53,782 nucleotides of DNA from a virus, in IMG/VR virus record IMGVR_UViG_3300020470_000010, positions 1 through 53,782 of that record; one strand, written 5' to 3'. Below, in pieces: positions 1-53,782 of the stretch. Position 1 is the stretch's first letter, and each line of letters begins with the position of its first letter. The notes under the pieces were generated by a model. The model ran no database searches and was not told the DNA's origin. It saw only the letters and a list, made by a program, of their open reading frames with translations. Both the position numbers and the translations under genes were made by a program.

Positions 1-24
1 ATTGGTCAATAGGAGGTTATTACT

Positions 25-996
25 ATGAGCTGGTTATCCGATTTTTACGCGGCAAATAACATTGGCGGCCCCGGAGGTAAATTAGATGGTGGTGCTATCG
101 CTTACTGGGAAAGTGAAAAAGATCGCCTAGGGGGTGGAACTGCAGGAGAAAATGCAGTAAAAGACATTATCAGGGGAACTGCTATAAATCAAGGAACATG
201 GCAAATGACTAGTGCTAGTAATCCTGGTGGAAATACTGGAGCAGGTAATACGACCAACGCAAATGCTAATAACACGGTTAGTTCGACTGATTTTGGTTCG
301 ATGCTAGACAACCTCACAATCGAGGGATCTGCATTGCAAGGTGGTTTAAGTGGTTTGACGACACTTGCAAATACGTTCGACCAAAATACCGATATAACAG
401 GAAATGTTGTTGGAAAATTAGGCGACATTTTTACAACCCAAGCAACTAAGGGGATAATGTTGAATTATGAAAAAGATTTAGCTAATGCGACTTACGAGAT
501 AGATAGTAAGAAGATGGATCGAGAGACCGAGGAAGCTCTTGAATTGGGAGCTGCTGAGCATGGTTGGAAGAAGGATGAATATGCTGCATTAGGTGCTCAA
601 GATCGTTTAACTATTGGTAAGACAGGAGAAGAGACAAGACTCAATATTGGCGAAGAGGGAAGACAGGATCGTCTTAATATTGGTGCTCAGAAAGATGCTG
701 ATATTGCAACGATTGGTGAAACAGGTAAGCAGCAACGTCTTGGAATTATGGAGACGGGTGAACAGCAAAGAATGAACATAGGAGCCGAGGGGACTCAAGA
801 TCGTTTAAATATCGCCGCTACAGGAAGAGAACAAAGACTAGGTATTAAAGAGACAGGTCAACAGCAAAGGCTTGGTATTATGACTGAAGCTGATGAGAAG
901 CGTAAGACTTTAAGAGAAGACTACCGACAGCAGAAAGGGATGCGAGCTGACGCAAGAGGTGCTATATCTAGTGCAGGAGCTAAGTTCTTCGGTTAA
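25..996 (+). CDS. Virion-associated protein with a C-terminal 11-residue-repeat helix
   Basis: 323 residues. A clear Shine-Dalgarno (AGGAGG, 11-16) supports the ATG at 25. The N-terminal third is Gly/Asn-rich with a short stretch (IAYWESEK) resembling DUF4214 modules found elsewhere in this phage. Residues about 194-303 are ten consecutive 11-residue units of the type RLNIGxxGxQx, which predicts a long continuous amphipathic helix or right-handed coiled coil. No signal peptide or catalytic motif is visible. It lies just upstream of the packaging genes, so a structural or internal-virion role is likely by context. I do not recognise the family. Confidence 0.75.
   Translation: MSWLSDFYAANNIGGPGGKLDGGAIAYWESEKDRLGGGTAGENAVKDIIRGTAINQGTWQMTSASNPGGNTGAGNTTNANANNTVSSTDFGSMLDNLTIEGSALQGGLSGLTTLANTFDQNTDITGNVVGKLGDIFTTQATKGIMLNYEKDLANATYEIDSKKMDRETEEALELGAAEHGWKKDEYAALGAQDRLTIGKTGEETRLNIGEEGRQDRLNIGAQKDADIATIGETGKQQRLGIMETGEQQRMNIGAEGTQDRLNIAATGREQRLGIKETGQQQRLGIMTEADEKRKTLREDYRQQKGMRADARGAISSAGAKFFG
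604..933 (+). repeat. Ten tandem 33-nt (11-residue) coding repeats
   Basis: The protein reads as ten exact 11-residue units beginning R-L/M-x-I (the fourth begins IAT, the tenth RKT), consensus RLNIGxxGxQx. At DNA level the units have diverged, so the period is held by selection on the protein rather than by recent duplication. Confidence 0.85.
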
Positions 997-1506
997 ATGC
1001 CTAAAGAAAAAGAAGAGGTTATTCAGTCGTTTTTAACCTCTCTAGATCAAGGATATCGTGAGAATTTTTTAGCCTATGTAGAACATACTTATTCTGTTTT
1101 TGAAATATGGCTATATGCTTCTGTCCTTGGATATGAAGGTGGTTTCAATGCTTTAGAAGATTGGGTTAATCAGTATTATCCAAAATTAAATCGTCGCGAA
1201 ATACTGTTAGCGGAGATTGTTAAATTAGAATCCGACATTGATTTTCTCCGTCAACAGGTTCACGCAGATTTAGTTAAACCGGATGCAGCAGCAACACGTA
1301 TTGCTCATCTTTCTAAAGAATTACGTGGACATCTCGTAGAGGTCGACAAAATAACAAAATCAACAGATAGAAGAGGTTTAGTGTTAGCAGGTGCTGATAA
1401 GGTTATGAGGGAATTACGGTCAATCTTTAAAGAGAATGAGGATGTGACTAATGCCTTGGAATTAGCTTATGAATCTGTTTGGGCAATGCTTGTTGACGAG
1501 AAGTAA
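997..1506 (+). CDS. Helical protein, possible small terminase subunit
   Basis: 169 residues starting directly after the previous stop (TAA then ATG). The sequence is almost wholly helical and charged, with a central coiled-coil-like segment (about residues 66-115) and no enzymatic motif. Size, helical make-up and place two genes upstream of the large terminase fit a small terminase (DNA-recognition) subunit, but I see no definite helix-turn-helix signature, so this is contextual inference. It could equally be another packaging or virion accessory protein. Confidence 0.45.
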   Translation: MPKEKEEVIQSFLTSLDQGYRENFLAYVEHTYSVFEIWLYASVLGYEGGFNALEDWVNQYYPKLNRREILLAEIVKLESDIDFLRQQVHADLVKPDAAATRIAHLSKELRGHLVEVDKITKSTDRRGLVLAGADKVMRELRSIFKENEDVTNALELAYESVWAMLVDEK

Positions 1507-1531
1507 TCTAAGTTAAATTGTTGTACGTCTT

Positions 1532-1858
1532 ATGACGGAAGATAAAATTAAAGAGATTCTTCCTCATTTGTGTTATACGAAAGAAGAAGTTGATAAGTTA
1601 ATTGCAGCAGCCGTGGCAGAGGCGAGAGCTATCGATGAAGAATCTATGAGGTTGCATAATCGTAATGCAACAATTATTAGTATGATTCTTGGTTTTATTT
1701 GTTTAGCTTTATTCTTAGATGGCACATTAAGGTTGTTAGGAATTATCCCTCCATTCTTAGATATAGATATTAGTATTGTCGATAAAATAGCGGAAAAGGT
1801 AGAGACAGACGTTTTACCTTTAATCCATCAAGCTAAGGATTATATCCCTAGAATTTAA
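1532..1858 (+). CDS. Single-pass membrane protein of unknown function
   Basis: 108 residues. A charged N-terminal helix (about 1-45) is followed by one hydrophobic membrane segment (about residues 50-75) and a C-terminal amphipathic part (about 80-108). It ends 4 nt into the end of the convergent gene at 1855. One membrane span and small size would allow a holin or envelope role, but no holin family is recognised. Confidence 0.6.
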   Translation: MTEDKIKEILPHLCYTKEEVDKLIAAAVAEARAIDEESMRLHNRNATIISMILGFICLALFLDGTLRLLGIIPPFLDIDISIVDKIAEKVETDVLPLIHQAKDYIPRI

Positions 1859-2739
1859 GTTGGTTCGCCAAGTGCTTTTAATTTTTCTCTATATTTGTCT
1901 CTTTCCATAAGAACTTGTTCATATATATCGTTTGCTTCCTTCTGTTGATCGTGAATAACCACAGCAGGATTTAAAAATCTATTTCGAGTGCTAATTCTTA
2001 GACTGACAAACCATATACCTGTATTAATTGGATCGTCTACGTTTCTATTGTTAGCTATAGACATAGGCAGCCATGAGGGGTATAAAAAGATCTGCCCTTC
2101 GTCGAAAGAAAAACCTTGTGTTACTTCAGGAGAAGGAAAAGTGCTTCTATCGACATTATGAAGAGTCATTGTTTTTGTTATCCATGCTGGGTCTTGGAAA
2201 GATAGTTCACCAGTCATGGGAGGAGTTTCTAAAATTAATAGACCAACTAATTCGTTGTTAGGAGCAATGTTTTGCTCTAAGCAGCACCCAGGAGGCAAGA
2301 AACCAACGTATGCTCCTGATATTGCTAATTGATCACGATGAATAGTATGATCTTTCGGTGAGTGTTGCAATATTCGAATACACTCTTGTTTAACTGTCTC
2401 TAAGAATGGTTGGACATAGCCGTCGTCTAGAAGATTTACTCCATTGCTTTGAGGTGCTGATAGACGAGTCCTAGATTGAATGATATTCCACGGTCTGCCT
2501 GCAGGAAATGAAATCTGGTCTTCTCGAGAGTGACCTGCATTTTCAAAATTATTTCCAGCGTGAGACTTTTTAAAATGTTCTAATACTGCAGGTATAGCTT
2601 TCTTGTCTTGTATATTGCTAGTCCAGAAAGGGACTTCGAACAAAGGATAGTAAGCACTTGCTTCTTTCTCTTCTGCGGTAAAGTCTACACTTTCCCTCAT
2701 GTACTCAGGTAAGAATGTATCCTCTTGCGGTTTTGCCAT
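1855..2739 (-). CDS. 2OG-oxygenase-like double-stranded beta-helix protein lacking metal ligands
   Basis: 294 residues on the opposite strand to its neighbours. The C-terminal half follows the plan of the phage 2OG-Fe(II) oxygenases seen at the right end of this window, with a strand ending EGQIFLYPSWLPMSI that matches the strand normally carrying the distal His (compare LFPSYLEHG at 51809-52480) and an Arg-bearing strand after it (SLRIST). The usual His-X-Asp/His site reads CCLEQN and the distal His position is Ser. It therefore looks catalytically dead, perhaps reused as a structural or binding protein. A C-terminal charged helix follows. An AT-rich 81-bp gap separates it from the divergent terminase gene. 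Confidence 0.6.
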   Translation of the reverse strand: MAKPQEDTFLPEYMRESVDFTAEEKEASAYYPLFEVPFWTSNIQDKKAIPAVLEHFKKSHAGNNFENAGHSREDQISFPAGRPWNIIQSRTRLSAPQSNGVNLLDDGYVQPFLETVKQECIRILQHSPKDHTIHRDQLAISGAYVGFLPPGCCLEQNIAPNNELVGLLILETPPMTGELSFQDPAWITKTMTLHNVDRSTFPSPEVTQGFSFDEGQIFLYPSWLPMSIANNRNVDDPINTGIWFVSLRISTRNRFLNPAVVIHDQQKEANDIYEQVLMERDKYREKLKALGEPT

Positions 2740-2820
2740 AACTTTTTCGAATAATAGAATAATTTTACAATAAAAAATATAGGAATCAACTAAAAATAGT
2801 GAAAAACATTAGAATAAAGC

Positions 2821-4353
2821 ATGTCAAATGCTTCTATTGCTCTTGCCCGTAGACGTAGTGCTCAACTCGCTGCGAGGTCTATCACAAAAGAGCCTAAGGT
2901 TGTTGAAATACCTAAACACGTAATTAAAGCTAGAAATAATTTTGCTTTCTTTTGCGAGTTAATGGGTAAACCTCCTGCTCGTCATATGAAAGTATGGCAT
3001 GAGGCTTTTTTAACTAATCAAAGCAATGAACATCTTCTTGATATAGCAGGACCTAATACATGTTTATTAAGTCCTAGGGGTAGTGCAAAATCAACAGAGA
3101 TAGGTTTACTTATAGCTTGGCTTATAGGTCGCCATGCGACTGCTCGCAAGCTGCTCAGGACTCTTTACGTTTCTTATAACGTTGACGTAGCCCGTAATAA
3201 AAGTGCTGCGATAAAAAACATGATAATGAACAAGGAATATCAGGAAATTTTTCCGACAGTTCGATTATCGAAGACTCGCACGAGCGATGAATTATGGTCG
3301 ATTGATTTTGATTTCGCAGAAGTAGATATCAGGGGAGAAGATGCTTTTACTGTTGCTTGTGCAGGACTAAAAGGAACGATTACATCTAAACGTAGTTCTT
3401 TGATTATCGTTGATGATGCTATTAAAAGTGCTGCTGCAATATCTAATCCTGATATTCGGAGAGAGATGGAAGCTAACTGGAATAACGTCATAGTTCCCAC
3501 TATGTTCCAAGGTGCTAGAGCTATTGCTTTGGGTACTCGTTTCCACTTTGATGATTTATTTACAACTACTTTTTGCGAAAAAAGAGGATGGAAGGTAATA
3601 ACACAAGCAGCTTTAAGGTACGAGGAAGATGGTAGGCCACGTTCTTATTGGCCTGAAATGTGGTCAGCTAAGTATTTATTGAAATTACAGAGTGAAGATC
3701 GTATTGCTTTTTCTTATCAGTATTTAAATCAACCAGTTAAAACTAGTGAATTAGGGATTTCTCCTGAATTATTCGTCAAAGGAGAAGTACCTGATGTTTA
3801 CGACAGCGTCGGAGTAGGTATTGATTTATCTGCGGGAATGAGCGAAAGAAATGATTGGACTGTATTCACCTTAGCTGGAAGGGTTGACGACAAGATTTAC
3901 GTTATTGATTACAAGAGAATGCGTTCAATGGGGAACGTAGAAAAAATTGAAGCTTTATGTGAATTATTAGTTGAGTGGAACCTTTTGGAATCTAATGATC
4001 AAAACCAATTTTTTAAGACGGATTCACCTGTCATTATTTGGCCAGAAGTCGTTGCTTATCAGAAAAGTTTCGAAGGAGATTTAAAACGATTCCTATTTAA
4101 TGAATGGCAGCTCTACAATTTAAGTATTAGCCCTATTAAAGGTTTTCGCGGTGACAAACTTGCGAGGCTTAGGGGTATCATCGGTCTCTTCGAGAGGCGT
4201 AAGATTATCTTCAACAAATACCGAGATTTTAATTACATGGTTGATGAAGTAGTGAATTTTGGTCATGCACCTCATGATGATTGTGCTGACTCTTTAAATA
4301 TCGTTGTACAAGGTTTGATGCGACGAGGAAGTGCTCAGGTCGAGTGGCAGTAA
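2821..4353 (+). CDS. terL: Terminase large subunit (packaging ATPase/nuclease)
   Basis: 510 residues. It couples ATP hydrolysis to DNA translocation into the procapsid and cuts concatemers. Visible motifs: Walker A SPRGSAKST (84-92), Walker B LIIVDD (194-199), coupling motif ALGTRFHFDD (236-245), and an RNase H-like nuclease domain with GIDLSAG (333-339) and a C-terminal acidic cluster HDDCAD (485-490). Length is normal for the family. The upstream 81 bp is very AT-rich (a likely promoter region) and no strong Shine-Dalgarno is seen. The portal gene follows 9 nt later. Confidence 0.93.
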   Translation: MSNASIALARRRSAQLAARSITKEPKVVEIPKHVIKARNNFAFFCELMGKPPARHMKVWHEAFLTNQSNEHLLDIAGPNTCLLSPRGSAKSTEIGLLIAWLIGRHATARKLLRTLYVSYNVDVARNKSAAIKNMIMNKEYQEIFPTVRLSKTRTSDELWSIDFDFAEVDIRGEDAFTVACAGLKGTITSKRSSLIIVDDAIKSAAAISNPDIRREMEANWNNVIVPTMFQGARAIALGTRFHFDDLFTTTFCEKRGWKVITQAALRYEEDGRPRSYWPEMWSAKYLLKLQSEDRIAFSYQYLNQPVKTSELGISPELFVKGEVPDVYDSVGVGIDLSAGMSERNDWTVFTLAGRVDDKIYVIDYKRMRSMGNVEKIEALCELLVEWNLLESNDQNQFFKTDSPVIIWPEVVAYQKSFEGDLKRFLFNEWQLYNLSISPIKGFRGDKLARLRGIIGLFERRKIIFNKYRDFNYMVDEVVNFGHAPHDDCADSLNIVVQGLMRRGSAQVEWQ

Positions 4354-4362
4354 GATAAGTAG

Positions 4363-6603
4363 ATGAGCAAGCCTACATCAGAGCGTTTCCGACGAATACT
4401 GGAAGCAGCTAGAAAGAGAGACGGCCAAAGCGGGACTGACACGATGATCGTGAATAGTCATTTGGCTCAAATGAAGCTTTTCATGCTTCGTCAAGGACTA
4501 GAGTTTTATCCAGCCCAAGATACTTTCGGTTTCCGTAAGGTATTCTTGAACGACTTAATTATTGAGAATGAAATAGACAGTCGACTAGAAGGAATTGTCG
4601 ATGATTTCTTGATTGATGGAAAAGGTTTATTTTATTTTCGACCCATAGGTGATTCCTATCGAATCATGTGGTTTAGCAAGGATAACTACCGTGCTTACTA
4701 CGATGCTGAAGGAGAATTAGAAGAAATTGAATTAATTTATTCCTTCAACGTTAAAAACACGTTAGGACCGCTTGCTATGCCGGGTGACAACGGCAGTATG
4801 AGGTATGTCAAATTACAGGTCAAAAGGGATTTAATAAAAGAATCGATAACAAACGAAAGACCTTCATTTGACGGGGGACCATTGCATAATGGTTTCTCTG
4901 GCAATAAAACAAGAACTCTAACCAATAGTCTTGGTTTTATACCAGCCGTAGAATCGTTCAACACGATGCGTTCTACAGGGATGGACGCTTCTGGGGACTT
5001 TGATTGGTTGGCAGATCAAATCGTCTTACATGATGATTTAGTTAAAAATATTAGAACTAATATTCATTTCTTTGGTAATCCAACTTTAGTTTCCAGTAGA
5101 CCTAAGCATGACTTAGTTGAATCTGGGGATGAGGAGCAATTAAGACCAACTATTAGTTCTCAAGCTGGTTTCTTCTCTGCTGACAGGGCTTCTACTCGGG
5201 TTAGTCAGCCTACAGGAGGGAGTGCTGGTGGAATGAAAGTTCCTCGCTTAATAGCGAACGTTGAGCCAACTGATAGGGCTGTTTACTTAACCCCCGATGC
5301 TGTATCAGGAGACCAAAACCTGTATGCGAGACAATATCGAGAAGAAGTAAGAACAGCTTTAGGGGGAGTTGATGAATTAGGTATCAGTTCCGGAGCAACT
5401 GCTTATGAAATTAAATCACTATATGGTCGAGCTGCCACCACTGCAGCAAGAAGGTGCAGAGGTTTATTAACTTACGGTTTGTGCAAATTATTATCTCTGA
5501 TTGTTTATCATGAGGAGCAAATTTTCAGAGAATCTTTTGCAGTTGCTAGTGGCATGATCAAACCTCAACCTCCATTAGAGGAAGTATTTGATGATCCACA
5601 ACTATACCGACAAGCTCTAGCTGCTTACGCTGAGCAGAAACCAATATTCGAGAATGAATTAGAAATTGCCATGAGAGAGGCGATTCAAAACACTGAGCTA
5701 CCTCCAGGAGTCGTTGGGTTAGTGCCTGACGGTGACAGGAAGATTGAGTGGAGATGGAAAGGCCCAGTGTTCGAGGACAGCACAGAGGATATACTGAATT
5801 CAAGTATCGTTGTTAGAAACCTTCAGGAACTTGGTGTTAATAGCATCGAAGCCTTAAGGCATCTCTTCCCGAATAAGACGGACGAAGAGCGCAGCGCAAT
5901 GCTTAGTGGCTATCCATTTAGAATGGCTCAAGCCACCCAAAGCAGTATTGGCACATTCTTGTCGCTGATAGATAACATGCGACGGATACCTCATCCGCAG
6001 GCTCCAGACCTGCCGATGCTAAGCGATCCGAAACTCGATTTGACGCCATTTGTCTATCGAGCAATGGATTATTTAAAACGAGAATTAACTTATGCAGGAC
6101 AGTACAACGACTCCACAAGCTACGGTGACCCCACAACCCTCGATACCATCGAGCGCGCCCGTGTCGACGCCGGTTTACCAGCAAGCTCCAGCCCAGAACG
6201 CCCAACCTTCACCCCAGACTCCTACGGTGGAATCGGCTCCGCAGGTGGCTCCACAGGTGGCTCCACAGGTGGCGAATCCTTGGCAGGAGGCGTACAACCG
6301 CTTGTCCGAGAGCCTGAGCACTCAGCAGCCCTCCCAACCTCAGGCAGCTTACTCAACTCCGACCCCACAGATCCAGAGTCAAACTCCGGTCTCGCAGGCT
6401 CCAACAAACTATCAGGGCGCTCCATCCGTTTCGGGGACCCCGATCTCATGGCCCCAAGCAACGCAGGCTTATACCCAAGCGCAGGCACCGGTAGCTCCAC
6501 CCCAGCCCCAGCAAGTGCAGGCACCGGCACAGGTGCAGAACTTGCAGACAGAGCAAAACGCACCCGCGACAGACGGGTATCTAGGAAGCGTAAGCAGAGA
6601 TAG
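4363..6603 (+). CDS. Portal protein with an overlapping low-complexity C-terminal tail
   Basis: 746 residues. Identified by position directly after the large terminase, by size, and by a portal-type long mixed alpha/beta body (about 1-575). It forms the dodecameric DNA entry/exit ring at the capsid vertex. From about residue 577 it becomes Gly/Ser/Thr/Pro-rich and ends in a very basic patch (RRVSRKRKQR). This tail (6092-6603) is read in a second frame by the scaffold gene. The tail region is visibly more GC-rich than the rest. The basic end could contact DNA or be a by-product of the second frame. Confidence 0.85.
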   Translation: MSKPTSERFRRILEAARKRDGQSGTDTMIVNSHLAQMKLFMLRQGLEFYPAQDTFGFRKVFLNDLIIENEIDSRLEGIVDDFLIDGKGLFYFRPIGDSYRIMWFSKDNYRAYYDAEGELEEIELIYSFNVKNTLGPLAMPGDNGSMRYVKLQVKRDLIKESITNERPSFDGGPLHNGFSGNKTRTLTNSLGFIPAVESFNTMRSTGMDASGDFDWLADQIVLHDDLVKNIRTNIHFFGNPTLVSSRPKHDLVESGDEEQLRPTISSQAGFFSADRASTRVSQPTGGSAGGMKVPRLIANVEPTDRAVYLTPDAVSGDQNLYARQYREEVRTALGGVDELGISSGATAYEIKSLYGRAATTAARRCRGLLTYGLCKLLSLIVYHEEQIFRESFAVASGMIKPQPPLEEVFDDPQLYRQALAAYAEQKPIFENELEIAMREAIQNTELPPGVVGLVPDGDRKIEWRWKGPVFEDSTEDILNSSIVVRNLQELGVNSIEALRHLFPNKTDEERSAMLSGYPFRMAQATQSSIGTFLSLIDNMRRIPHPQAPDLPMLSDPKLDLTPFVYRAMDYLKRELTYAGQYNDSTSYGDPTTLDTIERARVDAGLPASSSPERPTFTPDSYGGIGSAGGSTGGSTGGESLAGGVQPLVREPEHSAALPTSGSLLNSDPTDPESNSGLAGSNKLSGRSIRFGDPDLMAPSNAGLYPSAGTGSSTPAPASAGTGTGAELADRAKRTRDRRVSRKRKQR

Positions 6604-7216
6604 CTTAGAAGTTCTGAATCATTTCGGAGCAGAAGCTCCAGCATTACTTAATCGTTATGCATGTGTAGTAGAAGATGCTCTTCTAGCTCAAGCCAAGCAG
6701 ACAGCTCAAACCGTACAAAAAGTTGCTCAAGTTCAAGATTCCTTAAGTAAGGCTCAAAACGTTATCAAAGCTGCTGCTGAAGATAATGCTGCTTACCATG
6801 TCATGTTGACTAATCCAGATATGCTTTCTAATTATGTCAACGAATTCTTCGGTCCTAATGGTCCTTATCCAACAGAGATTGCAAGAGATCGTTTAGCTGC
6901 TGAAGTAGCTGCTGCTGATTCAAGATTCGAGCGTCCAGCTCCTCCTGCTCAAGCACAAGCTCCAGCTCCAACACAAGCACAAGCTCCAGCTCCAACACAG
7001 GCTCCAGCACCTAGTCAGGCTCCAGCTCCAACACAGAATGCTGAATTCCAGCGTCCACAGTTAGAAATGCCTGCTCCTGGCGTACAAAAAGGGTCTGACG
7101 ACTTCTGGTCTGCTTTCTCTAATATCAGCGATCAGAATCCTGCAGATGCATGGAAACTTTTAACTCAAGCGACACCAGATGCTTTACGTAGTAAAGTTCT
7201 TGTTTCTGAGGCTTAA
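6092..7216 (+). CDS. Scaffolding-type protein, N-terminus overprinted on the portal gene
   Basis: 374 residues in the +1 frame relative to the portal; the first 512 nt are shared. Residues 1-155 are Pro/Gln/Ala-rich. About 160-285 is a helical, coiled-coil-prone domain (Ala/Gln-rich, around QTVQKVAQVQDSLSKAQ). About 290-320 is a Pro-Ala-Gln-rich linker (TQAQAPAPTQAPAP), and a short helical C-terminus follows (about 335-374). Position between portal and major capsid and this composition fit a capsid-assembly scaffold, which normally interacts through its C-terminus. A strong terminator follows. Initiation at 6092 lacks a good Shine-Dalgarno, so translational coupling or frameshifting from the portal is possible. 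Confidence 0.72.
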   Translation: MQDSTTTPQATVTPQPSIPSSAPVSTPVYQQAPAQNAQPSPQTPTVESAPQVAPQVAPQVANPWQEAYNRLSESLSTQQPSQPQAAYSTPTPQIQSQTPVSQAPTNYQGAPSVSGTPISWPQATQAYTQAQAPVAPPQPQQVQAPAQVQNLQTEQNAPATDGYLGSVSRDSLEVLNHFGAEAPALLNRYACVVEDALLAQAKQTAQTVQKVAQVQDSLSKAQNVIKAAAEDNAAYHVMLTNPDMLSNYVNEFFGPNGPYPTEIARDRLAAEVAAADSRFERPAPPAQAQAPAPTQAQAPAPTQAPAPSQAPAPTQNAEFQRPQLEMPAPGVQKGSDDFWSAFSNISDQNPADAWKLLTQATPDALRSKVLVSEA

Positions 7217-7226
7217 TTGTATCGTG

Positions 7227-7248
7227 GCCCCGTTTTTCGGGGCTTTTT
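7227..7248 (+). terminator. Rho-independent terminator after the scaffold gene
   Basis: Perfect 6-bp GC stem GCCCCG / CGGGGC with a TTTTT loop, followed by five T. It lies 10 nt after the scaffold stop and should end the packaging/procapsid transcript. Confidence 0.9.
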
Positions 7249-7251
7249 ATT

Positions 7252-7563
7252 ATGTATCCAACTGAAGAATTTTTAGACCCTTCGCTAAGTGGTAATTCGG
7301 GAGAAGCTCGTCTAAGAGCTGGTGAGCAGATAGCTGCTGCAGAAGCAGATGGCTTGACATCAATGGCTGGCAGACATGCGAAGTTTGGGCAGAGACTTAA
7401 AGAATTCGAATCCGACGAAGCTACTACTGAAAATTACAAGAATGCTTTTGCTGAATATGCAAAAGATCTTGCAAAAGAAGCTGAAGGTTTATACGCTGGT
7501 AGGGAGTTAAACAATTCAGGATTATCAGTTGATGATTACATGAGATCTATATTTAGTAGTTAA
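7252..7563 (+). CDS. Small acidic helical protein, unknown
   Basis: 103 residues beginning 3 nt after the T-run of the preceding terminator, with no Shine-Dalgarno. The sequence is helical and acidic, with Ala-rich heptad-like stretches. Translation must depend on read-through RNA or a promoter inside the scaffold gene. No family recognised. Confidence 0.6.
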   Translation: MYPTEEFLDPSLSGNSGEARLRAGEQIAAAEADGLTSMAGRHAKFGQRLKEFESDEATTENYKNAFAEYAKDLAKEAEGLYAGRELNNSGLSVDDYMRSIFSS

Positions 7564-7589
7564 ACTGTAGATATATTGGATCCTTCTAA

Positions 7590-7859
7590 ATGCGAACTGC
7601 GGGTGGATCCGAATTTAGTGAAGCGATTTCAGATCAATGGGACGAAGAGGTTTCGTCTGAAGGATCCAAATTGGATTCTTTTTTGCGTTTATATGAATTA
7701 CTAAGATCTAAAGGCTACAGTGATCCGTATGCTGAAGAAGTGGCTATTGGAATGCTGGAAGGGAAAGAACCTATCGCAAAAGATACAATCAGGTTCGCAG
7801 GTACGTATCCCGACGATCCACCCGAAGACATTAGATTTTGCGGTCAACTTAATAAGTAA
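7590..7859 (+). CDS. Small acidic protein overlapping the endolysin gene
   Basis: 89 residues, acidic, no motif recognised. Its last 140 nt overlap the open frame of the endolysin in another frame. Its central sequence (SKGYSDPYAEEVAIGMLEGK) looks like a normal folded helical segment, so I consider it real. The overlap makes the true endolysin start uncertain. Confidence 0.55.
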   Translation: MRTAGGSEFSEAISDQWDEEVSSEGSKLDSFLRLYELLRSKGYSDPYAEEVAIGMLEGKEPIAKDTIRFAGTYPDDPPEDIRFCGQLNK

Positions 7860-8973
7860 TTTCGAAGGTTGCGAATTAGAGGCATACCTTAATCCTGTAG
7901 GAGTACCTACTATTTGTACTGGTATTAGCAGATACCCTGATGGGTCTTGTGTCATGCTAGGAGACGTCTGTCAGCAATCAATTTGCGATAACTACTTAAA
8001 ACAAGGATTAATTCGCGATTTTCTCTCACCGATTTCCTTGATCCCAGGGTGGGGATATTTTGGTTATAAACGGCAAGCAGTTTTATTGAGTTTTGCTTGG
8101 AATTTTGGTTCTTCTTTTTACAAGGAATCTGAATATAAAGCTATTGCAGAAGTTTTAGATTTGGGCTTCCAGTATCCTGAGAGGTATCAGGAGATGGAAG
8201 CAGTTTTAAATCTTTACATCAAAGATAAAGATGTTATCCTTCCTGGGTTAGTGAATCGTAGGTCAACAGAAGGTGCTATGTGGAATCAAGAAGCTGATGG
8301 AATCATGAATTTTGTCAGTCGCAAACCAACACTGTTAAAACGTGCTCCAATCAGTAGTCGTTACTTGTCCTCTTCGGGCAAGATCGAGTGCAAGGAAGGT
8401 GAGTTGATCAGCGTTTCCAGACTTGAGGAAATTCCAGGAGAAAGTCATGCATGGGTTCAATTTGAGGGTGCTACAGAAAGATGGGCTATTTATTTACCGG
8501 ATTGGAGAGAAAAACGTTCCAGAGCTTTGAAAGAGGAAGATGATATAGATTGGTCTGATTTTTCTTGTCCTATAGGTAAATATTTATCAGTAGGAGAAGT
8601 ATTGCAATATGACTCTCGTCGGGCTCCAGAAGCAGGTAGTGACATTGAAAAAACCTTGATTAATACTTGCCACCAATTCGACAGTATTAGAAATGCTTGG
8701 AAAGAAGCGATTGGTGTCGTCAGTTTTTACAGACCTGAGCCTGTTAATAGGGAATGCGGAGGAAGTGAAACTTCTCGACATGTCTCAGGAACTGCTATTG
8801 ATATTTTCCCCGTGAACGGGTCTTTAGATAAATTTCATATGTGGCTTGTTCAAAGATGGAGTGGCGGGTATGGTGATTATCGCAGCAAAGGATTCATCCA
8901 TTTAGACACTAGAAATGGCGGTGGCTTTAAAGGCCAGCCCGGTGGAAAACCAGAATCTTTATGGGGTTTTTAA
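7720..8973 (+). CDS. Two-domain endolysin: GH24 lysozyme-like plus M15 peptidase
   Basis: 417 residues from ATG 7720; the start could lie later inside the overlap. Residues about 42-190 are a phage-lysozyme (GH24) fold with the catalytic-Glu motif FEGCELEAY followed by NPVGVPTICTG. The position usually held by Asp (or Cys in some relatives) is Asn here. A middle SH3-like segment (about 215-270) leads to a C-terminal M15 D-Ala-D-Ala peptidase-type domain with zinc motif SRHVSGTAIDIF and GFIHLDTR. Together they would cut glycan strands and peptide stems of peptidoglycan at lysis. No signal peptide or clear SAR segment is visible, so a holin should be needed. The 3-prime end overlaps the convergent gene by 4 nt. 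Confidence 0.85.
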   Translation: MIRMLKKWLLECWKGKNLSQKIQSGSQVRIPTIHPKTLDFAVNLISNFEGCELEAYLNPVGVPTICTGISRYPDGSCVMLGDVCQQSICDNYLKQGLIRDFLSPISLIPGWGYFGYKRQAVLLSFAWNFGSSFYKESEYKAIAEVLDLGFQYPERYQEMEAVLNLYIKDKDVILPGLVNRRSTEGAMWNQEADGIMNFVSRKPTLLKRAPISSRYLSSSGKIECKEGELISVSRLEEIPGESHAWVQFEGATERWAIYLPDWREKRSRALKEEDDIDWSDFSCPIGKYLSVGEVLQYDSRRAPEAGSDIEKTLINTCHQFDSIRNAWKEAIGVVSFYRPEPVNRECGGSETSRHVSGTAIDIFPVNGSLDKFHMWLVQRWSGGYGDYRSKGFIHLDTRNGGGFKGQPGGKPESLWGF

Positions 8974-9392
8974 ACAACTTTAATACCTAAAGCGTTGCTA
9001 TTGAACTGAACAGTATCGCCTGATTGAATATCTACCGATGTCGTTAAAGCACCAGAAGCAATAAAATTACCAGAAGTTTGAGCATCCCAGAGACCGAAAT
9101 GGGTCAAAGTTTGCTGTGTGCCATTTTGAGCATTAGTGGTAATTTGAACTGTATTAGTATTCTTTATCTCAAATCCACTAGGAGAAGCTCCTGTTACTCC
9201 AGTAAAAGCAGCAGCCGATATTGCTGTTCTATTAGAACTACCAGTGACGGTTAATGTTACGTCATTAGAAGTGCCAGCAGTGCCAGGATCGCCAGTATGG
9301 ATACTGACGTATACATTGCTTAAAGCAGTTGGAAACGAGGATCCTTTTATCCAAGTAAGGATTTCGTTCGCAAAATACTGGGAAAACGCCAT
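8970..9392 (-). CDS. Virion structural protein, small fibre/tail-associated family
   Basis: 140 residues. The N-terminal signature (ILTWIKGSSFPTALSNVYVSIHTGDPG) belongs to a family I know from many phages as a small virion/tail protein. The remainder is beta-rich with alternating hydrophobics and repeated Thr/Asn turns. First of the four minus-strand genes that interrupt the plus-strand late region. It probably sits on the tail or fibre; exact position unknown. Confidence 0.65.
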   Translation of the reverse strand: MAFSQYFANEILTWIKGSSFPTALSNVYVSIHTGDPGTAGTSNDVTLTVTGSSNRTAISAAAFTGVTGASPSGFEIKNTNTVQITTNAQNGTQQTLTHFGLWDAQTSGNFIASGALTTSVDIQSGDTVQFNSNALGIKVV

Positions 9393-9450
9393 ACTGCAGT
9401 TAACTCTTCGTCATTTACTATTTTGACAGCTCTGGAGAGGTGACTATTAT

Positions 9451-10245
9451 TTAGTACCCACCGCTCGGAGAGGATACTGTTAGCGTAGCGTAATTAGACG
9501 ATGTCAGCTCAGATGTCGCTGAAGGGATACGGTGATACATCAACATGCGACCATAAGGCTCAAAACGTCCCTCTGCTGTTCCGACTGAGTTGATAATAAT
9601 AACTCCGTAACTTACTTTGTCGCCTGTTGTAGAGCCTTCTAGAGCCTTAATAATACTAGGAGCGGGAAGCAGGGCATATGTCTCATTAGATAGTAATGCT
9701 GAACCAGTCCATTTGACTAACGGTATTCGGCTAGTAGCAGTTAAAGCACCAGATACAGTACCGTAAAGTTGAACATAGCGAATGACTTCTAAATTGACAC
9801 TATAAGGCAGCTTTTGCCACTGAGAAGAACTAATCGTAAAATAAAAAATTCCAGGCTGTAACTGCAAAAGTTTTTCATCAACATCAGTATTAACGATGTC
9901 GTTTTTGTAAGCAAAACCGCTATTGGTTAAGGGTATTGGTTGCTTGTTAGCATTTAAGACACCTAGTGAAATATATTTATCCGTATGCTTGTTTAGAAAA
10001 TTCTTAGTGATTCGAATATCTGATTCTCCTAAGCTCTGTACTTTGAAGTAAATTGTATTGGTTCCCGCCTCAGTACCGATATAACCAGTAATACGAGTAT
10101 TCAAGTTATCAACAGAACCTAAATCTTTTGCTTTTGATATGGAATTGAATTTAACATGCTCAAGCCTAAGAAAAGAGGGGGAAGTTTTACTGCTCCCCCC
10201 GTAAGAATCAGATATTTGATTTAAAGATGTCGTTACCGAGGTCAT
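9451..10245 (-). CDS. Beta-rich virion protein candidate
   Basis: 264 residues, largely beta-strand, Ser/Thr/Tyr-rich, no signal peptide. The middle (about 50-145) resembles secreted beta-sandwich folds, with a strand such as GIFYFTISSSQW typical of pre-peptidase-like domains; this is weak. Its start ATG overlaps the stop of a 4-codon leader (MPTQ) that carries a better Shine-Dalgarno (AAGGA), so translation may be coupled. It lies directly downstream of the structured region at 10296-10412. Likely a fibre or tail protein by context. Confidence 0.55.
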   Translation of the reverse strand: MTSVTTSLNQISDSYGGSSKTSPSFLRLEHVKFNSISKAKDLGSVDNLNTRITGYIGTEAGTNTIYFKVQSLGESDIRITKNFLNKHTDKYISLGVLNANKQPIPLTNSGFAYKNDIVNTDVDEKLLQLQPGIFYFTISSSQWQKLPYSVNLEVIRYVQLYGTVSGALTATSRIPLVKWTGSALLSNETYALLPAPSIIKALEGSTTGDKVSYGVIIINSVGTAEGRFEPYGRMLMYHRIPSATSELTSSNYATLTVSSPSGGY

Positions 10246-10295
10246 TGAGTCGGCATAAAAGTCCTTCTTTACTTGAATCTTACTCGATATAGGAA

Positions 10296-10412
10296 GTCAG
10301 GGGACGCCACACGATAGCTAGTCGCCTGGCGTTATGTTTAAGACTTAAAGAAACTACAAAAATTTAAGTCGCCCTGATCAATTAGTCCCTGACGTAGTTC
10401 TTCTTCGGGACT
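10296..10412 (-). promoter_or_regulatory. Structured leader with mutually exclusive stems
   Basis: Coordinates on +: outer stem GTCAGGG (10296-10302) / CCCTGAC (10387-10393) encloses two arms, ACGCCA (10304-10309) / TGGCGT (10327-10332) and GACTTAAA (10342-10349) / TTTAAGTC (10363-10370). A competing hairpin AGTCCC (10384-10389) / GGGACT (10407-10412) uses the same bases as the outer stem. As RNA on the minus strand this is a three-way junction with an alternative fold, 50 nt before the start of the 9451-10245 gene. A cis-regulatory leader or a remnant of intron RNA are both possible. Confidence 0.5.
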
Positions 10413-10415
10413 GAC

Positions 10416-10988
10416 TTAGCGTAACTTCTTTTTCATTGAGTAGTGCAAGCAGGGTTGAATCGTATCTATTAGTGTCTCTAATGCTTCTCGTCCTAAGACC
10501 AGTTCAATAGTGGATACTTGGTTGCAGCGAGGAGATGCTTTTATGTTCCAATAATCTTGTAACCAACGAGATATGATGATGTATTCCTCGTCAGAGTATC
10601 TTCCTTTAATAGAGCCTTTACGACCAATAACTTTCCCTTGATCTATCCATAAGGCGGTTAAACCGTGGATACCCGCGATTTTTAGTACATCATTAGATAT
10701 ATATTTTTCATCTTTTGGGTACAACAGTTCATAAACTCTCCAAAGATGATCGCTTTGAAGCCTAAATCTCTCCCTGTCGTAATAAGTGTCAGTTGCTATA
10801 CGATCCCAAAAGACTTCTACTTTGCTGACATGCAACTTACGTAGAGTCCTTAATTGGTGATCTAAATATGTTTTATCAACCTCGGATCTAGATATTTCTA
10901 GCCAAGGTCTTTTCTTGATTCCTTTGAGTTCTATCTTCCCTTTGCCCAAGCTGTAACTCAGTACGCGCACTACGAATCGAGCTTGCAT
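10416..10988 (-). CDS. LAGLIDADG-type homing endonuclease, C-terminal half
   Basis: 190 residues. It aligns by eye to the upstream frame (10888-11598): VLSYSLGKGKIEL corresponds to LLLADGSLVSY, and LYPKDEKYISNDVLKIAG to LYPRGERQITKAALDLLG. The active-site acidic residue expected after the LAGLIDADG helix is not preserved (SLGKG in place of ADGS). This looks like the second LAGLIDADG repeat of a two-repeat protein, either now separated by a frameshift or encoded as its own overlapping gene. Confidence 0.6.
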   Translation of the reverse strand: MQARFVVRVLSYSLGKGKIELKGIKKRPWLEISRSEVDKTYLDHQLRTLRKLHVSKVEVFWDRIATDTYYDRERFRLQSDHLWRVYELLYPKDEKYISNDVLKIAGIHGLTALWIDQGKVIGRKGSIKGRYSDEEYIIISRWLQDYWNIKASPRCNQVSTIELVLGREALETLIDTIQPCLHYSMKKKLR

Positions 10989-11598
10989 TCCATTCTTCTC
11001 CTGTAAATAGATGCTTTCTAGAGTTGGGGGCGTAAGGGTAAAGAGTTGATTTAATTTTGTCTGCTTGTTCTTTCTCGAAAACGAGTCGAGGTCTGATGTA
11101 GTAGTGATTAAGAGATGAACTAGCTCCTGTCAAGGTCTCAAGCCAGCGAGATACTAATCGTGCTTCTTCTTCCGTGTTGCCAACCCTCGCAAGACTGACA
11201 ATACCTGAATCAAGCATCCTCATGCCTTCTGCCCACATCCATGCCGCAGCTTCTCCTCCTAGAAGATCTAATGCTGCTTTTGTAATCTGTCTTTCCCCTC
11301 GAGGGTATAAAAGATTGTGAATAGGTCTTAATTTATTGGTTGAAACACGAAACCGAAGGATGGGAGTTGTCTGTCCATTAGCTCTTGGAGCTGTTTTATA
11401 GGGAACAATTTTCGCCTTTGTTGGAATGAATTGCCTGAATTCTGCAACTTTTTCTTCTAGAAAAGCTGACTCAGATGGGCCAGCCGTAAGAGTTAATTGA
11501 ACGTATCCCCCTCCAGGAGTGCGATAAGAAACAAGACTGCCATCTGCAAGTAATAATCCAAGTAATCCTCGAACGTCTATTGCGTCCAAAAGTTTCAC
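10888..11598 (-). CDS. LAGLIDADG-type homing endonuclease, N-terminal half
   Basis: 236 residues. The N-terminus RGLLGLLLADGSLV is a LAGLIDADG helix with the acidic residue kept. The following beta segments and LYPRGERQITKAALDLLGGEAA are typical of freestanding phage homing endonucleases, which cut a target site and spread by repair. The gene reads away from the major capsid gene. Its last 101 nt overlap the C-terminal frame. The terminal stretch after GEEWN looks like out-of-frame sequence, supporting a frameshift near 10989-11000. Confidence 0.65.
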   Translation of the reverse strand: MKLLDAIDVRGLLGLLLADGSLVSYRTPGGGYVQLTLTAGPSESAFLEEKVAEFRQFIPTKAKIVPYKTAPRANGQTTPILRFRVSTNKLRPIHNLLYPRGERQITKAALDLLGGEAAAWMWAEGMRMLDSGIVSLARVGNTEEEARLVSRWLETLTGASSSLNHYYIRPRLVFEKEQADKIKSTLYPYAPNSRKHLFTGEEWNASSIRSARTELQLGQREDRTQRNQEKTLARNI

Positions 11599-11623
11599 CC
11601 TACGTACTTCATTTATAGTAGTG

Positions 11624-11644
11624 ATGACACGTCGATAGTGTCAT
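11624..11644. promoter_or_regulatory. Inverted repeat in the divergent region before the capsid gene
   Basis: Perfect 7-bp arms ATGACAC / GTGTCAT separated by GTCGATA, in the 71-80 bp gap between the homing endonuclease (leftward) and the major capsid gene (rightward). It could be an operator or a stem-loop in the capsid mRNA leader. Confidence 0.45.
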
Positions 11645-11678
11645 TAAATTTCTATAAGCTACGGAGTGATTGCGATCC

Positions 11679-12821
11679 ATGTGGATTGACAACGATTTTC
11701 CAAAGCTGTTAGGCGCTGAGCTTTATAGGCCCCATCCCGGTTATGTGATCGAGATGGCTGTAGAGCCAGTAGTGGTACACGATTTCGCTAAACAGCCGGG
11801 CCAAACGGTCCAGCTTGATCGTTATAGATTCTGGGGCAATCCTGGTAATAAGGATTCCAGAGAGCGTACAGCGGATCAAACACTCGGTACAGCATCTAGC
11901 CGCAATATTGTTAAAGACAAGGTTCTCGTAACCTTAAAAGAGTACACAGGTCCTGCCGATCCAACAGATGCGACATCTCCTAGTACTTTCAAGGTTGCAA
12001 GAGAGACTCTCTTAACAGCACAACGTCTACTTTTAGACACAGGTAACCTCAACGTTTTTCACCAGAGCATCGGGTCCTTGACCCTTTTGGATGATTACAG
12101 GCGTTGGCGTGACAGGGTTTTCGCTGATGAACTATTTAAAGCGGAAGCTAACGGAGAAGCAACAGATAGCCAAGGTGGATACTTCTACCCTGGTAGCAAA
12201 GCTAAGTCTGGTTCTGCTCCATTTATTAGTTATGCAGCAGGCTCCTCAGGTAAGTTCGACGTAAAGACAGACTTACTTCAGGTTGTTAAGGACATGCGTA
12301 AGCGCAACGTCCCAACTTTTGCTGATGGCTATTACAGATGTATTGCTGATCCAACAGCGATGATGCATCTGCGCCAGAACGAGGCGTTCAGAGAAATAGC
12401 TCGCTATGCAGGAAATGGAATGGTTAATCCACTCCAGCCTGAGCAAGCTCCTAACGCTAACTTCTTCCAAGGTATGGGTCCTGCTTATGGACAAGCTGGA
12501 TTTGTAGCTGGTCAGCCGGTGATGCCAACCGGATTTTTGTTTGAGGGCGTAAGATGGTTCGAATCAACCAACTTGCCTGAGAAATCTTTACAGGTAACAA
12601 TCACTGACGCGAGCATCACTAACACAGTGACAACCGCTGCTCCTATGCTCTTCTTTGGCCCTCAGGCTATTGGTGTAGGTATTGGTGGTAACAACGCTCA
12701 AATTCTTCTCAATAATAATGATGACTTTTCGCGCTTCATCATTATGATTTGGTCCCTCTTTGCTGGTTTCGAAATTCTTAATAAGGACTTCGTAACTTGT
12801 GCCTTCAGTTTCGTTTACTAA
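11679..12821 (+). CDS. Major capsid protein
   Basis: 380 residues from ATG 11679. A TTG at 11670 is also open, but CGGAG at 11662-11666 suits the ATG about as well. Assignment rests on position after scaffold/portal, typical length, and an HK97-like course: N-terminal PHPGYVIEMAVEPVV, a helix-rich P-type segment with KVARETLLTAQRLLLDTG, and a C-terminal strand region rich in aromatic residues (PMLFFGPQAIG, FSRFIIMIWSLFAGFEIL). It would form the icosahedral shell. The decoration candidate follows after 12 nt and a strong terminator closes the unit. Confidence 0.82.
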   Translation: MWIDNDFPKLLGAELYRPHPGYVIEMAVEPVVVHDFAKQPGQTVQLDRYRFWGNPGNKDSRERTADQTLGTASSRNIVKDKVLVTLKEYTGPADPTDATSPSTFKVARETLLTAQRLLLDTGNLNVFHQSIGSLTLLDDYRRWRDRVFADELFKAEANGEATDSQGGYFYPGSKAKSGSAPFISYAAGSSGKFDVKTDLLQVVKDMRKRNVPTFADGYYRCIADPTAMMHLRQNEAFREIARYAGNGMVNPLQPEQAPNANFFQGMGPAYGQAGFVAGQPVMPTGFLFEGVRWFESTNLPEKSLQVTITDASITNTVTTAAPMLFFGPQAIGVGIGGNNAQILLNNNDDFSRFIIMIWSLFAGFEILNKDFVTCAFSFVY

Positions 12822-12833
12822 GGTATTAATCAC

Positions 12834-13478
12834 ATGGCAAAGAAAATCTTTCCCGGCAACTGGGTTGCCCAACTAAGTAGCTACCAAGGTCAAGGCGTTG
12901 TGTCTGAGCCTGGTCGCGTTTATTATCAGAAGACAGGTTACGCACTAGTTGATTCAACTGGTGGTACATCTTTTGACGTCGTTATTCCTAGCCCAGACCT
13001 CAGAGGAGACGACAAAGCTCGTGCAGACATCACAGGATTAACAGTGCCAGCTGGCGCTAATGTTTACTCTGTTGGTATTCGTGTACCTGACGTTCGTAAG
13101 GACAAAGGAGTTGGAACAGCTACTTCTGGTCTTGTTGGAACTAACACCAACAGATTGAAAGTTGCTGATGCTATCGGAAACGACGCAACAATTACAACTA
13201 CTAAAGTTGCTTCTAACTCTGCAGATCTTGCAGTGGCTAGTACAACTATTGCTCCTGGAACTTCAGTAACTGGTCTTGTTACAGCGGCTACCTTAGCTGG
13301 TGCTGAGACTCTTAAGGTCTATGTAACTGACAGTACAGGAACATCTGCAGGTTCTGCTTTGACTTCAACTGCAAGCGGTGGTACATACCTCATCGTTACT
13401 GTTTCATACTTCGTTGATGATGCAGTACCTAACAGTGAGGATGTTGGCACTCCATTCGTAGTCGAGCAAGGCGCATAG
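12834..13478 (+). CDS. Probable capsid decoration or head-fibre protein
   Basis: 214 residues, Gly/Ala/Thr-rich and beta-strand-rich with no helical core, cotranscribed 12 nt after the major capsid gene and closed by its own terminator. That placement, and the need for similar copy number to the capsid protein, fit a head decoration protein. The N-terminus (KKIFPGNWVAQLSSYQGQG) may be the capsid-binding part. No catalytic motif. Confidence 0.6.
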   Translation: MAKKIFPGNWVAQLSSYQGQGVVSEPGRVYYQKTGYALVDSTGGTSFDVVIPSPDLRGDDKARADITGLTVPAGANVYSVGIRVPDVRKDKGVGTATSGLVGTNTNRLKVADAIGNDATITTTKVASNSADLAVASTTIAPGTSVTGLVTAATLAGAETLKVYVTDSTGTSAGSALTSTASGGTYLIVTVSYFVDDAVPNSEDVGTPFVVEQGA

Positions 13479-13508
13479 TTGGATTAATTAGTTTTTATCC
13501 CTACAATG

Positions 13509-13539
13509 AAGGACATCTGGTATCGGATGTCCTTTTTTT
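13509..13539 (+). terminator. Rho-independent terminator after the capsid/decoration genes
   Basis: Stem GGACATC (13511-13517) / GATGTCC (13526-13532), extended by AA/TT, an 8-nt loop, then seven T. An open frame starting at 13506 would run through this hairpin, which is why I place the next gene start at 13545. Confidence 0.9.
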
Positions 13540-13544
13540 GTGTT

Positions 13545-13976
13545 ATGACGCTTTATCAAAATCAAAAGACTGGTCAAATTGTTGAATTCATATCCCATCA
13601 CGACAAGGATTGGGCAATGGTCAAGAACAATGCAGGCCAAGTTGTTTATGTAGCATTAGCTGACTTGGTTTCTTACGAGGCTGGTAAAGGCCGTACAGGA
13701 CAAACTATTGAACCACAGACAGCGGAAGACCATAAAGATGAAGACAAGATGCCTGAAAGTGTTATTCCTGTAGATACTCGATTAAACGTCAATGCGGCGA
13801 CAGCAGAAAATATTGCTAAAGCTGTAAAAGGTATTGGTTATGCAACAGCCAAGAAAATAGTAGAGCTTAGATTATCTCTCCCTGGGGAGAGGTTTAAAAA
13901 TTTAGACCAACTTAAAAAGATTAGTAGAGTCGATTGGGATACTATTATTGCAGAAGATCTGATCTACGTTGCATAA
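13545..13976 (+). CDS. Helix-hairpin-helix protein in the head-connector cluster
   Basis: 143 residues from ATG 13545, chosen because the upstream in-frame ATG lies in the terminator. Residues 1-45 form a small beta domain (KTGQIVEFI, GQVVYVALADLV). An acidic linker follows, and about residues 82-135 are a ComEA-type helix-hairpin-helix pair (LNVNAATAENIAKAVKGIGYATAKKIVELR). HhH modules bind DNA backbone non-specifically. Located between capsid and connector genes, it may touch packaged DNA at the portal vertex; this is inference. Confidence 0.65.
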   Translation: MTLYQNQKTGQIVEFISHHDKDWAMVKNNAGQVVYVALADLVSYEAGKGRTGQTIEPQTAEDHKDEDKMPESVIPVDTRLNVNAATAENIAKAVKGIGYATAKKIVELRLSLPGERFKNLDQLKKISRVDWDTIIAEDLIYVA

Positions 13977-14014
13977 TTCCCGTACAATAAAGAATAGGTT
14001 GCATTTACTAGCCA

Positions 14015-14500
14015 TTGGAGCTTAACGACTACGACAAAAGCCGTTGTCGGTTTCATTTGGGCTACAACACCGGAGCTAACCTCCCAGCTGGTGATATTGC
14101 CAGAGTGGAAGAAGCTATGGCTCGTATCCCGGATTCTTATTTCTATAACCGGACAACCGAGCACTTGGATCGCTGTGACAAGGCCTACAAGGTTTCACAG
14201 ATATTCAAGACAGAATCACAGCCACAACCCAGCCGAATACAGCGAATTGTAGGAGACTCTAATAGAGCGATCTATCAGTCGGATCCAATCAAGGCTGCTA
14301 AGGATTACTGGGAAGTATATTTACGTGAAGTCGATCAATTAGCAGAAACATTATATGTTGCTAATTACAGGCGTAGTGACGTGAGACGTTACGCCTTCGA
14401 AAGATCTGGCTCAGAGTTTATTATGGCTGTAAAGGGACCAGCAGATACAGCGGTTGGAACCAGAGTCTCGCAAGCTGTTGGCTCAATGAACTGGAGGTAA
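14015..14500 (+). CDS. Head-tail connector candidate
   Basis: 161 residues from TTG 14015; an in-frame stop lies two codons upstream, so no ATG start with the full helix set exists. Mostly helical, with acidic/aromatic surface and a conserved-looking AKDYWEVYLREVDQLAETL helix. Size and place after the capsid block fit an adaptor (head-completion) protein. No family recognised with certainty. Confidence 0.5.
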   Translation: MELNDYDKSRCRFHLGYNTGANLPAGDIARVEEAMARIPDSYFYNRTTEHLDRCDKAYKVSQIFKTESQPQPSRIQRIVGDSNRAIYQSDPIKAAKDYWEVYLREVDQLAETLYVANYRRSDVRRYAFERSGSEFIMAVKGPADTAVGTRVSQAVGSMNWR

Positions 14501-14502
14501 CT

Positions 14503-15378
14503 ATGGCACGACTACCTAAAGGATTAAATCCTAATGAATTTGTTACAACGAATCCTATAAGTGACATAGGACAGAGATGGCGTAAAGACGCTTTATCTTC
14601 CGAGGAATATAATGCTAGTGCTAACCTTGAAGGCCCTGGAATGGGCGGTTGGACGACGCATGTTACAAAAGGCAGTGATGCACAAAGAAGTGCGTTAAAG
14701 GCGATGGCTGATCAATATATGACTCAAGCTAACGGTGCTTCTTTTACTCCTTTCGACGTTAATACAGTTCCTTCAGATGGAACATTCAGTCAAGGCAACA
14801 CAACTCCATTTAAATCTCAACTTAATAGAAGTGCGGCTTTAGGCGACGTTCAAAACGCGATTGGAGATGGTAACAGGAAATCAACATTTGGATTAGCACA
14901 ATCTGGCATTAACATGCAGCCAGAGATAGGAGTTACCCAGAGCAAGACAGGAGTGAAACCAGCAAGACCTTTAGAAGAAGGTAATGCTCCTAAGAAAATG
15001 AATGATTTTGTCGCTGCTTTAAACCTCGAGAAAGAAACACCAACTGGACTAACAACATATAACGCTCCGAATGCAGCAGAATTCTTAATGAAACATAAGC
15101 CTTCAATAGAGAGGAAGGCGAGAAAAGAAGCCAAACAGGACAAGCCAAAAGTGGTTGGCAGGCCTGGGGAGGAGCCAATGGAAGGTAGACCTAAGGGAGG
15201 TGGTAGAGGTAAAGAATTTGAAGGAGGTAATGCAGGATCAGATTGGTGGTATAGCCCAGAAGTTGGAGGTAGAGGCAAAGAGCCTGTTGCAGAAGGGAGG
15301 CCTAAAAAGACAAAAGGCAACCGCAGAGATAATCAACAGTGGCCTCCCATACAACTCTTTGGTGGAGGCATAGGTTAA
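14503..15378 (+). CDS. Basic, disordered virion-type protein, unknown
   Basis: 291 residues with an excellent Shine-Dalgarno (GGAGG, 14492-14496). Low complexity: Gly/Asn/Lys/Pro-rich, with a C-terminal repeat of RPKGGGRGKE-like units (about residues 225-275). Strong positive charge without a folded core suggests DNA or virion binding. The gene is translationally coupled to the next one (stop and start share an A). Confidence 0.5.
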   Translation: MARLPKGLNPNEFVTTNPISDIGQRWRKDALSSEEYNASANLEGPGMGGWTTHVTKGSDAQRSALKAMADQYMTQANGASFTPFDVNTVPSDGTFSQGNTTPFKSQLNRSAALGDVQNAIGDGNRKSTFGLAQSGINMQPEIGVTQSKTGVKPARPLEEGNAPKKMNDFVAALNLEKETPTGLTTYNAPNAAEFLMKHKPSIERKARKEAKQDKPKVVGRPGEEPMEGRPKGGGRGKEFEGGNAGSDWWYSPEVGGRGKEPVAEGRPKKTKGNRRDNQQWPPIQLFGGGIG

Positions 15379-15872
15379 TGTCATTTGCGACTCCTAGCGG
15401 CGATAGTGGGCAACGACCTAGAAAGAAATCAGGAAGTATGGTTCCCGATCATCTGAAACATCGTTCTGGACCAGTCAGGGCAACGAGGTATAACGAGTGG
15501 TATGAGAATACCCCTCAGGTGCGTAAAACTGCTCGTGACTTATCTGCTAGCAGAGGTGGTGTTCCGAATAATCCAATGAATGTTGAATCATTCAGACCTG
15601 TAGACGACACAGTAGTGAGAACGAATGTATATAGAGATGCGGAACAAGTAGGAACACAAGAAGGACCTGTTAGAACTAAGCCGGATCAAACAGGTGGTCG
15701 TTTCAAGCCCCCTCATATAAGGAAAGAGAGAGAAGGGAAGATCAAACCCAACAAAGCACAGAAAGGAACAAGAATGGCTCCAGGACCTCTAGGTTCTGGT
15801 CCACAGAGAAATGTTGCTCCTGAACCCGATGGTTTCGAGGGCTTCGAGAACTTTGAGACTCCGTTCTTTTAG
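15378..15872 (+). CDS. Basic, disordered protein, unknown
   Basis: 164 residues. The frame is open from 15339, but ATG 15378 overlaps the upstream TAA and is preceded by GGTGGAGG, so I choose it. Like the previous gene it is Arg/Lys/Pro/Gly-rich and predicted disordered, ending FEGFENFETPFF, an aromatic tail resembling a peptide docking motif. Probably part of the same virion substructure as 14503-15378. Confidence 0.5.
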   Translation: MSFATPSGDSGQRPRKKSGSMVPDHLKHRSGPVRATRYNEWYENTPQVRKTARDLSASRGGVPNNPMNVESFRPVDDTVVRTNVYRDAEQVGTQEGPVRTKPDQTGGRFKPPHIRKEREGKIKPNKAQKGTRMAPGPLGSGPQRNVAPEPDGFEGFENFETPFF

Positions 15873-15905
15873 TTTCTTTAAAATCTAATTAGATGAGGTA
15901 TTAAC

Positions 15906-16445
15906 TTGGCTGCCAGTAGTACAAACAAGATGCCGCTGTTGATAGACAGACCGCTGCATTCTTTCGCAAGCATAGGAGGCACGGCTGCGTTGTCGACAGC
16001 TTCCAACTATAACACCGTTACAGGCAACGGATGTGTGTTACTAGTCGATTGCACTTCTAATGATGGTGCGGTGGTAGATAGTATATCGGTTGTTGCTAAT
16101 GAAGCCAGTACCCAGATTAGTGGTAGTGCTGCCGTCGAAGTCTTAGTCTTTTTAAGTCTCGCTACGACAACTGCAACGATAACAACTACTAATACTTTGT
16201 GTGTTGCGGCTGCAACTATATCGACCTCTATAGGACTAGGCTCTAGAACTAATATTGCTTTACCAGCATTGTCTGTTCCTGTGCCTAATTTAGGTGCTGA
16301 TAGTTCTATTAGTGAGACAGATAAAAAGAACACAGGACTATATATCCCTTCTGGAGCAACTCTATACGTAGGTACTCAAGCTACTATCGCTTCACCAAGT
16401 GCTAATACTCGCTTAAACGTTTTTGCTCAAGGCGGATTTTTCTAA
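15906..16445 (+). CDS. Small beta-rich virion protein
   Basis: 179 residues from TTG 15906 (GATGAGG lies 8-14 nt upstream). Rich in Thr/Ala/Ser/Val, with alternating hydrophobics through its length and an ending VFAQGGFF. It resembles small beta-sandwich tail or fibre-base proteins that are common in marine phage structural clusters, such as 24181-24519 here. No signal peptide. Confidence 0.5.
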   Translation: MAASSTNKMPLLIDRPLHSFASIGGTAALSTASNYNTVTGNGCVLLVDCTSNDGAVVDSISVVANEASTQISGSAAVEVLVFLSLATTTATITTTNTLCVAAATISTSIGLGSRTNIALPALSVPVPNLGADSSISETDKKNTGLYIPSGATLYVGTQATIASPSANTRLNVFAQGGFF

Positions 16446-16448
16446 ATC

Positions 16449-19238
16449 ATGGCTACTTCGCTTCACGGTTTATACCAAGAGAAATTCGGCAGACCACCAG
16501 ACCCTAGTGGTTACGCCTATTGGTCAGACCAGATCAGCAAAGGAGCCAGCTTAGAGAGTGTTGCCACTTTATTCGACAATTCGGCAGAGGGGCAGAAACA
16601 CGCAAAAGTTAAAGCAGCAGTAGAGGCAACTGGAAAGACTTACAATCCTTCAACGTCGGGATGGGGTAAAGCCATGCATTCAGGCAACGTCACCGCAGAC
16701 GATGCCGTAGCAGCTATTCAGAAAGAGGCTAGTAACGCTAGCAATGCCAATACTGGGACGAGTAGTGGAAGCACTCTCACCGTTACTGGAAGTAGCAGTG
16801 ATGACAATGATACAGCAGCCGCAGCAGTTGTAGCTAGTGGTGATGCTGGAGATACTAACGTAGCTCTTACGGTTGATGATTCTGCGGATCTTTATAACAC
16901 AACTCTCACTAACGCCGTCACGGTTCTCAATGCGGGAGCTAATAATGTTACATCAGAACCACTACCTTTCTCAACTGCCTCTAGTACAGCAGCAGGGCAG
17001 ACAGACGAAGAATTTGTTAATGATTTATATATCAACATTCTAGGTAGAACCCAAGAAGAGACTGACGATGACCTAGCGGGACGCACCTACTGGATCAAAG
17101 ATATAGACAAGATGAGGAAGGCAGGTAAGAGTGAAGAAGATATTAAAAAATCCGTATTAAGTAATTTCAATATCAGCGGCGAAAAACAAGTTCATAATAT
17201 TTTGTACGGAGGAACAGATGATACTTCAGGAGACGGAACGACCTTAGGTGCTGCGATGCAGCATGAGTTGTCGATGGATCCAAGTACATTGCTAACTGCA
17301 GCTGACTTTACCAACGCTTTTGGTGATGCTTCGACTCTTTATGCAAGTGCTGGCAAGAACAACGAAAAAACATCAGAAGGTAATAAAGCATTAGCAAGTG
17401 TTATTCGTGGAACAGATCGTAATATCCTTGCTACGCATAATCCTGATAAATTAAAAGAATTAGATATTAAAGGCCTGAATGTTCTCTACGACAAGTATTT
17501 AAATAGGGAGGTTCGCGATGAAGGAATTGAGTATTGGATCGGCAGGTTAAATGCTGGAGATAGTTGGGAAAAAATTGAATCTGATATTGCTTCTTCGAAG
17601 CAGAAAGAAACTGCTATTGCTCAGAAGACTGGGGGTTACAATGAGACCTTCATGGTCGGTGATGCGACAGACGCTACTAAAGGCGATATTAATGTATTAC
17701 CTGGGGCTGATGATCGGATACAAGTCGGAGAATCTGCGGAAGACTATTCAACAAGATGGCATAACACCTATGGACAATATTATGACGACGATGGTAATTA
17801 CATAGAAGGGAGCTACACTCCACCTACTACAACAGATGTAGCTGCATGGGATGAGACGAAGCTTAATACGCTAATTGATAAATATAAATCAGCAGCTAAT
17901 AGAGACCCTGAACAGAGTGAAATTGACAAGTGGAAGGCGTGGGCGAAAAATGACGAGGATAAATTTAATTCTGCACTTAATGCTATTGGGTCTTATGACT
18001 TTACAGAACAAGAGTCAGATTACGATGCTATTTACCAAAAATACGAAGATGAGACAGGCTTTACAGCTGACGAAGCAACTAAAGCTAAATTAAAAAGTGC
18101 TTTAGCTTTAGGCCAAGTTTCCAACTATGGAAGCATGATGCAATCCTTAGAATCGACTGGAGATATTGCCGATACTTTAGGACCTCTGTATCTGAGTCAC
18201 GGCGGAGCGGCTATGACTCAAGCTAATTTGGAAAATTGGACTAAGAAGATTGCTTCTGGAGATACCACATTAGACGCCGCAGCAAAGGCTATCAGAAGTT
18301 TTGACTTCGACGAGCAGGATAAAGATGCTAATAGAGCTGCTCTTACGACCCTGTTAACGACGTATAGCACAGACGGTGGAACTCCTAGCGATGAATTACT
18401 AGACAAGTGGCAACATGCTTTAGGTTTTGATACAGCGACTCTTGGAGCAGGTGCAGTAGCTGGTTCCGACGGATTCGTTGCGAACATGGGGCAAGCAGAA
18501 GACACGATGAAAAAATGGTTCTTAGCCCAAGGAGGGACTGCAAGTGACGATACAACAGATACAACAGATACAACAGATACAACAGATACAACTACAACTG
18601 ATACAACGACTACAGACACAACTACTACGGATACAGTAACCACTGACACAAGTACTACAGATACTACAGACACCACCGATACAGATACAACAACAACAAC
18701 CAATACAGATACAACAGATACAACAGATACAACTACAACAGATACAACTACAACAGATACAACTACAACTACAACTGATACAGCCTTAGATTCTCTGCGT
18801 GAAGAAGTGACTTCATTGACTAAAAAGAATCAAGGTTTAACAGATTTATATAACGATGCTAATAAAGAGACTCAAGCTGCTTTGGATGACGCTGCAGATG
18901 CCAATATTCAAATCAGCGATTGGGAAGGTAAATACAACAAGTTAAAAGGTGACTACGAAGATCGTCTAGCAGAAGAAGCTTATAGCCCTGACAGAATGGC
19001 CGAGGAAGCAGAAAGAAAACGTATAGCTAGAGGTGGTGTCAGAGGTAACAGGTTTGACATCGATCCCGTTAATTTAGCTGCTGGAAGTTTTCAAAGCATT
19101 ACAGGTGCTGATGTGGTGGGACCTCAAACTAGCGGTTCCTATCACGAGGCTAGAAGCAGGGCATTAGCGAGAAGAGGAAATGCAGCAGGAGCTGCTACGG
19201 CTAGCAGTTACTACCAAGACAGGGGAACGTATGGCTAA
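16449..19238 (+). CDS. Large DUF4214-repeat protein with Thr-Asp linker
   Basis: 929 residues, the largest gene in the window. Residues about 5-60 (LYQEKFGRPPDPSGYAYW), 190-240 (LYINILGRTQEE...YWIKDIDKMRKAGKSEE) and 345-385 (LYDKYLNREVRDEGIEYWIGRL) are DUF4214-type helical modules; at least two more degenerate copies lie at 475-640. About 701-778 is a Thr/Asp-only linker, then a coiled coil (about 778-860) and a basic C-terminus. DUF4214 occurs in surface-associated repeat proteins. Here it is probably a large fibre or internal structural protein. It overlaps the next gene by 8 nt. Confidence 0.7.
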   Translation: MATSLHGLYQEKFGRPPDPSGYAYWSDQISKGASLESVATLFDNSAEGQKHAKVKAAVEATGKTYNPSTSGWGKAMHSGNVTADDAVAAIQKEASNASNANTGTSSGSTLTVTGSSSDDNDTAAAAVVASGDAGDTNVALTVDDSADLYNTTLTNAVTVLNAGANNVTSEPLPFSTASSTAAGQTDEEFVNDLYINILGRTQEETDDDLAGRTYWIKDIDKMRKAGKSEEDIKKSVLSNFNISGEKQVHNILYGGTDDTSGDGTTLGAAMQHELSMDPSTLLTAADFTNAFGDASTLYASAGKNNEKTSEGNKALASVIRGTDRNILATHNPDKLKELDIKGLNVLYDKYLNREVRDEGIEYWIGRLNAGDSWEKIESDIASSKQKETAIAQKTGGYNETFMVGDATDATKGDINVLPGADDRIQVGESAEDYSTRWHNTYGQYYDDDGNYIEGSYTPPTTTDVAAWDETKLNTLIDKYKSAANRDPEQSEIDKWKAWAKNDEDKFNSALNAIGSYDFTEQESDYDAIYQKYEDETGFTADEATKAKLKSALALGQVSNYGSMMQSLESTGDIADTLGPLYLSHGGAAMTQANLENWTKKIASGDTTLDAAAKAIRSFDFDEQDKDANRAALTTLLTTYSTDGGTPSDELLDKWQHALGFDTATLGAGAVAGSDGFVANMGQAEDTMKKWFLAQGGTASDDTTDTTDTTDTTDTTTTDTTTTDTTTTDTVTTDTSTTDTTDTTDTDTTTTTNTDTTDTTDTTTTDTTTTDTTTTTTDTALDSLREEVTSLTKKNQGLTDLYNDANKETQAALDDAADANIQISDWEGKYNKLKGDYEDRLAEEAYSPDRMAEEAERKRIARGGVRGNRFDIDPVNLAAGSFQSITGADVVGPQTSGSYHEARSRALARRGNAAGAATASSYYQDRGTYG
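18550..18782 (+). repeat. Low-complexity ACAGATACA-type repeat encoding (T)nD
   Basis: About 230 bp of degenerate ACA/GAT/ACT triplets encoding runs of Thr and Asp (TTDTTDTT type) inside the 929-residue gene. The array would be prone to length change by slippage. It acts as an extended acidic linker between the DUF4214 part and the coiled coil. Confidence 0.9.
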
Positions 19239-20646
19239 AGGTTTAGGCTCTCTCGACAAGAATTTCGGCATGGGGTCGATGAGTCGAGGCTTAAAACCAC
19301 GTAGTCATGGATGGTATCCAACGAAAGGCTATGGAGCAGGTGTATATGGTGGAGCAGTTTTTCCTACTGTTATAGAAGCTTACAACAGCGAGTCTGATTA
19401 CAAACGTTGGAGGGCTGGGCAAGATTTTTATTTCAGTTCTGGAAGTAGTTGGGCTGATAGATCTATATATAGTCTTGCGAGATTCCCTCAAGGAGCTGTG
19501 GATGGACAGTCAAAAGATATTGTTACTTTATTTCCGAGTAAGAACAGCCCTGAAAGGGCATGGTATGTAGGTCAAAGAACCAGAGGTAGTATCATCCTCC
19601 CACAGCCTATTAGTAGTGGAACAATCACAATTAATGCGACTGATCCTGATCCTTCTACTCATACTTTGGTATGGAATGTCACAGGTATTCTTTCAGTTGC
19701 ACAGTTAGGTATTTTTAATATTTTTAAGGGCGATCAGTTTGAAAATACAGCGATTGGTACGAACTATCCAGATGATTTAGTAGAGAAAGACGCAGGAAGT
19801 GTTGCGTTGGTGTTAACAGATGTCTCGACGTCAAGCATGACTTTGACATTTGATTTATCTCGTCCTCAAGGTCGAATAGCTAGGGGAGAACGGATTTATT
19901 GGAAAAAGCTTGTATATGATCCTTCAGAACCAACACGATACGCATGGGATCCAACATCCAATCGTCACTTGTGTTCGAGCTTTAAATTCTTTTGTTGCTG
20001 TCCAGATCATCTGGGTGGTGCATTAGCTAACTTGGAATATCCAGAAGGTGATGCTGGGATGGATGAATTTCCATTACCTAATACAGCGAGAACTGTTCGA
20101 TCTGCTTGGGAAAAACAAGGGGTTGGCTATTACAGGCAGTGGAGAAGTCTGCCTTTCCGTATTGACGAAAGAAGGGAATGCAAGCACATTCATGCGATGA
20201 GGTGGGCATGTGGATGTCCTTGGCATGAACCTGATGATTACATGATTGAGACAGACCAAGATGTTGACCAGTTCGGTTTCATCGGAAGGGAAGAAGGCAT
20301 GTCGGAAGAGGACTATGAGGAGTATCAAATGTTGAGAGAATTGAATAAAGATAGATATATTCTTTCTTTGGCTGAAGTTGTTGGTATAGAGCTATTTCCT
20401 CCTTCTGATGTTCGAGATGGGATTAGAACAGATTCACGTCCCATGCTATGGAACGATACTTTAGAGCCTGACCCAGCTTGGTGTCGTCAAAACGATTGGT
20501 GGTGTCGTAGAGGTACTTCAGAAATTAAAATCTTCAACACATCGGCAAACAAGTTCGAGTCAATTATTACTGCTGGGGGGATTGAGTACCCGATGATAGA
20601 AGAAGTGGAAGAAGGAGCTGCAGGATCGCCTAAAATAGTTCCATAA
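19231..20646 (+). CDS. Cys/His-rich virion protein, possible metal or Fe-S site
   Basis: 471 residues from ATG 19231 (GGGGAA just upstream), overlapping the previous stop by 8 nt. The N-terminal 250 residues are beta-rich (ITINATDPDPSTHTLVWNVTG). About 255-345 is Cys/His-rich: CSSFKFFCCCPDH, then RRECKHIHAMRWACGCPWHEPDD, and later WCRQNDWWCRRG. This density of Cys is striking for a virion gene and could bind zinc or an iron-sulfur cluster. By position it belongs to the tail/fibre-hub region. Family not recognised. Confidence 0.6.
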   Translation: MAKGLGSLDKNFGMGSMSRGLKPRSHGWYPTKGYGAGVYGGAVFPTVIEAYNSESDYKRWRAGQDFYFSSGSSWADRSIYSLARFPQGAVDGQSKDIVTLFPSKNSPERAWYVGQRTRGSIILPQPISSGTITINATDPDPSTHTLVWNVTGILSVAQLGIFNIFKGDQFENTAIGTNYPDDLVEKDAGSVALVLTDVSTSSMTLTFDLSRPQGRIARGERIYWKKLVYDPSEPTRYAWDPTSNRHLCSSFKFFCCCPDHLGGALANLEYPEGDAGMDEFPLPNTARTVRSAWEKQGVGYYRQWRSLPFRIDERRECKHIHAMRWACGCPWHEPDDYMIETDQDVDQFGFIGREEGMSEEDYEEYQMLRELNKDRYILSLAEVVGIELFPPSDVRDGIRTDSRPMLWNDTLEPDPAWCRQNDWWCRRGTSEIKIFNTSANKFESIITAGGIEYPMIEEVEEGAAGSPKIVP

Positions 20647-20664
20647 GGCGAATACAATACATAC

Positions 20665-21201
20665 ATGGCGTCTTACCCTAATAACTTCGGCGGAATCATT
20701 TCCGCAATCAATGCTTGTATAGCAACAGCAGGAGGTACTGTGACAAGTTATCCCAACAATACTGGAGGTATTATTCAAGCTTTAATAGCTTTAAATGGAG
20801 CATTAGGAGGATTGGGCGGAGGCTCTGCTGTAATGATGGAGCTTGAAGCAGCTCAAGGGTTAGATAAAGGTGATGTCGTTTATATAGATTCCGATGGTAA
20901 AGTAGCTAAAGCTAATCATGCGTCTTCTACGCGAGACGGTGCTACTGTTGCTGGAATGATTCAAGAAGATGTTGCTTCTGGCTCTCAAGCAAAAATGGTT
21001 GTCGTAGGAAAAGTAGATATTACAGGGTGGGGACAAAGCCCAACAGCTCTAACTCCTGGGGCAAGATACTTCTTGAACGGTAATGGATTGATTTCCGTTA
21101 CGCCTCCTTCTGGATCTGGGGAATACCTAGTGTTAGTAGGAGAAGCATTAGATGAAACGACTATTGCTTTAAATATTGATGTTCCTGTACTTCTGAGCTG
21201 A
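20665..21201 (+). CDS. Small virion/fibre-associated protein
   Basis: 178 residues. The N-terminus holds two copies of a YPNNxGGII unit (YPNNFGGIISAI, YPNNTGGIIQAL). Residues about 50-178 form a compact beta domain (LDKGDVVYIDSDGKVAKA, AKMVVVGKVDITGWG, GARYFLNGNGLI) of a type common in phage fibre and capsid-accessory proteins. Stop and the next start share one base, beginning a translationally coupled fibre operon. Confidence 0.6.
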   Translation: MASYPNNFGGIISAINACIATAGGTVTSYPNNTGGIIQALIALNGALGGLGGGSAVMMELEAAQGLDKGDVVYIDSDGKVAKANHASSTRDGATVAGMIQEDVASGSQAKMVVVGKVDITGWGQSPTALTPGARYFLNGNGLISVTPPSGSGEYLVLVGEALDETTIALNIDVPVLLS

Positions 21202-21824
21202 TGGCAGATCGTAAACCCATTGTCTATGTTGACGGTTATCCACAAGAGTTAGCCGTTGGAGACAGATTAGACGGAGTTGGAGCCGTTACGGTCTCAGGGA
21301 CTCAACCAAGTACAGCCACTACTGGTGATTTGTGGCTGAATTCAACGACCAATATACTAAGTGTTTATGATGGTTCCGCTTGGTCGGAGCCTCTTGAATC
21401 TTTATCGGTAGCATCTAAAGGTAATGCAGCACCTAGTAATCCGGTAGATGGACAACTTTGGTTTAATACAGACAACGAGATGTTGTTTGTATATGACGGC
21501 ACTGCTTGGAAAAGTTCAGAATCAACTACATATGTAAACGCTAGTGCTCCTACTACAGCGGTTGAAGGAGAATTTTGGTGGGATATCACAAACCTTAGAC
21601 TGAAAATCAGACTTAGCGGTAGCTGGGTATCTATAGCACCTAGATATTACAGCCAAGCATCGGCTCCCAGTTCAGGAATGGAAGCAGGGGATTGGTGGTA
21701 TAACTCAACTACTGGAGCCTTTAGTATGTATGTAGCAGGATCCGTCAATGCTTGGACCCTCGTTAGCAGCGGGGGTGGTGGAGGTGGAGGTGGCTCTATT
21801 AATGACATCTTGGCGTTTGGTTAA
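21201..21824 (+). CDS. Fibre protein with four W-rich hairpin repeats
   Basis: 207 residues. Four copies of a G-D/Q-L-W-x-N-x-x-T...-Y-D-G-x-x-W motif (GDLWLNSTTNILSVYDGSAW, GQLWFNTDNEMLFVYDGTAW, GEFWWDITNLRLKI, GDWWYNSTTGAFSMYV) form short beta-hairpin modules known from phage and other tail fibres. A Gly-rich C-terminal linker ends the protein. ATG overlaps the previous stop by 1 nt. Likely host-surface binding or fibre shaft. Confidence 0.7.
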   Translation: MADRKPIVYVDGYPQELAVGDRLDGVGAVTVSGTQPSTATTGDLWLNSTTNILSVYDGSAWSEPLESLSVASKGNAAPSNPVDGQLWFNTDNEMLFVYDGTAWKSSESTTYVNASAPTTAVEGEFWWDITNLRLKIRLSGSWVSIAPRYYSQASAPSSGMEAGDWWYNSTTGAFSMYVAGSVNAWTLVSSGGGGGGGGSINDILAFG

Positions 21825-22186
21825 TGGCAACATTTAAAAGCACTATTCAGGAGTTTGGTACGACTAGCTATCCTGCTGGTACGACCAATTGCTATACAAC
21901 GCCTGCATCTAAGGCATCTGTTATTGTTGGCATTTCGATCACTAATAAAAGTGCTTTTGAACTGCCAATGGATGTCTGGATTCAAAGAGATAGTACTAAG
22001 CATTACCTAGCCAAGAGCCTTTATGTTCCAGCAGGTAAGGCTGTGACTCTTTCTAATGCAGAAAGAATCGTACTTGAATCCGATGGAACCATCCATGACA
22101 CAGTAAACGCAGATGCACCAACCGTGGACGGTAGTTCTACAAAGACTTTTTCTTGCTGGCTTTCTATCTACGAGGACGTTAACTGA
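21824..22186 (+). CDS. Small beta-rich fibre-operon protein
   Basis: 120 residues with alternating strands (KASVIVGISITNKS, MDVWIQRDSTKHYLAKSLYVPAGKAVTL). A similar pattern occurs in small structural proteins of marine phages. Its start shares a base with the upstream stop and its stop with the next start, so expression is coupled to the fibre set. No motif indicating activity. Confidence 0.55.
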   Translation: MATFKSTIQEFGTTSYPAGTTNCYTTPASKASVIVGISITNKSAFELPMDVWIQRDSTKHYLAKSLYVPAGKAVTLSNAERIVLESDGTIHDTVNADAPTVDGSSTKTFSCWLSIYEDVN

Positions 22187-22479
22187 TGAGTAAAATTCAA
22201 CTAGTCAGAGAAGCGACTGAATCGCACGAAGCTCAGTTAGGCTCTTTAAATGACTTGCCAGAACCGTCGGGTAAAATTGGTTATGGTATTAAATTTGATA
22301 TAGCTACTGGAGCCTTTGACGTTGTAAGACACAATGATAATGCGGGAGAATTTATTAAACTCAAGGACGATCTTATACTTAATAATGACGACTATGTTCA
22401 GGTTGTTTGGTCAGACAAGCTTTTAGAGTTTGATTGGAACACGACCTACCCAGGACATTTACAAGTAAAGATCGTTTAA
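22186..22479 (+). CDS. Small fibre-operon protein
   Basis: 97 residues. N-terminal helix followed by beta strands (IGYGIKFDIATGAFDVVRHN, DDYVQVVWSDKLLEFDW). Coupled to the previous gene by a 1-nt overlap. Probably a structural or connector piece of the fibre; no family recognised. Confidence 0.5.
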   Translation: MSKIQLVREATESHEAQLGSLNDLPEPSGKIGYGIKFDIATGAFDVVRHNDNAGEFIKLKDDLILNNDDYVQVVWSDKLLEFDWNTTYPGHLQVKIV

Positions 22480-22485
22480 GTATTC

Positions 22486-23946
22486 ATGAGCACTATTCTT
22501 GATCTCGGTAAATTAAGATTTCTCTTTAGAGGAGTTTATGCGAACGGGACCGCATATGAAACGAATGATGTCGTCACATACGGTGGTAACACATACGTTT
22601 ATATAAATAACACAGCAACATCAGGCAATGTTCCAACCAATGCGACCTACTGGTCGAAGATGGTTGACGGACTAAGTGCTCAGGCTGGAAGCTATAACAA
22701 CTCTGCGACATATCAAGCTAATGACCTTGTAAAAGTTAGTGGTATTGTCTACAGAGCTCTGCAAACCACTACGGGCAATGTTCCACCTAATGCGACTTAT
22801 TGGGAAGTATTTGTAGAAGGATTCAAATATACCGGTGATTGGAGTAATTCTGTTCAGTATTACGTTAACGATATTGCAGTTCTTAATGGTATTAACTATA
22901 TAGCAACTGCAAACAACACAGCAAGTGAGCCACCTAGTGGTAATTGGGCTGTATTCGCCGCAGGTTTCCAAGATAAAGGAGATTGGGATTCTGCTACTGA
23001 TTACGAGGTGAATGACCTTGTTACTTTGAATGGTGTTATATATCGTTGTAAGGCTGACTCAACCAATAATGAACCACCGAACGCAACTTATTGGGTAGTC
23101 TTTGCTAAAGGTTTTAATCACACTGGTGCTTACAACGCAGCAACTGCGTATAAGATTAATGATTTAGTAGAAGTTAGCGGTAGAACATATAGATGTACGG
23201 CAGCGAGCACAGGTAATGAGCCACCTCATGCCAACTTCTCTGTATTCGTTGACGGTTATAAGCATAAAGGAGATTACGATGCAGCGACGGCTTATAAAAT
23301 TAACGACATTGTTGTGGTTAATGGTGTTACATATAGATGCACCGCAGCAAGCACAGGTAACGAGCCTCCTCACGCAAGCTTCGAAGAATACATTGTAGGT
23401 TTCGAACTGAAAGGTGCGTGGTCAAATAGTGTCGCTTATAAGCTGAACGACCTAGTTTCTCATGGTGGAAATCTTTACAGAGCTAAAGTTGCTCATACAG
23501 GATCAGAGCCTCCTAATGGAACTAACTGGGAGTCTTACATAGAAGGATACAATCGTCGTACTGATAACCAAGGACTTTGGGCTACAAGTACTGATTACAA
23601 CGTGAACGATACTGTTTCACACTTGAACCATACATATCAGTGTATTTCAGATCACACATCGACCAGTGATTTCTATACTGATTTCGTTACTAGTTCTAAT
23701 TGGGTCAGATTAACTGCAGGATTAAAAAATAGAGGCGGTTATTCAAACGGTGTATCTTATTTCGTAAACGATATCACAACTGTTGGATCAGCTCCAAATA
23801 TGGAGATGTATATAAATCTGTACGACCATGTATCTAGTGGTGCAACACCAACTAATGATGGTAGTAACTGGACGAAAATACAAGATGGGCAGGTAACTGC
23901 TGGTGCAACTATCAATCAATTTGCTTATTTTGTAGGCGTTCAATAA
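22486..23946 (+). CDS. Nine-module carbohydrate-binding-like adhesin
   Basis: 486 residues composed almost entirely of nine tandem modules of about 45-50 residues, each built as G-x-W/Y-x...Y-x-x-N-D-x-V-x-x-x-G-x-x-Y...P-P-x...W. This is the CBM5/12 (chitin-binding-like) pattern. Modules 5 and 6 share long identical stretches (AATAYKIND; TYRCTAASTGNEPPHA), which points to recent duplication. A protein of this type most likely binds polysaccharide on the host surface, with avidity from the repeats. The preceding genes form its operon. Confidence 0.75.
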   Translation: MSTILDLGKLRFLFRGVYANGTAYETNDVVTYGGNTYVYINNTATSGNVPTNATYWSKMVDGLSAQAGSYNNSATYQANDLVKVSGIVYRALQTTTGNVPPNATYWEVFVEGFKYTGDWSNSVQYYVNDIAVLNGINYIATANNTASEPPSGNWAVFAAGFQDKGDWDSATDYEVNDLVTLNGVIYRCKADSTNNEPPNATYWVVFAKGFNHTGAYNAATAYKINDLVEVSGRTYRCTAASTGNEPPHANFSVFVDGYKHKGDYDAATAYKINDIVVVNGVTYRCTAASTGNEPPHASFEEYIVGFELKGAWSNSVAYKLNDLVSHGGNLYRAKVAHTGSEPPNGTNWESYIEGYNRRTDNQGLWATSTDYNVNDTVSHLNHTYQCISDHTSTSDFYTDFVTSSNWVRLTAGLKNRGGYSNGVSYFVNDITTVGSAPNMEMYINLYDHVSSGATPTNDGSNWTKIQDGQVTAGATINQFAYFVGVQ

Positions 23947-24111
23947 GTGTTATTCAAGAAAAGAAAATTTAAAGAGGCCGAGAAAGATAAAAAGACAGCC
24001 TCTCATGGATCCACTGTCGACAGGAAAAATACGGTAAATTCTAGGAATCATTTGCAAAACAAAAACAAACTAAGGAAGACGAGAGACATGATGGGTGACT
24101 TTGGTTATTAG
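23947..24111 (+). CDS. Small lysine-rich protein (54 residues)
   Basis: GTG immediately follows the TAA of the adhesin gene; 55 codons ending TAG at 24109-24111. The product is highly basic (MLFKKRKFKEAEKDKK..., ending TRDMMGDFGY). Zero spacing to the upstream gene and absence of internal stops in an AT-rich stretch support it. Function unknown. Confidence 0.5.
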   Translation: MLFKKRKFKEAEKDKKTASHGSTVDRKNTVNSRNHLQNKNKLRKTRDMMGDFGY

Positions 24112-24180
24112 TCGTTATTAAATACCATCTATACTTAGGAGACGAGGCAAAAGCCTACTATCCCTTAATGACGACGAAGC

Positions 24181-24519
24181 ATGGCATCTGGTATTAAAGG
24201 TCTGTTAAAACCAGGAGCTGGTAACCTTGATTTATCGGCTACTTACAAGCTTGTAGAAGCAACCACCACTACAACTGTTATTGTTTCAGCCTGCAATCAA
24301 GCCGCAGCGGCTGACACAATACGAATTGCTTTAATTCCAGCCAGTACAACTGCTACTTCTGGAGCGGCAAGTACAAACAATTATCTCGAGTATGATTATT
24401 CTTTAGGAGCTAATTCAGCGCTAGAGAGAACTGGAATTGTTCTAGAGACAAACGCACGGATAATGGTTAGCAGTGCAGGAGGTAATGTCTCCTTTGCTTG
24501 TTATGGACTTGAGTCCTAA
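24181..24519 (+). CDS. Small beta-rich virion protein
   Basis: 112 residues, Ala/Thr/Ser-rich, with strands such as TTVIVSACNQAAAADTIRIAL. It resembles the 15906-16445 protein in style (Thr/Ala-rich strands, a central SGAAS-type turn, no Cys core). Initiation is weak (no strong Shine-Dalgarno). The 69-nt leader contains a small AGGC/GCCT hairpin (about 24145-24156). Likely a structural protein. Confidence 0.5.
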   Translation: MASGIKGLLKPGAGNLDLSATYKLVEATTTTTVIVSACNQAAAADTIRIALIPASTTATSGAASTNNYLEYDYSLGANSALERTGIVLETNARIMVSSAGGNVSFACYGLES

Positions 24520-24552
24520 TTCATTTACATAACTACTAGGAGGTAGAAACTA

Positions 24553-25914
24553 ATGGGAAGGAAACTCAGCTTCACAGGAATAGCAGCCGGAGGCGGCGGA
24601 GGCGGCGGCGGAGGCGGCGGCACTGGCACGTTTGGTACTGTTTACGATGAAGCCTCATTCACGGGAGGCGGAGGCGGTTGGAATTGTGGCTCTTCATATT
24701 CATCTATGGGAAGGCAATATGGTGGATTAAAAGGGAATCAGTATTACTTTGCGTGGATGAGAGAGAACAGTAGTGCAAACGGCACGGATCAACACATCCG
24801 CATGTTCTCCGTTAACAGAAGTACTGGAGCTATCACAGATCAAGGTAGTACTTCTGCGTGGGGTCACAATAATGGTAATGCTGTATCAACTACTTGGTAC
24901 ACTGTCGTAGAAGGATCTGGTTCTTGCGTAAGTGGAGGTAATAACGCTTGGCCCGGGAATAGCAGTCATGTATTTGGATTTGACTATTGGCAAGTTTATA
25001 ACGGTAATGTGAACGGAGGTGGAACTAGCTCTCAAGATAGTCATAACGGTAATGGAACATATAACGGATTATGTAGCAATAGTGATTCTATAGGTCGTAA
25101 TTTTATTTGTGGTTATTACCAAGGAAATAATCCTTGGGGACACAGTAATAGAGGTGCTTACAGAAAATGGGACTCCGCCTCTGGGGCTGGAAACCAACCA
25201 AGTGTAGGAGGACGAAATTGGCCGTCTAATCCTCACACGTCTACAATTTACCCAGGCCACCTTTATCCACAAGCTTCTAATAATACCAGTTACGGTACTG
25301 TTCGCCAAGGTAATAGTGGACTAGCTTCAGTAGGGTGTTTTCCTATAGGGGGTTCGGGTACATATGCTTGGTACACGCAAGATGGAAGTGGTAACGTAAC
25401 TGATCAATTCGGTGGCACAGGAGAAAATGGAACTCCACATGGGTTTCAAATGCAAGATGGTAGTGTTATATGGAAAAAAAGTAGCAACGCCGCATACTGG
25501 TATCAAAGCAACAGCTATACCAGTCACACACAACTAGATACAGGAAGCACTGCTTATGGTGCTCAGGATCCATGTGAACGGAATCAATATAGTTACTGCT
25601 GGGCTGGTTTATCGGGAGATTATTGGCTAACAGGTTTCAAGCCAAGCTCTGCACTTAGTTGGGGTATACCTCTGCAGATTGTAAAAATCACAGGAGGCAA
25701 TAAAGCTAATGGTGGTGGAAGTGAACGTAAACATACATTTACTCCTGATTACTCTGTTTACGCCACAGCAGCCGATTATAATCAGATGATATGCCCTTTA
25801 TGGGAAAACACCACAGATGCTTATCCTAAGAAGCTAGTCTATATGGCTCGTACTGGAAACTCTGGAAGAGTCGTAGTTAGTGATATGCCTGATAGTTCTG
25901 ATTGGGCGACTTAG
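24553..25914 (+). CDS. Gly/Asn/Ser-rich fibre tip or adhesin
   Basis: 453 residues with an AGGAGG Shine-Dalgarno at 24539-24544. Residues 12-24 include an eleven-Gly run encoded by a GGA/GGC tract. The rest is Gly/Asn/Ser/Trp/Tyr-rich with many short GNxxWG-type turns. The composition recalls host-range-determining distal fibre proteins with loop-rich Gly motifs, but no defined family is recognised. Slippage in the Gly tract could alter length. Confidence 0.6.
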   Translation: MGRKLSFTGIAAGGGGGGGGGGGTGTFGTVYDEASFTGGGGGWNCGSSYSSMGRQYGGLKGNQYYFAWMRENSSANGTDQHIRMFSVNRSTGAITDQGSTSAWGHNNGNAVSTTWYTVVEGSGSCVSGGNNAWPGNSSHVFGFDYWQVYNGNVNGGGTSSQDSHNGNGTYNGLCSNSDSIGRNFICGYYQGNNPWGHSNRGAYRKWDSASGAGNQPSVGGRNWPSNPHTSTIYPGHLYPQASNNTSYGTVRQGNSGLASVGCFPIGGSGTYAWYTQDGSGNVTDQFGGTGENGTPHGFQMQDGSVIWKKSSNAAYWYQSNSYTSHTQLDTGSTAYGAQDPCERNQYSYCWAGLSGDYWLTGFKPSSALSWGIPLQIVKITGGNKANGGGSERKHTFTPDYSVYATAADYNQMICPLWENTTDAYPKKLVYMARTGNSGRVVVSDMPDSSDWAT

Positions 25915-25937
25915 AATAAATATTATCAGTAAATACT

Positions 25938-26306
25938 ATGCCTTACGCTGACATTGCTGCATTAAGAGCAGCTAGGAACACTAAACTTGCAGAGTCTGAC
26001 GCTTGGATGTTACCAGACAGCCCTAGAAAGGGATTGGAGAGTATCTCTGATACACATTTTGAAGCCTATAGATTAGAACTTAGGGAAGCCCCCGAGAAAG
26101 CTGTAGATAGTGAGGGGAACTTCGATACGAGTTACGAATTACCAGATCCTCCAAGTCAAGGTGGTGATGGTAATTTACAGACTTATAGTGCTTCAAAAGC
26201 TTATGTCTATGGGGAGTGGGTTTCTGACGGTACGGATGAGTACATTTGCCAGAAAGACGGCACAGGTAAAGCATTGACTGATACGGAATACTGGACTAAG
26301 CAGTAG
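25938..26306 (+). CDS. Tail-fibre-associated protein with a CBM-like end
   Basis: 122 residues. Residues about 7-55 read RAARNTKLAESDAWMLPDSPRKG...YRLELREAP, the pattern of the tail-fibre assembly/XkdW-like family in which a short Trp/Pro helix-rich segment precedes the fibre. The C-terminal 45 residues (ASKAYVYGEWVSDGTDEYICQKDGTG...YW) are a single CBM5/12-like module similar to those at 22486-23946. Likely a fibre accessory or chaperone. Confidence 0.6.
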   Translation: MPYADIAALRAARNTKLAESDAWMLPDSPRKGLESISDTHFEAYRLELREAPEKAVDSEGNFDTSYELPDPPSQGGDGNLQTYSASKAYVYGEWVSDGTDEYICQKDGTGKALTDTEYWTKQ

Positions 26307-26320
26307 AAGCAGGTAAGCTA

Positions 26321-26344
26321 ATAAGGCTGTAATAATAGCCTTAT
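26321..26344 (+). promoter_or_regulatory. Hairpin covering the start codon of the next gene
   Basis: Perfect 8-bp stem ATAAGGCT (26321-26328) / AGCCTTAT (26337-26344), 8-nt loop, no T-run. The downstream arm includes the first two bases of ATG 26343. It could lower translation of that gene or stabilise the upstream 3-prime end. Confidence 0.5.
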
Positions 26345-26573
26345 GTCTGATCAAGCAACTTTTGGCACAAAGGAATGGGTTCAGGAGAACCAAAATCGTG
26401 CTGATTATATGAATTTTTTATATGATCATTTCGACAGAGATCATGCTCCTATAGGTTTAAGGCATACCTTTACAGGACTTGCTAAATTACGTGCAGAAGA
26501 ATTAGGTAGACCCTTGATGGATGCTGAGATTAAAGTATGGGATAAGTTGGATCATACTGTAGGTGCAAATTAG
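26343..26573 (+). CDS. Small helical protein, unknown
   Basis: 76 residues, charged and helical, with paired Asp/His residues (DHFDRDHAP) and C-terminal DKLDHTVGAN. Its start codon is inside the 26321-26344 hairpin. It overlaps the next gene by 11 nt. No family recognised. Confidence 0.55.
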   Translation: MSDQATFGTKEWVQENQNRADYMNFLYDHFDRDHAPIGLRHTFTGLAKLRAEELGRPLMDAEIKVWDKLDHTVGAN

Positions 26574-26754
26574 TAGTCCTTCTCAGGAACTAAATTCTAT
26601 CGTGGCGACACGAGATTTCCTTTTAAGACTCACTGATACTAAGGAGTCTCCGAGAATCCCTGGCGAAGTTAGAAGAGAGGCTAGAGCTTTGTTACGTCAT
26701 TATCCTCCTGTCTATCGGTTGAAACCGTTGCTGGAAGAGGCATTATATAAATAA
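26563..26754 (+). CDS. Small helical protein, unknown
   Basis: 63 residues from GTG 26563; a second in-frame GTG lies 13 codons later. Sequence includes TRDFLLRLTDTKESPRIPGEV, then a helix REARALLRHYPPVYRLKPLLEEALYK that resembles small phage accessory proteins. Function unknown. Confidence 0.5.
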   Translation: MQISSPSQELNSIVATRDFLLRLTDTKESPRIPGEVRREARALLRHYPPVYRLKPLLEEALYK

Positions 26755-26770
26755 CAACTACAATAAGTAG

Positions 26771-26926
26771 ATGGACTTACTATCTGAGTCTGATAGAGAA
26801 AAGCGTAAAGAATTACGTCGCATTATCGATGCTTGGGGTACTCCTCGTGCATACGATAAAGAATCTACTATCGAGGCTCAGAAACAATATATCCAACTTC
26901 AAATGAAATCTTCGGGGAGACTCTAA
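26771..26926 (+). CDS. Small helical protein (51 residues)
   Basis: ATG 26771 to TAA 26924-26926, 52 codons. Product MDLLSESDREKRKELRRIID... is charged and helical with a C-terminal basic segment. Tight spacing to neighbours (16 nt before, 3 nt after) supports it. Function unknown. Confidence 0.55.
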   Translation: MDLLSESDREKRKELRRIIDAWGTPRAYDKESTIEAQKQYIQLQMKSSGRL

Positions 26927-26929
26927 ATC

Positions 26930-27976
26930 ATGGTAAGGATGGCAGGTTTAGAGGAAAGAATGTTGGGTTGGCCTGAATTCAGGAATCCTAGAGATAGGTA
27001 TGCTTATTCCAGTCCTGAAGCGATAGGAGAGATAATACCTGGGATTAGAGATCATCTTCATAGATGGGAAGATCCTGTTGAAATCAGTTCAGGCCCTTAT
27101 ATACCTAGTGAAGATACTTCCGAGATTGTCCCTCTTGTAGAGTCTAGCGGTGGTGGAATCACAGGCATGAAGGATGAGATTCCTGGATACATGAATCCAA
27201 TCACAGGTGATATTGAAGTTGCTGGGCTATTTGATCGACTGAAAAGCGGCGGATCAGGAGGTGGAGTACCTGAAACCAAGAATAAATGGGGCGTATTAGA
27301 TTCCAAGCTTGTGGAAAGTGGTGACATGACTCTACAAGAATTTATAGAGAAATGGGGCATTAATCCGAGTGATTATGAACAGCTACCTCAAGCTTTTGCA
27401 TCTCCTAATCCAGGGCCTAGACCAGTAAAGCCTGGGGAGGTTCCAACAGATCCAAGCAGCCCTTATGCTCCCCCAGGAAGGATAGATGGGGCGATGTTCG
27501 CTCATGTTAATAAAACTGGTACAGCACATGATTGGCAAGATCCTAGTCATGGTGGTATTCGTGTACCTGGTGGAACTATAAATCCTCATGGCCAGAGAGG
27601 AGGTCTTACTTATCCCGATGGTAGAGCTAAATATTCCCAAGAAGAGGTGCTCCAAATGATGAAAGATGGAAAGATAGATCCTAATAGTTATAAATGGGAC
27701 GATAGATTTTGGCCTGCAGATTCTCGACCTGGGGATGGTAGCAACCTGACTCCAGAAGCACAAAAACTTTACGATAGTATTTTTAGTGAGGATTTAAATT
27801 CTGGATTAGGCTTTGGTTCTGAGATAGCAGGTAATCCTAGTTTTGATATCGACCCTTCAAGGTCAACTTTAAGAAGAGCTAAGATGCTTAATAAATTAAA
27901 AAATAACCCAAGTGCAAGCGAAGTCGAAGTTATTAAAAGAATGCTTGGTGGTGGCCTAGAACTTCCGAAAGTTTAG
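26930..27976 (+). CDS. Large protein of unknown function, virion-type
   Basis: 348 residues, Gly/Pro/Ser-rich in the middle (PGPRPVKPGEVPTDPSSPYAPP), with a globular N-terminus and a basic helical C-terminus (RSTLRRAKMLNKLKNNPSASEVEVIKR). No signal peptide, membrane span or catalytic motif. It ends the plus-strand late operon, so a minor virion or assembly role is most likely. Confidence 0.5.
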   Translation: MVRMAGLEERMLGWPEFRNPRDRYAYSSPEAIGEIIPGIRDHLHRWEDPVEISSGPYIPSEDTSEIVPLVESSGGGITGMKDEIPGYMNPITGDIEVAGLFDRLKSGGSGGGVPETKNKWGVLDSKLVESGDMTLQEFIEKWGINPSDYEQLPQAFASPNPGPRPVKPGEVPTDPSSPYAPPGRIDGAMFAHVNKTGTAHDWQDPSHGGIRVPGGTINPHGQRGGLTYPDGRAKYSQEEVLQMMKDGKIDPNSYKWDDRFWPADSRPGDGSNLTPEAQKLYDSIFSEDLNSGLGFGSEIAGNPSFDIDPSRSTLRRAKMLNKLKNNPSASEVEVIKRMLGGGLELPKV

Positions 27977-27987
27977 AGGGGTTAAGT

Positions 27988-28131
27988 ATTAATCAACGAT
28001 CTAAATATAGTTTAAAATTAATTAAACTTGCTCGTAAAGCAGAGCACTGTACTTCTCGTGAAGAAGCACAGAAAATTTTACGTAAAACTAAAAAAACACA
28101 AAAGAAAATTTTTAAACTAAATCATGAATGA
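27988..28131 (+). CDS. Small basic protein with a probable ATT start
   Basis: 47 residues. No ATG/GTG/TTG fits, but ATT at 27988 sits 6 nt after a strong Shine-Dalgarno GAGGGG (27976-27981). The frame runs open to TGA 28129-28131. The product is lysine-rich and helical (SLKLIKLARKAEHCTSREEA, KILRKTKKTQKKIFKL), looks like a real nucleic-acid-binding helix pair, and overlaps the next start by 8 nt. ATT starts are rare and repressive in known genes such as infC. Confidence 0.5.
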   Translation: MNQRSKYSLKLIKLARKAEHCTSREEAQKILRKTKKTQKKIFKLNHE

Positions 28132-28267
28132 TTTTCAGTTGGCTGTTCTTTATTGTTATTTACCTTTTATTGTTTTTATTACTTTTTACTATTTAACACA
28201 GCCTAGTGACGATGATGATGATGACGATGATAGAGGTACTTTAGTCCCTGCGTATTATCCTACGTAA
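28124..28267 (+). CDS. Small membrane protein with poly-Asp tail (47 residues)
   Basis: ATG 28124 to TAA 28267. One hydrophobic segment (about residues 6-25) is followed by eight consecutive Asp (encoded by GATGATGAT repeats) and a short tail. It overlaps the upstream frame by 8 nt and ends 4 nt before the convergent gene. An inner-membrane peptide with an acidic face; a holin/antiholin-like role is only a guess. Confidence 0.5.
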   Translation: MNDFQLAVLYCYLPFIVFITFYYLTQPSDDDDDDDDRGTLVPAYYPT

Positions 28268-28271
28268 TATT

Positions 28272-28862
28272 TCAGTCGCCTAACGTATTAAAACCCCTAA
28301 AATTACCTACAGAAAAAGTAGATCTAGACCCATCTGCTCTTTTTCCTACTCCATGAGTGTTGAAAGTATTTTGTCTGCTGTGATTGCTATAACCAAAACC
28401 TTCTGCACTATCAGGGTTCTTTCCTTGAGTAGGGCTAAATCTTGCTGCAACATCCCTTCCAAATTGACCAAGACTAAAGCTTAGTCCAAGTGGACTCATA
28501 TTTTCCCTCTTAGCCCCTTTACCTGAGCCCTGTTTTCTCCCTCCTCCCCATTTTCGCCAGGGAACGCCTTGAGCAAACTTACGGTCAGGAAAATTTTCGT
28601 TTCCAAACGCCCAATTGTATTCTCTAGTTTCTTCTGGAGTCGCCACTCTTGAGAGATATACAGCCCGATCCATGCTGTCTATTTCCGATCTGCCGTAACG
28701 TTTACCTTCTTCTATATGGTTGCTTAGCAACGTTTTCCATTTTTCTTGGGCTGTCTTTCTTTTTGCTTCCTCTTGAACAGGGTCAATGATTTGCTCTGTC
28801 TCAAGGGTTTGATCTTTTTTGGATCTTAAAAAATCAGTTGTGAAAGATGGTAATTGAGACAT
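28272..28862 (-). CDS. Unknown protein, partly disordered
   Basis: 196 residues. The N-terminal half is helical and charged (about 1-90), the C-terminal half Gly/Ser/Asn/Arg-rich and disordered (GGGRKQGSGKGAKREN, then SFSLGQFGRDVAARFS). No motif recognised. It reads away from the HNH gene with a 138-bp divergent region between them. Confidence 0.5.
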   Translation of the reverse strand: MSQLPSFTTDFLRSKKDQTLETEQIIDPVQEEAKRKTAQEKWKTLLSNHIEEGKRYGRSEIDSMDRAVYLSRVATPEETREYNWAFGNENFPDRKFAQGVPWRKWGGGRKQGSGKGAKRENMSPLGLSFSLGQFGRDVAARFSPTQGKNPDSAEGFGYSNHSRQNTFNTHGVGKRADGSRSTFSVGNFRGFNTLGD

Positions 28863-28924
28863 TATCCAGGGTTGCCAACTTGTAATCCGAAAGGCACGAT
28901 TTTTGGTTGATACCGTAACTCCTA

Positions 28925-28941
28925 TTGTAAAGCTTTTACAA
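28925..28941. promoter_or_regulatory. Palindromic operator candidate between divergent genes
   Basis: Perfect 7-bp inverted repeat TTGTAAA-GCT-TTTACAA in the 138-bp divergent region between 28862 (leftward) and 29001 (rightward). Placement and symmetry fit a dimeric repressor site or a promoter-proximal hairpin. The gap is otherwise AT-rich and unremarkable. Confidence 0.5.
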
Positions 28942-29000
28942 AATCTACGAACTTAATCCCTCTCAGGCGAGTTTAAGGTAGATCTAATTGATATTGGTGT

Positions 29001-29504
29001 ATGACACCCGAGCGATGGGAGGCTTATATGTACGGCCTCATCGACTTGTCCCCCGGCTCTGCTAAGAAGCATTTTCGGCAATCGATTAAAGATGAATGGG
29101 GGTGTTGTGCTTATTGTGGCAGAATCCCAGATAAGGATGATGAATCGTCTGAAATGACATTAGATCATGTTAAGCCAAGGTTCTTCGGAGGGAGTAGTTT
29201 AAGGTCTAACCTTGTTCCTGCTTGCACACGTTGCAATAAGGACAAGGGAAGCATTCGCTACTGGAGGCATTGGTATGACAAACAGGATTTCTACTGTCCT
29301 GCAAAAGCAGCCAGAATTGAAACATGGCTTCAACCTGAATCGATAGGAGGTAACAATGGAAGAGGAATTCACTATCGAACAACAGTACGCCCTCAGAAGG
29401 CTCAGGATCGAAATGCAGGAGCTCTCGCGAGCAGAACTCATGGAAGCATTATTAGAATGCTCGGAGGATCTATATCGGCAGAAGCAGTTCTTTTTGCAGC
29501 TTAG
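29001..29504 (+). CDS. HNH endonuclease
   Basis: 167 residues. Zinc-type HNH motif at about residues 35-80: CAYCG, then TLDHVKPRFFGGSSLRSNL with the catalytic His, and PACTRCNKDKGSI with the second Cys pair. The C-terminal 49 residues are read over the start of the nblA-like gene (149-nt overlap), so the true protein may end earlier by frameshift or this end may be dispensable. Probably a freestanding homing or mobile endonuclease, or a packaging-associated HNH. It leads the accessory block. Confidence 0.75.
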   Translation: MTPERWEAYMYGLIDLSPGSAKKHFRQSIKDEWGCCAYCGRIPDKDDESSEMTLDHVKPRFFGGSSLRSNLVPACTRCNKDKGSIRYWRHWYDKQDFYCPAKAARIETWLQPESIGGNNGRGIHYRTTVRPQKAQDRNAGALASRTHGSIIRMLGGSISAEAVLFAA

Positions 29505-29697
29505 TCATGAGGCGGGTTTTACTTTTCGCTTGGAAGACAAAATTCCTGCTCTTGTTCCAACTAGTGAAGAAGATTTTAAGAAGGTGTTCGGGTATAACCC
29601 CACTCCAGAGGAGAAAGCGACTTACGTGAATGGCCTATATGATGATGCCACTATGGAATTAGACATGGACGAAATTGTACTTGATTCTGAAGACTGA
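29356..29697 (+). CDS. nblA: NblA-like phycobilisome degradation adaptor
   Basis: 113 residues, with a strong Shine-Dalgarno (AGGAGG). Residues about 5-55 match the NblA pattern: FTIEQQYALRRLRIEMQELSRAELMEALLE, compare the usual EQ..L...R..V..LSRE.L.ELL. NblA recruits Clp protease to phycobilisomes so their proteins are degraded. The remaining 55 residues are an acidic extension not present in the ordinary 60-residue NblA. In a cyanophage it would dismantle the antenna and free amino acids. The match is to the helical core only, so function is probable, not proven. Confidence 0.65.
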   Translation: MEEEFTIEQQYALRRLRIEMQELSRAELMEALLECSEDLYRQKQFFLQLSHEAGFTFRLEDKIPALVPTSEEDFKKVFGYNPTPEEKATYVNGLYDDATMELDMDEIVLDSED

Positions 29698-29731
29698 TCA
29701 TATACAATCAAGTAACTATATATAAGGCGTT

Positions 29732-30103
29732 ATGGAAGCGGTGATTACTGGAGCTATTGCTGCGATTATAGGCTTAGCATCTGGACAAGCGATCAGTGTT
29801 CGATTGGCGGGAGTTAAAGGTAAAGATGAGAGTCGTATAGCAGCTTTAGAAGCCAGCGTATCGACCATGATTACTCGAGAAGAAGTTCAAAGTGCTTTCC
29901 TACAAGTAGCCAAGATCGAAGCAGAGAAGCAAAAAGCGGCAATGACGCCTCCTCCTATACCTTCAAATGTATCTTTTGAAGAAGCCGTTTTAAGTAGGCA
30001 GCAAAATCTACAAAGAGCAGCGGCTCAAACTGATCAAGTGAATCAGCAAATGAATCAACAATTAGCAGCTTTGCAGCAGAAGTTAAAGGAAATTCAAGGC
30101 TGA
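29732..30103 (+). CDS. N-terminal membrane anchor plus coiled coil
   Basis: 123 residues. A hydrophobic span at about 4-24 is followed by a charged linker and a long helix with Gln-rich heptads (QTDQVNQQMNQQLAALQQKLKEIQ). This topology resembles inner-membrane spanins, but no outer-membrane partner or lipobox is seen nearby. The 1-nt gap to the next gene indicates coupled translation. Confidence 0.5.
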   Translation: MEAVITGAIAAIIGLASGQAISVRLAGVKGKDESRIAALEASVSTMITREEVQSAFLQVAKIEAEKQKAAMTPPPIPSNVSFEEAVLSRQQNLQRAAAQTDQVNQQMNQQLAALQQKLKEIQG

Positions 30104-30104
30104 A

Positions 30105-30623
30105 GTGAAGATCAAAGTCGTAAACAATTTTTTAGAAGACACAATATTTGATTCTTTGTGTCGTTTAGTTTTATATGATATTGATTTTCCTTGGTTTTAC
30201 ACTTCAGGGGTAGCTCATAATGCGTTGGAGGGGGATCAGAATGGATTTTATTTTGTACATCCTATTTTCGAAGATGGTAGAGGTTTTATAACTGCATCTC
30301 CAGAAATCAGGTCGAGGTTAAAGCCATTGTCTAAGTTATTAGGTATGAAACAATTATTGAGGGCTCGGTTACTTTTGTATGTCAATCAAGGGGAACAAAT
30401 TGTTCATGATAAGCATACAGATTTCGATGATTCTCATCATGCTTTTTTGCTTTATTTAAATTCCAACAATGGATATACAGAATTCCATCATGAAGATAAG
30501 CCTAGCGAAAAGGTTATAAGCACTAAGAATAGAGCAGTTTTATTTGATGGTTCTAAACCTCACAACAGTTCAACACCTACGAACACTCGAAGAAGGGTTG
30601 TCTTAGCAGTGAATTACCTATAA
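30105..30623 (+). CDS. 2OG-Fe(II) oxygenase
   Basis: 172 residues from GTG 30105. The double-stranded beta-helix facial triad is visible: HDKHTDFDD (His...Asp) and the distal His in LFDGSKPHNSS, then the 2OG-binding Arg in TRRRVVLAV. Such enzymes use iron, oxygen and 2-oxoglutarate to hydroxylate a substrate, unknown here. Active-looking, unlike 1855-2739. Cyanophages often carry several. Confidence 0.75.
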   Translation: MKIKVVNNFLEDTIFDSLCRLVLYDIDFPWFYTSGVAHNALEGDQNGFYFVHPIFEDGRGFITASPEIRSRLKPLSKLLGMKQLLRARLLLYVNQGEQIVHDKHTDFDDSHHAFLLYLNSNNGYTEFHHEDKPSEKVISTKNRAVLFDGSKPHNSSTPTNTRRRVVLAVNYL

Positions 30624-30645
30624 GATTAAATCCCGATAATTTTTC

Positions 30646-30858
30646 ATGGCTGAAACAACAATCAAGTTCAGAATTGATCAAAATGGTAACGTAAAGGAGG
30701 AAGTGATAGGTGTTGTGTGCAGTAATTGTACTGACATAACCAAGCAAGTCGAAAGTGACTTGGGCTCAGTCATATCAAGGACTTTGAAAGGAGAATATTA
30801 TCAACCTTGCACCATAAATCAAGCAGACCAGAAAGAAATAGTGGCACAAACCGAGTAA
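30646..30858 (+). CDS. DUF2997 protein
   Basis: 70 residues. The pattern IKFRIDQNGNVKEEVIGVVCSNC...LGSVISRTLKGEYY is that of DUF2997, a small conserved family of cyanobacteria and plastids whose role is unknown, also found in cyanophages. The Cys pair in VCSNCTD could bind metal. Likely host-derived accessory gene. Confidence 0.7.
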   Translation: MAETTIKFRIDQNGNVKEEVIGVVCSNCTDITKQVESDLGSVISRTLKGEYYQPCTINQADQKEIVAQTE

Positions 30859-30867
30859 AACTACCTA

Positions 30868-30896
30868 TTACAGGTATTAACATAAAGGTTTATTTA
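30868..30896 (+). promoter_or_regulatory. Sigma70-like promoter candidate for the exported-protein genes
   Basis: TTACAG (30868-30873), a 17-nt spacer, TATTTA (30891-30896). It lies 15 nt before the ATG of the outer-membrane protein, so the leader would be very short. Weak match; -10 is not canonical. Confidence 0.3.
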
Positions 30897-30911
30897 CTCA
30901 CTTGAGTACTC

Positions 30912-31277
30912 ATGATTAAGTCTGCTCTTGTAGCTGCAGCATCTTCTATAGCTATCTCTCCAGCTGTTTTTGCTGGTCCTTATGTCAATGTTGAAACTAA
31001 CGCTGGTTGGTTAGACAAAGAATTTACTGCTGCTGTTACTGATATTCATTTCGGCGTAGAAGGTCAGAACGGAGCTTGGAACTATTACGCACAAGGTGGC
31101 CCTGCTTACGTTAAGGTTGCTGATGTTGATGGAGAAGTTCGTCTTTCAGGTAAAGCTGGCGGTGGATATGCTATCTCTGAGTCTGTAGGCGTTTATGGTG
31201 AACTATCTGCACGTACTGGCGAAGATAAGGAAGATTTTTCAACAGGCGGTAAACTAGGTCTTAAGTACAAGTTCTAG
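30912..31277 (+). CDS. Small exported outer-membrane beta-barrel-like protein
   Basis: 121 residues. A signal peptide (about 1-21, ending VFA) precedes a mature part rich in alternating aromatic/polar strands (YVNVETNAGWLD, IHFGVEGQNGAWNYYAQGG, GKAGGGYAISESVGVYGEL) and ending in Phe (GLKYKF), the classic C-terminal outer-membrane signal. An eight-stranded porin-like barrel or OmpX-type surface protein fits. Phage-encoded outer-membrane proteins can change permeability or exclude other phages; the role here is inferred. Confidence 0.65.
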   Translation: MIKSALVAAASSIAISPAVFAGPYVNVETNAGWLDKEFTAAVTDIHFGVEGQNGAWNYYAQGGPAYVKVADVDGEVRLSGKAGGGYAISESVGVYGELSARTGEDKEDFSTGGKLGLKYKF

Positions 31278-31282
31278 TTCCC

Positions 31283-31537
31283 ATGAACCAGAAGATATTT
31301 AATATCTTCGCTGTTGCCAGCCTCGCACTTTCCAGCAGTCTTGCTGTAGGTGTGGTGGCTGGTATTTTTTATGTCAGAAGTGACGCAGCGAAAGAAGCAG
31401 TTAAGTCTCGCTTAATGAAGCTGATCACTCCTGACATCGATGGGCAAATGATGAAAGCGGTTCCCGACATAGGTAACGCCACCTTGGATGCAATCAAATT
31501 CCCAGATATGACAGGACCTGTAGCACCAAAACTTTAG
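31283..31537 (+). CDS. Small membrane protein of cyanophage type
   Basis: 84 residues. One hydrophobic segment (about 5-30, FNIFAVASLALSSSLAVGVVAGIFYV) then a charged/amphipathic helix. The MNQKIFN... start and overall plan match small membrane proteins I know from cyanomyoviruses. It starts 5 nt after the outer-membrane protein gene, so the two are co-expressed. Function unknown. Confidence 0.6.
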   Translation: MNQKIFNIFAVASLALSSSLAVGVVAGIFYVRSDAAKEAVKSRLMKLITPDIDGQMMKAVPDIGNATLDAIKFPDMTGPVAPKL

Positions 31538-31552
31538 ACTGAACGTATCAAC

Positions 31553-31756
31553 ATGATTGCTACGCTCGTGACTCTTGATGTCATTGATGTAGGAGAACAT
31601 GAATTCATCTACAAACGACTAGATGGTTCATACTATGCTTTACGTGTAAGAGCAGGAAAAGCAGATGAGATTATTGAGTTGGGTGATATCCCTCCTGAAA
31701 GACGTTCCCGTCAGGAGCCAATAATTCATGGGGACGATCAGGATCCCGAAGATTAA
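31553..31756 (+). CDS. Small acidic protein, unknown
   Basis: 67 residues. A compact beta-rich start (MIATLVTLDVIDVGEHEFIYKRLDGSYYALRVR) and an acidic disordered end. Overlaps the next gene by 29 nt. No family recognised, but it is conserved in place within the exported/membrane block. Confidence 0.5.
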   Translation: MIATLVTLDVIDVGEHEFIYKRLDGSYYALRVRAGKADEIIELGDIPPERRSRQEPIIHGDDQDPED

Positions 31757-32555
31757 TAGTCCAGGGGTTAGGGACATTTCGATTAGAGATCTGTCAGTCC
31801 CCACCGTGAAAGTGTGGGCTACAGACCCTCCAGCAAGCCTTCCTTTATACCTTCCAGTAACAGCTGACATGGGCTGGCCTCTTATTGAGATGCCTGGCTG
31901 CGTAGAGGCTAGAGAGGAGTGGAACGAGAAAGCATTGGAAGACGACCCAGAAGGCAATCTTTTGCTGTGTACAGACGTTGGGATGCCTTCTTTTCAAACT
32001 CTGGACTACAACCAAGAAGGAATGGTTTTTGTCCAGAAGAAGGCTCCTGATCTACCTAATACGGGAGTAGGAGGCGATCAAGATAATAGTAAGGAAAATA
32101 ATGAAAATGGTGATACCAATCAAGATACTTCTGCTTTTTCTACCGATAATTTTACAGGAGATATTCCAAAGAATATCGAACCAAAAGAAAAACCATGTCC
32201 TCGTCCAGACGATCCTAGTGTCGGCAGTAAAGGTAAGTTTGGTAGAGGACGTGTTAAAGGTTACGAGCGTAACGAGGAAGGGGAATGTATCACATTGTGG
32301 GAAGAGGTAGCCGTACTGGAAACTGTTAACACATACCTACCACCACCACCACTCATACTCAGCACAGGAGCGATTGCAGCTACAGCGGTGACGTCTAGTG
32401 TTCTTATTAAGCCTTTATCAGATTATCTGTTAAAAATTATCAAGCCTTTAGTGAAAAAAGTTCTCAAAAAGGTTTTACCAAAGCTTATGGGGAAGAAGCC
32501 CAAGGTGCTCTCCGTTCGTGAACGCCGATTGTCTCAACGGGATTTGAGGAAATAA
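31728..32555 (+). CDS. Conserved cyanophage protein with C-terminal membrane/basic end
   Basis: 275 residues. The N-terminus (GTIRIPKINSPGVRDISIRDLSVPTVKV...DMGWPLIEMPGCVEA) is of a type I associate with T4-like cyanophage virion or envelope proteins. A disordered acidic middle (about 105-165) precedes a hydrophobic segment (ILSTGAIAATAVTSSVLI, about 212-230) and a very basic tail (LVKKVLKKVLPKLMGKKPK). Convergent with 32485-33240 and overlapping it by 71 nt. Likely acts with the exported proteins around it. Confidence 0.55.
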   Translation: MGTIRIPKINSPGVRDISIRDLSVPTVKVWATDPPASLPLYLPVTADMGWPLIEMPGCVEAREEWNEKALEDDPEGNLLLCTDVGMPSFQTLDYNQEGMVFVQKKAPDLPNTGVGGDQDNSKENNENGDTNQDTSAFSTDNFTGDIPKNIEPKEKPCPRPDDPSVGSKGKFGRGRVKGYERNEEGECITLWEEVAVLETVNTYLPPPPLILSTGAIAATAVTSSVLIKPLSDYLLKIIKPLVKKVLKKVLPKLMGKKPKVLSVRERRLSQRDLRK

Positions 32556-33240
32556 CTTCTTTGATTTGACTTTTTTCGATTTTAGGTATGGAGTGAGAGT
32601 GGTCTGGTAATACTCCCGGAGGGTTGATAACCTTAACGTCGGCACATATTGCTGCATATTTGCTGTTAGAAGCGAAGACTATGCCTTCCTTGGCGAGATT
32701 GCCGCAATGTTTTAACCGAGAAATTTCATAATCTAAAACTTTCATATTTAACGTGGCTTGTTGAAGTGCTATTTGATTTGTAGCAGCATTCCTACATAGC
32801 TCTACCATTCTCTTATCTAATGATTTAGACCAGCTAGCGGTGAATCCTGCTGTCAAATTGAGATTATCCTTCTGTAATGTTTGAATCGTTTTCTCGAATA
32901 ATATGTCGCCCGGATTATCAGGAACTGTGTCCCCATCTAAATCCCTGAGATCGTATACCGGTTCTTGATAGGTTTCCTCAAATGGTAATCTTTGACCGAA
33001 GGTAGCTCCCGCATAAGGTGTAATAGTTAATGTAGAGCTTTGACAGTTTACGCCTCCAGTAAACGTCGAGTTCATATAAGTGCCGTTCAGTACTTGGTAT
33101 GCATTAACAGTTGCTTGACCGGAAGAATTGGCGACCGGATTAGAAGTAGCCGATATACCTCCAATATCACTTGCTCTGACAGGGAGAGTAAATAACAGCG
33201 ATATCGTTAAAAGCCTTGGTATAACAGGGATCTTAATCAC
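32485..33240 (-). CDS. Exported cyanophage protein (signal peptide)
   Basis: 251 residues. Signal peptide about 1-23 (LLTISLLFTLPVRA). Mature N-terminus SDIGGISATSNPVANSSG and a Cys-containing segment (GGVNCQSSTLTITPYAG, later AAICADVKVINP) resemble the secreted proteins of T4-like cyanophages in this arrangement. The body has beta strands followed by a helix-rich end. Probably periplasmic or outer-envelope. Exact role unknown. Confidence 0.6.
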   Translation of the reverse strand: MIKIPVIPRLLTISLLFTLPVRASDIGGISATSNPVANSSGQATVNAYQVLNGTYMNSTFTGGVNCQSSTLTITPYAGATFGQRLPFEETYQEPVYDLRDLDGDTVPDNPGDILFEKTIQTLQKDNLNLTAGFTASWSKSLDKRMVELCRNAATNQIALQQATLNMKVLDYEISRLKHCGNLAKEGIVFASNSKYAAICADVKVINPPGVLPDHSHSIPKIEKSQIKEVISSNPVETIGVHERRAPWASSP

Positions 33241-33695
33241 TGGCTGAACACTGAAGTTGATTCTACAATTGTATCGGCTTCTACGGTGCGCGTCACGGTG
33301 GTTCTATTGCGAAGCCCAGCTCCAGAATAAGTCTCAGCAAACATGAAGCTAGCCCCTGGTTCGACGATTGACCATGTTGGCTTGTTATTTAGATCCAAGC
33401 CTTTCCATGTTGTAGTGATGCCATTAACGGTGATACTCCCTGCGTCTACAGCAGGTGCAGTGATATTGTTGCTACTAGGTTGTACGTTTTGGCCTGACAC
33501 CGTATACTCCCAACCGGTAGAGAAATCTTCAGACACTATCGTCTCCGATGTCACTACACGACTCTCGGTTCGAGACGTTAACTGGCCTTGAGAAAAATTT
33601 GGCACGACCGGGACGGCCAGGACATTTGCAGGTATGAATATTGTGGTGGCCGCATACAGGACATGACGTATACTTCTTCTCATAAACTGAGACAT
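33237..33695 (-). CDS. Exported cyanophage protein (signal peptide)
   Basis: 152 residues. A basic N-terminus and hydrophobic stretch to ANVLA form a signal peptide (about 1-27). The mature part is Thr/Ser/Val-rich beta sequence (RTESRVVTSETIVSEDFSTG, NNITAPAVDAGSITVNGITT). It overlaps the next gene by 4 nt. Together with 32485-33240 and 33714-34244 it forms a three-gene exported cassette. Confidence 0.6.
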   Translation of the reverse strand: MSQFMRRSIRHVLYAATTIFIPANVLAVPVVPNFSQGQLTSRTESRVVTSETIVSEDFSTGWEYTVSGQNVQPSSNNITAPAVDAGSITVNGITTTWKGLDLNNKPTWSIVEPGASFMFAETYSGAGLRNRTTVTRTVEADTIVESTSVFSQ

Positions 33696-33713
33696 CTGTC
33701 ATTATGCCTCCAA

Positions 33714-34244
33714 TTAGTTGCCGATTATTAGCTCATTGGTAATTTGACCAATCGCAGTCGTACCAGCCGCTCCAGCAGTTAGAGTCGAGATTGTACCTCC
33801 TGCAGAACTGCTGAGAGCACCCGCCAAGGTTCCCTTAGTGCCTCCGGCAAAAGTGGTGGTTGAGCCGTAAGCTGGAATGGACTGTACTTGACCGGTTGTC
33901 GTACTCACTGTTGACCCGGCATTCAAGGTAGCTATAGGGTCGCCTTGCAAATAATTTTCTGCAAAACTGAACTGATTTCCGGTTGTATGAATTTCATACG
34001 TACCAGCTTTAATTGTTGGGCTTGCGGTCGCAGACCCGGCGGTTAGTCCACCGAAAACGTCGTTATTACCGGTGCCGACTTTAATATTTGTGCCACTTAC
34101 GGAATATGCAGAGCCGATTCTTGATGCAGTTGATGAGGCTCCATCAACGGTGAGTTGTACCGAGGCTTGATGTCTCATCGTGATATCGGCCATAGCTGGT
34201 CCCGCTGACAAAGTAAATATTGCCAGTAAGATCTTCCACTTCAT
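33714..34244 (-). CDS. Exported Gly/Ala/Thr-rich cyanophage protein
   Basis: 176 residues. Signal peptide about 1-19 (MKWKILLAIFTLSAGPAMA|DITM). The mature sequence is beta-rich with a DITMRHQASVQLTVDGASSTA start and Gly/Thr-rich turns, similar in plan to 33237-33695 and compatible with a self-assembling or pili-like beta protein. First gene of the minus-strand exported cassette. Confidence 0.6.
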   Translation of the reverse strand: MKWKILLAIFTLSAGPAMADITMRHQASVQLTVDGASSTASRIGSAYSVSGTNIKVGTGNNDVFGGLTAGSATASPTIKAGTYEIHTTGNQFSFAENYLQGDPIATLNAGSTVSTTTGQVQSIPAYGSTTTFAGGTKGTLAGALSSSAGGTISTLTAGAAGTTAIGQITNELIIGN

Positions 34245-34276
34245 AATTCAAAAGCATTGGTCTTTGTAAATTTATA

Positions 34277-34609
34277 TTAGGTGTTTTCACGCCCGTCATG
34301 TTTCGTGAAGGATTCACCGTCAGGCTTCGTATTACGATCATCGGTTCCCCAACCATTACGCTGATACTCCATTAAGAATACAAGGCAACACCCTGCATGT
34401 GCTAAATGTGAAAACCCGGTTTCAGGATCTTTATCTTCTCCTTTCCACCAAGCAAAGATATGTCGACACAACGCTGCAAAATATCTACCCCACTCTGCTC
34501 CTCTGCACCAATTATTAGCTTCGTATTTATCAGCACCATAAGTTAATACATCGGTTATTTCTTCGATAGCAGCCCAAGGGGTTAATTCAAAGCGAGTCTT
34601 TGGCTTCAT
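34277..34609 (-). CDS. dATP/dGTP pyrophosphohydrolase-like protein (DUF5664)
   Basis: 110 residues, all-helical MazG-type fold. Conserved run: AIEEITDVLTYGADKYEANNW, then CRHIFAWWKGEDKDPETGFSHLAHA, whose acidic residues would bind magnesium. Relatives hydrolyse dNTP/dGTP to monophosphates. It may bias the nucleotide pool for phage DNA, alongside the dCMP deaminase at 39868. No purZ or datZ is seen, so I do not infer a modified (Z) genome. Confidence 0.7.
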   Translation of the reverse strand: MKPKTRFELTPWAAIEEITDVLTYGADKYEANNWCRGAEWGRYFAALCRHIFAWWKGEDKDPETGFSHLAHAGCCLVFLMEYQRNGWGTDDRNTKPDGESFTKHDGRENT

Positions 34610-34959
34610 ATGTATTTAGTATCCGTCCTAGGATAGGAAATGAATTGAATATTTCCAATACCTTGAGAGGAAATCCAGGAGCTCCTTATAGACATAATCC
34701 TAAGAAGGTTGAGCCTTTAGTTAGGAAGCACTTAGCTCGTGCTAGAAAATCTAATTCAGACGCTCAGTCTTATGGTGGCAGCACAGGAGGTAGGAAGAGT
34801 TTGCAAAGCGGGGGTAGTGGATTAAATGTTTTAAGAGAAAGAGCTACAAAGATGAGAACTGATGAAGAGATTTTCAACGATTCCGCAGCCGAGCTGGGGC
34901 ATGACATGAGGAAGGAATTCTCGCCGAAGTCTTCTGGTTTTGAGACTTTTGATCTATAA
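34600..34959 (+). CDS. Small basic protein, unknown
   Basis: 119 residues if TTG 34600 is used, but a later TTG (near 34645, preceded by AGGATAGGA) is a plausible start that avoids overlap with the divergent gene. Arg/Lys/Gly-rich N-terminal half and a charged C-terminal helix. Ends in a convergent overlap of 86 nt with 34874-35407. Unknown function. Confidence 0.4.
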   Translation: MASYVFSIRPRIGNELNISNTLRGNPGAPYRHNPKKVEPLVRKHLARARKSNSDAQSYGGSTGGRKSLQSGGSGLNVLRERATKMRTDEEIFNDSAAELGHDMRKEFSPKSSGFETFDL

Positions 34960-35407
34960 CTTTTTCAGGAGGAGTAGGAGGTAGATAAGCTTCGACAAAA
35001 TTAGTAGATATTGGTTTTAATTTGAGAATAGGTCTCGAAGTCCTCTTAGGCAGACTCTGAACTAACTCGATAGCTTCAAAGCTCTCTATAGTGAACAAGC
35101 AACTACGACCTGAACTCCATTGAGGATCTGGGTCTGTGGGATCCCACCATTTGGAAACTTTAAAAGGTGATTCGTTTAATTGTTTATATCCAGAAAGAGA
35201 TACATGAAAAGAATGAAGACGTCGGGCAAGAGCTGTAATGTTATCGAAAGTTGTCTCATCTAGCTTTTCCCTCAATTCTAATTCTTCAGGTAGTGCGTCA
35301 GACCAAAATAGCCATGAATCGTAAACAATAGATCGGCAAGTTAGCCACCATTCGCCAGTAGGAATTTGAAATTCTTCTTCTTTGAATCTGGCGTAAGGAT
35401 TATGCAT
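34874..35407 (-). CDS. Unknown protein beside the Dam-like gene
   Basis: 177 residues. Trp/Arg-rich body with helical segments (WWLTCRSIVYDSWLFWSDALPEELEL) and a disordered C-terminus. Its start abuts the stop of 35407-36036 (ATG A overlap), suggesting they act together. Possibly a DNA-binding or methylation-associated partner, but no family recognised. Confidence 0.5.
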   Translation of the reverse strand: MHNPYARFKEEEFQIPTGEWWLTCRSIVYDSWLFWSDALPEELELREKLDETTFDNITALARRLHSFHVSLSGYKQLNESPFKVSKWWDPTDPDPQWSSGRSCLFTIESFEAIELVQSLPKRTSRPILKLKPISTNFVEAYLPPTPPEKVIDQKSQNQKTSARIPSSCHAPARLRNR

Positions 35408-36036
35408 TAGTCTCTGTAGTTATATGCCTGTTTTTCGTTGGCTTTATAAGCACGTTCCCAATCTCCTTCTCCACTTAATTCGTTGAAGACTATGCGTCCT
35501 AAATGACTAAATGAAGTATGGAATCTAGCTAACATCGACTGGAATAATGATCCTGGGCTTGGCGGCGGGAGATAAAAGACAGCCGACCAATCAGATGGGG
35601 AAACAGATCTGAATACTTCTAGCTCATCATCCCACCATGACGGACGCAATCTTTTAAAAGGTATGCAACAAGGGAAATCCCATAACCAAGGACACTTGAT
35701 AATTGTTTCGTTATAGCCTACCCACAAAACAGCCTGGTCAATGTGTCCAGCACGGTATTCTCTTAAGGTCTTATTAAACAGCTTTCTACTAGGAGCTAAT
35801 CCAGCAGGAGGTGCTACGAAGACTCTTCCTTTTCCAATACATTCCCAACTTTGAGAAGTACTTTTAAATAATGCATCTTCGCCATCGTTGCGATCAAAAA
35901 ATTTACTCGCCATCACCATGCGATTAATATCTTTAGTACTGTATGGATCTAGATCAATAGAGCCCAACACGCTACGTGCAGCTAATACGACAGGTTGTGG
36001 TGGAGCCAGGTCGCACCGATCAGGTCTTCTACTCAT
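35407..36036 (-). CDS. Dam-like N6-adenine methyltransferase with an altered catalytic motif
   Basis: 209 residues. The order of segments matches the phage Dam family: SIDLDPYST (SAM region), FDRNDGEDALF, then VFVAPPAG where NPPY/DPPY is expected, and the C-terminal FP CCIPFKRLRP...WWDDE. The catalytic Asn/Asp and aromatic residue are lost (A-PP-A), so base methylation seems unlikely. It could bind DNA or SAM without catalysis. Confidence 0.55.
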   Translation of the reverse strand: MSRRPDRCDLAPPQPVVLAARSVLGSIDLDPYSTKDINRMVMASKFFDRNDGEDALFKSTSQSWECIGKGRVFVAPPAGLAPSRKLFNKTLREYRAGHIDQAVLWVGYNETIIKCPWLWDFPCCIPFKRLRPSWWDDELEVFRSVSPSDWSAVFYLPPPSPGSLFQSMLARFHTSFSHLGRIVFNELSGEGDWERAYKANEKQAYNYRD

Positions 36037-36270
36037 TTACGGCAAGATGATCCTTTCTTTCTTTCTCCATCCTTTTCGATCTACCCATTCATTGAATTCT
36101 GCTTTCGCTTCGGGAGTCATGTAACCGAAGAATCTATTTAATGCGTGTTTAAGTGCGTAGTTTTTATCCTCATACTTGTCTAGTTCCAGCCCTCCATGCA
36201 ATGCACAGCAGGCATCGAGCAAGTCATACATTGGTATGGATGTTCTTGCGTTCTCTTGATCTTTATTCAT
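36037..36270 (-). CDS. Small helical protein, unknown
   Basis: 77 residues. N-terminal segment YDLLDACCALHGGLELDKYEDKNYALKHALNRFF and a basic end. Stop and next start overlap by 1 nt within a run of coupled minus-strand genes. No family recognised. Confidence 0.55.
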   Translation of the reverse strand: MNKDQENARTSIPMYDLLDACCALHGGLELDKYEDKNYALKHALNRFFGYMTPEAKAEFNEWVDRKGWRKKERIILP

Positions 36271-36731
36271 TATTTAGACATCTCCTCTAGTATTGCTTGT
36301 GCATGTTTAGCTGGATATTCTCGTTCTATGATTTTGGTGCTCATGCCAGTTTTATCGACGAGGACTACTAAGGCTGCTTTGGCTGGGTTAAATTGAACGA
36401 CAGTATCTACCAAACTCGATAAAAAAGCGTGATTAAATTCATCACCAGCCGCGTCTGTTTCAGCAGCACCTGCCTTTAAATCGTCTAAGGACAAATAGTA
36501 TTTACCTTCTTTCTCTCGATGAGGTTTGAGTTTAGTTAATGGATAAAATAATGCACCCGGACCATGCTTATCAAAACCTTCATCGTACATTTTGATGGCA
36601 TCAACGAGGATTAACTCGATAGCCATCACATTAATTTTGAGAGAAGCTTCTTTATCTCCTTTACTGCCGCCTGGCTTTGTCAGCTCAGGAAACATCTTTT
36701 TACCTAACTCACGTCGAGATGGTCGTGGCAT
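36270..36731 (-). CDS. Unknown helical protein
   Basis: 153 residues, helical with a positively charged N-terminus (PRPSRRELGKKMFPELTKPGG) and an end EYPAKHAQAILEEMSK. No catalytic motif. In the nucleotide-metabolism/unknown minus-strand run; it overlaps 36709-36891 by 23 nt. Confidence 0.5.
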   Translation of the reverse strand: MPRPSRRELGKKMFPELTKPGGSKGDKEASLKINVMAIELILVDAIKMYDEGFDKHGPGALFYPLTKLKPHREKEGKYYLSLDDLKAGAAETDAAGDEFNHAFLSSLVDTVVQFNPAKAALVVLVDKTGMSTKIIEREYPAKHAQAILEEMSK

Positions 36732-36891
36732 TCCTGAAATTGACTAACAACTTATCAGCAGCTTGTTCTGCTAATTGAGCCAATTTTAGTATCTCCTGAC
36801 TATCTTCGCATCCTTTTATATAATCAATTGACTCACTTAGGTAGTTATGAGCCTTAATGAGCCGAACTGTCACCTCTAGAGAATTCTTCAT
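36709..36891 (-). CDS. Small helical protein, unknown
   Basis: 60 residues, heptad-like helix pair (LAQLAEQAADKLLVNFRN). Overlaps the genes on both sides. Unknown function. Confidence 0.5.
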   Translation of the reverse strand: MKNSLEVTVRLIKAHNYLSESIDYIKGCEDSQEILKLAQLAEQAADKLLVNFRNATTIST

Positions 36892-37012
36892 AAGTCTGAC
36901 CGTTTGTACAAATATAATCCTTTGGCGGTTCTTTTAGCCACACTCTTCGGCCTTCAATGATACGGTATTGATTTTCTCCGCAGGAGACTGTGTAGGGTGG
37001 ATGAATTGACAC
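36854..37012 (-). CDS. Small protein (52 residues), unknown
   Basis: Open from GTG 37012-37010 to TAA 36856-36854. The sequence (MSIHPPYTVSCGENQYRIIEGRRVWLKEPPKD...) looks like a normal small beta domain with two Cys, and no other gene covers this 180-bp stretch. It overlaps the 60-residue gene by 38 nt. Start is weak (no Shine-Dalgarno), so confidence is moderate. Confidence 0.4.
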   Translation of the reverse strand: MSIHPPYTVSCGENQYRIIEGRRVWLKEPPKDYICTNGQTYEEFSRGDSSAH

Positions 37013-37071
37013 TTAAGTATTTCGAACAAATTGAAGATAACGTTAGAAATACCTAAGTGCAACTATCTAGG

Positions 37072-37296
37072 TTACATTGCGTGTTTTGATTTATATTCTG
37101 GACTCAATTTGATATTACCTATCACTCTTTTTCTTGCTATATCTAGAGTTTCTCCATTCTCAACCATCTCATCAATATCTTTAAGCCAGTACGCTTTACC
37201 TTCTTCGTCAGGATCTCTGCTGAGATAAGTTTGATAAACAGAATCAACCCACTGAGAATTATCTAGATCTACATCAGCAGTTTGGGTGTCAGCCAT
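37072..37296 (-). CDS. Single DUF4214 module protein
   Basis: 74 residues, essentially one DUF4214 module (VYQTYLSRDPDEEGKAYWLKDIDEMVENGETLD) plus a short tail. Homologous to modules in 16449-19238 and 37330-38868. Probably a minor structural or assembly protein. Confidence 0.7.
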   Translation of the reverse strand: MADTQTADVDLDNSQWVDSVYQTYLSRDPDEEGKAYWLKDIDEMVENGETLDIARKRVIGNIKLSPEYKSKHAM

Positions 37297-37329
37297 GTTA
37301 ATAAGAATGCTATAGAAAGTTTAGTGACT

Positions 37330-38868
37330 TTATAAGTTTTTAGCTTCTTCTTTAATCTTTTTAGACCATTTTTCGAACATTGCTTCTGCATCCATTGGTG
37401 CTTTATTAAGATTATCTACGACTCCAGAACTGAGAGAATCTACAGCATGGTAACCAAGCTGAGCCATCTCCATGTTGGCTACCTTTTGTCTTTGAAGATC
37501 ATAAGCATGTTTTTCTCCTGCTGATTTTTGATTTGCTAAACGAATTAAGTTAGCCTGAGCACCACCACTTAATCCTTCCCAAGTTGCTGCGTCTACTCCG
37601 TAGAAACTTGTATCAGCCGCAGTTCCGCCTGCATCATCAGCACTAGAGCTAGTAGTCGTACTAGACAATGTATCTGCGGATGTTGTTGTATTGCCTGATG
37701 TCGTTGCAGCATTTTGATACTCATCCCAAGGATTTCTGTCTCCTTGTTTCTGAACCCATTCTGCTTGCTTATCATTCATGATATTACTGAAAGCTCTTTC
37801 TTCTGCTTCTTTTCTGCTCATTCCTCCTGCTATATCTGTTTCGATATTGTTCATCCAATAAATACCTCCTTCTTGACCAAGAGGTCTGTTGAATACAGTT
37901 TTATATAGATTGTTTAGCTTGCCTTCTGTAGTCGCGGGGAGCATTGTATTGAGTTGTTCTATCGTTAATCCTCCATGACTATCTTTTCCAGGTGTCATTG
38001 CTCCTACATATTTAGCCAGTTCTTCTCCAGTAGGATTACGGTCGAATGCTTTGTTAAATGACCTGATAACGGCAGCTTCGTTGGTTAGTTTTTGACCGGT
38101 TTGAGAATCCCAGCCCGAGAATTCTAGACCTTTAACAGATTCCAAACCAGGGGCATCTGCTCCTGTATAAGGGTTCTTCATCTGAGCTAAGTCGATATAG
38201 CCTTTAATAAGAGAATCAGATGGAGACCATATCCCTGCTGGTCCTGTCACCCCACCGATTTCACCTGTTCTTGGATCTAGCTTGGTATCGCCAATATTGT
38301 CGGGCAATGATTCTCCTTGTATATCTCCAATTTGTTGTGTCCCTCCTGTATCAGGTGCTTTGAATGCGTCAGTGTTAGACCATTTATATCTATAAGTAGG
38401 AATTTCATCTCCGAAATCGCTGAAGCTCCACTCTGAATCAGCAAAATCAGCTTTCGTAGAAAAACCTTCGAATAATGATTGACTATCGTCTTTATCCCTA
38501 CCAAATGTTTGCCCGTAAGGAGTATCTTTAAAACCAACACCTGCCAAGATATCCCCTGTACTTTGATCTTGTCTTAGACCGAATCTATTTAATAAGCTTT
38601 TATCAACATTAATTCCATGACGAGTAATTAATTTAGCAAGTGATTGCTGCATCGCAGCACCTTTATCGAACCATGCTCCAGAATGAGGAGCTCTTCCATC
38701 GCCAAGAATATCGTAGTTTTTCTCCCATATCTTGCTGAATTCGCCAGTAGATAGAGTCTTATCTCCGTCAGTATCTGCTCCTAGTAAATCATTCCATAAA
38801 TTAGTTTTGTAATGTTTGCCGTAATTACCTTTTCCACTCCAAGTGTGAGTACTCCAATCAGTTGCCAC
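37330..38868 (-). CDS. DUF4214 protein with an EF-hand calcium site
   Basis: 512 residues. Residues 32-43 form a canonical EF-hand loop (DTDGDKTLSTGE). A Gly/Asp/Ser-rich middle follows, and about residues 265-375 hold two DUF4214-type modules (FNKAFDRNPTGEELAKYVGAM; LYKTVFNRPLGQEGGIYWMNNIE). The remainder is a Thr/Ser-rich linker and a C-terminal helix. A calcium-binding repeat protein of this size on the minus strand, between metabolic genes, is most likely a virion or surface component. Confidence 0.65.
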   Translation of the reverse strand: MATDWSTHTWSGKGNYGKHYKTNLWNDLLGADTDGDKTLSTGEFSKIWEKNYDILGDGRAPHSGAWFDKGAAMQQSLAKLITRHGINVDKSLLNRFGLRQDQSTGDILAGVGFKDTPYGQTFGRDKDDSQSLFEGFSTKADFADSEWSFSDFGDEIPTYRYKWSNTDAFKAPDTGGTQQIGDIQGESLPDNIGDTKLDPRTGEIGGVTGPAGIWSPSDSLIKGYIDLAQMKNPYTGADAPGLESVKGLEFSGWDSQTGQKLTNEAAVIRSFNKAFDRNPTGEELAKYVGAMTPGKDSHGGLTIEQLNTMLPATTEGKLNNLYKTVFNRPLGQEGGIYWMNNIETDIAGGMSRKEAEERAFSNIMNDKQAEWVQKQGDRNPWDEYQNAATTSGNTTTSADTLSSTTTSSSADDAGGTAADTSFYGVDAATWEGLSGGAQANLIRLANQKSAGEKHAYDLQRQKVANMEMAQLGYHAVDSLSSGVVDNLNKAPMDAEAMFEKWSKKIKEEAKNL

Positions 38869-38907
38869 GATGTCTACACATAGTCAATACTTATATAGTA
38901 GCTGCGG

Positions 38908-39594
38908 CTAGAACTCGTCGTTCTGTATTAGGTTGGCGTTGATAAGTGTTTTAGTGTCTAGAGGCCCGCTGGCATTCATTCTGAAATCGATCCATATCTT
39001 ATTATCTTTCTCTATTTTCTCGAAACGTTTTGGATCTTTATCTCGCGTCGTTTCCAAGAAACGTTGAGTATCTTCCATTAATTTTCTCGAATTAAATTCT
39101 AAATCAATAGCATGAAGGTGGCGGTGGTTAAAGAAATGAGGTACTCCCTTTACTCTTAAATGCAGGGGATTACAGCAATCATTATTTCCGCAAACAGCTT
39201 TGATTGGGAGTCTTCCTATATCCCCCCAAGAAAACCAAACAGCACATCGTTGAGCACTATATTGCCTACCTCCCCAGTGCCTAGGCATTGAAAAATAAGT
39301 CGACCTTGATCTGCTGTGAGTGGGACCATGCCAAGGCCAGCATTCATCAGCAGTGCCTATTTCAACAAAAGACCAAAATTCTAGAAAACGTCGACGGTGT
39401 TTCTTCTCTATCTCATGTATATCTAAAGACAATCTCCCCTCGGTCAGAGATGAAATACATCTCACACAAGAATGACTATCGCTATAGCGAGGGATACGAC
39501 CATCCTTAGAACCAATAGAATGATCCTTGCAGAAACATACTGGACCACCTTCTATATTTGAATGAAGATTAGGTGGTATTGGCCACTGTGCCAT
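38908..39594 (-). CDS. HNH-type protein with zinc ribbon, catalytic His missing
   Basis: 228 residues. N-terminal zinc-ribbon-like Cys set (VCFCKDHS...SCVRCISS, about residues 16-48), then an HNH_3-like domain with CWPWHGPTH, AQRCAVWFSWGDIGRLPIKAVCGNNDCCNPLHLRV. In the usual motif R-H-x-C-x-N...C-x-N-P-x-H the first His is catalytic. Here the site reads KAVC, so nuclease activity is doubtful. Possibly a decayed homing endonuclease. Confidence 0.6.
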   Translation of the reverse strand: MAQWPIPPNLHSNIEGGPVCFCKDHSIGSKDGRIPRYSDSHSCVRCISSLTEGRLSLDIHEIEKKHRRRFLEFWSFVEIGTADECWPWHGPTHSRSRSTYFSMPRHWGGRQYSAQRCAVWFSWGDIGRLPIKAVCGNNDCCNPLHLRVKGVPHFFNHRHLHAIDLEFNSRKLMEDTQRFLETTRDKDPKRFEKIEKDNKIWIDFRMNASGPLDTKTLINANLIQNDEF

Positions 39595-39834
39595 TTAAAT
39601 ATTTAAGGGAAAGCCTTTAGGTGGTTTAAACTTACCACCCATCTTGACTAATTGCTCTTTTTTAGGCTTTAACTCTACGATTCTTGTGTCCCACAACTCT
39701 TGTCTTGTAGATCCTTCGATGATGACAGGAAGTTTTTCTAGGTGGAGTCCAACAGTTTGAGATTGTCCAACGACAAAACCATCTTGGTTATTTGTTATGT
39801 GTCGAACTCTTTGACCAACTTGAAAAGTAGACAT
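39595..39834 (-). CDS. Small SH3/KOW-like protein
   Basis: 79 residues, beta-rich barrel-like sequence (VGQRVRHITNNQDGFVVGQSQTVGLHLEKLPVII) and a basic C-terminus. Such modules bind RNA, DNA or proteins. It starts 1 nt after the HNH gene ends on the same strand (coupled). Unknown partner. Confidence 0.5.
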   Translation of the reverse strand: MSTFQVGQRVRHITNNQDGFVVGQSQTVGLHLEKLPVIIEGSTRQELWDTRIVELKPKKEQLVKMGGKFKPPKGFPLNI

Positions 39835-39867
39835 TTAATTAAGCCTTCAAACTAGGTTAATTACTGT

Positions 39868-40404
39868 CTAAGTTACGTCAAGCGAACAAGGTGATGCATC
39901 TATCGGTTCTTCTTCTTGATTCATTGGACCTTTCATCGGCACTCTGTGAACTGTGACTCCTGCTTCGACAAACATTTGACGAGCTAAATCAAAACTTTCC
40001 TGCCATCTATATGGTTCCACAAAATCAGGGACAACAACTTTATTGATTTCCGCTTGAATTAATACAGCAGCGCATTGGCTACATGTCATGAGTGGCCAAA
40101 CATACATAGTTGCCCCTGTCAGACAAACACCACTACGTGCTGCGTAAGCAACACAATTCATCTCGGCGTGAGTTGTCATCTTGAGGCGAGTCTCTCTATT
40201 AGCTAGTCGACTATCCGTATCATCGACTCCTGCAGGTAGACCGTTATATCCTGTAGCGAGTATCCTACGATTCCTCACAGCTACTGCTCCCACTTTTGTT
40301 GAAGGATCTTTAGACCATCCAGCCACGTGCGAAGCAAGAACTAAAAAACGTTGATCCCAATGCTTTGGTGGCTTAGGTGGACGTCCAATACTCTTAGTAT
40401 CCAT
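39868..40404 (-). CDS. Deoxycytidylate deaminase
   Basis: 178 residues from ATG 40404; an open frame extending to 40581 is antisense to the 40445 gene and lacks family similarity. Zinc motifs HAEMN (His and catalytic Glu) and PLMTCSQC are present, with the dCMP-binding KDPSTKVGAV and YNGLPAGVDD. It converts dCMP to dUMP, feeding dTTP synthesis. Pairs logically with the pyrophosphohydrolase at 34277. Confidence 0.88.
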   Translation of the reverse strand: MDTKSIGRPPKPPKHWDQRFLVLASHVAGWSKDPSTKVGAVAVRNRRILATGYNGLPAGVDDTDSRLANRETRLKMTTHAEMNCVAYAARSGVCLTGATMYVWPLMTCSQCAAVLIQAEINKVVVPDFVEPYRWQESFDLARQMFVEAGVTVHRVPMKGPMNQEEEPIDASPCSLDVT

Positions 40405-40444
40405 TAATAACTTAAAATAAATATGGAACCCTACTGCCTTTCTT

Positions 40445-40672
40445 GTGCTTGAAGTTGTCGCTGTTTTAGGACTCGCCGCAACAGGAGCGTTGTGGAGAAT
40501 GGCCTTCGAGCAAGGAAGTATGAAGAAGGGTATGGAATCAATTTTAAATGAAGTTCGCCTCTTAAGAAACGAGGTAAGCAAAGATATCAGGCATATCGAA
40601 CGTAACTTGCATGATCATGAGAAAAGAATAAGAAATCTTGAAGATGTATCACATGATCACAAAAGAAGATGA
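40445..40672 (+). CDS. Small membrane-anchored coiled-coil protein
   Basis: 75 residues from GTG 40445. Hydrophobic segment (about 2-20, LEVVAVLGLAATGALW) then a charged coiled coil (SILNEVRLLRNEVSKDIRHIERNLHDHEKRIRNLE). Topology resembles an i-spanin or a DNA-scaffold anchor; unproven. It overlaps nothing real upstream and is followed by 40674. Confidence 0.5.
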   Translation: MLEVVAVLGLAATGALWRMAFEQGSMKKGMESILNEVRLLRNEVSKDIRHIERNLHDHEKRIRNLEDVSHDHKRR

Positions 40673-40673
40673 A

Positions 40674-40856
40674 ATGGACTGGGATAAAGAGATAGAGAAT
40701 GATAGACTGAAGGGTATGATCATCGTCTATCAAGAGCACATTGATGTGCTGGAGAAAGAGACCCAGGAGCTGAAGGATAAGATTGTCTTTTTAGAAACAC
40801 AGTTGGAATATAAAAGCTACGGCCCTCCTACCTACGAAGAGATCTCAGCTAGTTAG
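40674..40856 (+). CDS. Small coiled-coil protein
   Basis: 60 residues from ATG 40674 (an open frame begins at 40638 but overlaps the previous gene). Sequence DWDKEIENDRLKGMIIVYQEHIDVLEKETQELKDKIVFLETQL forms one long coiled coil. Ends 8 nt into the convergent gene 40849. Likely partner of 40445-40672. Confidence 0.5.
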   Translation: MDWDKEIENDRLKGMIIVYQEHIDVLEKETQELKDKIVFLETQLEYKSYGPPTYEEISAS

Positions 40857-41190
40857 CGCCTCCTTCTACGTCTGCACCTGATCCGACACACGCAGATTGT
40901 TCTGGAGCCCAGCTAGGTCTGTATCCAGAGAACCATATTTTCCGTGTCTTCTCAAAGAGTTGTTCTTTGGATAAATTCCATTTAGACAGGCATAACTGCA
41001 GATCTTCTCTGATATGCAGGAAAGGGCGATTATCCCAGTAACGCATGCACAGTCTTGCTATATCTATATATTCTTCATCCGTTGGTTCCTCCATCGATAT
41101 GATCTGACTTAATAAGTTTCTATCATGATCAACTAAAGCAGCATTATCTGTTCGATAGGCAGCAGTATTTTGAGGAGAAACTCGTGGCAT
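40849..41190 (-). CDS. Unknown protein downstream of the origin region
   Basis: 113 residues from ATG 41190 (MPRVSPQNTAAYRT); an in-frame upstream extension to 41265 reaches into the repeat field and lacks plausible structure. Helical, with aromatic/Trp-rich C-terminus. Transcription probably starts in the 41266-41565 repeat region. A cyanophage-specific family; role unknown, possibly linked to replication. Confidence 0.5.
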   Translation of the reverse strand: MPRVSPQNTAAYRTDNAALVDHDRNLLSQIISMEEPTDEEYIDIARLCMRYWDNRPFLHIREDLQLCLSKWNLSKEQLFEKTRKIWFSGYRPSWAPEQSACVGSGADVEGGAN

Positions 41191-41226
41191 CGGAGATTTA
41201 CGTTGTGACAAGTTGACCTTAAAAAA

Positions 41227-41490
41227 CCCTGTCAGAAATCTAAAGAAGACTTGACAGGGTGTCAAGAGTATTTAATTGGTATGACTTAGTTCTTAAGCAA
41301 GTTGACGGGGTTGACAGGGTTTGCTAGAACTCTCTCAGAATATTTCCTCCTCTCTTGGAAGAAGAAAGAACCAAGACCTAGCTTGATATTAGACGTTCTT
41401 TTTAGTGAACAACTCGAAGGAAAATATTAGGATTAAGTATTATTTAGTTTCTCCCTACAAAGTTCTTAAGCGACCCTGTCAACCCTGTCA
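41227..41490. repeat. Iteron-like repeat field, candidate replication origin
   Basis: Copies of the 10-mer TTGACAGGGT or its complement: 41227-41234 (reverse), 41251-41260, 41301-41310 (one mismatch), 41311-41320, and reverse copies 41473-41481 and 41482-41490. The copy at 41250-41266 is a perfect palindrome CTTGACA-GGG-TGTCAAG. The 10-mer AGTTCTTAAG occurs at both 41289-41298 and 41461-41470, each beside a tandem pair of repeats pointing inward. Between them (about 41400-41460) the DNA is AT-rich. Arrangement, position next to the primase-helicase gene and absence of coding support an origin or a repressor field. Confidence 0.6.
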
Positions 41491-41565
41491 ATAAATTCAA
41501 AAAGCAAAGGGTGCAAGCTTTTACAGCCGACACCCCTAAAAGCTATTGAATTAAATCTGCCAGGG

Positions 41566-43920
41566 TTAGTTTGGTCTAAGCCAAATACGGCGAGTCTTAC
41601 CATCAATGGTTGCACGACATTGCTTGTAATTCAAACGCTTCAACGCATCAGTTACTTGCATGCCTATCTGAGCTTGCTTATCGACAGCAATTTCTAGCCA
41701 TGAATAAAGATCGGAGAGAGTTATATAACCTTGGGTCTTGTAATAGCCAGTCATATTTCTTGTTAATGTTTCTGCGATTCTTGTCTCCAAGGGACTGTCT
41801 TTAGTGAAGCTATCGATGTAGTCAGCGATGTGACTCAGTTCATAGCTAGAGAAATTATGAATTGGCTCATCTAGATATGCTTGATATGCTGCAGCCCAAA
41901 TAGAATTGCGATCTGCTTTAAGCCTGTCGAGATCTATGATCTTTAATTTAGGATTATCTTTCGATGCAACTTTTCCTGAGACAATAATAGGCATGAAGCG
42001 TCTATTTCCTGTGGGGTCTACAAGGAAATCCATACCGTTAGTAGCTCCTGCAAGAACAAAGCTGCGAGGGTAATTCTTCTCATTTTCATACTTTCGAGCA
42101 CTTCTATCAACTGAAACACTGACGAGGTTCTTCAATTCTTCAACGTGTTTTCTTTTGAAGTATCTTTCAGCTTCATCTAGAACAACAATCCAACCAGAAT
42201 GAAGTGCATGAGGTCTGTCTTTCAGATATTCAATTCCTTGCTGAATAGTAGAAACCCAAGGATAATTACCAGGATCTGCAGGGTCAGGCGGCGTGAGGTA
42301 TTGGAAAAATGTTGATTTACCACAGTTCTGCCCACCAATGAAGATAGGCATCCAGTCGTGTCTTACTCCAGGCTGAAGAACTCTTGCTACTGCTCCGATC
42401 ATGAAGCGTTTCATAATGACATCAGCTAGAAGTTTGCCGTCAGGCATCCTAGGATTCTGAGCTATATCTTCTGGAGTACCTATTAATGTGGACGCGATCG
42501 TATCGAAATAATCGCAAGGAGTACTTCTGCTAGCTACGAATTCTAAATAAGCTTTACAAGGGTTGTATTCATTCCTGTCTGCCATCACCGTAGTGACGTC
42601 GTAAACTAAGGTTTTAGGGAATGCTCTACCTTCTCGGGTAGGGATTTTGACGTAGGTAGTCGAAACGTCCCGAATAATACTGGGGTTAGCTTTGGATCCA
42701 TATTCCATATCCAAAGACATTGCATTGCGACGTAAGTCAGGGTAAGCAGTACGAAGATGCCTTTCGATGATTTCAATTTCACTTAGGCCATCTCTGTTCT
42801 GTGGAGTTCGCGCGTGAACCGCAGGTTCATCTGAGATTTCTTCGGCATGATGAGTCGGTGGCGTATTTACTGGAGGAGGGGTAGGAGCGATGATATTCCA
42901 AGGTCTATTTTCGCTGAATAAGCCTTGAGTAGGTGTGGCGACTATTTCTTCTTCTAGTTCCTCGTCTTCTCCGCCAAAATCGGAATGGTCGTAACCACTG
43001 ACTGAGAAACGTTGGCCAATAAAATCTGTTCCGAAATCTCCTGACCCTTTTAGTTCTGAAGGAAGTTTTTTGCGCCATTCTGAATCGCATTCATTTGCAC
43101 AGTAGAACAAAGTAGCAAGACTTGATCCGTTGAAACCGTAGAAAAACTTCTCTGTGCAACGTCTGGAGTTGTTTCCTGTTCCATGATGTCCTTGAGAAGC
43201 CCAGTCACACCAAGCTGTGTAAATAGAACTGCCACCAGCTCTTGCAGCTGCAGTGACCTTTGTGAATCTCTGATATTCTCCTTCGCTGGTTGGCTCTATA
43301 ACTTGCTCTAAGCAGTAGATCGCTTGATCAATAGTTATTTGATCGTAATCTTTGGTCTCATGGTCGTAGCGTGTTCTTCTTCTCTCTGCTTCTTTCTCTG
43401 CTTCATTAATTAGGTCTGAAGGGAGAATAGTTGAAGGCTGCCACAAGATTGTTTCTCCTTCGCTGTTTCCGTAAAACAATCGACATGCATCTGTGCAAGC
43501 TTGATCCCCTCCTAAAGCTTTAGACAGGATCGTCAGGATTGCCTTATAGAGATCCCCATCTGTTACCTTTTGAGGCAGTTGAAAGATTACTCTGTATCGA
43601 TGTTTATTTTCAGCAGCATTATGACTAGCGGTTGTATACGCAAAAGTGGCACTACGTGCTAATGGGTGTTTCAGGAAATCTTCAATCTTCAGTCCATTAT
43701 CAATATCAACACAGGCAAGGTTTGCATAGTCAAATGCAGCACTTGATCTTCTATGGGATGTCATGGCTGCAGCCACGAATGCCCCGCCGTTTAATATATG
43801 ATCTCTGAGTGATTCAAGGTCACTGCTTTGCAGTTTCCATTGCTCTGCAAAAGAAGGCTTCCATCCACTTCGAGGTTTGTTATGAATTTCGGGGTGAGTG
43901 CTGAAACTGAGCTTTTCCAT
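41566..43920 (-). CDS. Primase-helicase (AEP-like primase plus VirE-type helicase)
   Basis: 784 residues. N-terminal archaeo-eukaryotic primase-like features: VDID (71-74), TASH (97-100) and HRYRVIF (107-113). A linker follows. The C-terminal virulence-associated E (SF3-like) ATPase has Walker A GGQNCGKST (about 527-535), Walker B WIVVLDEAE (about 583-591) and a C-terminal GNRRFMPI element. It would prime and unwind DNA at the origin. Close to the iteron field, which it may bind. No accompanying DNA polymerase in the window. Confidence 0.8.
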   Translation of the reverse strand: MEKLSFSTHPEIHNKPRSGWKPSFAEQWKLQSSDLESLRDHILNGGAFVAAAMTSHRRSSAAFDYANLACVDIDNGLKIEDFLKHPLARSATFAYTTASHNAAENKHRYRVIFQLPQKVTDGDLYKAILTILSKALGGDQACTDACRLFYGNSEGETILWQPSTILPSDLINEAEKEAERRRTRYDHETKDYDQITIDQAIYCLEQVIEPTSEGEYQRFTKVTAAARAGGSSIYTAWCDWASQGHHGTGNNSRRCTEKFFYGFNGSSLATLFYCANECDSEWRKKLPSELKGSGDFGTDFIGQRFSVSGYDHSDFGGEDEELEEEIVATPTQGLFSENRPWNIIAPTPPPVNTPPTHHAEEISDEPAVHARTPQNRDGLSEIEIIERHLRTAYPDLRRNAMSLDMEYGSKANPSIIRDVSTTYVKIPTREGRAFPKTLVYDVTTVMADRNEYNPCKAYLEFVASRSTPCDYFDTIASTLIGTPEDIAQNPRMPDGKLLADVIMKRFMIGAVARVLQPGVRHDWMPIFIGGQNCGKSTFFQYLTPPDPADPGNYPWVSTIQQGIEYLKDRPHALHSGWIVVLDEAERYFKRKHVEELKNLVSVSVDRSARKYENEKNYPRSFVLAGATNGMDFLVDPTGNRRFMPIIVSGKVASKDNPKLKIIDLDRLKADRNSIWAAAYQAYLDEPIHNFSSYELSHIADYIDSFTKDSPLETRIAETLTRNMTGYYKTQGYITLSDLYSWLEIAVDKQAQIGMQVTDALKRLNYKQCRATIDGKTRRIWLRPN

Positions 43921-43969
43921 ATTTTTCTCCTAGGAAACTAAATTAACAAATCCAGATAAAAGTGCAAGA

Positions 43970-44179
43970 CTAACTTTGATATAGGGCATGTTCTAGAAGC
44001 ATCTTGTCTAGAACTTCTTTCATGAAGAAGACCATCTCGCCTTCTTTCTTTTTACTTGGAAGATTGAAATCGTGAGCAGCCATATATTCAATCAGGCTGG
44101 TCTTAAGTATTCGCATTGCCTCCGCATTTAGCTCTAAAGCTAAACGAAATTCATCCTTATCATCGAGTCGACTAGTCAT
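43970..44179 (-). CDS. Small helical protein, unknown
   Basis: 69 residues, amphipathic helices (EFRLALELNAEAMRILKTSLIEYMAAHDFN) and a charged centre. Start and stop overlap the next gene by 1 nt. Unknown, replication-module neighbour. Confidence 0.5.
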   Translation of the reverse strand: MTSRLDDKDEFRLALELNAEAMRILKTSLIEYMAAHDFNLPSKKKEGEMVFFMKEVLDKMLLEHALYQS

Positions 44180-44937
44180 TAGTCAGTTACTGTAATGGTA
44201 TTTTTCATGCTTGAATGAAATTCGCAGATGTAATGGTATGTACCTGCTTTATTAAATGATACAGCTAATAAATTTGTGTCACTAGTTGAACCTTGTGCTC
44301 CGTTATTTTTAATTCTTGCCCATCCGGGAGCTTCATTTCCTGCACCAGTAGTAGCAGAAGTCTTAATCCATAGAGGATGTGCAGTTCCCGTGTTGTTTGT
44401 TATGTAGAGTAATTGATTTGTTTTTAAAGTTAAGGCTGGATTTTGAGCATCTGTTAAAGATTCACCTGTAAAAAGATATTTACCGCTGTCAGCAGTAACG
44501 GTATACACTTTTTCGGGGAATGAAGAGACATCTCCTTCTAAAAGCCAGTTATCTGCTCCTAAGTAAGTGAGTTTAAACGAAGCATACGGGAATTTTGTAT
44601 ACCAAATAAGAGATGAATTACTAGCTGGATTTACGTGAGCACAGTGGATTTTTACATTCCCTGTTCCTACAACATTTAATTGATTGCTTTCGCCTGCGAT
44701 GAAAACGACTTGAGCACCTTCGTAGAATCCTGTGTTTTCTAGCGTCACGACAGTATCAGTGTCGTTGATTTTTATGTAATCACCTTGGTCATCGATAGAT
44801 ACTGCATGAACCGTTTCCCCCACTTCTGACCTAAGGGTTGGAATGTCCGTTATTTCGCTGAAGCCAGAGATCTCTCTAGGTGCGTAAAGTTTAAAATTTT
44901 GAGGATCGTATGTAACTGGTAAACGACGAGTGCTCAT
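44179..44937 (-). CDS. Virion-type protein ending in a type-1 copper (cupredoxin) domain
   Basis: 252 residues. Residues about 1-145 are a phage fibre-like beta region (VVTLENTGFYEGAQVVFIAG). About 155-252 is a plastocyanin-like domain: HPLWIK (His ligand), then YHYICEFHSSMKNTITV giving Cys, His and Met ligands spaced C-x3-H-x3-M. All four ligands of a blue-copper site are in place. No signal peptide, so it would be part of the virion or cytoplasmic. Coupled to 43970-44179. Confidence 0.7.
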   Translation of the reverse strand: MSTRRLPVTYDPQNFKLYAPREISGFSEITDIPTLRSEVGETVHAVSIDDQGDYIKINDTDTVVTLENTGFYEGAQVVFIAGESNQLNVVGTGNVKIHCAHVNPASNSSLIWYTKFPYASFKLTYLGADNWLLEGDVSSFPEKVYTVTADSGKYLFTGESLTDAQNPALTLKTNQLLYITNNTGTAHPLWIKTSATTGAGNEAPGWARIKNNGAQGSTSDTNLLAVSFNKAGTYHYICEFHSSMKNTITVTD

Positions 44938-44982
44938 CCTGAACGATGCCTAAGTGTTTACTTATTCTAAAATCGATTTAAA

Positions 44983-45600
44983 GTGGTGGTTACTGTGGTG
45001 GAATCTGTCAAATTGACTAACTCTTCAATGGGTAAATATATAGGGATTGGATTGGGAGGAGTTCTTGGTCTATCTCATTTTTGGATGATCGGTCTTCTTG
45101 CTAATAAGGAAGCAGGTCTGCCGAAGTTTAATCTACCGACCAGTCCATACAGTCAGTACACGATTAATGCCAGCAAGGATGGATACAGTATTACCCATCG
45201 AATGAATGACCCGAAGGTGATGGAGATGAGAAAGGAATTAGTTATACCAGGGAAGAAGGGAATATTTGGCAGCACCGCAGATAAAACGGTCGTTGAATAC
45301 GAGCAGTACACAATGGAGGGCAAGCAGCATCTTGTAGGACCGGGAATCTTTCAAGACAAAAGCAAACTTCCTTCAGATGGAAAACTTACTGAAGAGCAGA
45401 TCGCTTGCCTTAAGAAAGCTGGGGCAGGTCAAGGAACAGGAGCAGCCATTGGAGCTGCAGCCGCATCTACTTACGTGGCTCCTTCTGTCTCTACCATTCC
45501 TATCATTGGGTGGGTTGCCTCTGCTTGGAGTACTACTTTCGGTGCGAAGAAAGGTGGAGAGATAGGGGAGTCAATGGCTGAATGGTATCACGATTGTTAG
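44983..45600 (+). CDS. Membrane protein with glycine-zipper C-terminus
   Basis: 205 residues. Hydrophobic segment about 18-40 (KYIGIGLGGVLGLSHFWMIGLL), a soluble middle, then a glycine-zipper membrane region (about 148-195, GTGAAIGAAAASTYVAP...GWVASAWSTTFG). Similar proteins occur in T4-like cyanophages. Divergent from the cupredoxin gene, 45 bp apart. Membrane insertion or pore role is possible. Confidence 0.6.
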   Translation: MVVTVVESVKLTNSSMGKYIGIGLGGVLGLSHFWMIGLLANKEAGLPKFNLPTSPYSQYTINASKDGYSITHRMNDPKVMEMRKELVIPGKKGIFGSTADKTVVEYEQYTMEGKQHLVGPGIFQDKSKLPSDGKLTEEQIACLKKAGAGQGTGAAIGAAAASTYVAPSVSTIPIIGWVASAWSTTFGAKKGGEIGESMAEWYHDC

Positions 45601-45693
45601 GTATAAGTATTTCTTACTAGTGGCATAAGGAATACTGTGTCAGGAATGGGTGTTTCTACTACCTGAATAGAGAAAAAGCATCAAAACGGAATA

Positions 45694-45699
45694 TATAAT
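45694..45699 (+). promoter_or_regulatory. TATAAT -10 candidate for the hli operon
   Basis: Exact TATAAT 28 nt before the first hli ATG, in a 126-bp noncoding gap. No matching -35 at normal spacing. An AAGAA/TTCTT hairpin lies between it and the start codon. Confidence 0.35.
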
Positions 45700-45726
45700 T
45701 AAGAAGTTAATAATTCTTTACAAAGT

Positions 45727-45834
45727 ATGACACCTGAAGCAGAGAAGTTCAATGGCTGGATGGCGATGCTTGGTATCGTTGCAGCTTTCGGAGCTTATAG
45801 CGTAACTGGTCAAATCATTCCTGGAGTTTTTTAA
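45727..45834 (+). CDS. hli: High-light-inducible protein 1 (35 residues)
   Basis: ATG 45727, 35 codons. Single transmembrane chlorophyll-binding helix of the HLIP/ELIP type: KFNGWMAMLGIVAAFGAYSVTGQ with the NG...AM.G core and the TGQIIPGVF ending. It binds chlorophyll or carotenoid at photosystem II and dissipates excess light. Shorter than a host HLIP. Stop shares a base with the next start. Confidence 0.8.
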   Translation: MTPEAEKFNGWMAMLGIVAAFGAYSVTGQIIPGVF

Positions 45835-45953
45835 TGAAGAAAACTAATATTGATATCTGGTTACGTTCTAATGGACGTGCAGCCATGATGTTCTTTTGGA
45901 TCGTATCTGGTTCATACGTATTAACTGGACAACTTGTTCCTGGAGTGTATTGA
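45834..45953 (+). CDS. hli: High-light-inducible protein 2 (39 residues)
   Basis: ATG overlaps the TAA of the first hli gene. Core SNGRAAMMFFWIVSGSYVLTGQLVPGVY: NGRAAM kept, but the usual Gly after M is Phe, so chlorophyll binding could differ. Stop TGA overlaps the next start. Confidence 0.75.
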   Translation: MKKTNIDIWLRSNGRAAMMFFWIVSGSYVLTGQLVPGVY

Positions 45954-46150
45954 TGACTTCTTCTACTGTTACTACCGAATACGGTAAGCAGAATATTTTC
46001 GGCAAAGAAACTCAACCTCAAGTTATGGAAGACTACAAAGGTTACATCGAAGAAGCTGAATTAGCTAATGGCCGCTGGGCAATGATCGGGTTTGTTGCTC
46101 TTATCGGAGCTTACTTGACTACTGGCCAAATCCTTCCGGGCATCTTCTAG
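45953..46150 (+). CDS. hli: High-light-inducible protein 3 (65 residues)
   Basis: ATG 45953 overlaps the previous TGA (an earlier open frame start at 45896 is out of reading for hli 2). Canonical ELANGRWAMIGFVALIGAYLTTGQ core and PGIF ending. N-terminal 35 residues are a soluble extension. Its last 90 nt are antisense to the exonuclease gene. Confidence 0.88.
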   Translation: MTSSTVTTEYGKQNIFGKETQPQVMEDYKGYIEEAELANGRWAMIGFVALIGAYLTTGQILPGIF

Positions 46151-46897
46151 GATCTTCTTAGCTAGTCGTTCTTCTTCCTTGATCTCCCAGTATCTACGTA
46201 CTTTTTGTAGCCACTTCTGCTGAAATCTTTGAAGTTCGTCTCCTCGCAAGAGGAAGCTTTGGTTGGTCTGAGGAGTTGAAACGACTATTTGAGCTGCATC
46301 AATGTCGAGATCTAAGGTCTCCTTGATAGCTAATGAGTAGGCTCCTAATTGCATTGAGCATTTAGTGAATTTACTCCAACCTGTAAAGTTTTGTCGGTTA
46401 TCTTTATCAGGAAAATATCGACAGTAAGGTTGATTGGAAGTTTTGAAGTCTCCTAGGATCATGACTCCGTTCCTTACGCCTATAAAGTCTGGGCAGCCAC
46501 AGAATTGATACTTGTGACTCCAGACTCGAGAGATGCCATCACTGCCGGTTGTGAATTTCCATTTCGGATCTAATGGTTTCTCTGACCAAATGAAGTGATC
46601 ATAACGATCTAAATGTTGAGACAATCCCTCCCAAAATGGTAAATATTGCTCGTCAATCTCTACAGGTATGCCTCGGATGTAGTCTTCACACGCTTTATGT
46701 ACTGCACTACCTCGTGCAGCTGCAGCTTCCAGTCCCCCTGGATTTTTTACATTCCAATTTCGTAGCATATTCTTTGATTTCTCGGAGGCTGTCTTACCGA
46801 GAATGGTGGTCACAGATGGGTATGCTTTTCCTTCGACGTCCGTTGCATAATGTCTCTCCCCGTCAATCTCATATCGGGTCGGTCCGCTCATAGACAA
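46061..46897 (-). CDS. PD-(D/E)XK exonuclease, RecB/Cas4-like
   Basis: 278 residues. RGSAVHKACEDYI (His), GCPDFIGVRNGVMILGDFKT (D...D-x-K core) and CSMQLGAYSLAIKE (Q-x-x-x-Y helix) are the RecB-nuclease motifs. It would resect or process phage or host DNA ends and supply recombination substrates with the SSB downstream. C-terminal 30 residues overlap the third hli gene. Confidence 0.78.
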   Translation of the reverse strand: MSMSGPTRYEIDGERHYATDVEGKAYPSVTTILGKTASEKSKNMLRNWNVKNPGGLEAAAARGSAVHKACEDYIRGIPVEIDEQYLPFWEGLSQHLDRYDHFIWSEKPLDPKWKFTTGSDGISRVWSHKYQFCGCPDFIGVRNGVMILGDFKTSNQPYCRYFPDKDNRQNFTGWSKFTKCSMQLGAYSLAIKETLDLDIDAAQIVVSTPQTNQSFLLRGDELQRFQQKWLQKVRRYWEIKEEERLAKKILEDARKDLASSQVSSDKSNKPDHCPAAIS

Positions 46898-46901
46898 GTA
46901 G

Positions 46902-46939
46902 CTGTTAATTTAATTTAACTAATTTTAAGAATTTAACAG
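46902..46939. promoter_or_regulatory. Inverted repeat in the exonuclease leader
   Basis: CTGTTAA (46902-46908) / TTAACAG (46933-46939) separated by 24 nt of AT-rich sequence, directly before the leftward exonuclease start. Operator or mRNA stem-loop candidate. Confidence 0.35.
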
Positions 46940-46948
46940 AAATTAATA

Positions 46949-47200
46949 TTACTTATTAGCAGTAAATATATCTTGAGCGAAGTTTCTTTCGGGTGGTTTT
47001 TCTGCCCATTCGGGATGTTCACGAGCGACGTTACTAGCTGCTCTAGATACAACTTCTACAAGTTTGGGATCAGAAGCCTCGACTGAAGGATCGACAGGTT
47101 GCTGTTGTTGTTCTTTTTGAGCTTTATCTCGAGCTGCTTTTTGCAACTGTAAAACATAATCTCTTGCGTTTTGCTCTATTTGATTGATGTCGGTAGTCAT
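46949..47200 (-). CDS. Small Gln-rich helical protein, unknown
   Basis: 83 residues with a coiled-coil N-terminus (QIEQNARDYVLQLQKAARDKAQKEQQQQ) and a short Pro/Trp-rich end. Start ATG 47200. No family recognised. It lies just downstream of the structured RNA terminator. Confidence 0.5.
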   Translation of the reverse strand: MTTDINQIEQNARDYVLQLQKAARDKAQKEQQQQPVDPSVEASDPKLVEVVSRAASNVAREHPEWAEKPPERNFAQDIFTANK

Positions 47201-47230
47201 GCTTTTATTTTGTATAGCTTGATTGTAGTA

Positions 47231-47279
47231 GGGAAAAAGAAATCCGACCTCTTGCCAGTCCTATACAAGAGATCGGATT
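47231..47279 (-). terminator. Rho-independent terminator, minus strand
   Basis: Stem 7 bp + mismatch + 6 bp: AATCCGA (47241-47247), CTCTTG (47249-47254) with CAAGAG (47266-47271), TCGGATT (47273-47279). Read on the minus strand it is followed by TTTCTTTTT. It ends transcripts of the structured region 47280-47500. Confidence 0.85.
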
Positions 47280-47467
47280 ACTTCTGGGAATTCAACAATT
47301 GCACTTGTTTGAATCGACTTATGCCTTGTTCTTACTTGTAGCCTTCTAGGGGAACTTGCCTCGGATCACTACAAGTCTGCGATGAGACCCTTTGAGTAAT
47401 TAACCATACAGGACAGAGAAATGACTATTGCAGTAGTCAAGGTGATGTCTTCGATCCGAAAGGCATC
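47241..47467 (-). ncRNA. Candidate structured non-coding RNA with own terminator
   Basis: A 299-bp gap (47201-47499) without genes holds, in order on the minus strand: GATG..TTCG/CGAA..CATC (47444-47467), GACTA/TAGTC (47423-47438), GTCT/AGAC (47375-47388), CTTGTAG/CTACAAG (47335-47375), ATTCAA-CAA/TTG-TTGAAT (47290-47314) and the terminator hairpin. Six non-overlapping helices in 230 nt plus a terminator point to an RNA product. Strand is set by the terminator. No known family recognised (tested by eye against glnA, photoRC and wcaG motifs). Confidence 0.6.
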
Positions 47468-47499
47468 TTCTCTGCAACTCGGGAGAACGTTTAATGAGG

Positions 47500-47904
47500 T
47501 CATGCTTCCTCTGGCTGCCCAGAATTTTTATCTTTATCGTCGGTCATCCATTCCATAAATTCCAAACTCTTTTTAACGAGGTCTTTGCCTCCTTGTTCGC
47601 TGCGATAAGCATTTAATTCTTCTAATACTTGGTTCGATAGCATGATTGAACCTTTCATTAACTCAGTCAAGTCGATATCTTGATTATTAAGTCGTACTGC
47701 TAATACTGGTCCTAAGACACTGAGATAAGCAGTAGTCATGGGATCTGTTACATATCCATTAAAAGATGAGCCACCAGAAGTGAAGCCGTTAAGAACATAG
47801 AGTTGTTCGGTTTGAAGCTTGAGTAGTTTATCAATCTTCGTGTTCAGAGCTTTAAGCTCTTCCACTACAGCTTCAGGTCTAGATGGTGAGGTCATCAAAA
47901 TCAC
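47500..47904 (-). CDS. Unknown protein upstream of the ncRNA candidate
   Basis: 134 residues. Helical N-terminus (EAVVEELKALNTKIDKLLKLQTEQLYVLNGF) and a C-terminus rich in acidic/Lys residues (KNSGQPEEA). No motif. In the replication module; it overlaps the next gene by 26 nt. Confidence 0.5.
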   Translation of the reverse strand: MILMTSPSRPEAVVEELKALNTKIDKLLKLQTEQLYVLNGFTSGGSSFNGYVTDPMTTAYLSVLGPVLAVRLNNQDIDLTELMKGSIMLSNQVLEELNAYRSEQGGKDLVKKSLEFMEWMTDDKDKNSGQPEEA

Positions 47905-48079
47905 GGATAATGGTAGATCCTTCGAAAGATCTCAGCAAAGACAGAGCTCCCCTGTCAACAGGAGAAAGATCCTTCCATGCGTCATTAACAGCAGGGTAGC
48001 CGTAGGAGTGAATCAATTCCTTGACGTCGTCTTTTGTGGAGGCTCGTTTTAGTCCTTCTGTGACAGGAGAGTATGACAT
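47879..48079 (-). CDS. Small protein, unknown
   Basis: 66 residues, helical (RASTKDDVKELIHSYGYPAVNDAWKDL). ATG 48079 directly follows the stop of the 34-residue gene. Unknown. Confidence 0.5.
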   Translation of the reverse strand: MSYSPVTEGLKRASTKDDVKELIHSYGYPAVNDAWKDLSPVDRGALSLLRSFEGSTIIRDFDDLTI

Positions 48080-48184
48080 TTAGTGAGGATGGTTAGGATG
48101 GGAATGGTCGGAGATTAGCTTCCAGCAATAGTAAGCAAGCATTAGACAGAGAACTATCCCGACCACATTTATAAGAATTACCAT
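48080..48184 (-). CDS. Tiny membrane protein with His-rich tail (34 residues)
   Basis: ATG 48184-48182 overlaps the stop of the 251-residue gene by 7 nt; TAA 48082-48080 is immediately followed by the next ATG. Product: one hydrophobic helix (VILINVVGIVLCLMLAYYCW) then SDHSHPNHPH, a possible metal-binding tail. The exact packing supports a real gene. Confidence 0.55.
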   Translation of the reverse strand: MVILINVVGIVLCLMLAYYCWKLISDHSHPNHPH

Positions 48185-48933
48185 CCGTCCGAAGGCATAG
48201 AAGTCGTTTCGTGATCTTGACCTAGCTCATCCCTGCTCGTTGGAGGTAACCCTTCAGGCTTGGCATCAGCGGGACGACCATCAAAAGGATCTGCACCGTG
48301 GTAGATCGAATGTAGCCATATAGAGTCTTTAACTTCCGCCCATCCTTTCTCTTCAGTAGCGGTAGGTTTTTTGAAGGCAATTGCAGCTGCGTACCTAGTA
48401 TTTAAACCTTCTCCTGTCTTGGTGATTTTCAGCTGCCAGTTATGCAGCCCACTGTCCAATACCTGAGAGTCCTCATCCAATAATGCAGCTTCCCAAGCAT
48501 CACGTACTGACTTCTTATCAAGAGTGGCAACAACAATACCTTTACGCTCCTTGCAGCAGGCAACCATCGCCACAAAATCTTTCGGAGTGTCCTTGTCTTC
48601 CGCTATCTCCATCTCACCAGTTTTCTCGTTTTTGAGCTTCTTGCCTTTGCCGTGACCCCATTTATAGCAAATATCTTCCTTATATCCTGCTGGAAAAGTA
48701 GGGAAGTGTTTGACTATTTTCTTAGAGCTTTCATCTCCTGGGATCTCATGGGCAAAATATTTAAAGCCATGAATCATGTGACCTGTATTAAAGTCACCGC
48801 AAGGACGTAATGTAACTGATTCTTTATCAGCTAATTGCCCTGGGTAGAAGAATCTAGGATCATCTTCTTTCTTTTGTTTCGGAGAATCATCCGAAGAGAA
48901 CTTGTAGTTCTTTGGAAATTCAAATTTAGCCAT
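48178..48933 (-). CDS. Probable phage single-strand-DNA-binding/annealing accessory protein
   Basis: 251 residues between exonuclease-associated genes and the SSB. Beta-rich core with Cys/aromatic residues (TLRPCGDFNTGHMIHGFKYF, EDICYKWGHGKGKK) and an acidic C-terminus. Size and context fit a phage ssDNA-binding or recombination mediator, but no definite fold motif is read, so this is contextual. Confidence 0.4.
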   Translation of the reverse strand: MAKFEFPKNYKFSSDDSPKQKKEDDPRFFYPGQLADKESVTLRPCGDFNTGHMIHGFKYFAHEIPGDESSKKIVKHFPTFPAGYKEDICYKWGHGKGKKLKNEKTGEMEIAEDKDTPKDFVAMVACCKERKGIVVATLDKKSVRDAWEAALLDEDSQVLDSGLHNWQLKITKTGEGLNTRYAAAIAFKKPTATEEKGWAEVKDSIWLHSIYHGADPFDGRPADAKPEGLPPTSRDELGQDHETTSMPSDGW

Positions 48934-48935
48934 AA

Positions 48936-49625
48936 TTAATTCCAGTTAGAAGGTAGGTCGTCAACATTATCATCAGAGTCTCCTTCGAAAGCTGAAGGAT
49001 CATAGCCGACTGCTGTGGTATTCGCGGCAGGATCTGGAGCAGCTCCTCCTTTGCCTCTCTTATGGGAAGTCATCTTTCTCATTGTGACTTCTATGTAAGG
49101 TTGGTTGTCTTTGTTTTTACGGGTAACAACAGTTCCTGAGACAGAGACTAAAGAACCTTTAGGTGCTTTTTCGAGCTTGGTTCTGTTGAACTTGTAGCCT
49201 CGTATTAGCCACCAATCGGTACTCTCTTTGGGTTTACCTGTGGAAGGGTCTTTCCCTCCGTATCTGTTTTCAGCGAGAGATCTCCTGCAGGATTTTTCCG
49301 CTTGCTTGGGTTCTCCTCCAAGTCTTCCGACAATGTTGATCTCATTTAGGAATTGATCTGGATGAGCGTCGCAAAGGACATGAGGGTTGATAATTAGGTT
49401 CTTGCCACTGTCATCGAGGTTGATAGAACCAGAAATGATAACAAGATCTCCTTGTTTCTTAGAATTCAGGCGATCAGCAATACTTGTTCCTGTGTTAGCC
49501 GTGATTTGAATTGTGACTGGTTCAGGAGTGGGAGTTTCAGCGAAAGCTTGTAAAACTTCTTTCTGGTTTACAACTTCTTGAACAGGGGCAGACGCTAGTT
49601 TAACTATGAAAGTAGCAGTGCTCAC
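48936..49625 (-). CDS. ssb: Single-stranded DNA-binding protein
   Basis: 229 residues. Two OB-fold-like stretches: IVISGSINLDDSGKNLIINPHVLC and the SSB core NEINIVGRLGGEPKQ...DWWLIRGYKFNRTKLEKAPKGSLVSVSGTVV. An acidic C-terminal tail (DSDDNVDDLPSNWN) matches the SSB interaction tip. It coats ssDNA during replication and recombination. Two OB regions make it larger than bacterial SSB (about 170-180 residues). Confidence 0.75.
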   Translation of the reverse strand: MSTATFIVKLASAPVQEVVNQKEVLQAFAETPTPEPVTIQITANTGTSIADRLNSKKQGDLVIISGSINLDDSGKNLIINPHVLCDAHPDQFLNEINIVGRLGGEPKQAEKSCRRSLAENRYGGKDPSTGKPKESTDWWLIRGYKFNRTKLEKAPKGSLVSVSGTVVTRKNKDNQPYIEVTMRKMTSHKRGKGGAAPDPAANTTAVGYDPSAFEGDSDDNVDDLPSNWN

Positions 49626-49662
49626 ACTATTTATAGAAGGTTGCAGCTCAACCTAACGCCAT

Positions 49663-49977
49663 CTATAGCGTGGTGCAACTATTTTTTCTCTTAATTTCTC
49701 GAATCGTGCTGACGTGAACGCAGAATAAATCGGCAAGTTCTTGATTGGTATACCAATCCCCGGAATCAGCAATGCTTTTCTTTTGAGCATTTGTAATTTT
49801 ATGAGCTCCTCCACTCTTGTGATCGTGTTCTGTTGCGAGCTGTTCATAGGTTGTAAATTTATAACCACAGGAGCAAAGTCTTGTTCTTCTGGTGATTGTT
49901 CCTTTCTGTTTCGTTCTAACTTCTGTAATAAATGTTTGGCCTGATTTTTGGAGGGTATGGCATTGAGGGCATCTCAT
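49663..49977 (-). CDS. NrdR-like zinc-ribbon fused to an HTH
   Basis: 104 residues. Residues 1-46 are the NrdR zinc ribbon: MRCPQC at 3/6, then RRTRLCSCGYKFTTYEQL (C35, C37). Instead of NrdR's ATP-cone, about residues 60-100 form a helix-turn-helix (NAQKKSIADSGDWYTNQELADLFCVHVSTIREIKR). Likely a small phage regulator. The 4-nt overlap with 49974 links it to the clamp-like gene. Confidence 0.65.
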   Translation of the reverse strand: MRCPQCHTLQKSGQTFITEVRTKQKGTITRRTRLCSCGYKFTTYEQLATEHDHKSGGAHKITNAQKKSIADSGDWYTNQELADLFCVHVSTIREIKRKNSCTTL

Positions 49978-50615
49978 TCTCTTTGAGCGTATTTACAGAT
50001 CCAATCAGGAAGGCTAGGAATAGGTCTAGCTTCTTGTGGCATCACTAAGATAATGACATTATTATCATCGGTTTCAAGTCTTAAGGGTCCGCCATCAAAT
50101 GCAGACATAACAATAGAAGAATCAAAAGCAGATAATCCTTTGATTGCTTTTTGCAAGTAGAGTTGATCGTACCTGCCAGCAGTTTTAGATGTCTCAGGTA
50201 AGGCCGTCCATCTATTAATACAATCTCGAATTGCCTTGGCTAGATCAGGAAACTCAACTTGGCTTCTCTGAATAGATAATTCTTTAGCTTCGCTAGTAGT
50301 CTTTCTATAGGTCGTCACCAAGCCTGAATTATCTGTAATACGTAATTCCCTCTCAGCCGTTTTAATTGGCTTACAGGCTGCTATGAGCTCTTTAGAAGGA
50401 ATAATTTGAATAGACTCGTCTGCTTTACCAGCAGGGTCATAAGCAAGGCAAGCAATATTACCTTTGTCTGTAGAAGCAACGAAGACACCATTATCCACTC
50501 CAGCTGGCGAGATCTGGACAGATTGGAATGGAGAATATTTTCCAGTGAATTCTGCTGCAATAGAAACGAGAGCAGCTTTAAGCTGTAGCATTTTGCAGAG
50601 TGATTGACCCTGCAA
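49974..50615 (-). CDS. Possible half-length sliding-clamp (DnaN-like) protein
   Basis: 213 residues (MLQLKAAL at 50591 is an alternative start). Pattern GVFVASTDKGNIACLAYDP and IQIIPSKELIAACKPIKTAERELRI resembles beta-clamp strands; the end GGPLRLETDDNNVIILVMPQEA resembles the clamp's terminal strand with a PMR-like end. About 60% of a clamp monomer's length, so it may form a different-size ring or act as a binding decoy. Weak similarity; assignment tentative. Confidence 0.4.
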   Translation of the reverse strand: MQGQSLCKMLQLKAALVSIAAEFTGKYSPFQSVQISPAGVDNGVFVASTDKGNIACLAYDPAGKADESIQIIPSKELIAACKPIKTAERELRITDNSGLVTTYRKTTSEAKELSIQRSQVEFPDLAKAIRDCINRWTALPETSKTAGRYDQLYLQKAIKGLSAFDSSIVMSAFDGGPLRLETDDNNVIILVMPQEARPIPSLPDWICKYAQRE

Positions 50616-50793
50616 GGTTACTAGTTTTTGTATGCCAACGCCAGCGCCAAGGAATATGTTGTTCAGCTAAACGAGTATTTGCCAGCTCTAATTCTTTAGC
50701 ACCAATAGTTGGAGTCCACTTTTCATCTAGGACTTCGGCTGTAAATGAATGAACCATGATGGCTCTTTTTTGGATTGCTTCTCGTTCTTCCAT
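50578..50793 (-). CDS. Small unknown protein in the replication operon
   Basis: 71 residues, helical N-terminus (MEEREAIQKRAIMVHSFTAEVL) then Trp/Arg-rich end (WRWRWHTKTS). A good Shine-Dalgarno (GGTGG) precedes. Overlaps the clamp-like gene by 38 nt. Function unknown. Confidence 0.5.
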   Translation of the reverse strand: MEEREAIQKRAIMVHSFTAEVLDEKWTPTIGAKELELANTRLAEQHIPWRWRWHTKTSNLAGSITLQNATA

Positions 50794-50838
50794 TTTCTTT
50801 CCACCAGTTGATCGGATGCCTAACCTTATTAGACGGAA

Positions 50839-50913
50839 TCACAGCTTAACTGGTTTAGAAGAGGTTGTCATTTTTTCCCTAAAAGGAAATTCATATAATG
50901 TTTTATCTTTCAT
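50839..50913 (-). CDS. Very small ORF (24 residues)
   Basis: ATG 50913-50911 overlaps the stop of the 42-residue ORF (ATGA overlap). Product MKDKTLYEFPFREKMTTSSKP... is too short to judge; kept only because of the exact coupling. Confidence 0.3.
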   Translation of the reverse strand: MKDKTLYEFPFREKMTTSSKPVKL

Positions 50914-51038
50914 CCTTTTGGTAATTGACGATTGAAATTCCAATAATCAAATCGTTGCCATAACAAATAAATTCCAATCAGACTTCGTTTCACAAATTCC
51001 TCTAGGAATATTAGTGGTATAACAATAATTTCAAACAC
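50910..51038 (-). CDS. Small membrane-type protein (42 residues)
   Basis: GTG 51038-51036, 43 codons. MFEIIVIPLIFLEEFVKRSLIGIYLLWQRF has a hydrophobic/amphipathic first half and a basic second half. Starts 2 nt after the stop of 51041-51202. Plausible gene. Confidence 0.4.
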   Translation of the reverse strand: MFEIIVIPLIFLEEFVKRSLIGIYLLWQRFDYWNFNRQLPKG

Positions 51039-51040
51039 AC

Positions 51041-51202
51041 TCAATCCGGTTGTAATCTTCTTTTCTTTGATGGTTTTTTGCAAAGTTTTTTACCTTCTTC
51101 GTCTACCAAGCTATAGAGATGCCTACCCCATGCTGATCGTGGGCTTGGAAGAGTGAACCTTTGAGGAGGTGTTTTCCTGTTGCTATTTTTCGGACGAGGC
51201 AT
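51041..51202 (-). CDS. Small basic protein (53 residues)
   Basis: ATG 51202-51200 to TGA 51043-51041. MPRPKNSNRKTPPQRFTLP... is strongly basic with a short acidic segment and a KKPSKKRR tail, which suggests DNA binding. It overlaps the end of the first 2OG gene by 20 nt. Unknown function. Confidence 0.5.
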   Translation of the reverse strand: MPRPKNSNRKTPPQRFTLPSPRSAWGRHLYSLVDEEGKKLCKKPSKKRRLQPD

Positions 51203-51812
51203 TGTGTTTTTGACCGACTACTGTTAGCCGCTGATTGTTTCCATAGGGTAACGTGGGATATGTATTAAAAGCAAGGCTGATCCTTGGTTGATCTGAATCA
51301 TTTGGATAAACAAAATGATTAGTATTGCTAGAAAAAATTAACAATATTCCTGGAGTAGCAGGAAAATTAAAAGATGTAATAACAGAAGGCAGAAATTGTT
51401 GAGGAGAATCTGGTGTTGCTTCTATTGAATAGTTTATTTTAGTGAGGTCGGACATAAAGCCAATAGGTGAACCTGAGGTTATATAAAATACTCCACTCAG
51501 GAAACTATTGGAATGATAATGATTATTGATGTCTACCTTTGAATTACATTTGTTTAGCCATGATTGTTGCAATTCAATAGGATGATTAATTCCTACTACT
51601 TCTTTCGAGTATTGGTGAACAGAGTCTAAACAAAATTGTTTTAAATCTTTTAGCTTTAGCTCATTCAATATATAGGTATTTACGGATTGCAGGTTTGGAG
51701 AACCTCTATATTCTGTTGTGAGAGCAAATTCTTTCAGGTCGTGTAAATTACCATCGTATTCGAAGACACCTAGAGGTGGCATTGAAAACATTGTGATTAA
51801 GTCTTTCATCAT
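51183..51812 (-). CDS. 2OG-Fe(II) oxygenase (TIGR02466-like)
   Basis: 209 residues. Ligand pattern NNHYHSNSF (metal His) and the distal His in LLIFSSNTNHFVYPN with PRISLAFN supplying the 2OG-binding Arg. One of three overlapping 2OG genes behind psbA. Substrate unknown; cyanophages often carry such genes. Confidence 0.7.
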   Translation of the reverse strand: MMKDLITMFSMPPLGVFEYDGNLHDLKEFALTTEYRGSPNLQSVNTYILNELKLKDLKQFCLDSVHQYSKEVVGINHPIELQQSWLNKCNSKVDINNHYHSNSFLSGVFYITSGSPIGFMSDLTKINYSIEATPDSPQQFLPSVITSFNFPATPGILLIFSSNTNHFVYPNDSDQPRISLAFNTYPTLPYGNNQRLTVVGQKHNASSEK

Positions 51813-52480
51813 TTTGTATCTCTTTGTTTGATTTCTTTAAGCATCGTATTGTGATGGATAGAACCATTGAAAGATATGCTAATACGTGATTTATCTTTGT
51901 TTTCACAGGGCATAACTCCATGTTCTAAATAAGAAGGAAAAAGAATAAGTTGACCTTCTTGCGGAGTAACATAAACTCTCTGTAATGGTGCAGTCATAGG
52001 AGACATATAATGTCCCATTACGGGGGTGACAAAGTATAAATGTCCTTCATATTTATTTGTCTCTTCTGCATTTAAAGGAGCTGTTTCAGGAACTTGGTAA
52101 TAATAGACACCTGAAATCTCATCAGGTAAATGGTGGTGTTGATGTGCAAAATCTCCATTGTCAAATTTCGTAGCCCATGAAGAACCTATTTTTAATTGAT
52201 CGATGGTTTGTTTAACTAGTTCAATCGGTTTAATTTCAACTAAAAATTTAGCAATTTGATCTTCAATAAAAGCTTTTAATAAGGGACAATGACCTAATAA
52301 GTTTGCATGATTTATATTGAAAGATTTTTCATGTAGTTTATGAGTTTTACCAAACCAAGGTAAATATTTAGCCTCTTTTGTTTTTAAATATTGTTGGATC
52401 TCTGTTTGAATGTTTACAAAATTATCTAGATTTCTAGCATCACTATTGAAAATATAAGAAGGAAATAAGTTTTTTAACAT
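51809..52480 (-). CDS. 2OG-Fe(II) oxygenase (TIGR02466-like)
   Basis: 223 residues. FAHQHHHLPDEISGVYYY gives the metal-binding His pair, LILFPSYLEHGVMP the distal His and SRISISFN the 2OG Arg. Overlaps both neighbours (4 and 7 nt), so the three are co-translated. Full catalytic set present. Confidence 0.75.
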   Translation of the reverse strand: MLKNLFPSYIFNSDARNLDNFVNIQTEIQQYLKTKEAKYLPWFGKTHKLHEKSFNINHANLLGHCPLLKAFIEDQIAKFLVEIKPIELVKQTIDQLKIGSSWATKFDNGDFAHQHHHLPDEISGVYYYQVPETAPLNAEETNKYEGHLYFVTPVMGHYMSPMTAPLQRVYVTPQEGQLILFPSYLEHGVMPCENKDKSRISISFNGSIHHNTMLKEIKQRDTK

Positions 52481-53106
52481 GGAGTTCCGAAGAAATTTAA
52501 ATTAAGAACTTGACGTTTGTCTTGATCAGTACAGGTTGTTCCAGTGTGATATAGATGTGAAGGAAAAGTTATTAATTGGTTGGGTTTAGAAGGGATTTTA
52601 ATATTATCTTGAAAAAATTTAGTGTACCCATCGGAATCATCTAGATGTAATACAGCTGTAGTTTGACTTTCGCTTAATGTAGTCAAAGGCATTCGATCTA
52701 CATGAAAACCGTGCTCTATTATGTGCTCTGTACAGAAGGTGATATTGGCTTTGATTTTAACCCAAGCATAAACATCGAATATCGTTCCGATATTACTAAA
52801 GATGGCAGAGAATAATTCCTTTTGTAATTCTGTAGTGGGGAATGCTCCTTGCTCTACATGAAATAAAAAATGACTAAGTTGAGTGTTATATTTAGGATCA
52901 GGTTCGAAGTCTTGATGAGGAAGGAAATTTTGATCTTGGTATTCTTCAGGGACAGATGAATTATATATATTATCTATAAACCAAGGTAATCGTTCAAAGA
53001 ATCTTAAAAATTTTTGGAAGTCAGATTCTCTCATGAAATTTTGGTAAACCTTAATACCATTATTTAATTCTTGTACGGTTCTCTTTGGGCGTAGATCAAT
53101 TGCCAT
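52474..53106 (-). CDS. 2OG-Fe(II) oxygenase
   Basis: 210 residues from ATG 53106 (a TTG at 53157 is also open but lies in the psbA terminator). HGFHVDRMP gives H-x-D, LITFPSHLYHTGTT the distal His and KRQVLNLNF the 2OG-binding base. First gene of the trio after psbA. Confidence 0.75.
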   Translation of the reverse strand: MAIDLRPKRTVQELNNGIKVYQNFMRESDFQKFLRFFERLPWFIDNIYNSSVPEEYQDQNFLPHQDFEPDPKYNTQLSHFLFHVEQGAFPTTELQKELFSAIFSNIGTIFDVYAWVKIKANITFCTEHIIEHGFHVDRMPLTTLSESQTTAVLHLDDSDGYTKFFQDNIKIPSKPNQLITFPSHLYHTGTTCTDQDKRQVLNLNFFGTPC

Positions 53107-53158
53107 CTTTTCTCGATCAGATAATACGAATATAGCGTTCTTTGCACAGGTTTCCAAT

Positions 53159-53187
53159 AAAAAACCCCCGTTGCTACAGCAACGAGG
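53159..53187 (-). terminator. Terminator of psbA (minus strand)
   Basis: Stem CGTTGC (53169-53174) / GCAACG (53179-53184) with a TACA loop, followed on the minus strand by GGGG and six T. It lies just before the 2OG trio, so their expression needs read-through or another promoter. Confidence 0.85.
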
Positions 53188-53204
53188 ATTCTTTACTCAC
53201 CCTG

Positions 53205-53237
53205 TTCACTCGATGAGGTCATGCGGCCTCGAGTGAA
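53205..53237 (-). promoter_or_regulatory. Second stem-loop in the psbA 3-prime region
   Basis: Arms TTCACTCGA (53205-53213) / TCGAGTGAA (53229-53237), 9 bp, with an internal GAGG/CCTC option. It precedes the terminator and probably protects the psbA mRNA end. Confidence 0.55.
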
Positions 53238-53245
53238 TCATATCA

Positions 53246-53782
53246 TTATCCAACAGAAGGAGCAACTAAAGCTACATCAGTAGCAGCAGTAGAGGCTAAA
53301 TCAAGTGGGAAGTTATGAGCATTACGTTCGTGCATCACTTCCATACCAAGGTTTGCCCTGTTAAGGACATCACCCCAAGTTGGTACAACTTTGCCTGAAG
53401 CATCTACAACAGATTGGTTAAAGTTAAATCCGTTGAGATTGAAGGCCATTGTGCATATACCCATCGAGGTGAGCCAAACACAAATAACAGGCCAAGAAGC
53501 AAGAAAAAAGTGAAGACTACGAGAGTTGTTAAAGGAGGCGTATTGGAAGATAAGACGTCCGAAGTAGCCATGAGCTGCGACGATGTTGTACGTCTCTTCT
53601 TCTTGTCCGAATTTGTAGCCATAGTTCTGAGAGTCTAATCCTGTGGTCTCTCTAATAAGAGAGGAGGTAACAAGTGAACCATGCATAGCACTAAACAAAG
53701 CACCACCAAACATACCCGCCACACCTGCCATGTGGAATGGATGCATGAGGATATTATGTTCCGCCTGAAAGACAAACATAAA
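53246..53782 (-). CDS. psbA: Photosystem II D1 protein, C-terminal half (partial)
   Basis: 178 codons remain; the gene continues beyond the right edge. The sequence matches D1 from about residue 182 onward: FQAEH (E189, H190), HPFHMAG (H198), AAHGYFGRL (H215), SLHFFL (H272), [13 protein letters not shown] (H332, E333, D342, A344). The carboxy end LVAPSVG follows the processing site after Ala344. It supplies fresh D1 during infection to keep photosynthesis and energy running. Terminator hairpins follow at 53237-53159. Confidence 0.95.

Follow-up and report, generated by a model that had tools for sequence, protein, structure and literature searches.

GOLLD and ROOL, which are partly phage-borne, are several hundred nucleotides in length, as is OLE. 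These RNAs belong to the large, ornate RNAs of bacteria (PMC12286853). From marine cyanobacteria and cyanophages, the manA, wcaG, PhotoRC-II and psbNH motifs have been described as structured RNAs; manA and wcaG are located in the 5' UTRs of metabolic genes and were found in T4-like cyanophages (PMC2864571). CfrI of cyanophage S-PM2 is an antisense RNA, which is defined by its complementarity to the 3' end of psbA (cited in PMC9602691). For S-CREM1, RNA listings based on Rfam are given (PMC9964418).

The minus-strand gap in the window

The window, i.e. the whole analysed stretch of 53,782 nt, contains a minus-strand gap of 299 nt (47201-47499), which is flanked by the stop of a 134-aa ORF at 47500 and by the start of an 83-aa ORF at 47200. 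The sole in-frame ORF in this gap encodes 44 aa (47369-47503), and its start overlaps the upstream stop as ATGA. A coding role of this ORF was rejected, because its frame is broken by indels of 16-17 nt in the nearest relatives L001 and L002. An earlier note had read the gap as a structured minus-strand RNA with its own intrinsic terminator and without plausible ORFs. Covariation, detection by a model built without the window, and the unconserved frame of the 44-aa ORF all bear out this reading. The coordinates are summarized in the table.

Features of the RNA gap and its neighbours in the window
Feature	Coordinates	Strand	Evidence or remark
p134 (134-aa gene)	47500..47904	-	upstream neighbour; syntenic anchor of S-EIV1-like clade
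83-aa gene	46949..47200	-	downstream neighbour of gap; 248-aa gene in its place in L001
recombination exonuclease gene (exo)	46061..46897	-	downstream; PHROG 298, E=2.4e-34
structured ncRNA region, window variant	47234..47499	-	R1 E=5.5e-9, R2 52 bits; homologous gap in L001, L002, L213; 5' end not defined, 47499 being the gap edge
conserved core: P5 hairpin, P6 stem, P6-P2 junction	47325..47390	-	held-out model match, positions 1-71 of 71; covariation
P5 hairpin GUCU-CAUCGC-AGAC, conserved hexaloop	47375..47388	-	A6/A7 columns 5-16: 100% paired, 3/3 pairs covary
P6 5' strand CUUGUAG	47369..47375	-	A7 columns 17-23; two-sided changes in 6/7 pairs
P6 3' strand CUACAAG	47335..47341	-	partner of 47369..47375; A7 covariation
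proposed P2 5' strand GUUCU, then CCC as in most relatives	47484..47488	-	pairs with 47328-47332 in predicted fold
proposed P2 3' strand AGAAC, immediately 3' of P6	47328..47332	-	predicted fold; family-level P2 support
CAUAAGUC, counterpart of (G)UAAGNCC element in P1 internal loop	47316..47323	-	R3 alignment
helix CAGAGAA/UUUCUCUG, 5' strand	47468..47475	-	at place of P3; kept in close relatives
helix CAGAGAA/UUUCUCUG, 3' strand	47414..47421	-	pairs with 47468..47475
hairpin with loop GUGCAA	47288..47315	-	L001/L002 loop is UUGCAC, the reverse complement
intrinsic terminator	47234..47278	-	14-bp stem and U-tract; stem kept in L001, L002, L213 via wobble change

Contigs of the clade were gathered through proteins related to p134 and to the exonuclease. 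The order p134, gap, exo was found in about 30 contigs of S-EIV1-like cyanophages, many of whose gaps are non-coding, 190-470 nt long and have motifs in common; one RNA was present in the conserved gap in 21 of the copies examined. In most of these relatives exo follows directly after the RNA gap, with neither the 83-aa nor the 248-aa gene in between. S-EIV1, the nearest cultured relative according to the exonuclease, does not possess the arrangement of p134, gap and exo.

The 83-aa protein and the 248-aa protein of L001 (3690-4436) have an NPEW/HPEW...AQ.IF motif in common near their C-terminal parts. Short high-light-inducible (hli) genes are clustered on the plus strand of the window (45727-46150), convergent with exo.

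Conserved fold and distribution of the RNA family

The core of 13 marine copies was aligned with the family of the window left out (A6). In this alignment P5 and the 7-bp stem P6 are paired in 100% of the cells with two-sided changes in 7 of 10 pairs, and the covariation score amounts to 0.728, compared to at most 0.164 when the partners are slid. A covariance model search on related phages had been suggested in the earlier note as a check. The model derived from A6 (R1; 13 relatives, window excluded) finds the held-out window at 47325-47390 on the minus strand (E=5.5e-9; next best match in the 53.8 kb E=0.2), and compensatory changes occur in P5 and P6. R1 also matches the held-out contigs L001, L002, L213, L024 and L031, again at the syntenic position.

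Both neighbouring genes persist without the RNA in L028, L030, L043 and L166, which indicates that the RNA is dispensable. In L160, which is devoid of the structured RNA, a tRNA-Cys-like gene (2288-2358) fills the gap before exo, and the site may thus accept different RNA genes. A further non-coding region of 466 nt at the same syntenic place (L010 3535-4000, equal to L034 3888-4353) is very strongly structured (z=-5 to -6). The family models do not recognize this region, the GTGTAAGTCC element is retained in it, and it may be a highly diverged family member or a different RNA. The RNA and the cyanophage synteny also occur in L213-L215 (PAZU01 contigs), which are part of a public MAG under the name Euryarchaeota archaeon SP67; evidently, these contigs are a phage contamination of the bin.

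A DNA pattern from the core was scanned over IMG/VR and returned 46 stretches, most of which are confirmed by R1. Since these loci were picked by the pattern itself, their E-values are inflated, and their membership rests on the unselected parts (P1, P2, P4 and GTAAGNCC). L253 was rejected as a false positive; it lies in a coding frame and reaches E-values of about 1e-5 to 1e-4 by chance. Outside the pattern, the remaining loci also possess the closing helix P1, the helices P2 and P4, and the GUAAGNCC element. Across 46 aligned copies (A7), 99.3% of the core cells are paired and 9 of 10 pairs show changes on both sides; the covariation score is 0.771 versus at most 0.085 with slid partners.

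The portal proteins of group B are near those of Cyanophage KBS-S-2A and S-H1 (75% identity) and of Prochlorococcus phages MED4-117 and MED4-184 (61%), and the portal of group C is near that of Synechococcus phage S-CBS4 (39%). Judged by these relationships, both groups are cyanophage lineages distinct from that of the window. The family spans three or more cyanophage lineages, which differ in their portal or neighbour genes. One match per record was obtained in 19 of 20 records; the first step of the genome-collection scan is insensitive and missed the window itself with R1, so that a negative from it carries little weight and a second copy could be overlooked. No family match was obtained in KBS-S-2A, S-H1, MED4-117, MED4-184, S-CBS4, S-CBS2, S-CBS3, PSS2 (first 50 kb covered by cmsearch) and S-EIV1 (12.7-kb part covered), and a DNA BLAST search with four representatives returned nothing but chance matches among the cultured phages.

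The full architecture was derived from 14 copies of groups B and E, aligned over about 190 nt (A8). Nine helices with 43 pairs were obtained, in which 93.6% of the cells are paired and two-sided changes occur at 22 pairs; with slid partners at most 46% are paired. The helices comprise P1a and P1b with an internal loop (C-A / GUAAGN), the small hairpin P1c, P2, P3, P4, P5 and P6. The family fold consists of the closing helix P1 (GGGGC / GUAAGUCCCC with its internal loop), P2, a P3/P4 arm, the hairpin P5 with the conserved hexaloop, and the stem P6. P2 has support of its own: for its 3' strand, the upstream complement has a mean length of 6.58 nt, whereas swapping of the partners gave 4.89 nt and no more than 5.32 nt in 300 shuffles. 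In most copies GCC or CCC comes directly after this complement. The full-length model R3 (43 pairs), which was built from A8 and hence from distant lineages only, recovers, along its entire length of 194 positions, the copies of groups A and C as well as the marine S-EIV1-like ones (e.g. L041, E=1.6e-17); the latter copies had been found by synteny and not by the sequence pattern. Taken together, these RNAs appear to be about 190-260 nt in length and present as single copies in uncultured cyanophages.

A kissing contact between the loop of P4 (UCGG) and the hexaloop of P5 (UCGA) is plausible in many copies. It was rejected as a family feature because it is not universal (L224, L249, L031), and no covariation is claimed for it.

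Searches for known RNAs remained negative. The covariance models of Rfam 15 gave no match at the gathering threshold in the window or in seven relatives, only chance matches below the threshold in the window and L010 (E 0.33-3.2), and none in 11 distant members even with a cutoff of E=0.5. ARAGORN detected no tRNA or tmRNA gene in the window; among the relatives it detected only tRNA-Cys genes in L160 and L027, both of which are without the family RNA. A published description of the family was not found in the literature, of which mostly non-subscription papers were covered, so that this is not proof. On these comparisons the RNA family lies outside any known RNA family, and no new mechanism is claimed; in the earlier note, the RNA of the gap could not be fitted by eye to a known cyanobacterial RNA family.

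The window copy as a reduced variant

By R1 and R2 the window belongs to the new family, and it possesses the P5/P6 core with the hexaloop, followed by AAG. The hexaloop is CAUCGC in the window and CRUYGA in most relatives. Besides P5, P6 and the AAG junction, the UAAGUC element and the terminator are retained, whereas the P3/P4 domain is gone. R3 aligns end to end with the window with this domain deleted, and the score reaches just 18.8 bits, with E=0.008 in 753 kb. Going by these alignments, the window copy is a reduced, divergent and shortened variant of the family, and its reduced form and low full-length score make a lost or changed function possible. The GTAAGNCC element is found 3' of the core in 36 of 47 family members.

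Some parts of this copy are less certain than the core. P2 is tentative in the window, because it is invariant in the nearest relatives and is placed elsewhere by the R3 alignment; P1 is likewise uncertain. The helix CAGAGAA/UUUCUCUG shows a one-sided change from G-C to G-U in L002, with retention of the pairing. The six helices that had been proposed in the earlier note are not all shared by the family. Those of the P5/P6 core covary. The hairpin 47423-47438 is missing from L001, L002 and L213, and the hairpin 47288-47315 and the terminator are features of the window's own subclade. The stem of the hairpin 47288-47315 is perfect, and the change from GTGCAA in the window to TTGCAC in L001 and L002 corresponds to a local inversion between the stem arms.

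The whole gap region folds with z=-3.66, and none of 200 shuffled sequences was equally good. If the terminator is removed, z is -0.67 and 57 of 200 shuffles are equally good; the folding energy is therefore weak evidence for the rest of the fold. The case for an RNA in the window is thus a comparative and not a thermodynamic one. A terminator is located downstream in 14 of 47 family copies, compared to about one expected from shuffling.

The window copy alone could be a non-functional, decaying relic of the family, to which the missing P3/P4 domain and the indels that close relatives show in the 5' part would correspond. This is most improbable, since the P5/P6 pairing and the terminator are maintained in the subclade with wobble or compensatory changes.

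Possible function and comparison with known RNAs

The RNA lies on the same strand as the neighbouring genes, and in most lineages its 5' end is just past the upstream stop codon, with P1 starting within a few nt of it. This position and strand, together with the terminal terminator, would suit a 3'-UTR element, which stabilizes or terminates the mRNA of the upstream operon without an independent RNA. In the earlier note the gap had also been considered a long 3' UTR of 47500-47904. The position right after the upstream stop agrees with this, but as a full account it is unlikely, because the RNA stays conserved across lineages that have different upstream genes. Moreover, a stabilizer needs no hexaloop, junction and multi-helix architecture conserved across lineages, and a mere 3'-UTR element is quite improbable.

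The downstream gene varies as well and encodes the exonuclease, the 83-aa protein, the 248-aa protein, or secreted-type or other proteins; the 83-aa and 248-aa genes replace each other even within the subclade of the window. A CGTTACATT(A) motif occurs 19-43 nt before the start of exo in nearly all relatives, irrespective of whether they have the RNA (e.g. L035 4072-4080, L034, L024, L028), and is probably the exo promoter (-10 TACATT) or an operator. These observations bear on a cis-acting riboswitch or attenuator of the next gene, whose domain would sense a ligand or protein, with the terminator or the start codon as expression platform. The order of domain, terminator and gene in the window clade and in group A would be in accordance with such an element, and so would group B, in which about 25 nt separate P1 from the start codon and no clear terminator hairpin is present. 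Against this, a constant, functionally related downstream gene is not seen, as the genes differ between and within lineages; the promoter-like motif of exo is situated between the RNA and the start codon also in phages without the RNA, and a search by eye for antiterminator complementarity found none. Cis control of a single gene is therefore disfavoured, and the riboswitch is unlikely. The same evidence favours a free-standing RNA acting in trans.

An element acting at the DNA level or as a primer, e.g. an origin transcript for replication or a recombination site, is suggested by the adjacent genes, which are those of SSB and the exonuclease in the window clade and, for some members of group B, exo or the gene of an annealing protein. 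It is highly unlikely: G-U wobbles and compensatory changes preserve the pairs in the manner of an RNA, and the group A copies are located near the terminase instead.

It is rather probable that the gap contains a divergent copy of a new family of cyanophage noncoding RNAs, free-standing, terminated and acting in trans, likely with a protein partner. For this explanation, homology, conserved secondary structure, conserved position, the terminator and one match per genome are established. The parts that we infer are transcription, action in trans, the protein partner and the timing. The RNA would be transcribed on the strand of the neighbouring genes past the upstream stop, ended by the terminator before the next gene and released as a free-standing molecule. 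It would then work in trans in the replication or recombination stage of infection, most likely by binding to a phage or host protein via its conserved loops and junctions. A protein partner is suggested by the conservation of loops, internal loops and junctions. Antisense pairing with host or phage transcripts, as in the regulatory small RNA that the earlier note had also considered, is conceivable; the conserved multi-helix fold with these elements resembles an RNA that binds a protein or is structured for another purpose more than a simple antisense sRNA. That the RNA is an active machine, namely an RNP or ribozyme-like particle or a decoy which captures a host factor at the replication stage, is rather unlikely; if true, it would be an undescribed use of structured RNA by phages.

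A conserved, apparently single-copy and dispensable RNA in phages of picocyanobacteria suggests a function at the RNA level in the infection of major photosynthetic organisms of the ocean. With the covariance models, the family can be found in any genome or metatranscriptome, and its expression, hosts and function become directly testable.

Like GOLLD, ROOL and OLE, the family is a structured noncoding RNA of unclear function, but it is much smaller and has no match in Rfam even at permissive E-values. As a single-copy, structured RNA it resembles 6S RNA, tmRNA and RNase P RNA, from which the negative Rfam and ARAGORN results in the window and the relatives separate it. With manA, wcaG, PhotoRC-II and psbNH it shares the occurrence in cyanophage and marine sequences; the Rfam models of these motifs give no match to it, and unlike manA and wcaG it is located in siphovirus-type lineages at varied loci. 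Finally, CfrI is also a noncoding RNA of a cyanophage. It is set apart by its description through complementarity to psbA, whereas a conserved multi-helix fold next to replication or packaging genes defines the family presented here.
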